Positions 1 to 41,388 of a DNA stretch of 41,388 nucleotides are shown here, piece after piece; position 1 is the stretch's first letter, and the number at the start of each line of letters is the position of its first letter. Source of the stretch: Flavobacteriales bacterium. Its GTDB lineage: Bacteria > Bacteroidota > Bacteroidia > Flavobacteriales_D > Crocinitomicaceae. The notes below the pieces were generated by a model. That model worked only from the letters and a program-made list of their open reading frames with translations. It was not told where the DNA came from and searched no databases. The DNA is taken from NCBI GenBank assembly GCA_947491305.1, contig CANLIL010000021.1:1-41388 (forward strand), written 5' to 3'. The translations under genes and the position numbers were made by a program.

Positions 1-1001
1 ATGTAATTAATTGGATAGGATACGCGTGTGTTTTCTGTAATTGAACCATCTGTGTAATCCGGTTCTGAAGATTCACCTTTGAAGCCTATGTTTTCTAAAA
101 TCGCACCAAATTTAATCGCATCATAGATTTGAGGTTCTTTTTCACGTGATAAATCGATTGTTTTAGCGTAACATCCACCTTCAAAATTGAATACTGTTTT
201 GTCTGCCCAACCGTGTTCATCATCTCCAATCAAACGTCTGTTTTCATCTGATGATAAAGTCGTTTTACCAGTACCTGAAAGTCCGAAGAATACAGCTGTA
301 TCATGCTCTTCGTTTCCGATATTAGCAGAACAATGCATCGATAACACATTTTTCTCATGTGGTAAAATGTAATTTAAAACAGAGAAAATACCTTTTTTAA
401 TTTCACCAGTGTAACCAGTTCCACCAATTAAAATCATTTTCTTCGTGAAGTTTAAAATGGCAAAATTATGTTGACGTGTTCCATCAATTGCAGGATCAGC
501 CATGAAACCTGGCGCACATACAATGTGCCAATCTGGAAGGAAAGTGGTAATCTCTTCTTCTGTAGGACGTAAAAACATGTTATAAGCAAACATATTTGAC
601 CAAGAAAATTCTGTAACAACTCTAATGTTTAGTTTGAAATCAGTATCAGCGCAAGCATATGCGTCCCTAACATACACATCTTTCCCATTTAAGTATGCTT
701 TCATTCGGTTGTACAAAGCATCAAATTTTTCAGGTGTAAATTTAATATTAACATCACCCCACCAAACAGAATTTTCTGTTTTTTCATCACATACAACAAA
801 TCTATCTTTTGGAGATCGACCGGTGAATTCACCTGTTTCGATTGCTAAAGCACCTGTGTTTGTTAAAACACCTTGTCCGTTTAAGATAGTGTCTTCTACT
901 AATTCAGCAGGTGATAAATTCCAAAATTGATTTCCAAGATTTTTTAATCCAATTGACTCATTTAGATCGGTATTTTTACCGTGATTTCCAAATATGTTCA
1001 T
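1..1001 (-). CDS. pckA: Phosphoenolpyruvate carboxykinase (ATP), C-terminus cut by window edge
   Basis: Converts oxaloacetate plus ATP to phosphoenolpyruvate, CO2 and ADP, the entry step of gluconeogenesis, in the cytoplasm. Reading from the ATG at 1001 the protein starts MNIFGNHGKN. It shows the substrate-loop motif GRSPKDRFVV (residues 61-70) and the kinase P-loop GLSGTGKTTLS near residues 240-250, preceded by NIGNEEHDTAVFF. About 333 codons are present; the family is usually about 530 residues, so roughly the last third lies beyond position 1. The frame is intact. The nearest gene, elbB-like, lies 255 bp upstream on the same strand, so pckA probably has its own promoter. A loose TAATTTTA box lies at 1039-1046 on the minus strand. 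The identification is firm because both motifs belong to the ATP-dependent enzyme. Confidence 0.96.
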   Translation of the reverse strand, partial: MNIFGNHGKNTDLNESIGLKNLGNQFWNLSPAELVEDTILNGQGVLTNTGALAIETGEFTGRSPKDRFVVCDEKTENSVWWGDVNIKFTPEKFDALYNRMKAYLNGKDVYVRDAYACADTDFKLNIRVVTEFSWSNMFAYNMFLRPTEEEITTFLPDWHIVCAPGFMADPAIDGTRQHNFAILNFTKKMILIGGTGYTGEIKKGIFSVLNYILPHEKNVLSMHCSANIGNEEHDTAVFFGLSGTGKTTLSSDENRRLIGDDEHGWADKTVFNFEGGCYAKTIDLSREKEPQIYDAIKFGAILENIGFKGESSEPDYTDGSITENTRVSYPINY

Positions 1002-1155
1002 ATATAATAAATTGAAGCTTTCGCTGAGTTTTGAGGTGTAAAATTAAAGGAACTTTTTATATTTTTTGGAATAAAAACGATAAAATTTCAAACATTTTTT
1101 GGTTAACTGTTGAAAACTAAAAGCAGTATAAATAAAGGATTATTGAGAAACTTTT

Positions 1156-1172
1156 AGTGTCAATTTGACGCT
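1156..1172. repeat. Short inverted repeat upstream of pckA
   Basis: The 17-base sequence AGTGTCAATTTGACGCT is an almost perfect palindrome: eight pairs around a central base, one of them G-T. It lies about 155 bp upstream of the pckA start and 85 bp downstream of the elbB-like gene. It has no T-tract, so it is not an obvious intrinsic terminator. It could be an operator or chance. Confidence 0.3.
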
Positions 1173-1256
1173 TAGTCTATTCATAAAGGATTAACAGATA
1201 TTTAATAAATGAAATGTATTTTCTTTAGATTATTAATCTGCTTTTTTAGAATTAAT

Positions 1257-1946
1257 TTAAATTACAGTTTTTAATTGTTCGAACGCCAATTGAATGTTTT
1301 CATGTATCGTTTTTATGGACACCTCTTGCATATAGCATGGAGCTGAAATGATGTTTAAGTTGGCGTCAAATTCAATTTCATGTGTTGTCTTCATATTTGT
1401 TGATGCCCCTGTTTGCTTCAGACCTTTTGAAAAATCTTCAATCGAGTAGGGTGATGCTTGTTCACTTGAACCGATCGTTAATATTGGGTGTAAATTACTG
1501 TCTTCTAATGCTTTCGCAACCACTATAGGACTCACACACAACGCAACAATTGGTTTCCCAATATTTACCATGTTTACGATCAATAATTTTATTTTAGGAT
1601 GTATTGATCCTGTTGCTCCTTCAAATGCCCAATTGGTAAAGTTTTTAGCATTTCCAAAACCGCCAGGCAAAACCAATGCATCTAAATCAGCTGGTATAAT
1701 TGAAGAAATATCTTGAATGTTTCCTCTCGCGATGCGAGCAGCTTCAACCAACATATTTCGGTCTTCCGGCATTGTTTCACCTGTTAAATGATTAATGGTA
1801 TGGAATTGATTTTCATTTAAAGCAATGCAAACTGCTTCAGCGCCCATTTGATCTATTTCTAATAAGGTCAAAACTGCTTCTTGAATTTCAGCGCCATCGT
1901 ACACGCCACAACCTGAAAGTAGGACTCCAATTTTTTTCTTTTCCAT
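1257..1946 (-). CDS. elbB: ElbB-like DJ-1/PfpI (class I glutamine amidotransferase-fold) protein
   Basis: A cytoplasmic DJ-1/PfpI-fold protein of the ElbB type, a family named for isoprenoid-biosynthesis effects and reported to have glyoxalase activity; the physiological substrate is unsettled. The N-terminus MEKKKIGVLLSGCGVYDGAE has the family's GCGVYDG element. The nucleophile-elbow cysteine is in VALCVSPIVVAK, and LVLPGGFGNAKN is the preceding glycine-rich loop. I choose the ATG at 1946 (229 residues). A longer frame from 1979 would add eleven atypical residues and would begin inside the 26-bp palindrome at 1964-1989. It follows uvrB on the same strand with 55 bp between stop and start, so co-transcription is possible, with the palindrome in between. 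The family call is firm; the exact function is not. Confidence 0.88.
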   Translation of the reverse strand: MEKKKIGVLLSGCGVYDGAEIQEAVLTLLEIDQMGAEAVCIALNENQFHTINHLTGETMPEDRNMLVEAARIARGNIQDISSIIPADLDALVLPGGFGNAKNFTNWAFEGATGSIHPKIKLLIVNMVNIGKPIVALCVSPIVVAKALEDSNLHPILTIGSSEQASPYSIEDFSKGLKQTGASTNMKTTHEIEFDANLNIISAPCYMQEVSIKTIHENIQLAFEQLKTVI

Positions 1947-1963
1947 GTGAATTTTTTTATTTT

Positions 1964-1989
1964 CTTTACAATATTGCAATGTTGTAAAG
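1964..1989. repeat. 26-bp near-palindrome, copy 1
   Basis: Left half CTTTACAATATTG (1964-1976) and right half CAATGTTGTAAAG (1977-1989) form an inverted repeat with a single mismatched position per arm (T opposite G). It lies between the uvrB stop and the elbB-like start. Copies occur at 12740-12765 (same orientation) and 29406-29431 (opposite orientation). No T-tract follows on either strand. Confidence 0.85.
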
Positions 1990-2001
1990 TTATTTAATCG
2001 A

Positions 2002-4029
2002 TTAATTTAAGGTTTTTCGTTTTGCTTCTAAACCAAATAATTCATCTCTCAAACGAGCAGCTTCTATAAAGTCTAACTCTTTTGCTGCTTTTTCCATTTG
2101 TTTGCGGGTGAATTTGATTGACTTATCCAATTCATCTGCCGACATATAATTCAATATTGGATCCGCTGCAATAGCTGTTGGATGATTGTTTTCATAAACC
2201 AATGCGCGTGTAGCTGGATCACCATCCGCAACTTTGGTGGACTCCATTATTTTTTCTTTCGATTTATTCAATGCAGTTGGAACTAAGCCATGTTCTTCGT
2301 TGTACTGTATTTGTAATGCTCTTCTTCTTGCTGTTTCATTAATAGTTTTCTGCATTGAGTTGGTCATTTTATCTGCATACATTAAAACCGTTCCGTTTAT
2401 ATTTCGAGCTGCACGACCTACAGTTTGCACCAAAGAACGCTCGTTTCGTAAAAAACCTTCTTTATCGGCATCAATGATTGCAACTAATGACACTTCAGGT
2501 AAATCAAGGCCTTCACGCAATAAGTTTACACCAATTAACACATCAAAGGTTCCCAATCGCAATTGTCGCAAAATTTCTACGCGTTCAATGGTATCGATAT
2601 CACTGTGAATGTATCGACAAAGGATTCCTAAACGGTCTAAATATTTCTGTAATTCCTCAGCCATTCGCTTGGTCAAGGTTGTGACTAAGGTACGTTCTTC
2701 TAAAGCAATACGCTTATGAATTTCTTCAATTAAATTATCTATTTGATTGAGACTTGGTCGAACTTCAATGATTGGATCCAATAATCCTGTTGGACGAATT
2801 ACTTGTTCAACTAAAATTCCTTCTGATTTTTCTATTTCATAATCTGCAGGAGTTGCAGATACATAAATTGCTTGTTGAATAATCGTTTCAAATTCCTCAA
2901 ACTTTAAGGGTCGGTTATCAATAGCTGCTTGCAAACGAAAGCCATAATCAATTAAATTAATTTTTCTTGCTCTGTCGCCACCATACATGCCTCGAATTTG
3001 AGGTAGTGTTACATGACTTTCATCCACAATCATTAAATAATCCTTTGGAAAATAATCCAATAAGCAGAACGGTCGTTCGCCGGGTTGACGTTGGTCAAAA
3101 TACCTTGAGTAATTTTCAATTCCTGAGCAATAGCCCAATTCACGAATCATTTCAAGGTCGTAGTTTACCCGTTCTTCCAATCGTTTCGCTTCTTCCAATT
3201 TTCCTTCTTTTCGAAAGTTTTCTACTTGAACAACCATGTCTTCGCCGATCATATCAACAGCTTTTCGAGTTGTTTCAGGACTCGAAACGAAAATATTTGC
3301 AGGATAAATATTAATTTCTAAATAGGAATCTATTCGGTTATTTGTTTCTGGGTCAATCGAAGAAATCGTTTCAACTTCATCCCCCCAAAACTCAATACGA
3401 ATGGCGTAATCAGTGTACGCTAAAAAAATATCAACCGTATCACCCGTTACACGAAAAGTACCACGTTTAAATTCGTTTCCTGCACGTGCATATTGATTTT
3501 CAACTAGTTTATAAAGAAATTTATTTCGAGAAACAGATTCACCTACTTTCAAATAGACAATACTGTTTTCAAATTCATTTGGATTTCCAATACCATAAAT
3601 ACACGAAACAGAGGCAACAACAATGACATCTTTACGACCTGAAAGTAGCGCTGAAGTTGCAGATAAACGCAATTTTTCAATTTCTTCATTGATCTGTAAA
3701 TCCTTTTCAATATAAGTTCCAGTGACGGGTAAATAAGCTTCTGGCTGGTAATAATCATAATATGAAACAAAATATTCCACTGAATTATTAGGAAAAAATT
3801 GCTTGAATTCGCCATACAATTGAGCCGCTAATGTTTTGTTGTGTGAGAGAATTAATGCAGGTCGGTTTACTTCTTGAATCACATTTGCAATCGTAAAAGT
3901 TTTACCACTTCCAGTTACTCCTAATAGCGTTTGATGTGCACAATTATCATTCAAACCAGCGACCAATTGGCGGATTGCTTCAGGTTGATCTCCTGTTGGT
4001 TGGTAGTCTGAAACTAATTGAAAATCCAT
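2002..4029 (-). CDS. uvrB: UvrABC excinuclease subunit B
   Basis: The DNA-damage verification helicase of nucleotide excision repair; it is loaded by UvrA and recruits UvrC. The 675 residues match the normal length. The N-terminus FQLVSDYQPTGDQPEAI carries the Q-motif; Walker A is GVTGSGKTFT (about residues 38-47); the damage-probing beta-hairpin region contains YYDYYQPEAYLP; the helicase motif DESHVTLPQ is near residue 338; helicase motif VI includes QTVGRAARN; the C-terminal UVR domain (about 630-670) contains the ELDFIEAARLRDE helix that contacts UvrC. The frame is complete. The ATG at 4029 is the only sensible start. It is transcribed divergently from the TerC gene, with 118 bp between them holding a -7 box for each direction. 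Confidence 0.98.
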   Translation of the reverse strand: MDFQLVSDYQPTGDQPEAIRQLVAGLNDNCAHQTLLGVTGSGKTFTIANVIQEVNRPALILSHNKTLAAQLYGEFKQFFPNNSVEYFVSYYDYYQPEAYLPVTGTYIEKDLQINEEIEKLRLSATSALLSGRKDVIVVASVSCIYGIGNPNEFENSIVYLKVGESVSRNKFLYKLVENQYARAGNEFKRGTFRVTGDTVDIFLAYTDYAIRIEFWGDEVETISSIDPETNNRIDSYLEINIYPANIFVSSPETTRKAVDMIGEDMVVQVENFRKEGKLEEAKRLEERVNYDLEMIRELGYCSGIENYSRYFDQRQPGERPFCLLDYFPKDYLMIVDESHVTLPQIRGMYGGDRARKINLIDYGFRLQAAIDNRPLKFEEFETIIQQAIYVSATPADYEIEKSEGILVEQVIRPTGLLDPIIEVRPSLNQIDNLIEEIHKRIALEERTLVTTLTKRMAEELQKYLDRLGILCRYIHSDIDTIERVEILRQLRLGTFDVLIGVNLLREGLDLPEVSLVAIIDADKEGFLRNERSLVQTVGRAARNINGTVLMYADKMTNSMQKTINETARRRALQIQYNEEHGLVPTALNKSKEKIMESTKVADGDPATRALVYENNHPTAIAADPILNYMSADELDKSIKFTRKQMEKAAKELDFIEAARLRDELFGLEAKRKTLN

Positions 4030-4043
4030 TTGTCTGCTTTTTA

Positions 4044-4051
4044 CAAAAATA
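4044..4051 (-). promoter_or_regulatory. Putative Bacteroidota -7 box for uvrB
   Basis: TATTTTTG on the minus strand fits the TAnnTTTG consensus and lies 14 bases before the uvrB ATG. No well-spaced -33 TTTG is evident, so support rests on the box and its position. Confidence 0.5.
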
Positions 4052-4116
4052 AGTAAAAAATAGAACCAATATAAGGCTTTCCATCTGTTAAAATGAAAAA
4101 TATTCCGATAAAAAGT

Positions 4117-4124
4117 TATCTTTG
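4117..4124 (+). promoter_or_regulatory. Putative Bacteroidota -7 box for the TerC gene
   Basis: TATCTTTG matches TAnnTTTG exactly and ends 23 bases before the ATG at 4148, inside the divergent uvrB/terC intergenic region. The -33 element is not clear. Confidence 0.6.
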
Positions 4125-4147
4125 TTATTCAATAAAAAGAGCGATAA

Positions 4148-4906
4148 ATGTTAGATCAGTGGAATAGTTTTATAGATATTTTTAGTCATCACCCGTTAAA
4201 CGGCCTATTTTTAATTTTAGGAATTATTTTACTCGAAGTAATTTTGTCTTTTGATAATGCAGCTGTTCTCGCAACAATGGTGAAAGATTTATCCCCTGAA
4301 AATCAATCAAAAGCATTGCGTTACGGAATTCTTGGCGCTTATATTTTTAGAGGTGTTGCTTTGTTGTTAGTGGAGCAAATTCTTCAAATTTGGTGGCTAA
4401 AACCAATTGGAGGCTTGTATTTAATTTGGATGAGTTTACAACATTTTTATTTTAGTGCATCCAATACAGCTGAAACAGAAGTGAAAGAAACCAAAAAGAG
4501 CTTTTTGTACAAATATACGGTTGGAATTTTAGGTGTTTTTTGGTCCACAGTTTTAGCAGTAGAATTTATGGACATTGTTTTTTCTATCGATAATATTTTT
4601 GCAGTTGTGGCGTATTCTGATAATATTATTTTGATTTGTATCGGTGTGTTTATTGGGATTCTTGCCATGCGATATGTAGCCAAATACTTTGTTGTATTAA
4701 TGGAAAAATACCCTTTTTTAGAAAAGTCAGCATTTATAGTAATTGCTATTTTGGGTGTTAAATTGTGTTTTTCTGTTTTAGTTCATTTCGATCACACAGA
4801 TTTTGCTTGGATTGAGTCAGAATCATTTGATTTATTCATCTCAATTTTAACATTAATGATTTTTGTTTTACCAATCATAGCGGTGAAATTCTTCAAAAAG
4901 GATTGA
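4148..4906 (+). CDS. TerC-family integral membrane protein
   Basis: A polytopic inner-membrane protein of the TerC family. Some members are linked to tellurite resistance, manganese export (Alx-type) or metal loading of secreted proteins; which applies here cannot be told from sequence. The 252 residues contain about seven hydrophobic segments and the diagnostic acidic membrane motif twice: LLEVILSFDNAAVLA (about residues 28-42) and VEFMDIVFSIDNIFAV (about 139-154). This two-fold pattern carries the conserved E and DN residues thought to bind metal. It is transcribed alone: a -7 box lies upstream, uvrB is divergent, and the downstream gene is convergent with a hairpin terminator between. The family call is firm; the substrate is unknown. 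Confidence 0.9.
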   Translation: MLDQWNSFIDIFSHHPLNGLFLILGIILLEVILSFDNAAVLATMVKDLSPENQSKALRYGILGAYIFRGVALLLVEQILQIWWLKPIGGLYLIWMSLQHFYFSASNTAETEVKETKKSFLYKYTVGILGVFWSTVLAVEFMDIVFSIDNIFAVVAYSDNIILICIGVFIGILAMRYVAKYFVVLMEKYPFLEKSAFIVIAILGVKLCFSVLVHFDHTDFAWIESESFDLFISILTLMIFVLPIIAVKFFKKD

Positions 4907-5082
4907 TGTTCTTTTAAAAATTTTCGATCAAAACAATGATATCTTCGTTCACACGTATTTAATGTTCATTTAAGTAATTATACTCAATCTTAAGTCGTAC
5001 ATTTAATTCGGTTTTATAGGGTAAATTAAATTTTCATCCTAACAGGTAATTTTCACGTTTGAAAATGAATGTAAAAAAGTTG

Positions 5083-5120
5083 AAAAAGGTAGCAATTGTT
5101 GTTTATTGCTACCTTTTTTT
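5083..5120 (-). terminator. Intrinsic terminator at the MORN gene end (possibly bidirectional)
   Basis: AAAAAGGTAGCAAT (5083-5096) pairs perfectly with ATTGCTACCTTTTT (5105-5118) around an 8-base loop, giving a 9-bp core stem plus A/T tracts usable on both strands. The hairpin abuts the stop codon of the minus-strand MORN gene. It is about 180 bp past the TerC stop, so it may also end that transcript. The 4907-5082 stretch shows nothing else. Confidence 0.88.
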
Positions 5121-7338
5121 ATTCCCATTGCATGTGATTAATTACTGGTTCAATACTCTGAACTTCCTCCCAAGTAAAAGCTTGATTTTCAAATTCAACA
5201 CTTTGATCCGGATAGATGAGCCAATTGATTGTTCTGTTGCCAATTGCATAGGTAGCTCTGAAAACACACGCATTAACACGCGAAATAGTTAAAGGATAAT
5301 ACACTTGTAAATTTTTATGGAAACTCTCCGTTTTTTTTGGAGAACTATAACTGTAACTAATCCAGCCTTTTTTTACATATTCTTGAATCGTTTTTTGCAA
5401 AAAGTATGGCGTGTAATAAGTTTTTAAGGTAACTTTTGCAGTGTAATTGTTGTAATATTCTTCCCATTTAGTTGGTAAATCCCAATGCTGCTCGTTGAAT
5501 AAGTTTAGTAATTTTTTCACTTCAACATTAGTGGTGTCTTTTTTCAATAAACCTGCAAAGGTGAATACATGTAAATTCAAATACAAGGTAGGATAATAGG
5601 AGATTGAATTCGCATATGGAAATTGAATTTTCTTATTCCATTTCTCGTGAAAAATATAAAATAATTCAGCCAAACTGTCGATGCTTTTATTAGAAATGAT
5701 GGTTTTACTTGAATCTTGTTGATTCCATCGGCTCAATTGCTCATAGGCTAATTGGTAAAAGGTTTCTTGAATTGCTTTAGGTTGAGTGATAAAACTAACT
5801 TTCGCTTGTTTGACGGTTGATTTGTAATTTTTATCGATGCAACCTTCTACATAGTTTTGAGAAAAAATCAATTGATTAGCTTGTTTGAATTGTTGTGTTA
5901 ACCCATTTCGTATCCCATTGGTATAATGACTATTCACAAGCGTATTTCCCAAACTATCTAATTCAAGGTATTGTCCAACTAATAAGTTATTGTGTCGTAA
6001 AGACGATTTTTGTTTGATTCCATTACTATTGTAATATTCTTCGATACGTTCGTTGTTTTTGTCTTGAATAACTTTTTTCAGATTGGCATTATCGTAATAG
6101 GTTAATTGCTCAAAATTAGCGTATTCATTTCCAGTTGTTTTAGTTACTTGTTCCAATATCACGCCTTTTTCATTCCATTCTTTTCTGCAAAATTGTTCTT
6201 TATCTACTAACTTTTTGTTGGTTGTTAATTTCGCAATTTGCCCATTTTCATAAAATTCAATGTAAGTGGTATCGCTTTTAGCTGTTCGATTGTGGATTAG
6301 TTGAAGTTGACCAGAAGGAAACCATTTTTTTTCATTTCCTGCCCTGAAATCTCCTTTGACAATTTCAAGTTCATGCATTAATCGACCTTGATTATCCCAT
6401 TCTTTTTGATAGCCATTTCCTTCGAAATCCATTACATCTTCTTGGATTTTTACTCCTTGATCATTCCAGTAAATTTCGTTCGGTTGAAAAGGATGATTGG
6501 AAGTAATGTCATAGGTACGTTCGTATTTTCTTTGACCATTGTCATGCCATCCTTTCCACATTCCAGCTTTCATGTTTTGCGAATAATGTTGCTCTTCGAA
6601 AATCTTTCCATAATAATTGTAACCTATCCAAACACTGTCCTGATGACCATCTTTGTAAAAACCAGTTTGGGTTAACTTACCTTCGTCGGAGTAGCGTTCA
6701 AAAGGTCCGTCTTTGGAATAACCATCTGTATCATACAAAACGAGTTTATGGCGAATGCGTTCTTGTAATTTCCCGTTTTCAAAGAACGTCAAGGATTCGC
6801 CAAAAGGAACTTGTAAATACGTATAACCTTCTTCATCAACCGTATGTGGTGGGTAGTCTTTTTCATCATAAATAGAATTTAATTCGGATTTCTTGACGAA
6901 AGCATAAGTGTTGGCAAAGCGTTTTTTACCGTTTAAATGGAAATCTATTTGTTGGTGACATCTTCGTCCCGTTTTGTCGAAGAAAAAGATGGATTGTTGT
7001 TGTAAATTTCCATTTTCCCAATAAATAGTCATTTCACAGATAATAGAATCTTTCTTTCCGTTGTAAAAAACTGTTTTTATCCGTGGTCTAAAATCGTAAT
7101 AGTTGAGAATTTCTTCTTGAATTTTGCCATTTTTAAAAACGCGTTTTTCGTAGATTCTACCATTTGAAAGTGTTTGACAAACGCCTTCTTTTTTCGTTTT
7201 TAAATCATCTTCAAAATACGTTGAAAACAAGTAATGTCCACCCGTTTTATTATGGTGTTTAAATTCACATCGTTCTTGAGCCTTTCCTAAAACGAACATG
7301 CTACAAAAGAACCCTAAAACAACTATTTTTACATTCAT
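5119..7338 (-). CDS. Secreted MORN-repeat (YwqK-like) protein, 739 aa
   Basis: An exported protein of unknown function. The start at 7338 gives MNVKIVVLGFFCSMFVLGKAQ, a good type I signal peptide ending in KAQ. Upstream in-frame extension would run over the -7 box at 7355-7362. The body (about residues 25-480) is a run of 20-25-residue repeats of the MORN_2/YwqK type, for example ENGKLQERIRH, YSDEGKLTQTGFYKDG, GMWKGWHDNGQRKYER, SGQLQLIHNRT and FYENGQIAKL. The last 200 residues (PTLYLNLHVFTFAGLL ... INHMQWE) are non-repetitive and unrecognised. Database names of the kind 'toxin-antitoxin system YwqK family antitoxin' are not supported here: no toxin gene is adjacent. It is flanked by divergent cystathionine beta-synthase and ends at a strong terminator, so it is probably monocistronic. 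Confidence 0.8.
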   Translation of the reverse strand: MNVKIVVLGFFCSMFVLGKAQERCEFKHHNKTGGHYLFSTYFEDDLKTKKEGVCQTLSNGRIYEKRVFKNGKIQEEILNYYDFRPRIKTVFYNGKKDSIICEMTIYWENGNLQQQSIFFFDKTGRRCHQQIDFHLNGKKRFANTYAFVKKSELNSIYDEKDYPPHTVDEEGYTYLQVPFGESLTFFENGKLQERIRHKLVLYDTDGYSKDGPFERYSDEGKLTQTGFYKDGHQDSVWIGYNYYGKIFEEQHYSQNMKAGMWKGWHDNGQRKYERTYDITSNHPFQPNEIYWNDQGVKIQEDVMDFEGNGYQKEWDNQGRLMHELEIVKGDFRAGNEKKWFPSGQLQLIHNRTAKSDTTYIEFYENGQIAKLTTNKKLVDKEQFCRKEWNEKGVILEQVTKTTGNEYANFEQLTYYDNANLKKVIQDKNNERIEEYYNSNGIKQKSSLRHNNLLVGQYLELDSLGNTLVNSHYTNGIRNGLTQQFKQANQLIFSQNYVEGCIDKNYKSTVKQAKVSFITQPKAIQETFYQLAYEQLSRWNQQDSSKTIISNKSIDSLAELFYIFHEKWNKKIQFPYANSISYYPTLYLNLHVFTFAGLLKKDTTNVEVKKLLNLFNEQHWDLPTKWEEYYNNYTAKVTLKTYYTPYFLQKTIQEYVKKGWISYSYSSPKKTESFHKNLQVYYPLTISRVNACVFRATYAIGNRTINWLIYPDQSVEFENQAFTWEEVQSIEPVINHMQWE

Positions 7339-7354
7339 ACAACTTGTGTTACAA

Positions 7355-7362
7355 CAAATGTA
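7355..7362 (-). promoter_or_regulatory. -7 box for the MORN gene
   Basis: TACATTTG on the minus strand matches TAnnTTTG, 16 bases before the ATG at 7338. It also rules against a start at 7365, which would lie upstream of this box. Confidence 0.6.
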
Positions 7363-7407
7363 CAAAAAGGTTCACTCATTTTTCGTTTCATTTCAAACAG
7401 ATAGCCT

Positions 7408-7415
7408 TATATTTG
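7408..7415 (+). promoter_or_regulatory. -7 box for cystathionine beta-synthase
   Basis: TATATTTG matches TAnnTTTG exactly and lies 17 bases before the ATG at 7433. It forms a divergent pair with the minus-strand box at 7355-7362. Confidence 0.65.
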
Positions 7416-7432
7416 TCCTCAAATAAAATACG

Positions 7433-8794
7433 ATGAAAATTTACAATAATATATTAGAAACGATTGGGAATACGCCTTTGGTTCGTTTGAATGTCATCAC
7501 AAAGGATGTGAAAGCGACTGTTTTAGCAAAAGTTGAAACAACCAACCCAGGGAATTCTGTGAAAGACCGAATGGCTGTTAAAATGATTGAAGATGCTGAA
7601 AAAGCAGGTTTAATTCAACCAGGAGGAACAATCATTGAAGGAACTTCAGGGAATACAGGAATGGGATTGGCGTTGGCGTGCATCATCAAAGGATATAAAT
7701 TGATTTGTGTGTTAAACGACAAACAATCGAAGGAGAAAATGGATATTTTAAGAGCTGTTGGAGCAGAAGTAGTTGTTTGTCCTACGGCTGTTGAACCAAC
7801 GGATCCACGATCTTACTACTCAGTTTCTCGAAGATTAGCTGAAGAAACACCGAATTCTTGGTATGTGAATCAATACGATAATTTATCCAATCGAATTGCA
7901 CATTACGAATCTACTGGACCTGAAATTTGGGAGCAAACAGGCGGTAAAATTACGCATTTCGTTGTTGGAGTAGGAACAGGTGGGACAATTTCTGGTGTTG
8001 GAAAATACTTGAAAGAAAAAAATCCAGCCATCAAAATTTGGGGAATTGACACGTATGGTTCTGTCTTTAAAAAATACAAGGAAACAGGAATTTTTGATGA
8101 AAACGAGATTTATCCATACATCACAGAAGGAATTGGAGAAGACATTTTACCGAAGAACGTAGATTTTGATATCATTGATTTATTTGAAAAAGTAACGGAT
8201 AAAGATGCAGCCGTTTACACCCGTAAAATTGCCCGTGAAGAAGGAATTTTTGTTGGAAATTCAGCTGGATCAGCAATTAAAGGGTTGTTGCAATTGAAAG
8301 ACCAATTGAAAGAAGACGATTTGGTTGTGGTTTTATTTCACGATCATGGAAGTCGTTACATTGGTAAAATTTTCAACGATGAGTGGATGCGTGAACGCGG
8401 ATTTTTAGATGAAGATTTTAAAACGGCAGGAGAATTGGTTGCACAACACAGAGATACACCATTAGTAAGTGTTTTTGCAGAAGAATTGGTATCGCATGCC
8501 ATCGCTAAAATGCGTAAGTTTTCAATTTCACAAATTCCAGTAATGAAAGACGGCGTTTTTGTTGGTTCAATTGATGATAGTAATGTTTACCAATTGTTGG
8601 TTGAGAATCCAAGTTTACGTGATGCGCCAATTTCTTCAATCATGGGAGCAGCTTATCCAGTGGTTAAAGAAGCGACGCATTTAGATGATTTGTGCAAACT
8701 AATTAATAAAAATACACCAGCTGTTTTGGTAGAAATGAATAATGGTAACTACCATATTGTTACACGTTACGATATCATTTCAGCAATGTCATAA
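7433..8794 (+). CDS. Cystathionine beta-synthase-type PLP enzyme with C-terminal CBS domains
   Basis: A PLP-dependent beta-replacement enzyme of the cysteine synthase/cystathionine beta-synthase superfamily, condensing serine or activated serine with a thiol such as homocysteine in the cytoplasm. The catalytic domain (residues 1-320) shows GNTPLVRL, the PLP lysine K44 in GNSVKDRMAV, the substrate loop EGTSGNTGMGLA and the phosphate-binding loop GVGTGGTISG. The C-terminal 110 residues (about 345-453) hold two CBS motifs (VSHAIAKMRKFSISQIPVM ... HIVTRYDIISAM), as in regulated CBS enzymes. There is no heme-binding N-terminal extension, so it is a bacterial heme-free type. At 453 residues it is complete. 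The stop codon is immediately followed by the next ATG, so the two genes are surely co-transcribed. Cysteine synthase activity cannot be excluded. Confidence 0.92.
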   Translation: MKIYNNILETIGNTPLVRLNVITKDVKATVLAKVETTNPGNSVKDRMAVKMIEDAEKAGLIQPGGTIIEGTSGNTGMGLALACIIKGYKLICVLNDKQSKEKMDILRAVGAEVVVCPTAVEPTDPRSYYSVSRRLAEETPNSWYVNQYDNLSNRIAHYESTGPEIWEQTGGKITHFVVGVGTGGTISGVGKYLKEKNPAIKIWGIDTYGSVFKKYKETGIFDENEIYPYITEGIGEDILPKNVDFDIIDLFEKVTDKDAAVYTRKIAREEGIFVGNSAGSAIKGLLQLKDQLKEDDLVVVLFHDHGSRYIGKIFNDEWMRERGFLDEDFKTAGELVAQHRDTPLVSVFAEELVSHAIAKMRKFSISQIPVMKDGVFVGSIDDSNVYQLLVENPSLRDAPISSIMGAAYPVVKEATHLDDLCKLINKNTPAVLVEMNNGNYHIVTRYDIISAMS

Positions 8795-9571
8795 ATGGCG
8801 AAAGAATTTATAGATCAACTGCATCAAACAATCCGATTGGACCAAAAACCACATCGGATTGTTTCGTTGGTGCCTTCACAAACTGAATTATTAGCTAATT
8901 TAGGATTGGAGCAAGAAGTGGTCGGAATCACTAAATTTTGCATTTATCCTGAAAAATGGTTCAATGAAAAAAAGCGGGTTGGCGGAACAAAAACGGTTGA
9001 TATTGAAAAAGTCCGACAATTGCAACCCGATTTAATCATAGGAAATAAAGAAGAGAATACGGCTTCAGATATTCAGGCGCTGCAATCCATAGCACCGGTT
9101 TGGATGAGTGACATTGAAACCTTTGAAGATGCTTTGAACATGATTCAGTCAGTTGGAGCAATGTGTGAAAAACAAGATCAAGCAACTCAGCTTATTCAAG
9201 AAATTTCAGCAGCTTTTGGAAAACTTCAACCGCTACAATTACCTAAAAGTGTACTTTATTTCATTTGGGATGCGCCAAAATTTGTAGCAGGTAAAAACAC
9301 GTTCATTGATGCCATGTTACAAAAATGTGGGTTGATTAATTATTCTTCTGAAACGCGTTATCCTGAATGGAATGGAACAACTGACGCTGTAGATATCGTT
9401 TTCTTAAGTTCAGAACCTTTTCCTTTCAAAGAAAGTCACCTAATAGAATTTCAAAATAGTTTTCCATCAGCTAAAATTGTTTTAGTAGACGGTGAATATT
9501 TTTCCTGGTATGGATCACGCTTAAAAGATGCGCCCAGGTATTTTGAAGCCTTAATTCAGCAACTGACTTAA
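8795..9571 (+). CDS. BtuF-like periplasmic-binding-fold protein without a signal peptide
   Basis: A helical-backbone metal-receptor (class III ABC substrate-binding) fold similar to BtuF, which normally captures cobalamin or iron chelates in the periplasm. Fold signs are PHRIVSLVPSQTELLANLGL (residues 20-40), VVGITKFCIYPEKW, VGGTKTVDIEKVRQLQPDLIIGNKEEN and the second-lobe helix FEDALNMIQSVGAMCE. The N-terminus MAKEFIDQLHQTIRLD is charged, with no signal peptide or lipobox. No permease or ATPase gene is near, so it may be cytoplasmic or a partner of a distant system. It starts one base after the CBS stop, which ties its expression to sulfur amino-acid metabolism. Its 3' end overlaps the convergent gene by 21 bp. 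The fold is well supported; ligand and location are unknown. Confidence 0.8.
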   Translation: MAKEFIDQLHQTIRLDQKPHRIVSLVPSQTELLANLGLEQEVVGITKFCIYPEKWFNEKKRVGGTKTVDIEKVRQLQPDLIIGNKEENTASDIQALQSIAPVWMSDIETFEDALNMIQSVGAMCEKQDQATQLIQEISAAFGKLQPLQLPKSVLYFIWDAPKFVAGKNTFIDAMLQKCGLINYSSETRYPEWNGTTDAVDIVFLSSEPFPFKESHLIEFQNSFPSAKIVLVDGEYFSWYGSRLKDAPRYFEALIQQLT

Positions 9572-10876
9572 TAAAACAAATCGAATTAATTCATTCGTAG
9601 CCAAATAGTTTTGATGGAATTCTAATTGTCCTTTCAACTTATAATAATTCGAAGAAACTTGTTTTAATTCTATTCGAATCGCCTTGTTTTTTTCGACAAA
9701 TTGTTTGCTTGCTTTGTAAAGTGGAATGAGTTCCATTAACGAATACAAAATGCCGCCACCATCAATTTTAAATAAGGGTTTAAGTTGTCCATTAATCGAT
9801 AATATATTAGTGGTTTTCGAACTGTTTAGTTGAGGAGAAGCACTTCTTCCAATGTAAAAACTGGTTGGGCTTAGTTGCTTGAAGTGGATTACTTTTTTAT
9901 CAAATACCACACGGTGATCACCTAAAGTGCAGCCAATTTTTTCCAATACAACTTTGTTACTCATCAATTGTTGGATGTCCACATTTTTTTTACACTGAAT
10001 GATTAAATCGATTGTTGGAATTACCCAAGTTTTATCTTCTTTAGAAATAATTGAACTCCCGAAATAATTCAGAGAAATAGCTGAAATAGCGGGTAATTTA
10101 AACCCAAATGTTTTGAATAAAAACGATTTCAAGCTATCGTTTGCAGCAGTTGGAATGATGGAGGTGGAAACATGAAAACCCTTTGCTTGTAAGTTACGAA
10201 TTGAAGAGAAGTCAAAGTGATCCTTGCCATTTAAGTGGTAAGCGCCTTTGAATAATAAATTGTTTTTAGTGACATTTAAATCAGCCGTTCCGTTCAGTTG
10301 CATGGTGCCAATTTGCATTTTTTTACTGCGAATAGAAATTGCTTCATTTTTTGCTACTGGAACGTTTGTTTTCGTTGTTACAATGGTTTGAGCCAGCTGT
10401 TGAAGTTTGGAAAAATGTTGCTGTGATTTAGATAAGAATAAAACGCCAACATTCATTTTGCATGCGCCTGGAATTCGTTTTGTTTTCAAAAAAGCAAGAA
10501 AAGCCACTTCATCTTCAATGTTTAACAAAACACCCATCATTTCTTTCTTCTGAAAAGGAATTTGAAATAATAGTTGATTGGAAAGCGGTACAATTCCAAT
10601 TGGCTTATCGTCGGCTACTTTTTCTTTAAAGACAGCAGTTTCAATTAATTGAATTAATTCTGCATCGTCTAATTTTTTTAAGGTATTGATAAATGCTTGA
10701 TTGGCTAATTTCTTAGCATTCAATTGAATAACCAATGAAGCATTTGCTGGAATATGGTTGAGGTTTTCATTTTTATCTTCAATTAAAATAAGTGAAGTTA
10801 GGCGAAAAAATAATCCAATCGTAACAAGAACAAGTCCTGCAATAATTAAGTTTAACAATCCTTTTTTTAGATACAT
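9551..10876 (-). CDS. Unrecognised single-pass membrane-anchored protein
   Basis: I do not recognise this 441-residue protein. One N-terminal hydrophobic segment (GLLNLIIAGLVLVTIGLFFRLTSLILI, about residues 5-31) reads as a signal anchor with only MYLKK before it. The rest would be periplasmic, starting with IPANASLVIQLNAKKLANQAFINTLKKLDDAELIQLI. That opening resembles the 'values as potential' layout of large periplasmic DUF families that compare pools of proteins, but I cannot name one. The body is rich in beta-type alternation and lacks cysteine clusters or catalytic motifs. It is monocistronic, with a -7 box four bases before its ATG, and is convergent with the BtuF-like gene (21-bp overlap). 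The frame is clean and composition matches the neighbours, so it is a real gene. Confidence 0.75.
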   Translation of the reverse strand: MYLKKGLLNLIIAGLVLVTIGLFFRLTSLILIEDKNENLNHIPANASLVIQLNAKKLANQAFINTLKKLDDAELIQLIETAVFKEKVADDKPIGIVPLSNQLLFQIPFQKKEMMGVLLNIEDEVAFLAFLKTKRIPGACKMNVGVLFLSKSQQHFSKLQQLAQTIVTTKTNVPVAKNEAISIRSKKMQIGTMQLNGTADLNVTKNNLLFKGAYHLNGKDHFDFSSIRNLQAKGFHVSTSIIPTAANDSLKSFLFKTFGFKLPAISAISLNYFGSSIISKEDKTWVIPTIDLIIQCKKNVDIQQLMSNKVVLEKIGCTLGDHRVVFDKKVIHFKQLSPTSFYIGRSASPQLNSSKTTNILSINGQLKPLFKIDGGGILYSLMELIPLYKASKQFVEKNKAIRIELKQVSSNYYKLKGQLEFHQNYLATNELIRFVLLSQLLN

Positions 10877-10880
10877 AGAA

Positions 10881-10888
10881 CAAATGTA
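10881..10888 (-). promoter_or_regulatory. -7 box placed four bases before an ATG (leaderless geometry)
   Basis: TACATTTG on the minus strand matches TAnnTTTG and is followed by TTCT and then the ATG at 10876. Transcription would begin at or next to the start codon. A TTG at 10911-10913 lies 22 bases upstream and could serve as -33. Confidence 0.6.
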
Positions 10889-10974
10889 AATGTAAATCTA
10901 ATTCAACCGTCAATTCAAGGATAAAATCTTTTGAATATTTCAATAGCCAGGTCATTCAATCGTTCATAATTTCG

Positions 10975-10982
10975 TAAATTTG
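10975..10982 (+). promoter_or_regulatory. -7 box for the PlsC-like gene
   Basis: TAAATTTG matches TAnnTTTG and ends 16 bases before the ATG at 10999. The -33 element is not obvious. Confidence 0.6.
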
Positions 10983-10998
10983 TCCAAAATAAAATCAA

Positions 10999-11544
10999 AT
11001 GAAGAAAGCGATTATACGGTTATTTTTTAAGCTAATTGGATGGAAAATTGACGAAGCATCTTTACCGAAACTTCAGAAATGTGTAATTGTTGTTGGTCCG
11101 CATACGTCAAATTGGGATTTTATTTACGGGCGATTAGCTTTTTCTTTATTTGGTATTCAACCAAAAATATTAATTAAAAGTGATTTGTTTTTCCCTCCGT
11201 TGGGTTGGATTTTGAAAGCGTTGGGCGGAATTCCTGTCGATCGTTCAAAACGCAACAATATTACAGAACAAGCGTCTAAATTATTCACTGAAAACGACCA
11301 AATGTATATGGTTTTCACACCGGAAGGGACGAGAAATTACAATCCCAATTGGAAAAAAGGATTTTATTACATTGCTCAAAAAGCGTCCGTTCCAATTTAT
11401 ATTTGTTACATAGATTTTAAAACTAAAACGGGTGGTTTTCATTCGCAATTTGACCCTACAGGAAATGTTGATGAAGATATTTTAGCCATTAAGAAAGTAT
11501 TGAGTCAATTTAAAGGAAAATTTCCAGAAAAAGGAATTAGGTAG
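10999..11544 (+). CDS. PlsC-like lysophospholipid acyltransferase family protein
   Basis: A glycerolipid/lysophospholipid acyltransferase-like protein acting at the inner-membrane face, moving an acyl chain to a lysophospholipid or related acceptor. The catalytic H(X)4D motif is PHTSNWDF (about residues 34-41), and the substrate-phosphate motif is FTPEGTRN (about 109-116). Between them lies the block LGGIPVDRSKRN. The 181 residues are short compared with PlsC (about 240), and there is no N-terminal transmembrane helix. This short form is common in Bacteroidota and is annotated as a generic 1-acyl-glycerol-3-phosphate acyltransferase. The substrate is not predictable. Its last 8 bases overlap the convergent DUF5522 gene. 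Confidence 0.86.
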   Translation: MKKAIIRLFFKLIGWKIDEASLPKLQKCVIVVGPHTSNWDFIYGRLAFSLFGIQPKILIKSDLFFPPLGWILKALGGIPVDRSKRNNITEQASKLFTENDQMYMVFTPEGTRNYNPNWKKGFYYIAQKASVPIYICYIDFKTKTGGFHSQFDPTGNVDEDILAIKKVLSQFKGKFPEKGIR

Positions 11545-11728
11545 TTTTTTTTAGCTGCCCCGTTTTTGGGTCAAAGCCATACGGACAATGTTTGCAACCA
11601 CTTTTACAGCAATACCCTCTTTTTAAATGGTATTTTTCTGTGAAAACAATGTAGCCTTCGTCCGATAAATAATAATCACCTTGATCGAGATTATTTTTTT
11701 TAGAAAAACCAGTTTTGTCAATATTCAT
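11537..11728 (-). CDS. Small cysteine-rich DUF5522-family protein
   Basis: A 63-residue protein with the family's signature block YHLKRGYCCKSGCKHCPYGFDP (residues about 33-54; four cysteines and a histidine in C-C-x3-C-x-H-C spacing), which suggests metal binding. The function is unknown; Bacteroidota encode it widely. Despite its size it is a real gene: the motif is intact, a consensus -7 box lies exactly four bases upstream of the ATG, and its end overlaps the acyltransferase gene by only 8 bp on the opposite strand. It is divergent from the PLP-enzyme gene, 33 bp apart. No export signal is visible, so it is probably cytoplasmic. Confidence 0.85.
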   Translation of the reverse strand: MNIDKTGFSKKNNLDQGDYYLSDEGYIVFTEKYHLKRGYCCKSGCKHCPYGFDPKTGQLKKTT

Positions 11729-11732
11729 AGTA

Positions 11733-11740
11733 CAAATATA
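11733..11740 (-). promoter_or_regulatory. -7 box placed four bases before the DUF5522 ATG (leaderless geometry)
   Basis: TATATTTG on the minus strand is a perfect TAnnTTTG, followed by TACT and then the ATG at 11728, the same geometry as at 10881 and 34283. Confidence 0.65.
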
Positions 11741-11761
11741 ATCATCAATAGCAAGTAAGTA

Positions 11762-12691
11762 ATGTTTTCAACCAATCGTTCAGTTCTTCAACAAATTGAT
11801 TTGTCTTTGCTTAACAAATCAGGCAACGAATTGTTTATTAAACGCGATGATTTAATTGATCCTTTCGTTTCAGGAAATAAATGGCGGAAGTTAAAATATA
11901 TTATTTCAACCGTAATTCAAGCGAAAAAAGAAGGTGTTTTAACCTTTGGCGGCGCTTATTCCAATCATTTGTTAGCGACAGCAGTTGCGTGTCAAAAGGC
12001 AGGGTTAAAATCAATTGGAATTGTTAGAGGGGATGAATTAACGGCGCAATCCAATAAATTATTGCAAATGTGTGAAGCTGCTGGTATGCAATTGGAATTT
12101 ATCACACGAGAAGAATACGCACTCCGAAACGAGAAATTTTACAAAGATGAGTTAGCAGGGTTGTATTCAAATTTTCACCTTATTCCAGAGGGTGGAGCTG
12201 CTTATCTAGGAATGATTGGCTGTCAGGAAATTTTAGCAGAAACGCCCAATGATTTTGACTATGTGTTTGTGGCGCAAGGAACCACCACCACAAGTTGTGG
12301 AGTAGCGATGGCCTTACCTGAAAAAACGACTTTGTGTGTCGTACCTGTTTTGAAAGGGTTTGATTCGAAGGCAGAAATGGCAAAATTGTTTGGTTATTCC
12401 GGTTTTAGTAAAGAAACCATTGATGAGCTACTTGAAAAAACGCTTGTTTTAAGCGACTTTCATTTTGGCGCTTATGGAAAATACACACCAGAATTGCTTC
12501 AATTTATGGAGGAAATTTTTCAAGAAACGAGCGTTCCACTTGATCCAATTTATACAGGTAAAGCATTTTATGCAATGGTTAATTGGGTTTTGACATCTGG
12601 AATTACAAATAAGAAACTACTATTCGTTCACACGGGAGGGATAGAAGGAGGTAGAGCGATTGCTGAAAAGGAAAACAAGGTGTTTTTTTAG
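11762..12691 (+). CDS. ACC deaminase / D-cysteine desulfhydrase-like PLP enzyme
   Basis: A fold-type II PLP enzyme of the 1-aminocyclopropane-1-carboxylate deaminase/D-cysteine desulfhydrase family. Such enzymes release ammonia from ACC or D-cysteine to give a 2-oxo acid. The PLP lysine is in KRDDLIDPFVSGNKWRKLKY (about residues 27-46), the substrate loop is FGGAYSNHLLATAVA (about 61-75), and the phosphate loop lies around VAQGTTTTSCGVAMAL. HTGGIEGG near the C-terminus is also typical. True ACC deaminases need specific Tyr and Glu residues that I cannot verify by eye; most bacterial members of this shape are D-cysteine desulfhydrases, so that activity is more likely. At 309 residues it is complete. 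It is convergent with folP, and the palindrome at 12740 lies between. Confidence 0.85.
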   Translation: MFSTNRSVLQQIDLSLLNKSGNELFIKRDDLIDPFVSGNKWRKLKYIISTVIQAKKEGVLTFGGAYSNHLLATAVACQKAGLKSIGIVRGDELTAQSNKLLQMCEAAGMQLEFITREEYALRNEKFYKDELAGLYSNFHLIPEGGAAYLGMIGCQEILAETPNDFDYVFVAQGTTTTSCGVAMALPEKTTLCVVPVLKGFDSKAEMAKLFGYSGFSKETIDELLEKTLVLSDFHFGAYGKYTPELLQFMEEIFQETSVPLDPIYTGKAFYAMVNWVLTSGITNKKLLFVHTGGIEGGRAIAEKENKVFF

Positions 12692-12739
12692 TGGTTTTTT
12701 GAATAAGTATGCTTCTGTAAACTTTATTCTTGCTGGGTT

Positions 12740-12765
12740 CTTTACAATATTGCAATGTTGTAAAA
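12740..12765. repeat. 26-bp near-palindrome, copy 2
   Basis: Identical to copy 1 over 25 of 26 bases, in the same orientation; only the last base differs. It lies in the 86-bp gap between two convergent genes (the PLP enzyme and folP). Confidence 0.85.
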
Positions 12766-12777
12766 TTATAGTTAATT

Positions 12778-13632
12778 CTAAGCTAACAACTGAATAATTT
12801 CCACCGTTTCTTTCACATCATGCACCCTTAAAATTGACGCGCCTTTTTGTACGGCCAAAGTGTTTAACACCGTTGTACCGTTTAACGCTTCTTCAGGAGT
12901 GCAGTTAAGTTTTTTATAAATCATAGATTTTCTAGAAATTCCCACCAAAATTGGACGCTCAAGTACGTGGAACAGGTTTAAATTTTTGAGGATGTACTCA
13001 TTTTCTTCCTGAGTTTTTCCAAAACCAAATCCAGGATCGATAATCACATCGTGAATGCCTAGCTCGTTTAAATCATTCAGTTTTTTAGAAAAATAAACCA
13101 TCATTTCTTGAAACAAGTTGGTTTTTTGTTCCACCGCATGCATGTTTTCCATTTTGTCATTAGAATGCATCAAAATATAGGGAACTTTGTATGCTGCCAC
13201 TACGTTTAAAAGCGTTGGATCAAATTCGCCTCCACTGATATCGTTGATACAGCCAACGCCCAAATCGAGTCCTGTTTTCGCCACATTTCCCCGAAAAGTA
13301 TCCAGCGAAATTAGTGTTGAAGGAAATTCTTTTAAAATCCATTGAATCGGTTGTGAAATGCGCTTAATTTCTTCTTCTTCTGAAATAATTTCGGATCCAG
13401 GTCGCGTTGAAAATGCTCCAATATCAATGCATGCTGCACCTTCTTGCAAGAATTGCTCAACGCGTGAAAGGATTTTTTTTTCATTTGTTGCTCTACTGTC
13501 TTCAAAAAACGAGTCGGGAGTGAGGTTAATAATCCCCATAACAATAGGTTTCGATAAATCAATCAATTTATCCTTCAACAGAACTTGTCTATTTTTTGGA
13601 AAATGTGTAACTTCAACGCTTGAAATGTCCAT
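12778..13632 (-). CDS. folP: Dihydropteroate synthase
   Basis: Joins 6-hydroxymethyl-7,8-dihydropterin pyrophosphate to p-aminobenzoate, the sulfonamide-sensitive step of folate synthesis, in the cytoplasm. TIM-barrel signatures are all present: MGIINLTPDSFFEDSR (residues about 32-47), ACIDIGAFSTRPGSEI, ISLDTFRGNVAKT, INDISGGEFD, YILMHSN, VIIDPGFGFGKTQEEN, RPILVGISRKSMIYK and the final RVHDVKET. The 284 residues are normal length. The ATG at 13632 gives a short N-terminal extension before LKDKLIDLSKPIVMG. It diverges from the DUF1599 gene with only 10 bp between the start codons, so at least one of the two promoters must lie inside the other gene. Confidence 0.97.
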   Translation of the reverse strand: MDISSVEVTHFPKNRQVLLKDKLIDLSKPIVMGIINLTPDSFFEDSRATNEKKILSRVEQFLQEGAACIDIGAFSTRPGSEIISEEEEIKRISQPIQWILKEFPSTLISLDTFRGNVAKTGLDLGVGCINDISGGEFDPTLLNVVAAYKVPYILMHSNDKMENMHAVEQKTNLFQEMMVYFSKKLNDLNELGIHDVIIDPGFGFGKTQEENEYILKNLNLFHVLERPILVGISRKSMIYKKLNCTPEEALNGTTVLNTLAVQKGASILRVHDVKETVEIIQLLA

Positions 13633-13642
13633 ACTAAATTAA

Positions 13643-14182
13643 ATGAGTCAAACTAATAAAGAATATGCAAATGTAATCAATGTTTGCAGAGATATCTTTT
13701 CTAAGAAAACAAAAGATTATGGAACGGCATGGCGTGTATTGCGACCAAGTTCTTTAACGGATCAAATTTTTATTAAAGCACAACGCATTCGTACCCTTCA
13801 AGAAACGGGAGAAAACAAAGTGGGTGAAAGTGCGGAAGATGAATTCAAAGCGATTATCAACTATTGCATCATGGCAATTATTCAGTTGCGAGAAACTTCA
13901 TTGACTGAATTGGAGGTCGATTCTTCTATAGCAGATGCTTTGTATGAAAAATATGCAACCGAAGCATATGAGTTAATGGCGAAGAAAAACCATGATTATG
14001 GTGAGGCTTGGCGTTCAATGCGCGTGAGTTCTTTAACAGATTTGATTTTAATGAAATTGTTACGTGTGAAACAAATTGAAGACAATGAAGGCGCAACAAT
14101 TATTAGCGAGGGCATTGATGCAAATTATTTTGACATGCTAAATTATGCTGTATTCTCTTTAATCTTATTAACCGAAAAATAA
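13643..14182 (+). CDS. DUF1599 protein with internal duplication
   Basis: A member of the DUF1599 family; the biochemical role is unknown to me. The 179 residues are two tandem copies of one unit. The first copy has SKKTKDYGTAWRVLRPSSLTDQ with IKAQRIRTLQE (about residues 20-55); the second has AKKNHDYGEAWRSMRVSSLTDL with MKLLRVKQIED (about 113-150). Each is followed by a helix ending in ...INYCIMAIIQL or ...LNYAVFSLILL. The D-Y-G-x-A-W-R core is conserved in both copies, so both may be functional. It heads a long plus-strand run and sits next to divergent folP, an arrangement I recall as common in flavobacteria. BT_3928 follows after 5 bp. Confidence 0.88.
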   Translation: MSQTNKEYANVINVCRDIFSKKTKDYGTAWRVLRPSSLTDQIFIKAQRIRTLQETGENKVGESAEDEFKAIINYCIMAIIQLRETSLTELEVDSSIADALYEKYATEAYELMAKKNHDYGEAWRSMRVSSLTDLILMKLLRVKQIEDNEGATIISEGIDANYFDMLNYAVFSLILLTEK

Positions 14183-14187
14183 TACGT

Positions 14188-16077
14188 ATGAAATTTAAAC
14201 AAAAAGCAACTTTAGAAGGTAGATCGTTTATTTTTAATCTTTTATTTGTCGTTCTCAATTTGACAGGTTTATCGCTTGTTGTGATGGGTTCACATGTGAA
14301 TTTTGAAGCACATTCAACGGCATTAAAAATTATAGGATATTTATTACTGACTTCAAGTTCGGTATTTATTTTAGTATTTAGAGGGCGCTTATTGATGTCG
14401 TCCATCGCACGGGTTTTAGTTGGAGGATTGTTCATTGTTTCAGGACTCGTAAAAGCAAATGACCCCATTGGATTTGCTTATAAATTAGAAGAGTATTTTG
14501 AAGATGGAGCTTTGGCATATCGAATTAAAGAGTTATTCAATTGGCCAAGCTTTTCGTTAGAATTCATGATTGATTCTGCCCTGTTTTTATCGGTCTTAAT
14601 TTGTATCGTTGAAATAGTTTTGGGAGTGCTCACAATCATTGGCGGAAAGATAAAATTAGTTTCCTATTTGATGCTTTTAATGATGTTTTTCTTCACTTTT
14701 TTAACGTGGCATACTGCAAATTGCGATGCTTCAAAAAAATATGTTGATCGCGACACATATGCCATTAATGAACAATTAGCGCAGATAAAGCTTGAAGAAG
14801 CAAAAACAAATAAATCGATTAAAATTATTTCTAAATCGTCAACTGAATTGGTTGTTGATGAAATGAAACAACCGCAATGTGTTTCTGATTGTGGCTGTTT
14901 TGGCGATGCAATGAAAGGATCAATTGGACGCTCGTTAACACCAAAAGAATCGCTATGGAAAGACATTATTTTAGTTTATTTAGTCCTTTGGATTTTTATT
15001 TCACAATGGATAATTGACCCAAATACACGTTCTCAAAACAGAGGTTTTATAGTAGCTTCGATGCTTGTTATTGTATTCTTTTCTTGGGTGTTTGGTTGGT
15101 ATTTCCCCGTAATATTCTCCATTGTTGTAATTTACGCAGCACTTTGGGTTCTCAACTTGAAAAATCCAATCATTGCAAACTATTATGGTTCTTCAGTGCT
15201 TATTACTGGCGCCACAATACTTTTAACATCTTACGTATTGCACTATGAGCCTTTGAAAGATTACCGTCCGTATGCTGAAGGTTCAAATTTGATTGAAAAA
15301 ATGAACGATGGAGTAGAAGGAAAGTACGAAAGTATGTTGGTCTATGTCAATAAAAAAACAGGAGAGAAGAAAGAGTATTCATCCACTTCAAAAGAGTACT
15401 TGGATTCTAAAATCTGGGAAAAAACGGAATGGAAGTACTTAGAAATGACCCAAAAAGAAATCATTGCCAGTAAAATTCCATCAATTACAGATCAATTCAA
15501 TCCTTTTTTACCGGTTTCTGAGTTAACACCAACTGAACTGAAAATGCCAATTGTAAAACAATTGATGACAGGCGGAACAATCAAAGGATTGCGTTTAAGA
15601 GACTATGTCAATGCTACTAAAATTGAAGTTCCAATGGATGAATATTCAACTGAAAATTATCCTTCATTGGATTATGCAATCTTAGATACGGTTGAATTGA
15701 TGAATCCTGAATTCACTGAAGTGAGTTTAAGAGATTATATTGTTCATGAAAAAACGATTTTCATGTTAACTTCTAAAAACTTGAAAGAGGCAAGTTGGGA
15801 GCACATTGATCGCTACAAAGAAATCGTTTCGTATTGTCGCCAAAAAAAGATTCCTTTTATTTTGGTTACAAATTCGAATCGTATGGAAATTGATGCCTTT
15901 AGAAAAGCTAACAACTTTGACATTCCAATTTTCTTAAATGATGAAACTGAGTTAAAAGCCATTGCACGTTCAAATCCATCTTTAATGGTGCTGCAAAAGG
16001 GAATTGTAAAAGGTAAATACCCAACGAATTCAACACCTTCTGTTGAGTGGTTAAAGAAAAACTGTTTACAAAAATGA
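14188..16077 (+). CDS. BT_3928-family polytopic membrane protein (DoxX/MauE-like, thioredoxin-like tail)
   Basis: A membrane protein of the BT_3928 family, which occurs next to tpiA in many Bacteroidota; its function is unknown. The N-terminal half (residues about 15-350) has roughly nine hydrophobic segments, including the DoxX/MauE-like stretch SSIARVLVGGLFIVSGLVKANDPIGFAYKLEEYFEDG and a periplasmic loop with CVSDCGCFGDA (about 231-241). The C-terminal ~180 residues look like a thioredoxin-type domain (EKTIFMLTSKNLKEASWEHIDRYKEIVSYCRQ is split by loops), but no CxxC pair is visible, so redox activity is doubtful. It overlaps the tpiA start by 4 bases (ATGA), which implies translational coupling. 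Its 629 residues are complete. Confidence 0.85.
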   Translation: MKFKQKATLEGRSFIFNLLFVVLNLTGLSLVVMGSHVNFEAHSTALKIIGYLLLTSSSVFILVFRGRLLMSSIARVLVGGLFIVSGLVKANDPIGFAYKLEEYFEDGALAYRIKELFNWPSFSLEFMIDSALFLSVLICIVEIVLGVLTIIGGKIKLVSYLMLLMMFFFTFLTWHTANCDASKKYVDRDTYAINEQLAQIKLEEAKTNKSIKIISKSSTELVVDEMKQPQCVSDCGCFGDAMKGSIGRSLTPKESLWKDIILVYLVLWIFISQWIIDPNTRSQNRGFIVASMLVIVFFSWVFGWYFPVIFSIVVIYAALWVLNLKNPIIANYYGSSVLITGATILLTSYVLHYEPLKDYRPYAEGSNLIEKMNDGVEGKYESMLVYVNKKTGEKKEYSSTSKEYLDSKIWEKTEWKYLEMTQKEIIASKIPSITDQFNPFLPVSELTPTELKMPIVKQLMTGGTIKGLRLRDYVNATKIEVPMDEYSTENYPSLDYAILDTVELMNPEFTEVSLRDYIVHEKTIFMLTSKNLKEASWEHIDRYKEIVSYCRQKKIPFILVTNSNRMEIDAFRKANNFDIPIFLNDETELKAIARSNPSLMVLQKGIVKGKYPTNSTPSVEWLKKNCLQK

Positions 16078-16820
16078 CTAGAAAAAAAATTGTAGCAGGT
16101 AACTGGAAAATGAATTTAGTGGCTGATGAAGCCATTGCTTTGGTTAATGCTATTTCACAACTACAACAAACTAATTCAGCTGTTGAGTTAATGTTTTTTC
16201 CACCTGCGCTATACATACAATCATTGAAACATACAACCTTGAAAGTTGGTGCGCAAAATTTTCATCCAGCAGAAAAAGGAGCTTTTACAGGTGAACTTTC
16301 GATCAACCAATTAAAAGATGTTGGTGCGTCAATAGTGTTAATTGGGCACAGTGAACGCAGAGAATTGTTTTTTGAATCCAATTCATTTTTAAAAGAAAAA
16401 GTGGATGCTGCAATTGCGCATAATATGCCGATCATATTTTGTTGTGGCGAACCTTTGTCAATTCGTGATGCTGGCAATGCACTTGAATTTGTAACGCAAC
16501 AATTAACAGAAAGTTTGTTTCACCTTTCTCCAGCTCAATTGGTTAATGTAACAATCGCATACGAACCTATTTGGGCTATTGGAACAGGAAAAACGGCAAC
16601 GGTTGAAGAGGCTGAAGCAATGCATAAAGGCATTCGAAACGCTATTCAAGCTCATTATCAATCTTCTGAAACTGCTGCTTCAATTTCCATTCTATATGGT
16701 GGAAGTTGCAATCCATCCAACGCTGCAGAGTTATTTGCTTGTCCAAATGTAGATGGTGGACTCATCGGAGGTGCGGCATTAGATGCTACTTCATTTATCG
16801 CAATCGCAAACGCATTTTAA
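16074..16820 (+). CDS. tpiA: Triosephosphate isomerase
   Basis: Interconverts dihydroxyacetone phosphate and glyceraldehyde 3-phosphate in glycolysis and gluconeogenesis. The true start is the ATG at 16074 (MTRKKIVAGNWKMN, with N and K of the active site). A frame opening at 16047 would add nine residues that belong to the upstream gene's coding region. The electrophilic histidine is in VLIGHSERRELF, the catalytic glutamate in IAYEPIWAIGTGKTAT, and the phosphate-binding loops are YGGSCNPSNA and GGLIGGAAL. At 248 residues it is a typical bacterial enzyme. It overlaps the BT_3928 stop by 4 bases and the prmA start by one base (TAATG). Confidence 0.98.
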   Translation: MTRKKIVAGNWKMNLVADEAIALVNAISQLQQTNSAVELMFFPPALYIQSLKHTTLKVGAQNFHPAEKGAFTGELSINQLKDVGASIVLIGHSERRELFFESNSFLKEKVDAAIAHNMPIIFCCGEPLSIRDAGNALEFVTQQLTESLFHLSPAQLVNVTIAYEPIWAIGTGKTATVEEAEAMHKGIRNAIQAHYQSSETAASISILYGGSCNPSNAAELFACPNVDGGLIGGAALDATSFIAIANAF

Positions 16821-17656
16821 TGGATTATTTAGAACTAACAATCGATTTTCAACCCAAAGATCCTTGGGCTGAAATTGCACTCGTACAATTGGCGGACCAA
16901 GGTTATGAAAGTTTTGTTGAAACAGAAACTGGAATTGTAGCTTACGCCCAAGTAACAGCAGTTGATGTGCTTCAACCTTTGAAAGGCACATTTTTAGCAG
17001 AAGTTCAATCGGATGTTGCAATTACCTATAAAACTAAAATAATTCCACAACAAAATTGGAACGCAACTTGGGAAGCTGATTTTCAGCCAGTAGTTGTTGA
17101 AGATTACTTGACGATTTTAGCGCCTTTTCACGATAAAACGAACCGTAAGGGAATGTTGGTTGAGATATTGCCTAAAATGTCGTTTGGAACAGGGCACCAT
17201 CAAACAACATGGATGATGTCAAAAGCACTTTTTGAATTGGAAAAAATGCCAAAAAAAGTGTTGGATATGGGAACTGGAACAGGTGTTTTAGCCATCATTG
17301 CTGAAAAATTAGGGGCAGAACAAATTGTAGCTGTTGACATTGAAGATTGGTCAGTAGAAAATACAATCGAAAATGCAGAACGTAATGATTGCCATGCAAT
17401 TACAGCAATTTGTGGAGATATTGATGTGATAGAAGAGCAACAGTTTGACTTGATTTTAGCGAACATCAATAAAAATGTATTAAAATCACATATTCCAACA
17501 TACAGTCAACTTTTGGTTGAAAATGGAACCTTATTTCTAAGTGGATTTTTTGATTCAGATGTCGAAGAATTGGTTAATTTTTGTTTCCAACATGGTTTAA
17601 CGAAACGACGTGTGTTGAACAAAGATAATTGGGCCGCAATTGAATTATACCGTTAA
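16820..17656 (+). CDS. prmA: Ribosomal protein L11 methyltransferase
   Basis: Methylates ribosomal protein L11 using S-adenosylmethionine, in the cytoplasm. The start at 16820 (MDYLELTIDFQPKDPW) shares one base with the tpiA stop; a longer frame from 16706 runs through tpiA and is rejected. After an N-terminal substrate-recognition domain comes the linker EILPKMSFGTGHHQTTWMM (about residues 115-133), then motif I VLDMGTGTGVLAIIAEKLGA, the acidic strand IVAVDIEDWSVENTIENAERN and motif IV DLILANINKNVL. The 278 residues match the Bacteroidota form. Its position directly after tpiA and upstream (here at a distance) of clpS follows a flavobacterial order I recall. Confidence 0.96.
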   Translation: MDYLELTIDFQPKDPWAEIALVQLADQGYESFVETETGIVAYAQVTAVDVLQPLKGTFLAEVQSDVAITYKTKIIPQQNWNATWEADFQPVVVEDYLTILAPFHDKTNRKGMLVEILPKMSFGTGHHQTTWMMSKALFELEKMPKKVLDMGTGTGVLAIIAEKLGAEQIVAVDIEDWSVENTIENAERNDCHAITAICGDIDVIEEQQFDLILANINKNVLKSHIPTYSQLLVENGTLFLSGFFDSDVEELVNFCFQHGLTKRRVLNKDNWAAIELYR

Positions 17657-17666
17657 ACCTTTTTTT

Positions 17667-20600
17667 ATGCAACGCATTTTATTTTTTTGTATTCTTTTTG
17701 TTTCGACGCATGTGTTTGGTCAAACATTTTCAGAAAATCGCGAAAAATTCGCTAAGGAATTTCATCAATTATTATCCGATTATGGCAAGGGTGATTACCA
17801 AGAGTTTAGTAAAAAAGTAGTTGCAAAAGAATTAATTGAAAATCCAGCTTTTACGGCTGCCTATTTTTCAAAAATGGTAGCTGTCTCTAACCAATTGGTT
17901 GAGAAAAAAATGAAACCCTATCCAGAAATTTACAATTATGTGTATTCTGTTGTTGCGTTGGTTCAAACGAAACAATCAACGGCCAGTTTTAACGCTTGGC
18001 ATAGTACAATAGATAAATTGTTATTGTCAAAAAACGCCAAAAAATTTGAAGATTTTATTGACTTGTCTGCAAGCTTTTTTTCGGCTAGAAAAATTGCGAT
18101 TGCATCGAACTTCACTTGGTTTTATGAAGGAGGAAGCTTTTCTTTTGATTACAGCGATAAGCCAATTTTCCGTTTTGAAGGTGGTAACTTAGCATGTAAA
18201 ATCGAAAACAACCGAAAGTCATCTAAAAGTGATCCTGATTTTTTAGACAGTTTGGTGATTTATAAAACTTCTGGTGAATTTGACCCTTTGACAAAAAAAT
18301 GGACCGGTAAAAATGGAAAAGTAACGTGGGAGAAAGTTGGCTTGTCTGCACAAACAACCTTTGCAGTTTTAGAAAATTATGAAGTCAATTGTAAAGTTTC
18401 ATACATTAACGTTGATTCTGTTTTATTGACGAGTACGTATTTTAAACAACCAATTTTAGGGAGTTTAACGGACAAAGCAATCACTATCAACCGTGAAATT
18501 GACCGTGTGTATCCACAATTTACTTCTTCCAATAAATTATTAGAAATTAATAAAATTGTTCCTTCTATCGATTATAAAGGTGGTTTTTCTTTGGAGGGCG
18601 CTAATTTCGTTGGAAAAGGGACTGTGAAAATTCCAGCAGCAATTACGTTCTATAAAAATGACAAACCCTTTATTCGTCAATTTGGGCAAGAGGTTATTGT
18701 GAACCAACAATCACTAAGAATGTACCAATCTGCAAGTACGATTTATTTAGGTGCTACAGATTCTATTTACCATCCTAGTGTTTCCTTTTTTTACGATATT
18801 TCAGCAAAGAAAATTGAATTTGCACGCTCAGCTAGTGGTTTAGGTCAAGCTCCTTTTCAAGATTCATACCATCAAATCGATGTCTACGCGCCCAAAATTG
18901 TTTGGCATTTAGATTCAATGTCGCTTAGTTTTACGTATGATGTTGGAACTTCCCAAGAAAAAAGGAGTGCAGTTTTTGAATCGAAAGCATTTTTTGACAA
19001 TCAACTCTATACTAAATTTCAAGGTTTACAAGGTGGTAATTCCATTAACGACTTGTATCAATATGCTTACAAAAATGATGTGTATGAGTTTGACGAGGGA
19101 ACAGCTGCTACTGCTTTGAAATTAATTATAGATCAAGCTAAACCTATCTTATTGGAATTGTCAAATGCTGGATTTATTCAATACGATCTGGTTGCAAAGC
19201 GCGTGAAAATAAATTCAAAACTAGAAAATTTTGTCAAGGCAAAAATGGCCAAAACAGATTATGATAACATTCGTTTTATTGCAGATTTACGACCGATTGC
19301 ACTTCAGAATTACACCGAAGATGAACTGCGAAAAGATCCAAATTTAGGACGTTTGAAACAATTGTACCAACATCAAAACAGCGTGCGTAAAGCAGCTCAA
19401 TATTTTGCGAAAATTAATTTAAAGTCCTTTGATTTAAAGGTGATTTCAGTTGATGAGTTTAATATTGCTGAAAAACAACAAGCGTTCATTGTACCAGACA
19501 ATAGTGAAATCACCATGAAACGTAATCGTTCAGTTGATTTTACGGGTTGGGTTAACGTTGGTAAATTGGAAGTAAAAGTTTTGAATGGAAGTTTTAACTA
19601 CGAAAAATTTAAAATTAACTTAGACAAAACAGCTTCAGCCATTTTCAAAGTGAAGCCTTTAACTGAAAAAGATGGTTCTAAATCAATTGCTTTACAAAGT
19701 GCTATTCAAGGAATAATTGGTGAGATATTAATTGATTCTACGATTAATAAGTCTGGAAATGATTTAAAAATTTCAAGTTTCCCCAAATTAATTGTCGGAA
19801 ATAAAACAAACGTTTATTACAATTCAAAGGAAATTTTCAAGGGCGCATACGACAGTACTCGTTTTTATTACACGATTGCACCGTTTGTATTGGATAGTTT
19901 AGCCAATTTCAAAGAAAATTCGTTTGCGTTGAATGGCGAATTAACGTCAGCCGGAATCTTTCCAACGATTAAACAAGCGTTAAAAATTATGCCAGATTAT
20001 TCGTTAGGTTTTTCAATGAAAGCACCAAAAGAAGGCTACAGTTTTTATGCGACAAGTGCCGCTTATTCGAATAAAATTGTATTATCGAACAATGGATTGC
20101 AAGGCGCTGGAAGCATAGATTTTATTTCAGCAAATGCAGAATCTAAGCTGTTGAGTTTTTTGCCAGATTCGACAATTGGGATGGCGAAGTTTACCAATAA
20201 ACCTGTTGAATCAGGAATTGAATACCCTGATATGAATGCTGACTTAGCCTTTATTTCATTCTTGCCGAAAGAAGCAAAAATGTATGTGCGATCGCATCCA
20301 AAAAGCGGAATCAGCATTTTTAACAATGAAGCCAATTTAAAAGGTACAGCTGTCATTAGTAAATTGGGTGTTACAGCAACAGGTTCAATCAACTATAAAA
20401 AAGCAGCAAGTCATTCTACCAATTTCGTTTTCAAACGTTGGAATATTTTAGCAGATACATCAAGTTTTATTCTTCGAAATGATTCCATTGTTGTGAATCA
20501 AAATCCTGTTGCTTTCGAAGCGGATAATGTGAAGTCTAAAATTTCCTTCAAAGAACGCGTAGGTGAATTTTATTCCAACAGTGGAGCAACACGAGTTTAT

Positions 20601-22271
20601 TTTCCAGATAACCAATTTGCTTGTAACATGGATAAATTTGTTTGGAAAATGGAATCCATCTTTGTCGACATGGAAGCTGGTTCAACCAACCAATCTAGAG
20701 AGTTGGACATTGACGGGCCTAATTTCTTCTCTACAAATCCGAAACAAGACTCGTTGAATTTCAAAGCACAAAAAGCTAAGTTTGATATTTCTCAAAAAAT
20801 CATTTATTGTTCAGGTGTTAATTATGTTCCAGTTGCAGATGCGCGAATTTATCCAGATAGTTCAAAATTATTAATTCGTGTAAAAGCTAAAATCGATCCT
20901 TTTGTGAACGCTGAAATTATTGCCAATTCAATTACAAAATACCATTCGTTCAATTCTGTTGAGGCAACAATATTAACCCGTAAATCATATGAAGCCAAAG
21001 GAAAATACAATTATTACAATGCAGATAGTTTGTTGACACAAATTGATATGAAAACGATTTATGTTGATACCTCTTTTCAAACGATTGCAAAAGGAGTTAT
21101 TGCAAAAGATTCAGCTTTCCAACTTAGTAAACAATTTGATTTTTATGGAAATTTAACTATTCAAGCAGGAAATAAGTTCTTATTATTTGATGGTGCGACT
21201 AGAATAAACCATTCGTGCGATAAATTTGATCGTAATTGGATGAGTTTTAGTGCGCCAATTGATCCGCAAAACATTCAAATTCCTGTTTCTACTGAAATGA
21301 AAAATTTAGAAAAGGAGCCACTTTCAGCAGGAATTGTATGGCGCAATTCTCCAAATACTGATAGTATTGTTTTGTATCCTACGTTTTTATCAAAAATTGA
21401 AGACAAGACAGATCCTATTTTCTTTACATCCAATGGTTTTCTTCAATACAACAAAAAGTCAGCTGAATTTCAAATTGGCTCAAAAGAAAAGCTGAAAAAT
21501 CAAGTTGATGTGGGTAATTATTTAGCCTTGAATACAAAAACATGTTCGATGGCAGGAAATGGAACGATTCAACTTGGTTTTGATTATGGCGCAGTAAAAA
21601 TTGATGCAGTAGGAGGGATAACTTACGATCAAGAAAGTGGAGAAACTGCAGTGAATATGACGGCTAAGTTTCAAATTCCGCTGATGCAGAATCAATTTGA
21701 AGCAATGGCGAAGAAAATCAATAACATCGATGGGTTGAAATTAGTCGAATTGAAAAACACTAATTTAGAACAAGCCTTGTTGACTTGGACCGATCAAAAA
21801 ACAACCGATAAATTCAAATCCGATTATACTTTAAAAGGGGAGGTTAAAAAATTGCCTAATAACCTTGAAGATGGAATTGTAATTACGGGAATTAAAATGC
21901 AAAGTTTCGATAAAGTTGATGCCCAAGAGAAAGGTTTAAAAACGTCTGTTTCGACAGCTTCGCTTGTCAATTTTTATGGAATACCAATTTTAAAAAATGT
22001 TCCATTTAGGTTGTTTCTTCAGCAAATTTACAGTGAAAATGGTGCGGATCGTTTTGGAATGCAATTCAATTTACCGGCAGGAAACGATTATTATTTTGAT
22101 TATGAATTTGAGAAAAAAGACGGTTTCTTACGCGTAATTTCAGGTGACGTTGATTTGATGAATGACATTCGTTCACTTAAATCGGATAAAAAACAACATA
22201 AAAACTTTAAATTTGACGCAGCTACGCAACAAATTTATTTAAGTAAATTTTTAAGACTATTTGAACTTTAA
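17667..22271 (+). CDS. Giant exported protein of unknown function (1534 aa)
   Basis: I cannot assign this to a known family. The start at 17667 gives a signal peptide MQRILFFCILFVSTHVFGQ, cleaved before TFSENREKF; the nine residues readable upstream (from 17640) come from a TTG inside prmA. After a helical N-terminal region (about residues 20-170) nearly all of the protein is beta-type alternation with phrases recalling OstA/LptA-like or repeating-beta-groove domains, such as FDFYGNLTIQAGNKFLLFDGATRINHS (split over two strands) and AKFDISQKIIYCSGVNYVPVADARIYP. No transmembrane anchor, cysteine cluster, catalytic motif or T9SS-type C-terminal domain is seen; it ends SKFLRLFEL. It lies 10 bp after prmA and 3 bp before plsY, so it is operonic. 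The frame is uninterrupted over 4.6 kb. Confidence 0.78.
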   Translation: MQRILFFCILFVSTHVFGQTFSENREKFAKEFHQLLSDYGKGDYQEFSKKVVAKELIENPAFTAAYFSKMVAVSNQLVEKKMKPYPEIYNYVYSVVALVQTKQSTASFNAWHSTIDKLLLSKNAKKFEDFIDLSASFFSARKIAIASNFTWFYEGGSFSFDYSDKPIFRFEGGNLACKIENNRKSSKSDPDFLDSLVIYKTSGEFDPLTKKWTGKNGKVTWEKVGLSAQTTFAVLENYEVNCKVSYINVDSVLLTSTYFKQPILGSLTDKAITINREIDRVYPQFTSSNKLLEINKIVPSIDYKGGFSLEGANFVGKGTVKIPAAITFYKNDKPFIRQFGQEVIVNQQSLRMYQSASTIYLGATDSIYHPSVSFFYDISAKKIEFARSASGLGQAPFQDSYHQIDVYAPKIVWHLDSMSLSFTYDVGTSQEKRSAVFESKAFFDNQLYTKFQGLQGGNSINDLYQYAYKNDVYEFDEGTAATALKLIIDQAKPILLELSNAGFIQYDLVAKRVKINSKLENFVKAKMAKTDYDNIRFIADLRPIALQNYTEDELRKDPNLGRLKQLYQHQNSVRKAAQYFAKINLKSFDLKVISVDEFNIAEKQQAFIVPDNSEITMKRNRSVDFTGWVNVGKLEVKVLNGSFNYEKFKINLDKTASAIFKVKPLTEKDGSKSIALQSAIQGIIGEILIDSTINKSGNDLKISSFPKLIVGNKTNVYYNSKEIFKGAYDSTRFYYTIAPFVLDSLANFKENSFALNGELTSAGIFPTIKQALKIMPDYSLGFSMKAPKEGYSFYATSAAYSNKIVLSNNGLQGAGSIDFISANAESKLLSFLPDSTIGMAKFTNKPVESGIEYPDMNADLAFISFLPKEAKMYVRSHPKSGISIFNNEANLKGTAVISKLGVTATGSINYKKAASHSTNFVFKRWNILADTSSFILRNDSIVVNQNPVAFEADNVKSKISFKERVGEFYSNSGATRVYFPDNQFACNMDKFVWKMESIFVDMEAGSTNQSRELDIDGPNFFSTNPKQDSLNFKAQKAKFDISQKIIYCSGVNYVPVADARIYPDSSKLLIRVKAKIDPFVNAEIIANSITKYHSFNSVEATILTRKSYEAKGKYNYYNADSLLTQIDMKTIYVDTSFQTIAKGVIAKDSAFQLSKQFDFYGNLTIQAGNKFLLFDGATRINHSCDKFDRNWMSFSAPIDPQNIQIPVSTEMKNLEKEPLSAGIVWRNSPNTDSIVLYPTFLSKIEDKTDPIFFTSNGFLQYNKKSAEFQIGSKEKLKNQVDVGNYLALNTKTCSMAGNGTIQLGFDYGAVKIDAVGGITYDQESGETAVNMTAKFQIPLMQNQFEAMAKKINNIDGLKLVELKNTNLEQALLTWTDQKTTDKFKSDYTLKGEVKKLPNNLEDGIVITGIKMQSFDKVDAQEKGLKTSVSTASLVNFYGIPILKNVPFRLFLQQIYSENGADRFGMQFNLPAGNDYYFDYEFEKKDGFLRVISGDVDLMNDIRSLKSDKKQHKNFKFDAATQQIYLSKFLRLFEL

Positions 22272-22274
22272 AAC

Positions 22275-22889
22275 ATGAATGCACTACTGTTTATATTGAT
22301 TGCTTATTTATTAGGTTCTATTCCAACTGCTGTTTGGGTGGGCAAATCATGGTACAACATTGATGTGAGAAAACACGGAAGTAAAAATGCTGGAGCTACC
22401 AATACGTTTCGTGTGTTAGGAAAAAAACCAGGAATTATCGTTTTAATTATTGATATTATTAAAGGAGCAATCGCTTCTTTGTTGCCCTTATACTTTTATA
22501 CAGGAACTACGGATCAAATTGTGAATCTTCAAATTATTACTTCCATTGTTGCTGTTGTTGGACACGTTTTTCCTTGTTTTGCAAATTTTAAAGGAGGAAA
22601 AGGAGTGGCTACTTCCTTGGGAGTCATCATTGGTTTACATCCGTCAGCGGCCTTAATTTGTATGGCTGTGTTTTTAGTCGTTTTTCTCTCAACGCATTTT
22701 GTCTCGTTGGGCGCAATGTTGGGTGCCTTGACTTTTCCACTTTCCATCGTCTTCGTATTTCATTCACAATCGTTTTGGTTGGTTGTTTTTGCGCATTTTT
22801 TGTCTTTTTTAGTGATTTTAGCGCATCGCAAGAATATAAATCGATTGTTAAAAGGGGAAGAGAGTAAAATGCATGTTTTCAAAAAATAA
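22275..22889 (+). CDS. plsY: Glycerol-3-phosphate acyltransferase PlsY
   Basis: An integral inner-membrane enzyme that acylates glycerol 3-phosphate with acyl-phosphate, the first step of phospholipid synthesis (with PlsX). The three cytosolic motifs are present: AYLLGSIPTAVWVGK (about residues 9-23, the S-P element), RKHGSKNAGATNTFRVLG (about 32-49) and GHVFPCFANFKGGKGVATSLGV (two adjacent motifs, about 97-118). About five hydrophobic helices fill the rest. The 204 residues are normal length. It starts 3 bp after the 1534-residue protein's stop and its own stop lies 45 bp before the giant TPR/SPOR gene, so it is embedded between two exported giants. Confidence 0.95.
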   Translation: MNALLFILIAYLLGSIPTAVWVGKSWYNIDVRKHGSKNAGATNTFRVLGKKPGIIVLIIDIIKGAIASLLPLYFYTGTTDQIVNLQIITSIVAVVGHVFPCFANFKGGKGVATSLGVIIGLHPSAALICMAVFLVVFLSTHFVSLGAMLGALTFPLSIVFVFHSQSFWLVVFAHFLSFLVILAHRKNINRLLKGEESKMHVFKK

Positions 22890-22934
22890 TCGTATAATTG
22901 TAAGCAATTCAATACGAATAAATTTCTTTACCAA

Positions 22935-25900
22935 TTGAGACTTAAAGCGTTTTTCATAGCACTCTTTTTTTTAATTCCATTTTTTGGTGTTGGTCAAACA
23001 GCAAAGGAGTTAAAAAGTGATGCCAATAAATTATTTGAACAAGAACAGTTTGTTGACGCTACGCCGCTTTTTTCTCGCTTATTAGCCATTGAACCTAAAA
23101 ATCACGAATACAATTTTAAGTATGGAACGTGTTTGTTGTTTCAATCCAATGACAAACAGAAAGCGCTAAATTATTTACAATACGCTGTTAAAAGTTCTGA
23201 GATTCAACCGGAAGCATATTTCTACTTAGGAAGGGCTTTTCACTTAAATTATTTGTTCAAAGAAGCGATTAAATCGTACACAAAATTTATTACATTAGCA
23301 CCAAATTCTGACTTAAAAAATGCTGCTGAGCGCTATACCAACATGTGTCAGAATGGAAAAAATAAATTAACACAGTTCACAGATTTTGAAGTCATTGATA
23401 AACAAGAAATTCCATTAGAAGAATTTTATCGTTCGTATAAGTTAACTCAATTAGGTGGTGAATTAATTGTGGTGGCTGAATTTCAAACAAAATTGGATAA
23501 AAAGAAAAATCATCTTCCCTTGGTTTATTTTGGATCGGGTTCAACGGAGATTTATTATGCAAGTTATGGTGAAGACGCAACGAATGGCTTAGATATTTAT
23601 AAACGTTCAAAAGCAAAAAGTGGGGGATGGTCAGAACCCATAAAATTAAGTAGTACAATCAATACATCATTTGACGAGAATTATCCTTTTTTCAATGAAA
23701 AAACTCGTGAGTTATTCTATTCATCGAACAGTTATGAATCGATCGGGGGATTTGATATTTTTAAAGCGAAACAATTCAACGAGGGCCAGTTTTCAAAACC
23801 AACGGCAATAGATTTTGCAATTTCGTCTTCTGATGATGATTTGTTATACATTTCTGATTCATTGGATCAACTTGCTTTTTTTGCCTCTACACGTAATTGT
23901 GAAGCTGGAAAAATTAATTTATATACCATTAAAAATGAGCGATTTATTCAAAATGATCGCTTGGTAAAAGGTGATTTTGTTTCATCGCTTGAAAATGGAA
24001 TTACAGTTTCGGTCATTCAGCAAAAAACAGGTAAAACAATTGGTAATTTTTCTTCCAATGAAAATAAAGGGTATTATTTTTTGTTCCCTGAACCTGGCGC
24101 ATACACGTTTGCATGTAAATTGGCAGCACAATCTGTTGTTATTCCATTAACGGTTGAAATTCCAACGAGCAGTAATCGCTTGCCTTTGGCGCAACAAATC
24201 GTGCATAAACGAATTGGGGGAGAAGATCGCTTGTCGTTGATTAACAGCGACACAATAACAGCCCAGAATAGCCCAGAACTATTGGCTGAATTGATTCGTC
24301 AAAAAGCAACATTAGATCGTTCAACTTCTCCGATGAGTGGTGAAAAAGTCAGTACGGAAAACCAGCAAGAATTAGCTGCAAAAGTCCTTCAGCAAGAAGC
24401 AGAATTGCACAAAAAAACAGCGCTAAAAGCTGAAGCGTTATCAGCAGTGAATACGGAAGTTACTTTAACTGAAAATGCATTTGATTATTCCATTTATCTA
24501 AAAAATAAGCGTTTAGTAGAATTGAATCAAAACTTAAAAGCTTTAATCGTTGCATACAACAATGAAAAAGTTCAAGATAAAAAACAAACAATTTTACAAG
24601 ATGCCAATCAATTGGTTAACGAATTTAAAAAAGTAGAAGAACAAAAAGAAGCACTTTTAATACTCAAACAACAAAGTTTGACACCTGTAAAACAACAATT
24701 ATCAGCTGTTGATCGCTTGCAAATCGCACCCATTCTCGACAAACTTTCAACTGCTGTTGCAGAAAAAAAACCTGCAAATCTGTCACCTACAGAACGTATA
24801 TCCTTGGAAAATTTTCAAGCGCGAAAGCTACAAACTCCTGCTGAGAATTTCATTGCTGTTCAAGATTCCTTAGCGATAAAACAAAAAAAATTAAAAGAGT
24901 TATTGCTTTCAAATGCAAAGGAAATTAGTGCGCTTCAAAATACGATTACGCAACTCGACCAACAATTTGAACAAGTTACTGACATAAAGAAAAGTACTAT
25001 AGAAGAACAAAAAAATAGCGCACTGTCAACCTTGAAAACGTACCAAGAAGAGCAGGCAATCGTCACTAAAAAAACTACTGTTCTGCAAGAAAAAATAAAT
25101 GAAATTCAAACGAAAAACAGTGCTTTATCTGCGGTTTTAGCAACTGAAATCCCTGTGGCAAGTTCTGTTAAAGAGTTGTTAGCTGCATCCCAACAACAAG
25201 TTGCATCAAGTAATTCGACTACTTTACAAGATTTCATCGCTTTAACTGTTCAAAAAAATCCCTTACCTGCCGTTTCAACATCATTGGTCCAAAAATTTGA
25301 AAACGAACAAAAGTCGCATCAACATACCATTGAAAAAATTCAACAAAGTAAAGCCAATGAAACGGTTAAACAAGAAATGTTTGCCACTGAAAACAAACAG
25401 TTTATTGCTCATTTAGATCAAATAGAAACTCAGTTGGATGCTCAAACCCTTCCAACCTTATCAACGAAGGAGCAAGAAATATTGGGGCAATTAGCGCAAC
25501 GTATTCAACAAGCAAAAGAAGCAACAGCTATTTCAATTGCTGACAATTCAAAAGATTCAGATGTTACTAAACAGGAAAAGTCACCTTTAATAAAAGCGAA
25601 TCAACAAAGTAACGTTCTAATTGAAGAACAGCTAAAAAGTTTGCACAATAAATCTACGAATAAATTAACAGCGATTGAATCGAATACTGCTTTAGAAGCT
25701 GCTGAAAAATTGCAATTAATTGAGCAAGAAAATCAATCAATGCAAGTACAAGAAGACAGTATTTATCTTCTAATAGAACAACAAAAACGAGCTGAGCCTT
25801 CACTCGATCTTTCGAAAGAACGCATGGAACTTACTCAATTGAAAAAAGACAGAGAGAAGAATGTTCAATCTGCTATCCAACGTATTGAGCAAGCAGCGAA

Positions 25901-28388
25901 TTCAACCATTCAACGACAAGAAAACACTGAAAATATTGGTTCTAATGCACTTTCTTCGAACGTTTCCCAATCAGATTCAACAGCTCGTTTTTCAGGTGAG
26001 AATACGCGTTCGACGAAAGTTTCCATAGATGAATTTCAACGATCTTTGAACCAATTGCAAGCAAATTTTGAACAGCAAACAGCGCGTATTCAAACAACTA
26101 CGCCTGAAGAAAAAATTAGCTTATTGCAAGAGCAAACAATCGCGTGGCGCTCTCAATTGGAATCGAAAAAAGAAACACTAATAAAAGCTTCACTTTCATC
26201 AGTTGAAAAAGCTACATTCAATCAGTTAATTGATTCCACAATTGCACTAATTGACCAACAACTATCGCAACGTTCGGATGAACACAAAGTTCAACTTTCT
26301 AATTTATCGGAGGATCAATTGCAACAAAATCAGACGAATTACTTAAGAAAAATTGGTGTATTGAGTCCGGTTATGGCAATTCTTTCAGGAAAAAGCACCT
26401 TGCCAAAAGAAGCGCAATTGAACGAGTTGCAACAAGCTAGATCACTTCTTCAAGCTGCGCACGAACAAGAAGTAGTGTTGCAACAAAAAAAACCTGCTGA
26501 TATTCAAGGAATTTCCAACCAATTATACAATGAACAATTGCTCAACTCCATTGAAGAAACCCAACAAAATCTCGAGAATGAAATAAAATTGTCAGTAATT
26601 GAAGCCAAAGAGCAAGAACAAATTGCTCAACTTGCACAAAGAGCAGAACAAGAAAGACAAGAAAATGAAGCTGTAGAAATTGCACAAAAGCTTCAAAATG
26701 CAGAAAAGAACAGCGATTTATCACCTTCTATGTCATCATTGGAAGCAGAAAGTAATTTTGTATTTAAATTACGTTCATCGTTTAAATCAAAAGAAATTCT
26801 AAGCTTCAATGCACAACAAGATCCAATCTTATTGCAACTGAAATTAGCAGAATGGAAGCGTTACAACAACTTTTTAACCAATCAATTGAAAGAATTAGAA
26901 GTTAGAAATACTAGCAAATCCGATGTTGAATTGGAGAAAAAATGGATTGAAGCTGAAATCGATCAAGTTCAACTAAACTTAGCAGAATTAACACAATTGG
27001 TTGCGACTAAAATCAAAACTAACTCCATTACTCCAAAACAAACATTGCCTGAAAATAGTGTGTTACAATTCCCTTCATCAGACACAGTAGGTCGTTCACT
27101 TGCATTTATTCCAATGGACGTTTCTATGCCAAATGGATTGATGTACCGCGTTCAAATTGGCGCATTTACAAAACCGATGTTAGTGGGTAACCATCCTTCG
27201 ATTGAACCTATTTCTGGGGAACGCATGCGCAATGGTTGGTTCCGTTATTTGAGTGGATATTTTGGATCCCTCGACCAAGCGATTACAGCTCAATCGTACA
27301 TTCGTCAAAATGGTTTTGCAGACGCTTATTTAGTTGCGTATTGTGACGGGCAAAAAATATCTTTACAACAAGCGAGTGAATACATTTACAACGGAATGTG
27401 TAAACCGTATAAAGGAACGACAGAAGTTCTTGCGAATCGAAGCGTATCAATTATAGAAAAAGCAACCACTGAAACAGCTACTATTCCTAATCCAATTTCC
27501 AATGTTGTTTCGGATATACTCGTTTATTATAAAGGAGTCAATGCAGTTGCAGCATCGCCATTAGAAGTAATTACAGGTTTATTATTTTCGGTTCAAATCG
27601 GTGCGTTTTCTGTACCTGCAACGGCAGAAATCACGAAGGATTTAAGTCCACTTTACACCTTTTTATTGCCTAATAAACACATTCGATATTCAGTAGGGAA
27701 ATTTGATCGTTTGTCGGATGCCTTAGAACAAAAAAAGGTAGTTATTGAAAAAGGGTTTAAGGATGCATTTATTGTGATTTATTACAATGGTGAACGCATT
27801 ACATTGCAGGCTGCTCAGCAATTAATTCAATCGAAAGGAAATGCTGTTTTTGCGAATTCGGTTGCGGTTCAATCTAAAAATATTCCTGAAGTAACGCCTG
27901 AAATTCCAGCAGAAATCGTTCCTAAATCGGTGAAAATTGAATCTGCACCAACAGAAAAAATTGTTCACTATCAATTTGTAAGTAAGAAGTCATTTTCAGC
28001 ATTCCCGAGTGATGTATTAAACCGTTACAACAGTAAAGGAAACTATTATTACGATCCTTCAGATGGAAAAGTGAAGTCAGTTATTGTTGCTACAAAAGAT
28101 GCATTGCCTCGTATTTTTAATTTTAAGAATGATGTTGATACGCTTGAAATTATTTCTGAAAAAAATGAAGCATCAACTGAGATAAACGTTAACTTTGCAG
28201 ACGAAGCAATAGCTGGTGATGTTGCAGATTGGTTGCAACGATTGCCATACAGTATCCACTTCTCGAACGTTGAGAAGGGGCTTTTACTTAAAATTGTTGG
28301 TATTAAACAAGAAGAATTAGAAACCATCGAAAAACAATTAAATCGTTTCGAATTGAATTTTATAATACAAAAAAATGACATTGATTAA
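22935..28388 (+). CDS. Giant exported TPR / PD40 / coiled-coil / double-SPOR protein (1817 aa), TTG start
   Basis: An exported scaffold-like protein, probably peptidoglycan-associated. Reading from a TTG at 22935 it has a signal peptide MRLKAFFIALFFLIPFFGVGQ. No ATG/GTG lies in frame between the plsY stop (22887) and this TTG, and the next internal Met is about 140 residues in, so TTG is the likely start. Layout: TPR repeats (about 22-140); WD40-like PD40 beta-propeller blades (about 200-310, e.g. GLDIYKRSKAKSGGWSEPI, FDENYPFFNEKTRELFYSS); a small beta-sandwich, possibly carboxypeptidase-regulatory-like (about 340-400); a Q/E/K-rich coiled coil (about 430-1370); SPOR domain 1 (about 1400-1475, YRVQIGAFTKPM ... 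FGSLDQAITAQSYIRQNGF); SPOR domain 2 (about 1550-1630, FSVQIGAFSVPA ...); and a non-repetitive tail. SPOR domains bind denuded glycan strands. TPR-PD40 resembles T9SS PorE, but here SPOR replaces the OmpA-like domain. It overlaps clpS by 14 bp. Confidence 0.82.
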   Translation: MRLKAFFIALFFLIPFFGVGQTAKELKSDANKLFEQEQFVDATPLFSRLLAIEPKNHEYNFKYGTCLLFQSNDKQKALNYLQYAVKSSEIQPEAYFYLGRAFHLNYLFKEAIKSYTKFITLAPNSDLKNAAERYTNMCQNGKNKLTQFTDFEVIDKQEIPLEEFYRSYKLTQLGGELIVVAEFQTKLDKKKNHLPLVYFGSGSTEIYYASYGEDATNGLDIYKRSKAKSGGWSEPIKLSSTINTSFDENYPFFNEKTRELFYSSNSYESIGGFDIFKAKQFNEGQFSKPTAIDFAISSSDDDLLYISDSLDQLAFFASTRNCEAGKINLYTIKNERFIQNDRLVKGDFVSSLENGITVSVIQQKTGKTIGNFSSNENKGYYFLFPEPGAYTFACKLAAQSVVIPLTVEIPTSSNRLPLAQQIVHKRIGGEDRLSLINSDTITAQNSPELLAELIRQKATLDRSTSPMSGEKVSTENQQELAAKVLQQEAELHKKTALKAEALSAVNTEVTLTENAFDYSIYLKNKRLVELNQNLKALIVAYNNEKVQDKKQTILQDANQLVNEFKKVEEQKEALLILKQQSLTPVKQQLSAVDRLQIAPILDKLSTAVAEKKPANLSPTERISLENFQARKLQTPAENFIAVQDSLAIKQKKLKELLLSNAKEISALQNTITQLDQQFEQVTDIKKSTIEEQKNSALSTLKTYQEEQAIVTKKTTVLQEKINEIQTKNSALSAVLATEIPVASSVKELLAASQQQVASSNSTTLQDFIALTVQKNPLPAVSTSLVQKFENEQKSHQHTIEKIQQSKANETVKQEMFATENKQFIAHLDQIETQLDAQTLPTLSTKEQEILGQLAQRIQQAKEATAISIADNSKDSDVTKQEKSPLIKANQQSNVLIEEQLKSLHNKSTNKLTAIESNTALEAAEKLQLIEQENQSMQVQEDSIYLLIEQQKRAEPSLDLSKERMELTQLKKDREKNVQSAIQRIEQAANSTIQRQENTENIGSNALSSNVSQSDSTARFSGENTRSTKVSIDEFQRSLNQLQANFEQQTARIQTTTPEEKISLLQEQTIAWRSQLESKKETLIKASLSSVEKATFNQLIDSTIALIDQQLSQRSDEHKVQLSNLSEDQLQQNQTNYLRKIGVLSPVMAILSGKSTLPKEAQLNELQQARSLLQAAHEQEVVLQQKKPADIQGISNQLYNEQLLNSIEETQQNLENEIKLSVIEAKEQEQIAQLAQRAEQERQENEAVEIAQKLQNAEKNSDLSPSMSSLEAESNFVFKLRSSFKSKEILSFNAQQDPILLQLKLAEWKRYNNFLTNQLKELEVRNTSKSDVELEKKWIEAEIDQVQLNLAELTQLVATKIKTNSITPKQTLPENSVLQFPSSDTVGRSLAFIPMDVSMPNGLMYRVQIGAFTKPMLVGNHPSIEPISGERMRNGWFRYLSGYFGSLDQAITAQSYIRQNGFADAYLVAYCDGQKISLQQASEYIYNGMCKPYKGTTEVLANRSVSIIEKATTETATIPNPISNVVSDILVYYKGVNAVAASPLEVITGLLFSVQIGAFSVPATAEITKDLSPLYTFLLPNKHIRYSVGKFDRLSDALEQKKVVIEKGFKDAFIVIYYNGERITLQAAQQLIQSKGNAVFANSVAVQSKNIPEVTPEIPAEIVPKSVKIESAPTEKIVHYQFVSKKSFSAFPSDVLNRYNSKGNYYYDPSDGKVKSVIVATKDALPRIFNFKNDVDTLEIISEKNEASTEINVNFADEAIAGDVADWLQRLPYSIHFSNVEKGLLLKIVGIKQEELETIEKQLNRFELNFIIQKNDID

Positions 28389-28668
28389 AAATTCACAAAC
28401 AGAAATTGCCGTTGATGCAGATCTTTTATTGAAGGAATTATTAACGGAGGAAAAGTCATTGGTTCTTTACAACGATGATTACAATACCTTTGATCACGTA
28501 ATTGAATCATTGGTAAAAGTGTGTCGTCACACCGCGATCCAAGCAGAGCAATGTGCCCTCATTATTCACAACAATGGCAAGTGCATGGTAAAAAGTGGAA
28601 GTTTTGACGATTTAGAACCCATGTGTACGGCCTTGTTAGACAGAGGACTGAGCGCATCCATTGAATAA
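28375..28668 (+). CDS. clpS: ATP-dependent Clp protease adaptor ClpS
   Basis: Delivers N-degron substrates to ClpAP in the cytoplasm and modulates ClpA specificity. The family core is LVLYNDDYNTFDHVIESLVKVCRHT (split: the NDDYNTFDHVI block at about residues 33-43), followed by AIQAEQCALIIHNNGKCMVKSG and a C-terminal helix DDLEPMCTALLDRGLSASIE. The 97 residues are a normal length. The start at 28375 overlaps the giant SPOR gene by 14 bases in another frame. It closes the long plus-strand run before the tRNA promoter. Confidence 0.95.
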   Translation: MTLIKNSQTEIAVDADLLLKELLTEEKSLVLYNDDYNTFDHVIESLVKVCRHTAIQAEQCALIIHNNGKCMVKSGSFDDLEPMCTALLDRGLSASIE

Positions 28669-28680
28669 TATTGTTTTTTC

Positions 28681-28712
28681 TTTGCAAAAAAAGAAAAAAC
28701 TACATATATTTG
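28681..28712 (+). promoter_or_regulatory. Bacteroidota-type promoter for tRNA-Arg
   Basis: TTTG at 28681-28684 and TATATTTG at 28705-28712 with 20 bases between them: a complete -33/-7 pair in the expected geometry, 31 bases before the tRNA's first base. Confidence 0.8.
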
Positions 28713-28743
28713 CACACGCAATTCAGCAATGAATTGATAAAAT

Positions 28744-28817
28744 GGCTTCGTAGCTCAACTGAATAGAGCACTACATTACGGCTGTAGAGGTTTAAGGTTT
28801 GAATCCTTACGAGGTCA
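28744..28817 (+). tRNA. tRNA-Arg (anticodon ACG)
   Basis: A 74-base cloverleaf. The acceptor stem pairs GGCTTCG (28744-28750) with CGAGGTC (28810-28816), using two G-U pairs; the discriminator is A28817. The D-stem is GCTC/GAGC, the anticodon stem CTACA/TGTAG with loop TTACGGC, giving ACG (A34 presumably edited to inosine for CGU/CGC/CGA), and the T-stem TAAGG/CCTTA with loop TTTGAAT. CCA is not encoded (CTC follows). The D-loop AACTGAATA has G18 followed by A instead of the usual G19, while the T-loop has U at position 56 instead of C, so the tertiary 19-56 pair would be A-U, apparently compensatory. Confidence 0.93.
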
Positions 28818-28824
28818 CTCTGAT

Positions 28825-28858
28825 AAAAAGCACTAGTCCAACGGACCAGTGCTTTTTT
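28825..28858 (+). terminator. Intrinsic terminator of tRNA-Arg
   Basis: GCACT + GTCC (28830-28839) pair with GGAC + AGTGC (28843-28852) around AAC, with one A-C mismatch, flanked by AAAAA and followed by TTTTTT (28853-28858). A strong hairpin plus T-tract, 8 bases after the tRNA. Confidence 0.92.
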
Positions 28859-29185
28859 GTTTTAAGCGCATCTGTCAACTTTGTTGACAAGTAAGCGAAA
28901 AACAAAAATGCGCTGCAGAGCGCAGCTCAGTGCTTTATATCCACTGCACGTTTCCGGATAGGATCATGAAATAATCCTTTAAATAGGTTTGTTTTAAGCG
29001 CATCTGTCAACTTTGTTGACAAGTAAGCGAAAAACAAAAATGCGCTGCAGAGCTCAGCTCAGTGCTTTATATCCACTGCACGTTTCCGGTCAGGATCATG
29101 AAATAATCCTTGAAATATGGTTTGTTTTAGCGCATCTCTCAACTTTGTTGACAAGAAAGCGAAAAACAAAAATGCACTGCAGAGC
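28856..29185. repeat. 132-bp tandem repeat with conserved hairpins, 2.5 units
   Basis: Unit A is about 28856-28987, unit B 28988-29120 and the truncated unit C 29121-29185. Each starts TTTGTTTTA(A)GCGC. A and B are nearly identical; C is diverged and breaks off after CTGCAGAGC. Each full unit holds an outer stem AGCGCAT/ATGCGCT (28865-28871 with 28908-28914) enclosing GTCAAC-TTT-GTTGAC (28874-28888), then CAGTG/CACTG (28928-28946) and AGGAT/ATCCT (28960-28978). Unit A overlaps the tRNA terminator's T-tract. An open frame at 29013-29240 exists only because 132 is a multiple of three. Confidence 0.9.
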
Positions 29186-29663
29186 CTATATACGCCTATT
29201 TTTACAAGTGAATTATAATTTTCAAGCATCTAAAAAGTAATTTAAAACATATTATTTCCCTATTCAATTTCTCATCTGAACAACATTGAAAAAATGAATT
29301 CTTTTAGTTGATTTAATGGAATGTAAAAATTACAATTCACGTGTTACAAATATTATTTTTTCTTGTATTGCACTTACATAAATTAAATTATTAGATTTCA
29401 ATTTTCCTTACAACATTGCAATATTGTAAAGATTTTTTATTTTAAATATTTTCTCTCCCCACACGATTCACCAGCAATCCTAAATTATCAAACAGTCCAC
29501 TAGCAAAATAACAATTAGGAATACTTCTAAGTCTTAATAAACCATCTAATATGCAATTGATTCATTTTACTTGCTAATGTAACTTACGTCACGTTCAATC
29601 AATTTTGTTCGTATAATTTTATACCGCCAATTTAACGATATAAAATAGTAAAATCAGCTAAAA
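29186..29663. other. Long intergenic stretch without a convincing gene
   Basis: About 480 bp, very AT-rich, with frequent stops in all frames. It contains the third 26-bp palindrome at 29406-29431. A short open stretch on the minus strand between about 29450 and 29560 reads like protein (it includes PNCYFASGLFDNLGLLVN) but lacks a start and could be a gene remnant. No clear promoter for the gene at 29664 could be assigned. Confidence 0.5.
29406..29431. repeat. 26-bp near-palindrome, copy 3 (inverted)
   Basis: Halves CCTTACAACATTG and CAATATTGTAAAG: the reverse complement of copy 1 with a single base change at the second position. It lies in the gene-free stretch before the methyltransferase gene. 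Confidence 0.85.
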
Positions 29664-30257
29664 ATGAACAACGAATTTTGGAATACACATTATGGAACTT
29701 CGGAATACGCATATGGTACCGAGCCCAATGATTTTTTAAAGGAACAAACGTTTCCAATAAATGGAAAAATACTTTGTTTGGCAGAAGGCGAAGGGAGAAA
29801 TTCAGTTTTCTTAGCAAAACAAGGGTATGAAGTAACGGGTGTTGATTTTTCACAAGCTGGAATTGAAAAAATCAACCGTTTGGCGCAAGAGAATGGGGTA
29901 GAAGTTACAACCATTTGCGCTGATTTGGCGGAGTTTGACTGCGGAGAAAATAACTGGGATGGAATTGTGTTGATTTTTGCACACTTGCCTGAGGCCGTTC
30001 GTGAAAAAGTACACCATCAATTATACAAGGCATTGAAACCTGGCGGAAAATTGGTAGTAGAAGCGTATAGAAAAGAACAGTTGGAACACCAAACTGGTGG
30101 ACCAAAAACATTGGATTTATTGTATTCAAAAGAATTATTAGCAACTGATTTCATAGATTTTCATCAGCTTTCTATCGAAGAGAAAACACGAGATGTTCAC
30201 GAAGGGAAATACCATTTCGGAACAGCAGTGGTGGTTCAAGTTGTTGGCGAAAAATAG
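29664..30257 (+). CDS. Class I SAM-dependent methyltransferase (TehB-like)
   Basis: A small cytoplasmic SAM-dependent methyltransferase. The 197 residues start with FWNTHYGTSEYAYGTEPNDFL, an N-terminal pattern typical of TehB-like/thiopurine-type enzymes. Motif I is KILCLAEGEGRNSVFLAKQGY (about residues 36-56; GEGRN replaces the usual GxGxG), the acidic strand is VTGVDFSQAGIEK, and WDGIVLIFAHLP and LKPGGKLVVEAYRKEQ are motifs IV and VI. The family is often called tellurite resistance, but the real substrate is unknown. It stands alone between the repeat region and a bidirectional terminator at 30278-30310. Confidence 0.88.
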   Translation: MNNEFWNTHYGTSEYAYGTEPNDFLKEQTFPINGKILCLAEGEGRNSVFLAKQGYEVTGVDFSQAGIEKINRLAQENGVEVTTICADLAEFDCGENNWDGIVLIFAHLPEAVREKVHHQLYKALKPGGKLVVEAYRKEQLEHQTGGPKTLDLLYSKELLATDFIDFHQLSIEEKTRDVHEGKYHFGTAVVVQVVGEK

Positions 30258-30277
30258 GAATTGAACGTTTATTATTG

Positions 30278-30310
30278 AAGCGAAAAATGCCTTGGTGTTT
30301 TTCGCTTTTT
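30278..30310. terminator. Bidirectional intrinsic terminator
   Basis: AAGCGAAAAA (30278-30287) pairs with TTTTTCGCTT (30298-30307) around a 10-base loop, with T-runs usable in both directions. It separates the plus-strand methyltransferase from the convergent CYTH gene, whose stop codon adjoins it. Confidence 0.82.
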
Positions 30311-30755
30311 ATCGTTGAATCAAATTCGAATTGAAATAATTTACATCTTCTGAGACTTCTATTGTAACCCATTCAGGTCGTTCAAATAGTTCGTCTTCTG
30401 CAGTTAATTCAATTTCAGCCAACATTAAACCAGCGTGTTTGCCATAAAATTCATCCACTTCCCAAACATGCTTGCCAACGTTGATTTCGTAGCGCGTTTT
30501 TTCAATGTATTTTACAGCAAATTGTTGGATCAACTCTTCGGCTTCGTGAATAGGAATTTCGTATTCGTATTCTGCACGAGAAATGCCTACGGTTGGACCT
30601 TTAATTGTTAGAAATCCTTTTGTTCCTTTTGTTCGCACACGTATCGTTTTTTCAGGTGAGTTGACCAAATACGCTTGTTTGATTTTTTGACCCTCTGGCT
30701 TCGCTTGAAGCGCCCAAAGAACTTTGTCCACTAAGAATTTACGTTCGATTTCCAT
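30309..30755 (-). CDS. CYTH-domain triphosphate tunnel metalloenzyme
   Basis: A cytoplasmic CYTH-fold enzyme that hydrolyses a triphosphate, probably inorganic tripolyphosphate, using a divalent metal inside a beta-tunnel. The N-terminal signature is MEIERKFLV (ExExK). Charged tunnel positions appear in KTIRVRTKGTKGFLTIKGP, EYEYEIP, IEKTRYEI, WEVDEFYGKHAGLMLAEIEL and ELFERPEWVTIEVSED. The 148 residues match the compact bacterial form with no CHAD domain attached. An adenylate cyclase (class IV) activity is possible in the superfamily but less likely. It is separated from the upstream FkbM-like gene by 2 bp, so the two are co-transcribed. It ends at a bidirectional terminator. Confidence 0.92.
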   Translation of the reverse strand: MEIERKFLVDKVLWALQAKPEGQKIKQAYLVNSPEKTIRVRTKGTKGFLTIKGPTVGISRAEYEYEIPIHEAEELIQQFAVKYIEKTRYEINVGKHVWEVDEFYGKHAGLMLAEIELTAEDELFERPEWVTIEVSEDVNYFNSNLIQR

Positions 30756-30757
30756 GT

Positions 30758-31615
30758 TTAAAAGGTTCTATTCCAACAATAATCCCATGTTTTAATGGCT
30801 TCAAATTTTGCTTGTGCTTCACTATTAGAAGGGTGTTGCAAAGCAGATTCCACAGAGATTTCAGGCAATGTTGGTGCTAAATCGTTGCGCATAAAAATGA
30901 AATTAAAGCCCAATTCATTGCAAGCCACCAATCGATAACCTTTGTGTTTTGCTAAATTATTCATAGCAACAGGCGACGCGCCGTGGTAATCTGGGTGCTT
31001 GCCTGGGTAAAAATAGTTGGCGTCGTACGGAACAACAATGTCGTTCATGCCAAATTCGTTGTGTGTTTCAATAATCACAACTTGTGGTTGAATGGCTGTA
31101 ATAGCTTCCCAAACCCAATAATCGTTACCATCAATATCAATGGACATAAGGCCAATTTCTCCAGATAAACCTCCAGCTAGAATTAAGTCGTTGATGTTTT
31201 CTCGTGTGATGAGCGCATGCTTAAAGACAGGTGGTGTACACGTTGGATTGCCGTGTTTCTTGTAAAAGTATGAACCGCGGTCAATGGCAGCTTGGTTGCC
31301 GTCTAAAAATAAACCGCTCCAACCGTGGTGAAAATGTAAGTTGGCAGAATTACTGTTGATACCGTCGTCTGAACCGAATTCTAAAAAGGTCTTTACCGGT
31401 TGATCGATACATGAAATGGCATACAACAACAAACCGTCTTCTTCAAATTGAGAAAACAATTTAAAACCAACCGTTTTAAAATCTAAAGTGCCTTTGCTTG
31501 CTTCAAAGCGTTTAAAAAGTGCTTGTTGACGCGCAGTTTCTGCATGACTAAAACGCTTTTTATGTTTGTAATAAAGTAAATATTTTTTTAAAAAGTGTTT
31601 GAATCGTGGGTGCAT
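30758..31615 (-). CDS. FkbM-like methyltransferase-fold protein
   Basis: A 285-residue protein resembling FkbM-type methyltransferases, which often modify sugars of surface glycans. The SAM-fold signs are VKTFLEFGSDDGINSNSANL (about residues 74-93), WSGLFLDGNQAAI, and the second acidic block GLMSIDIDGNDYWVWEAI, followed by PQVVIIETHNEFG. The N-terminal 60 residues are rich in K/R/H and include FKHFLKKYLLYYKHKKR. Members of this set are sometimes misannotated as dehydrogenases. It shares a transcription unit with the CYTH gene and is divergent from the polysaccharide deacetylase-like gene, which fits a surface-glycan role. The substrate is unknown. Confidence 0.75.
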   Translation of the reverse strand: MHPRFKHFLKKYLLYYKHKKRFSHAETARQQALFKRFEASKGTLDFKTVGFKLFSQFEEDGLLLYAISCIDQPVKTFLEFGSDDGINSNSANLHFHHGWSGLFLDGNQAAIDRGSYFYKKHGNPTCTPPVFKHALITRENINDLILAGGLSGEIGLMSIDIDGNDYWVWEAITAIQPQVVIIETHNEFGMNDIVVPYDANYFYPGKHPDYHGASPVAMNNLAKHKGYRLVACNELGFNFIFMRNDLAPTLPEISVESALQHPSNSEAQAKFEAIKTWDYCWNRTF

Positions 31616-31680
31616 CGAAAAAATGAGTTTGTTTTGCGTGCTAAAATTACATTATTTTTTCTGAATTAATTTCTTTCTTG

Positions 31681-31688
31681 TACCTTTA
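31681..31688 (+). promoter_or_regulatory. -7-like box four bases before a GTG start (leaderless geometry)
   Basis: TACCTTTA fits TAnnTTTG except for the last base, followed by TCGT and the GTG at 31693. Same spacing as the boxes at 10881, 11733 and 34283. Confidence 0.4.
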
Positions 31689-31692
31689 TCGT

Positions 31693-32679
31693 GTGAATAT
31701 TCAGTTAACGTTTGATTACGAGTTGTTTTTTGGTAAACGCGCAGGTTCTGTTGAAAAGTGCCTGATTGAACCAACGAATGCCTTACTGACTATTTTTCAA
31801 CGCTATGGAATTCAAGCGACGTTCTTCGTTGATGCTGGTTACTTGCTGAAATTAAAAGAATTAGCACCTCAATTTCAATCCTTACAAAACGATTTGGACG
31901 CTGTTGCGAATCAATTACAAGCGATTCAAGTACAAGGTTCTTCGATTCAATTACACATTCATCCGCATTGGGAAAAAGCACGCTATCAAAATGGAAATTG
32001 GGTGTTCGATATGGAGAATTGTTACAAATTATCCGATTTTAATCAAGGTGAAATGGAAGAAATTGTTCGTAAGTACAAAGCATGTTTGGATCTCTATTCA
32101 ACTGTTCCAACAACTGTTTTTCGTGCAGGTGGATGGTGTATTCAACCTTTTCAACGCTTGATGAAAGTGTTTAAAGAGTTAAAAATCCAAGTAGATTCGA
32201 GCGTTATTCCGAATGTTCAATTTGCGTCCGAACAATATGATTTTGATTTTACAACTGCGCCACAGAAAGCACGCTATACTTTTGAAAATGATGTGTGTGT
32301 AGAAGATAAAAATGGATTTTTTACAGAATATCCAATTGCTTCATTTCGCTATTCTCCTTTATTTTATTGGCGTTTATATGGATTAGGAAGGTTATTTCCT
32401 TCGCAGCATAAAATGATGGGTGATGGCTTGTTTTTAACACAACCTAAACGAAAAAATACACAATTGTCACAATTTACGTGGAACCATGTTAGTTGTGATG
32501 GATTTTATGCAACAAAAATGAAAGCAGCCTTAAAATCGGCATTGCATAACGAGCAACAAGGAATTGTGATTATTGGTCACCCAAAAGGAATGACGCAATT
32601 TTCGTTGAAAAAATTAGCTGCTTTCTGTAAACAATACCACAACATTCATGCTTTTAAAGCGTTATCGATCAACACGTGA
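31693..32679 (+). CDS. Polysaccharide deacetylase-like (NodB-fold) protein
   Basis: A carbohydrate esterase 4/NodB-fold protein, expected to remove acetyl groups from an amino sugar of a glycan. I start it at the GTG at 31693 (MNIQLTFDYELFFG), which puts the TFDYE motif near the N-terminus as in the family; a TTG at 31678 is less plausible. The metal motif T-F-D-Y-E replaces the usual TFDD, and the histidine pair is in SIQLHIHPHWEKA (about residues 93-105). VFRAGGWCIQPF and VIIGHPKGM correspond to later motifs. There is no signal peptide, so it may act in the cytoplasm on a lipid- or nucleotide-linked precursor. It overlaps the next gene by 4 bases. Confidence 0.8.
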   Translation: MNIQLTFDYELFFGKRAGSVEKCLIEPTNALLTIFQRYGIQATFFVDAGYLLKLKELAPQFQSLQNDLDAVANQLQAIQVQGSSIQLHIHPHWEKARYQNGNWVFDMENCYKLSDFNQGEMEEIVRKYKACLDLYSTVPTTVFRAGGWCIQPFQRLMKVFKELKIQVDSSVIPNVQFASEQYDFDFTTAPQKARYTFENDVCVEDKNGFFTEYPIASFRYSPLFYWRLYGLGRLFPSQHKMMGDGLFLTQPKRKNTQLSQFTWNHVSCDGFYATKMKAALKSALHNEQQGIVIIGHPKGMTQFSLKKLAAFCKQYHNIHAFKALSINT

Positions 32680-33560
32680 AACGAATCAATCGAAAAGATA
32701 TAGCAATTGAAAAGTGGGACGCTTTGGTTCAACGAACACCTTCTGCTCAAATTTTTGACACAAGTACCTACTTAGATGCTGTTGCAGAAAACTGGTGCGT
32801 GTTGGTGGATGAAGCATATACCAAAGGAATTGCATTGCCTTACACCAAGCGTTTTGGAGTGGAAGCATTGTATACGCCAATTTTTTTGAGAAATGTTACG
32901 TTCTTGGGAGAACTGGAATCATTGGAAGTGTTAATAAATTTATTACAACAAGCTTTTAAATTGGGTCAATTATCTATTTCAGTGGAAAGTGAGCAGCGTA
33001 ATTTTTATTACCAAACACTTCCGATAGCTGCTGAACAAGTGTATTCCAATCTGGGAAATCGGATGTTGAAACGCTTCGAAAAAAATAAATTCACAATTGA
33101 ATTTTCACTTGAACAAAACACAGTTGAATATCATGTTAACAATGAGTTAGCTGATAAAATAAATGCTATCAATGCACATACATTAAAAGCTTTGAATCGC
33201 TTGGTGACGCAATTTAAGCAGCAACAAAAAGTACATATTGTGCATGTATTGAAAGTAGGAAAAAGTGTCGGTGGTTTGTTTTTATTGGAATCCAATCATC
33301 GCTTGCTTTACCTCAAAGGTGCGTTTACGGAAGAATCTAAAAAAGAAGGAGCTATGTACGGTGCCATGCAACGAGCAATTGACCTCGCAAAAGAAAAAGG
33401 CTTGTTGTTTGATTTTGGTGGTTCCCGTGTAGAAGGAGTTCGCCGATTTAATGTAAATTTGGGTGGAAAAGATAGTTTCTATTCGTCAATAGAATGGAAC
33501 AATGCGCCATTTTGGTTCAATTGGCTTAAAAAAATGCAAGGAATATGGAAAAAAAGGTAA
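32676..33560 (+). CDS. FemAB/GNAT-like acyltransferase
   Basis: A GNAT-superfamily protein of the FemAB-related type seen in exopolysaccharide operons, probably transferring an acyl or amino-acyl group to an amino sugar. The start is a GTG at 32676 overlapping the previous stop (GTGA). The C-terminal GNAT half includes VHIVHVLKVGKSVGGLFLLESNHRLLYLKGAF and then EGAMYGAMQRAIDLAKEKGLLFDFGGSRVEGVRRFNVNLGGKD, where the FDFGGS...RFNxxLGG pattern is the FemAB-like hallmark (about residues 245-265). The N-terminal half is less clear. At 294 residues it is complete. It overlaps the SDR gene by 16 bp, so the operon is tight. Confidence 0.75.
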   Translation: MKRINRKDIAIEKWDALVQRTPSAQIFDTSTYLDAVAENWCVLVDEAYTKGIALPYTKRFGVEALYTPIFLRNVTFLGELESLEVLINLLQQAFKLGQLSISVESEQRNFYYQTLPIAAEQVYSNLGNRMLKRFEKNKFTIEFSLEQNTVEYHVNNELADKINAINAHTLKALNRLVTQFKQQQKVHIVHVLKVGKSVGGLFLLESNHRLLYLKGAFTEESKKEGAMYGAMQRAIDLAKEKGLLFDFGGSRVEGVRRFNVNLGGKDSFYSSIEWNNAPFWFNWLKKMQGIWKKR

Positions 33561-34258
33561 TCTTGATAACAGGCGCTTCTGGAGGAATGGGAACGCATTT
33601 TACCAATTGGTTCAAGCAACAAAATGTTAACCTAGCGCTGCATTATTTTGAAGCGAAAAACACGATGGAAGCTTCGGATTCAATCGCTTATTTTCAAGCA
33701 GATTTAACCCATGAAGATGAAGTGAATCGTATGATTGAAGCGGTTATCAATCGTTTTGGTCGAGTTGATGTGCTTATTAACAATGCTGGGATTTCAAAAA
33801 GTGCCATGTCATGGAAAACTTCCTTAGATGCTTGGAATGAAACAATAGCAATAAATTTGACAGCTCCCTTTCTAGTTGCAAAAGCATGTATTCCATCCAT
33901 GCGAGAAAATGGTTCAGGTTCGATTATTAATATTTCATCTGTTGTTGGACAAACAGGTCAAATTGGAACAGCTGCTTATACAGCTTCTAAAGCTGGGTTG
34001 ATTGGTTTAACGAAAACACTGGCAAAGGAATTGGCATCCAACAATATAACAGTAAATGCGCTATCCTTAGGTTATTTTTCTACAGGGATGATTGCGGATG
34101 TACCGCAAGAACAACAAGATCAAATCATTGAAAGTATTCCTTTGAAAAAATTGGGTGATCCAGCAACCGTTTGTAAAACAATTGAATGGTTGATTGCTTC
34201 TGAAGCAGCTTATGTAACAGGACAAGTGATACAATTAAATGGTGGCTTATACATGTAA
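33545..34258 (+). CDS. Short-chain dehydrogenase/reductase, FabG-like
   Basis: A classical SDR with the sequence style of 3-oxoacyl-ACP reductase (FabG). The cofactor motif is TGASGGMG (residues 9-16), the NNAG motif is VLINNAGIS, the catalytic serine is in IINISSVVGQTG, and the YxxxK is AAYTASKAGLIGL; the C-terminus VIQLNGGLYM is FabG-like. It has 237 residues. FabG is expected to be encoded with other fatty-acid genes; here the partners are glycan genes, so it may instead reduce a keto-sugar or a special acyl-ACP. It overlaps the upstream acyltransferase gene by 16 bp and is followed by a new promoter at 34283. Confidence 0.88.
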   Translation: MEKKVILITGASGGMGTHFTNWFKQQNVNLALHYFEAKNTMEASDSIAYFQADLTHEDEVNRMIEAVINRFGRVDVLINNAGISKSAMSWKTSLDAWNETIAINLTAPFLVAKACIPSMRENGSGSIINISSVVGQTGQIGTAAYTASKAGLIGLTKTLAKELASNNITVNALSLGYFSTGMIADVPQEQQDQIIESIPLKKLGDPATVCKTIEWLIASEAAYVTGQVIQLNGGLYM

Positions 34259-34282
34259 AGTGGAAAATCGCCTTGATTTCTT

Positions 34283-34290
34283 TATATTTG
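34283..34290 (+). promoter_or_regulatory. -7 box placed four bases before the dehydratase ATG (leaderless geometry)
   Basis: A perfect TATATTTG is followed by TAGT and then the ATG at 34295, so transcription is predicted to begin at the start codon. It lies in the 36-bp gap after the SDR gene. Confidence 0.65.
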
Positions 34291-34294
34291 TAGT

Positions 34295-36175
34295 ATGTTA
34301 CGCTTAAAATCAAATACACCTCGTTGGGTAATTAGCATCCTAGACTTAATTTTGTCCGCTTTCGCATTAGTGTTTGCATACGTCATTCGTTTTGATTTAA
34401 AAGCAGATAAAACCTTGATTCTTGCAGAATGGGCAATTTTATCTAAGTCAATTTTCGTATTCTTCTCTGTTAAAGCGATCGTCTATTATTTGTTTAAAAT
34501 CAACAAAGGATTGGTTCGTTTTACTTCGACAGAAGATGTGCGACGAATTCTTTCAGCGCAACTAACGGTTTCCCTATTATTTGTTGCTTTAGGGTTTGTG
34601 CGTCAACAATTCTTTGATGGCTATTTTTTGTTTCCAACATCTGTTTTGATTTTAGAGTTTTTGAGCACCTTTTTATTCATGGTAGGTGTTCGTTTCTTGA
34701 TTAAATTGTGGTACTTAGAATCGAATCGATCAGGGAAAATTGAAGAACGTGTCTTGATTTATGGCGCAGGTATTTCAGGTTTAATGACGAAACGAACCAT
34801 TGAAAAAGATCAAAAAATTGCTTATTCAATTATCGGATTTATAGATGATAATAAAAAAATGCATGGAACACGTTTGGAAGGTGTTTCAATCTTTAGTTCA
34901 GATAAGATTATGCAATTAGTTAAAGAAGAGGGTGTTACAAGTTTAATTATTGCCATTCAAAATCCTGAAGAAGAAAATAGAAAACACGTATTAGAGATTT
35001 GTTTATCTCTTGGATTAAAAGTTCAAAAAGTGCCAAGTGCTTCCAATTGGGTGAATGGTGAATTCTCTACCAATCAAATTGCAAAAATTAACATTGAAGA
35101 TTTATTGGGGCGTAAAGCCATCGTTTTAGACGAACAAAAAATCAACGATGAATTAAACAATAAAGTGATTTTAGTTACGGGTGCTGCTGGTTCTATCGGA
35201 AGTGGTTTGGTGCAACAAATTGCAAAATATAAACCTGCACAGATCGTCTTGTTGGATCAGGCTGAATCGCCTTTGTATGATTTTCAAAATGAATTATTGG
35301 TGCAATTTCCTCATTTGAACTTTGATGTAGTTATTGCTGATATCCGAAATTATGAACGATTGAAACATGTGTTTGCTCATTTTAATCCTTCGTATGTGTT
35401 TCATGCTGCGGCTTACAAACATGTTCCCTTAATGGAAAATAATCCCACAGAAGCTGTCTTAACCAATGTTAAAGGCACTAAAAACTTAGTGGATTTAGCG
35501 TTGGATTACAACGTGAATAAATTTGTAATGATTTCAACGGATAAAGCAGTGAATCCTACGAACGTAATGGGAGCATCTAAACGTATTGCTGAAATTTATG
35601 CGCAAGCAGCCAATCAAAAAGGAATTACAAAAATAGTAACAACGCGTTTTGGTAATGTACTGGGTTCGAATGGTTCGGTTATTCCGTTGTTTCAAAAACA
35701 AATTGAAAATGGCGGACCATTAACATTGACTGATGAACGAATTACGCGTTTTTTCATGACAATTCCTGAGGCTTGTCAATTGGTGTTAGAAGCTGGAACA
35801 ATGGGTGATGGCGGCGAAATTTTTGTGTTTGACATGGGCGAACCAATTAAAATCATCGATTTAGCTAAGAAAATGATTCAGTTGAGCGGTTTAGAATTGG
35901 GAAAAGATATTGAAATTAAAATTACGGGTTTACGTCCTGGTGAAAAACTTTACGAGGAATTATTAGCGAAAGAGGAAAATACGATCGCAACGCACCATCC
36001 AAAGATATTGAAAGCCAAAATTAGAGAAGAGGAAGCAACTCAGATTGATGAAATCAATCAATTAATTGGGTTATTTGAAGCTCAAAACAATGAATTGTTG
36101 GTAACAAAAATGAAGAAAATTGTACCTGAATACATTAGCAACAATTCAACGTTTGAAAAATTAGACACAAAATGA
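34295..36175 (+). CDS. Membrane-bound nucleotide-sugar 4,6-dehydratase (WbpM/PglF/CapD type)
   Basis: Converts UDP-N-acetylglucosamine or a similar nucleotide sugar to its 4-keto-6-deoxy form for O-antigen, capsule or glycoprotein glycans. The N-terminus has four hydrophobic helices (about residues 12-140). A first Rossmann motif LIYGAGISGLM lies near 152 and the catalytic domain opens with VTGAAGSIGSGL near 297. The active site has the large-dehydratase signature TDKAVNPTNVMGASKRIAE, where Met (about residue 425) stands in for the Tyr of YxxxK, as in WbpM and PglF. FGNVLGSNGSVIPLF and LRPGEKLYEELL complete the family pattern. The 626 residues are full length. It overlaps the thioesterase gene by 4 bases. 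The sugar stereochemistry (4,6- versus 5-epimerising) cannot be told. Confidence 0.93.
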   Translation: MLRLKSNTPRWVISILDLILSAFALVFAYVIRFDLKADKTLILAEWAILSKSIFVFFSVKAIVYYLFKINKGLVRFTSTEDVRRILSAQLTVSLLFVALGFVRQQFFDGYFLFPTSVLILEFLSTFLFMVGVRFLIKLWYLESNRSGKIEERVLIYGAGISGLMTKRTIEKDQKIAYSIIGFIDDNKKMHGTRLEGVSIFSSDKIMQLVKEEGVTSLIIAIQNPEEENRKHVLEICLSLGLKVQKVPSASNWVNGEFSTNQIAKINIEDLLGRKAIVLDEQKINDELNNKVILVTGAAGSIGSGLVQQIAKYKPAQIVLLDQAESPLYDFQNELLVQFPHLNFDVVIADIRNYERLKHVFAHFNPSYVFHAAAYKHVPLMENNPTEAVLTNVKGTKNLVDLALDYNVNKFVMISTDKAVNPTNVMGASKRIAEIYAQAANQKGITKIVTTRFGNVLGSNGSVIPLFQKQIENGGPLTLTDERITRFFMTIPEACQLVLEAGTMGDGGEIFVFDMGEPIKIIDLAKKMIQLSGLELGKDIEIKITGLRPGEKLYEELLAKEENTIATHHPKILKAKIREEEATQIDEINQLIGLFEAQNNELLVTKMKKIVPEYISNNSTFEKLDTK

Positions 36176-36582
36176 TACAACCTTTTAAAATTCAAGTTCG
36201 TTTTTCTGATTTAGATGTGCTTGGACACGTAAATAACACCATTCATTTAAGTTATTTCGAAATGGCTCGCATTCATTATTTTAAAGAATTGTTGGGGCAA
36301 AATTGGGATTGGCATTCGTTTGGAATGGTATTGGTGAAAAACGAAGTAGAATACTTGAAATCTATTTTGTTGTTTGATGAACCTGAAGTGCTTATTTTTA
36401 CAGAACACATTGGTACAAAAAGTTTTACAATAGGTTACGAGATTTTTGTTCGAAATGAAATCTACATCAAAGGTCGTTCTGTTCAAGTGAGTTACGATGC
36501 AAAGACGCAAAAAACGATTGAAATTCCACAAACCATGCGCTCTGCTTTGGAGCAAATGATCCGAGTAGAATCAACCATTTAA
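36172..36582 (+). CDS. Hotdog-fold acyl-CoA thioesterase (YbgC/4HBT-like)
   Basis: A hotdog-fold thioesterase hydrolysing an acyl-CoA or acyl-ACP in the cytoplasm. The 4-hydroxybenzoyl-CoA thioesterase pattern is clear: VRFSDLDVLGHVNNTIHLSYFEMARIHYF (the D-x-D-x-x-G-H-V-N-N core at about residues 13-22, with the conserved aspartate). The second half has FTEHIGTKSFTIGYEIF. It has 136 residues, normal length. Its start overlaps the dehydratase stop by 4 bases (ATGA), so they are translationally coupled although the roles seem unrelated. It could release fatty acyl groups for a modification by the upstream acyltransferase; that is inference. Confidence 0.88.
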   Translation: MIQPFKIQVRFSDLDVLGHVNNTIHLSYFEMARIHYFKELLGQNWDWHSFGMVLVKNEVEYLKSILLFDEPEVLIFTEHIGTKSFTIGYEIFVRNEIYIKGRSVQVSYDAKTQKTIEIPQTMRSALEQMIRVESTI

Positions 36583-36588
36583 TACTTT

Positions 36589-37581
36589 ATGAAACTACTC
36601 ACTACATTTTTATTGGTTTACATTCAAATTGGCTTACTCGCTCAGTTGGAAGAAAATCAGCAAAAAAAATGTTATGAGTCGAATAAAACAATTTCAGGTA
36701 AACCATCTGTAGTCAATGATTGTCAAAAAATTGCTGGTATAGTAGATTGTGGCGATGATTTAAATTTGGATGAAGATTCAAAATTGATTTTTAAAAACAA
36801 AGAATTGAAGCCGTTTACAGGAACGTGTCAATCGTGTCATTGGAATGGAAAATTAGACCGAAAAATTAATTTTGTCAATGGCAAAGAAAACGGGGCCGAT
36901 TCAGCCTATTATCCATCTGGTTGCTTACAAGTGGTGCGCAACCATATTCAAGGTATAGAATCAGGGAAATGGGTTTATTTTTTTGATAGTACTGCTCTTA
37001 CTGCGTGGGAAATGAATTATCGAAATGGTCGAAAACACGGTCAGCAAATTTATTTTGATAAAAAAGGTGATACAACACGAATTGAACATTATTCAGATGG
37101 TATTTTGGATGGCGAAAAGCTCGTTTATGGATCAACGGGATCTATTGAAAAAATCACAACTTATAAAAAAGGTTTATTGGATGGACCATTTATTGTTTAC
37201 AACCTATCTGGGCAAGTCATTCAAGAATTAAACTTTGTTGCGGGTAAAAAGAATGGAAAATTAACGTATTATTACTCGGATGGAGTACTATTGTCTGTTG
37301 AGAATTGGTTATTAGACAAAAAATCAGGTGAATTCATTACCTACTTTCACGATGGAAAAGTTCAACAAAAAGTTGCTTTTTTGAATGGAGTACTGAACGG
37401 ATGGATGGAAGAATTTTGGGCTGATGGATTGATGAAACGTTCTGCTCGCTATCAAAATGGATTGTTACTCGAAGAACATCGCTACAATGAACAAGGAATT
37501 GAAACGTATACATTAGGAACACCTACAAGCGCAACAACTGAAGACGATGCATTGCCAATCAAGAATAAAAAAAGAAATTAA
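36589..37581 (+). CDS. Secreted MORN-repeat (YwqK-like) protein, 330 aa
   Basis: An exported MORN_2-type repeat protein. The signal peptide is MKLLTTFLLVYIQIGLLAQ. A short cysteine-containing region follows (DCQKIAGIVDCGDDLNL, CQSCHWNGKLDRK), then about eight repeats, among them FVNGKENGADSAYYPSG, YRNGRKHGQQIYFDKKGD, YSDGILDGEKLVYGSTG, YKKGLLDGPFIVYNLSGQ, VAGKKNGKLTYYYSDG, LLDKKSGEFITYFHDGK, FLNGVLNGWMEEFWADG. The role is unknown. Such proteins are abundant in this lineage and another lies at 5119-7338, though the two share only the repeat type. It lies 6 bp after the thioesterase and 3 bp before the flavoprotein gene, so it is operonic. Confidence 0.83.
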   Translation: MKLLTTFLLVYIQIGLLAQLEENQQKKCYESNKTISGKPSVVNDCQKIAGIVDCGDDLNLDEDSKLIFKNKELKPFTGTCQSCHWNGKLDRKINFVNGKENGADSAYYPSGCLQVVRNHIQGIESGKWVYFFDSTALTAWEMNYRNGRKHGQQIYFDKKGDTTRIEHYSDGILDGEKLVYGSTGSIEKITTYKKGLLDGPFIVYNLSGQVIQELNFVAGKKNGKLTYYYSDGVLLSVENWLLDKKSGEFITYFHDGKVQQKVAFLNGVLNGWMEEFWADGLMKRSARYQNGLLLEEHRYNEQGIETYTLGTPTSATTEDDALPIKNKKRN

Positions 37582-37584
37582 AGC

Positions 37585-38799
37585 ATGATAATTGGAATAA
37601 TAGGAGGAGGAGCGGCTGGATTTTTTTCGGCAGTGTCAGCAAAAAAACAATTTCCACATGCGAAGGTGATTATTTTTGAAAAAGCAGCGAAAGTGCTAGC
37701 AAAGGTGAAAGTTTCTGGCGGTGGAAGGTGCAATGTTACTAATGCAACATTTGAAACGAAATTGTTGGCTGCAAATTATCCTAGAGGTGAAAATTTCTTA
37801 AGAAAAGCCTTTGAACAATTTAATACGCAATCTACTATCGACTGGTTTGAAAAGCGAAAAGTAGCGTTAAAAACGTTTCCTGATGGCTGCATTTTCCCTG
37901 TTTCCAATGATTCCCAAACCATCATTGATTGTTTTTTGAAAGAAGCGACACAATTGGGAGTGGAAGTCAAACTTCAAACGCCAATATTATCGATTGAATT
38001 AAAAGAAACTAAATTTGTTTTAAACGGAAGGGAACAAGAATTTACGGTCGATCGTGTGATTGTTACAACGGGTGGTCAGCCAAAATTAGAACAATTGAAT
38101 TGGCTTGCTGAACTTGGACACGAGATTATTCCTCCAGTTCCGTCCCTGTTTACCTTCAATATGCCCGAAAATCCAATTCGAGAATTAATGGGAAATGTTG
38201 TGGAAGAAGCTTGCGTGAAAATTGAAGGATCAAAATTAATTGGAAAAGGTCCCTTGTTGGTAACGCATTGGGGAATGAGCGGACCAGCAATTTTACAATT
38301 ATCAGCTTGGGGCGCGCGTTTATTGGAAACAAAAAAATACCAGTTTGCAGTTTTAGTTAATTGGTTAAATGAAACAAAAGAGGATGCTTTACGTCAGCAA
38401 ATTCAAGTTGTTCAAGCTGAACATGGCGCAAAAATGATTGGAAATTTAAACCCTTTTCCAATGACGAATCGTTTGTGGAATTTTTTACTCGAAAAATCAG
38501 GTATTCAAGCAACCACGCGTTGGAAAGAAATAGGTGCTAAAAGTTGTAATAAATTGGTGAATACCCTTTTAAATGACCGTTACGAAGTCAATGGAAAAAC
38601 AACGTTTAAAGAAGAATTTGTAACTGCTGGTGGTGTTTCCTTATCGGGAATTAATGTCAAATCGATGGAAAGCAGAAAAGTTAAGGGCTTGTTTTTTGCT
38701 GGTGAAATTATGGATATTGATGGAATTACGGGTGGTTTTAATTTTCAAGCAGCTTGGACAACAGGATTTATAGCAGGAAAAAATGCAGGAAACAATTAA
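37585..38799 (+). CDS. HI0933-family FAD-dependent oxidoreductase
   Basis: A cytoplasmic flavoprotein of the HI0933/BaiN-like family with unknown substrate. The FAD-binding dinucleotide motif is IIGIIGGGAAGFFSAVSA (residues 2-19), followed by VIIFEKAAKVLAKVKVSGGGRCNVTNATF, the family's SGGGRCN-TN hallmark (about residues 43-54). The distal FAD motif is GLFFAGEIMDIDGITGGFNFQAAWTTGFIAG at the C-terminus. The 404 residues match the family. It starts 3 bp after the MORN gene. Its stop lies 2 bp from the convergent DUF5916 stop, without room for a separate terminator. 'NAD(P)/FAD-dependent oxidoreductase' is as far as sequence can go. Confidence 0.92.
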   Translation: MIIGIIGGGAAGFFSAVSAKKQFPHAKVIIFEKAAKVLAKVKVSGGGRCNVTNATFETKLLAANYPRGENFLRKAFEQFNTQSTIDWFEKRKVALKTFPDGCIFPVSNDSQTIIDCFLKEATQLGVEVKLQTPILSIELKETKFVLNGREQEFTVDRVIVTTGGQPKLEQLNWLAELGHEIIPPVPSLFTFNMPENPIRELMGNVVEEACVKIEGSKLIGKGPLLVTHWGMSGPAILQLSAWGARLLETKKYQFAVLVNWLNETKEDALRQQIQVVQAEHGAKMIGNLNPFPMTNRLWNFLLEKSGIQATTRWKEIGAKSCNKLVNTLLNDRYEVNGKTTFKEEFVTAGGVSLSGINVKSMESRKVKGLFFAGEIMDIDGITGGFNFQAAWTTGFIAGKNAGNN

Positions 38800-38801
38800 G
38801 A

Positions 38802-41249
38802 TTATTTTTTCTTTAGTCGCTTTATACTTTGGTAATCCAACCAATAGATTAATTTAAACGAAAAACTATTCATTGGCACATTGTCAAAAAGAGTTTTTAA
38901 ATTACTTCCAAAGTTTCCGAAATAATTTTTATCATCATTAAAAATCGCATTCTTCCAAACGATGTTGAGTTCACTTCCAGGTAAGAACACCCAACGGTAC
39001 ACAAAATCAATTGTAAAGGCATTGTAATTCGTGTTATAAGCGGAAACACCATTGTTATCAAGTCCAGAAAATTGAATCGCTTGTAAGCTACCATTTTCAT
39101 TTAAAGTTGAAAATGAATTGTAAACAACAGCTGTTCGGTAATGTCGAAGTCTAAACGTGATGCCCATGCGATTGGTTATAGTGTAACTCGCATTAATGGA
39201 ATTAATCGTATTGTTTTGATTTCTAGAACCAAAAACAATGCCATCAATGGTTTCTGCAGGTGTTCCAAAAGCAACAGCATAGCCAAGTGCATTGAAAACG
39301 TTGTTGACTTCAAATGAATAGCTGATAAAAATTTTGTCATTGACACGTAAACGAGGTGAAAGCTTGTAATAAACTTCGTTCCATTTCGGATCATCAATAA
39401 AAGAATAAAAGATGTTTGCATCCAATGCAAAACGTTTTTGATAATTGGTTGAAATCCAACCTCCAACATTCAACCATTTAGGAGATATAAAATAACGACC
39501 TTCTTCGCGCGGTTCAAAATAATCGTAAATTTTTGTTAATGCTCCATTTATTTCTATCCCAACAGCATGGAATTTCTTTGTGTTGGCAAATAAGGCATAA
39601 TTTATGTAGGTAGAAGTGTAAACATTTGGATTGTACAAGCGGTTGTAACTAAAAGAAATTGTATTATTCAATTGATTTAATTTCCAAAATGGTTTGAATA
39701 TTCTGTAACTAACCCCACCTGTTATTATTCGTTTATTGTTGTTTGTATTAAAACCTAAATCATTCGGGTTGTAGGTATTGGACTCTTCGAAATAACTTGT
39801 AGAGTAGATTAAATTACCTTTTTGTTTTCCAAGATTAATACCATAATTATAACCTGTTTCAATTTGATTTTCTTCAAATTTATTGGAAATAGCAGTGTTG
39901 AACGCTAAAAAATAATTGTTAGTTTTTGTATTTAATCGCCCGTTAATACCAGAAACATTCGCATCATAAAAATCGCCTTGTCTTAAAACATTTGTATTTG
40001 TTACAGTAATTGAACTGTTGTTTTTTAAATTTTGATCCAAAACAAAAACGTTGTAATTCGTTAATGGTGCAATTTCAATCGTTCGTTCTTCATTTGTGAA
40101 TTCGTTTACTGCAAGTGCATTTTGAGCGGCTGTTACTCCATTAAAAACACCGACTCCTAATCCTGATTTTGTTCGACCAGAAATTTTAGTGGCATTGTAC
40201 AATTGAGAATTGGTTGGAACATTTTTCAAGTATTCATTTTCCTTTAAATTGTGGGATAAAACAGCATACGGAGATTGAACACCAATTCTTCTCGAATAAA
40301 ATAAACCTGATTTTGTAAATAATTCAGTTCCCTCCGTGAAAAACTGACGGTTTTCGTTGAATTGAATTTCAAAAGGACTCAAGTTCAAAACTTGATTATC
40401 GAAAACAACTTGACCAAAATCAGGAACGAGCGTCATGTCTAATGTAAATGCTTCATTTAAGCCTAATTTTATATCCATTCCACCATTCATTGAATTGGAC
40501 CAACTTGCTTTTTCTGTGGTATTTAATTGTTCGTGGTTGGCATATCCAGAAACATAAGGCATAAATGCTAAACGAAGTGGCGGTAAAATTCCTTCTATAT
40601 TGGTAATATCGCCACATTGTACCATCCAATTGTCTAATTCAGGATTTACAGGATTCCAAGTTGATTCTTCTCTATTGTGACTACTGTACCGAAAGAAATT
40701 AATTCCCCAATTTTGGACGGTAACTTTTGGAAAACGAATGGCTGAATAGGGGATGCGCATTTCCAATTGCCATCCTTGATCAAATAAAGAAACGGCGCTA
40801 CTCCAAACCATGTTTAGATCGATATTTTCTCCGAATGCTGAGATTTTCGAATCAAATTGTACACCTTTACTTGAAACACCAAAATCAAACCCATTTTGAT
40901 CATCGTTATATGTATCAAGAATAATTTGAAAATTATCTACGTTTGGATTAAAATCGTCACGTTGGCATAAAACAGTCGATATTTTGTCCAATGCTTCGTA
41001 ACATTTTGCGGCAATGTAAAGTGCATCATCGTCGTAAATAAAACGAACTTCGGTTTGATTGGAAGATGGTTTTCCAGGAGACGGTTTAAATTGTGTAAAG
41101 TCAATTGTTTGTTTTGCTTTAGACCAGCTTTCTTCGTTTAAAACCCCATCGATTGTTACTTTTTCAGAGGTACGATAAGCTTCCATGCTTCGATGACTTT
41201 GAGCCAATAAAGTAGATGAAATCAATAAGAAGAGGATAGAAAGCTTCAT
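38802..41249 (-). CDS. DUF5916 outer-membrane protein with N-terminal CBM9-like domain
   Basis: A DUF5916 family protein, presumed an outer-membrane beta-barrel with a surface carbohydrate-binding domain; the function is unknown. The signal peptide is MKLSILFLLISSTLLAQ. The CBM9-like domain (about residues 25-215) shows KVTIDGVLNEESWSKA, TEVRFIYDDDALYIAAKCYE and MRIPYSAIRFPK. From about 230 onward alternating strands read as a beta-barrel, including FTLDMTLVPDFGQV, NRQFFTEGTELFTKSGLFYSRRIG and many aromatic-ended strands, ending with VYRWVFLPGSELNIVWKNAIF. The 815 residues are typical. A -7 box lies 8 bases upstream of its ATG. It is convergent with the flavoprotein gene. Confidence 0.9.
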   Translation of the reverse strand: MKLSILFLLISSTLLAQSHRSMEAYRTSEKVTIDGVLNEESWSKAKQTIDFTQFKPSPGKPSSNQTEVRFIYDDDALYIAAKCYEALDKISTVLCQRDDFNPNVDNFQIILDTYNDDQNGFDFGVSSKGVQFDSKISAFGENIDLNMVWSSAVSLFDQGWQLEMRIPYSAIRFPKVTVQNWGINFFRYSSHNREESTWNPVNPELDNWMVQCGDITNIEGILPPLRLAFMPYVSGYANHEQLNTTEKASWSNSMNGGMDIKLGLNEAFTLDMTLVPDFGQVVFDNQVLNLSPFEIQFNENRQFFTEGTELFTKSGLFYSRRIGVQSPYAVLSHNLKENEYLKNVPTNSQLYNATKISGRTKSGLGVGVFNGVTAAQNALAVNEFTNEERTIEIAPLTNYNVFVLDQNLKNNSSITVTNTNVLRQGDFYDANVSGINGRLNTKTNNYFLAFNTAISNKFEENQIETGYNYGINLGKQKGNLIYSTSYFEESNTYNPNDLGFNTNNNKRIITGGVSYRIFKPFWKLNQLNNTISFSYNRLYNPNVYTSTYINYALFANTKKFHAVGIEINGALTKIYDYFEPREEGRYFISPKWLNVGGWISTNYQKRFALDANIFYSFIDDPKWNEVYYKLSPRLRVNDKIFISYSFEVNNVFNALGYAVAFGTPAETIDGIVFGSRNQNNTINSINASYTITNRMGITFRLRHYRTAVVYNSFSTLNENGSLQAIQFSGLDNNGVSAYNTNYNAFTIDFVYRWVFLPGSELNIVWKNAIFNDDKNYFGNFGSNLKTLFDNVPMNSFSFKLIYWLDYQSIKRLKKK

Positions 41250-41257
41250 AATGCCCT

Positions 41258-41265
41258 CAAAAATA
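41258..41265 (-). promoter_or_regulatory. -7 box for the DUF5916 gene
   Basis: TATTTTTG on the minus strand matches TAnnTTTG and lies 8 bases before the ATG at 41249, predicting a very short leader. Confidence 0.5.
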
Positions 41266-41318
41266 ATTAAATTTCAACGAATAGAAAAATTGTGTTTGCT
41301 TATTTTGAATCAATTATT

Positions 41319-41388
41319 TTAACGTAACAACAACACATTTCCTCGTTTGACATGTGTTTGTGTGCCATCCGTTTTAATCTTGATAACC
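41319..41388 (-). CDS. C-terminal end of an unidentified gene (truncated at window edge)
   Basis: A minus-strand frame entering from beyond 41388 and ending at the TAA at 41321-41319 gives VIKIKTDGTQTHVKRGNVLLLR, 22 residues. The charged, protein-like sequence and the lack of any other frame here suggest the end of a real gene, but it is too short to name. It would be transcribed in the same direction as the DUF5916 gene. Confidence 0.5.
   Translation of the reverse strand, partial: VIKIKTDGTQTHVKRGNVLLLR

Follow-up and report, generated by a model that had tools for sequence, protein, structure and literature searches.

Cassettes attached at the 3' ends of tRNA and tmRNA genes in Flavobacteriales: a repeat family with a covarying fold, predicted terminators and a tRNA-end mimic

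Among described systems, the RtT repeats of E. coli (Rfam RF00391), which form tandem units behind a tRNA gene, come closest to the locus considered here. The E. coli tyrT operon holds four RF00391 matches and an annotated small RNA, RttR, and each of its units closes with a hairpin in which the 3' strand repeats the T-arm/acceptor end of the tRNA (GGGGAAGGAT .. ATCCTTCCCC then CCACCACCA). RtT is also reported from other tRNA operons, and is described as released from tRNA transcripts and linked to the stringent response (PMC4986893). A second source links RtT to the bidirectional terminators of BIMEs, palindromic repeats able to stop transcription both ways (PMC2965389). Integrase attachment sites and the islands found at them share a tRNA or tmRNA 3' end as their location, a displaced tRNA 3' end and stacking with other sequence. 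BIME/REP elements consist of dispersed REP palindromes with a RAYT transposase, and integron attC arrays are built of units that each end in a foldable site, with attC core sites and an integron integrase.

Here we analyse a tandem array behind a tRNA-Arg(acg) gene of a Flavobacteriales bacterium (Crocinitomicaceae; contig CANLIL010000021.1 of assembly GCA_947491305.1); the whole stretch of 41,388 nucleotides that was analysed is termed the window. The array is one locus of a family of cassettes of about 130-180 bp that join tRNA and tmRNA genes at base 73. Like RtT, it comprises tandem units behind a tRNA gene, and units ending in a copied tRNA 3' end occur in the family; unlike RtT, it has another body sequence and a strong terminator-like hairpin placed first, and the family's final alignment (A3, described below) spans ten tRNA anticodons plus tmRNA. 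Rfam returned tRNA and nothing else from the whole window at gathering score, RF00391 included, and a relaxed search of 28700-29300 at E<=10 gave, besides tRNA, nine matches, all far below gathering scores and none of them RtT. Since the window holds no RtT match, the cassettes are not members of the RtT family; they are of a comparable kind and, by analogy, may work like RtT arrays. With BIME/REP they share palindromic repeats, here predicted to stop transcription both ways, but they are fixed to tRNA and tmRNA 3' ends and carry a mimic of the tRNA end. As at integrase sites, the family is inserted at the tRNA or tmRNA 3' end with a displaced 3' end behind it (decayed in the window); in contrast to islands, the cassettes have a covarying folded body and an altered T-loop and are too short for a recombinase gene, none of which was seen within the units. 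Units with a foldable end also recall attC arrays, from which the cassettes differ in being fixed to tRNA ends. The literature covered, in which subscription papers were mostly not included, contained, judged by titles and the openings of abstracts, no account of such repeats in this bacterial group.

In the window, tRNA-Arg(acg) occupies 28744-28818 on the plus strand (ARAGORN and Rfam RF00005), with base 73 at A28817. Behind it, on the same strand as are all features below unless stated, lies the predicted intrinsic terminator of the tRNA, H1 (28825-28858; fold -15.4 kcal/mol), a hairpin that directly abuts a run of six T at 28853-28858; a simple terminator scan omitted H1, whose stem contains a mismatch. 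TRF places the repeat at 28856-29185 with a period of 132, 2.5 copies and 95% matches, in agreement with the preliminary description, which had reported a 132-bp tandem repeat of two and a half units, the first beginning in the T-tract and the last diverged and truncated. Unit A (28857-28988, 132 bp) starts within that T-tract, unit B (28989-29121, 133 bp) is without the first terminator arm, and unit C (29122-29185) is cut off near 29185; A and B are identical at 128/133 positions (96.2%), and C matches each of them at 62/70 (88.6%). The units are also less AT-rich than their flanks, as had been noted (40% GC, vs 34% upstream at 28100-28743 and 25% downstream at 29190-29660). The outer stem closing the cassette body, P1, pairs 28822-28834 with 28929-28941 (GATAAAAAGCACT / AGTGCTTTATATC) and so begins upstream of the interval first described; the long stem P3 pairs 28847-28863 with 28899-28915. 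Both come from single-sequence folds and from covariation (for P1, over 87 units), while the hairpin at the tip of P3, TGTCAAC/GTTGACA (28873-28879 with 28883-28889), comes from the fold and lies outside the pairs counted for covariation. A terminator scan found a terminator-like hairpin with a T-run on the opposite strand at 28909-28926. Unit A further holds the class-A block ATCCACTGCACGT (28939-28951) and, identified by sequence comparison, the T-arm mimic AGGATCATGAAATAATCCT (28960-28978), behind which the acceptor copy has decayed to 8/16 bases; the corresponding features of unit B lie at 29071-29083 and 29092-29110, the latter with a 17-mer match at 29093-29109. With A and B 96.2% identical vs 89.8% identity to the sister genome G016, the array is best read from its sequence as a recent local tandem expansion of a tRNA-tail cassette.

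The preliminary description had proposed searching its own and related genomes for the unit and building a covariance model, and both were done. By blastn, the window locus alone stood above noise in its own genome; G016, of the same genus, carries about 1.5 units at the same tRNA (91% over 181 query bases), and weaker pieces were found in 22 further genomes of the 199 searched. In 12 of 20 inspected weaker loci a tRNA or tmRNA end, judged by eye, lay just upstream, and several of these loci were tandem. Founder units were gathered with the pattern TCCAYTGCA.G, and 12 of them, aligned over the stretch that begins with tRNA base 73 and closes with the T-arm mimic, formed model R1, whose structure was set by hand from single-sequence folds; the founders had mostly already been observed beside tRNAs, and the model contains one tRNA base and no more. 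R1 matched 91 of the 199 related genomes, the own genome included, at E<=0.01, a threshold at which E-values are rough and weak matches may be chance. The own genome gave seven matches, among which those listed comprise tRNA-Arg(acg) twice, tRNA-Val(tac) twice, tRNA-Leu(gag) and tRNA-Arg(tct), the last belonging to a second sequence class; blastn was too weak for these other sites, and detecting them needed the covariance model. From the best R1 matches 80 stretches were hand-picked as strong matches, and the final alignment A3 holds 87 matches (E<6e-8) from 85 sources; with loci hand-picked and founders selected by motif, mostly beside tRNAs, the fractions given below do not describe a random sample.

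In a phylum-wide draw R1 matched 5 of 395 genomes at E<=1e-5, three of them members of the order (the own genome among them) and two not, the latter with partial matches starting within about 15 nt behind a tRNA. Across 299 genomes from the order, the 17-mer GGATCATGAAATAATCC, the core of the T-arm mimic, is found at 25 places in 15 genomes, and it occurs in 3 of the 395 from the phylum draw; the reversed 17-mer gave none among the matches listed. At 14 of the 25 places a tRNA (Arg, Ser, Pro or Cys) lies <=330 nt upstream, nine of them at 115-160 nt, with quite different bodies, and at the other 11, some at contig ends, ARAGORN found no tRNA within 900 nt, as was also the case for the one place outside the order. 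The mimic motif was also seen 140-307 nt behind tRNA-Cys (L223, L224, L233), again with quite different bodies. Some short-read contigs (e.g. L103, L113, L119, L121, L155) end inside or just behind a cassette, which suggests further unresolved copies.

The address of the cassettes is nearly fixed. Among the 87 units of A3, 60 start at a tRNA 3' end, 54 of those at the identical offset, and 7 start at a tmRNA 3' end (recognised by sequence, one confirmed by Rfam); the remainder are 7 further units of such arrays, 3 at contig edges and 10 others. The tRNAs comprise ten anticodons (Lys, Leu, four Arg, two Val and two Ser), and a Pro tRNA is present in the wider set A2. Several of the 10 others sit behind non-tRNA sequence that, by eye, ends in a tRNA-like 3' end, and these ends we read as displaced tRNA ends. 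The class-A block is common to seven tRNA anticodons (Lys-ttt, Leu-gag, Val-tac, Arg-acg, Arg-tcg, Arg-tct and Arg-cct) and tmRNA. A second class, class B, with the same layout and a block like TTCTATGCTTG..CAAAACG, was observed at tRNA-Arg(acg) (L175, L176, L177, L178), and a class-B-like unit stands at tRNA-Arg(tct) of the own genome (L091 1065-1223).

The case for structure rests on comparison, since one unit alone does not fold clearly better than its shuffles (z -1.1 as RNA, -1.9 as DNA). In A3, 93.1% of cells are paired vs 72.9% when shuffled, and 30 of 32 pairs show two-sided change, with 500 two-sided cells vs 124 in shuffled and 37-68 in slid controls; A3 was fitted to its own structure model, which favours covariation, and the slid controls fall far below. 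The covariation is very strong across these sequences, and the supported long-range stems are P1 and P3, so that the earlier view of a repeated, structured, non-coding element is strongly supported, with copies at many tRNA and tmRNA genes. Four stems had been proposed for each unit, and two of them stand: AGGAT/ATCCT is the T-arm mimic, and GTCAAC/GTTGAC is the hairpin at the tip of P3. Of the two that do not, AGCGCAT/ATGCGCT is broken in G016 (AGCATAT .. ACGCACT), and CAGTG/CACTG has its 3' side in the conserved block ATCCAYTGCACGT while its 5' side varies with the outer stem. RNAalifold on a MAFFT alignment returned H1 and a three-pair stem and nothing else, and the three-pair stem was not adopted. 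In P3, mismatches of the G-T type exceed those of the A-C type by 68 to 5 over 58 clusters and by 28 to 3 over 57 representatives under strand-neutral pairing; in P1 there is no clear bias (20 to 11 over clusters, p 0.15; 4 to 4 strand-neutral). The excess in P3 points to folding of the tRNA-sense strand, although T-tract constraint and base make-up can explain part of it, and covariation in nested palindromes can also stem from palindrome repair at the DNA level.

A full unit runs from a predicted strong terminator through the palindromic body and, in class A, the block ATCCAYTGCACGT to a T-arm/acceptor mimic with a changed loop. Terminators were counted in the 85 units of at least 125 nt: right behind the tRNA, the terminator-like plus-strand hairpin H1 is present in 84/85 (median -17.4 kcal/mol; 7/85 shuffled), and a weaker minus-strand site in 63/85 (median -7.7; 10/85 shuffled). 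The class-A block ATCCACTGCACGT at <=1 mismatch occurs in 62/85 units and in 0/85 shuffled ones, its near-invariance among the 12 founders being partly due to their selection by the block pattern. The stem of the T-arm mimic tends to track the T-stem of its own tRNA, while the loop differs. Additionally, base pairing between the 5' side of the mimic and its own tRNA's acceptor strand extends over a mean run of 3.80 vs 3.18 +/- 0.12 (0/2000 shuffles), over 59 distinct units of the 67 bearing the block, among which relatives do not count as independent. A copy of the 16 terminal tRNA bases stands behind the unit at >=14/16 in 25 of 61 testable units, vs a mean of 4.0 with swapped tRNA ends, and the remaining 36 fall below 14/16. 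At tRNA-Val of the own genome, an identical terminator follows the tRNA and again the last unit.

How the cassettes have evolved was approached by comparing bodies alone, for 81 of the 129 distinct A2 matches (those with a tRNA or tmRNA label and >=125 nt). The best match in another genome lies at the same tRNA for 41 of the 81, vs a mean of 9.2 (highest 21) with shuffled labels, and for 43 of 52 units same-tRNA relatives in other genomes surpass same-genome units at other tRNAs. The cassettes thus seem to have been passed down, for the most part, together with the tRNA they follow. The highest body identity among 44 same-genome pairs at different tRNAs is 0.802, so no recent jump between different tRNAs was detected. 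Occupancy nonetheless varies among congeners: of 26 genomes from the genus, 21 gave a tRNA-Arg(acg) locus; class A follows the tRNA in 3 and the second class in 5, one of them truncated where its contig stops, CTCTAGCGGAGA follows in 8, and other sequence without a recognised cassette in 5. The idea that tRNA 3' ends serve as landing sites fits these data, the cassettes lying exactly there; the related suggestion of an imported or mobile origin is supported only in part, given the low identity between same-genome copies at different tRNAs. CTCTAGCGGAGA..TCTCCG with similar sequence beyond it was observed at 8 of the 21 tRNA-Arg(acg) loci (L171, L172, L179, L182, L183, L187, L188, L189), and CTCTAGCGGAGA also follows a displaced unit in G154; it may represent the left boundary of an integrated island with a wide distribution.

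Two GIY-YIG genes of the own genome deserve mention beside the question of movement. An 89-aa ORF (Pfam PF01541, E 5e-17; G000:C14, L089 176-445) is flanked on one side by tRNA-Val and the terminator of that gene and on the other by a second, tRNA-Val-like copy whose T-loop is expanded, within which copy the ORF terminates in frame, and a homologue occupies the same position in G016 (L092); a second GIY-YIG-like ORF lies elsewhere (G000:C5, L008 383-667, minus strand; phmmer E 7e-10). As general movers such genes were rejected, phmmer across the loci collected by then having returned no more than the tRNA-Val locus of the own genome and G016 and one other own-genome place.

From the position, architecture, covariation, predicted terminators, copied tRNA ends and variable occupancy of these sequences we infer a route by recombination, transcription and a function, and our main reading, to which we give a probability of roughly 0.6, is that of a tRNA-tail cassette, which recombination has put in place and local amplification has multiplied, and which serves the tRNA gene as a substitute terminator and 3' tail. 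Such a cassette would begin at base 73 of a tRNA or tmRNA gene, supply through H1 a strong intrinsic terminator, continue into a palindromic body foldable on the tRNA-sense strand (P1, P3), often include a terminator-like site against opposing transcription, and end in the T-arm/acceptor mimic with altered T-loop, behind which many units faithfully repeat the last ~16 tRNA bases. It would have arisen by recombination at the tRNA 3' end that displaced the old end and terminator; it would later have been mostly inherited with the tRNA, its copy number shifting by unequal recombination between direct repeats. In this proposal it would terminate transcription of the tRNA gene, give the transcript its 3' tail and shield the gene from transcription coming the other way. 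In the window itself, the decayed acceptor copy (8/16) and the missing first terminator arm of unit B count against this reading, and in the family the 36 of 61 units below 14/16 do so too; moreover, should H1 end almost all transcription, RNA of the folded body would be rare.

An RtT-like non-coding RNA is the first alternative: the array would be transcribed with the tRNA, cut by tRNA-processing enzymes at the minihelix mimics and yield a stable trans-acting RNA. In the E. coli tyrT repeats the parts follow a similar order and an RNA is indeed produced (RttR annotated, four RF00391 matches; PMC4986893), and the P3 mismatch excess is what folding of the tRNA-sense strand would leave; the same excess may partly reflect T-tract constraint and base make-up, however, folded single-stranded DNA would give it too, and P1 lacks a clear asymmetry. 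A strong terminator-like hairpin also stands ahead of the body in 84/85 units; we regard this alternative as unlikely.

Quite unlikely, in our estimate, is a non-autonomous mobile element, in which integrases that target tRNA genes would move the mini-cassette in trans, with crossover in the T-loop/T-stem and the cassette possibly recombining as folded single-stranded DNA. It would account for the exact 3' location with a copied tRNA end behind the unit, for one block shared by seven anticodons and tmRNA, for occupancy that varies among congeners and for the units seen by eye behind tRNA-like ends after non-tRNA sequence. The ceiling of 0.802 on body identity between different tRNAs of one genome speaks against it, as do the searches of phage and plasmid records, without a match at E<=1, and of viral contigs, without a match to one exact 25-mer.

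Decayed tandem tRNA duplications, in which the mimic would be the remnant of a second tRNA copy and the body an old spacer, find some echo in the first mimic at tRNA-Val, which by eye still resembles much of tRNA-Val with an expanded T-loop, and in several tRNA-Leu mimics that retain their own tRNA's 5' acceptor GCCCAC or GCGCA; yet had the duplications been independent, different tRNAs, tmRNA and families would not have the block ATCCAYTGCACGT and the start CTCTGATAAAAGC in common, which makes this reading very improbable. A one-off local duplication without function, which the preliminary description had named as the outcome if no copies and no covariation were found, has practically no standing: the 2.5-fold repetition in the window does look recent and local, but copies in many genomes and the strong covariation both contradict it.

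A tentative and more far-reaching reading, possible though we would not favour it, is that of a gene-less mobile tRNA/tmRNA-tail element whose acceptor/T-arm minihelix follows its own tRNA, which would re-target between tRNAs via 3'-end recombination and would repay each host tRNA with a new terminator and a processed 3' RNA. Such elements have so far been found almost only in one order of one phylum; were this reading true, and E. coli RtT a distant or separately arisen example, they would represent a general kind of element. A single puzzling repeat has in any event become a family with a fixed address at base 73, a fold that covariation supports and, in E. coli tyrT, a sister case. It opens to testing both the way in which a tRNA gene comes by a new terminator once its 3' end has received an insertion and the nature of tRNA-tail repeats, be they RNAs, terminators or mobile DNA without genes.
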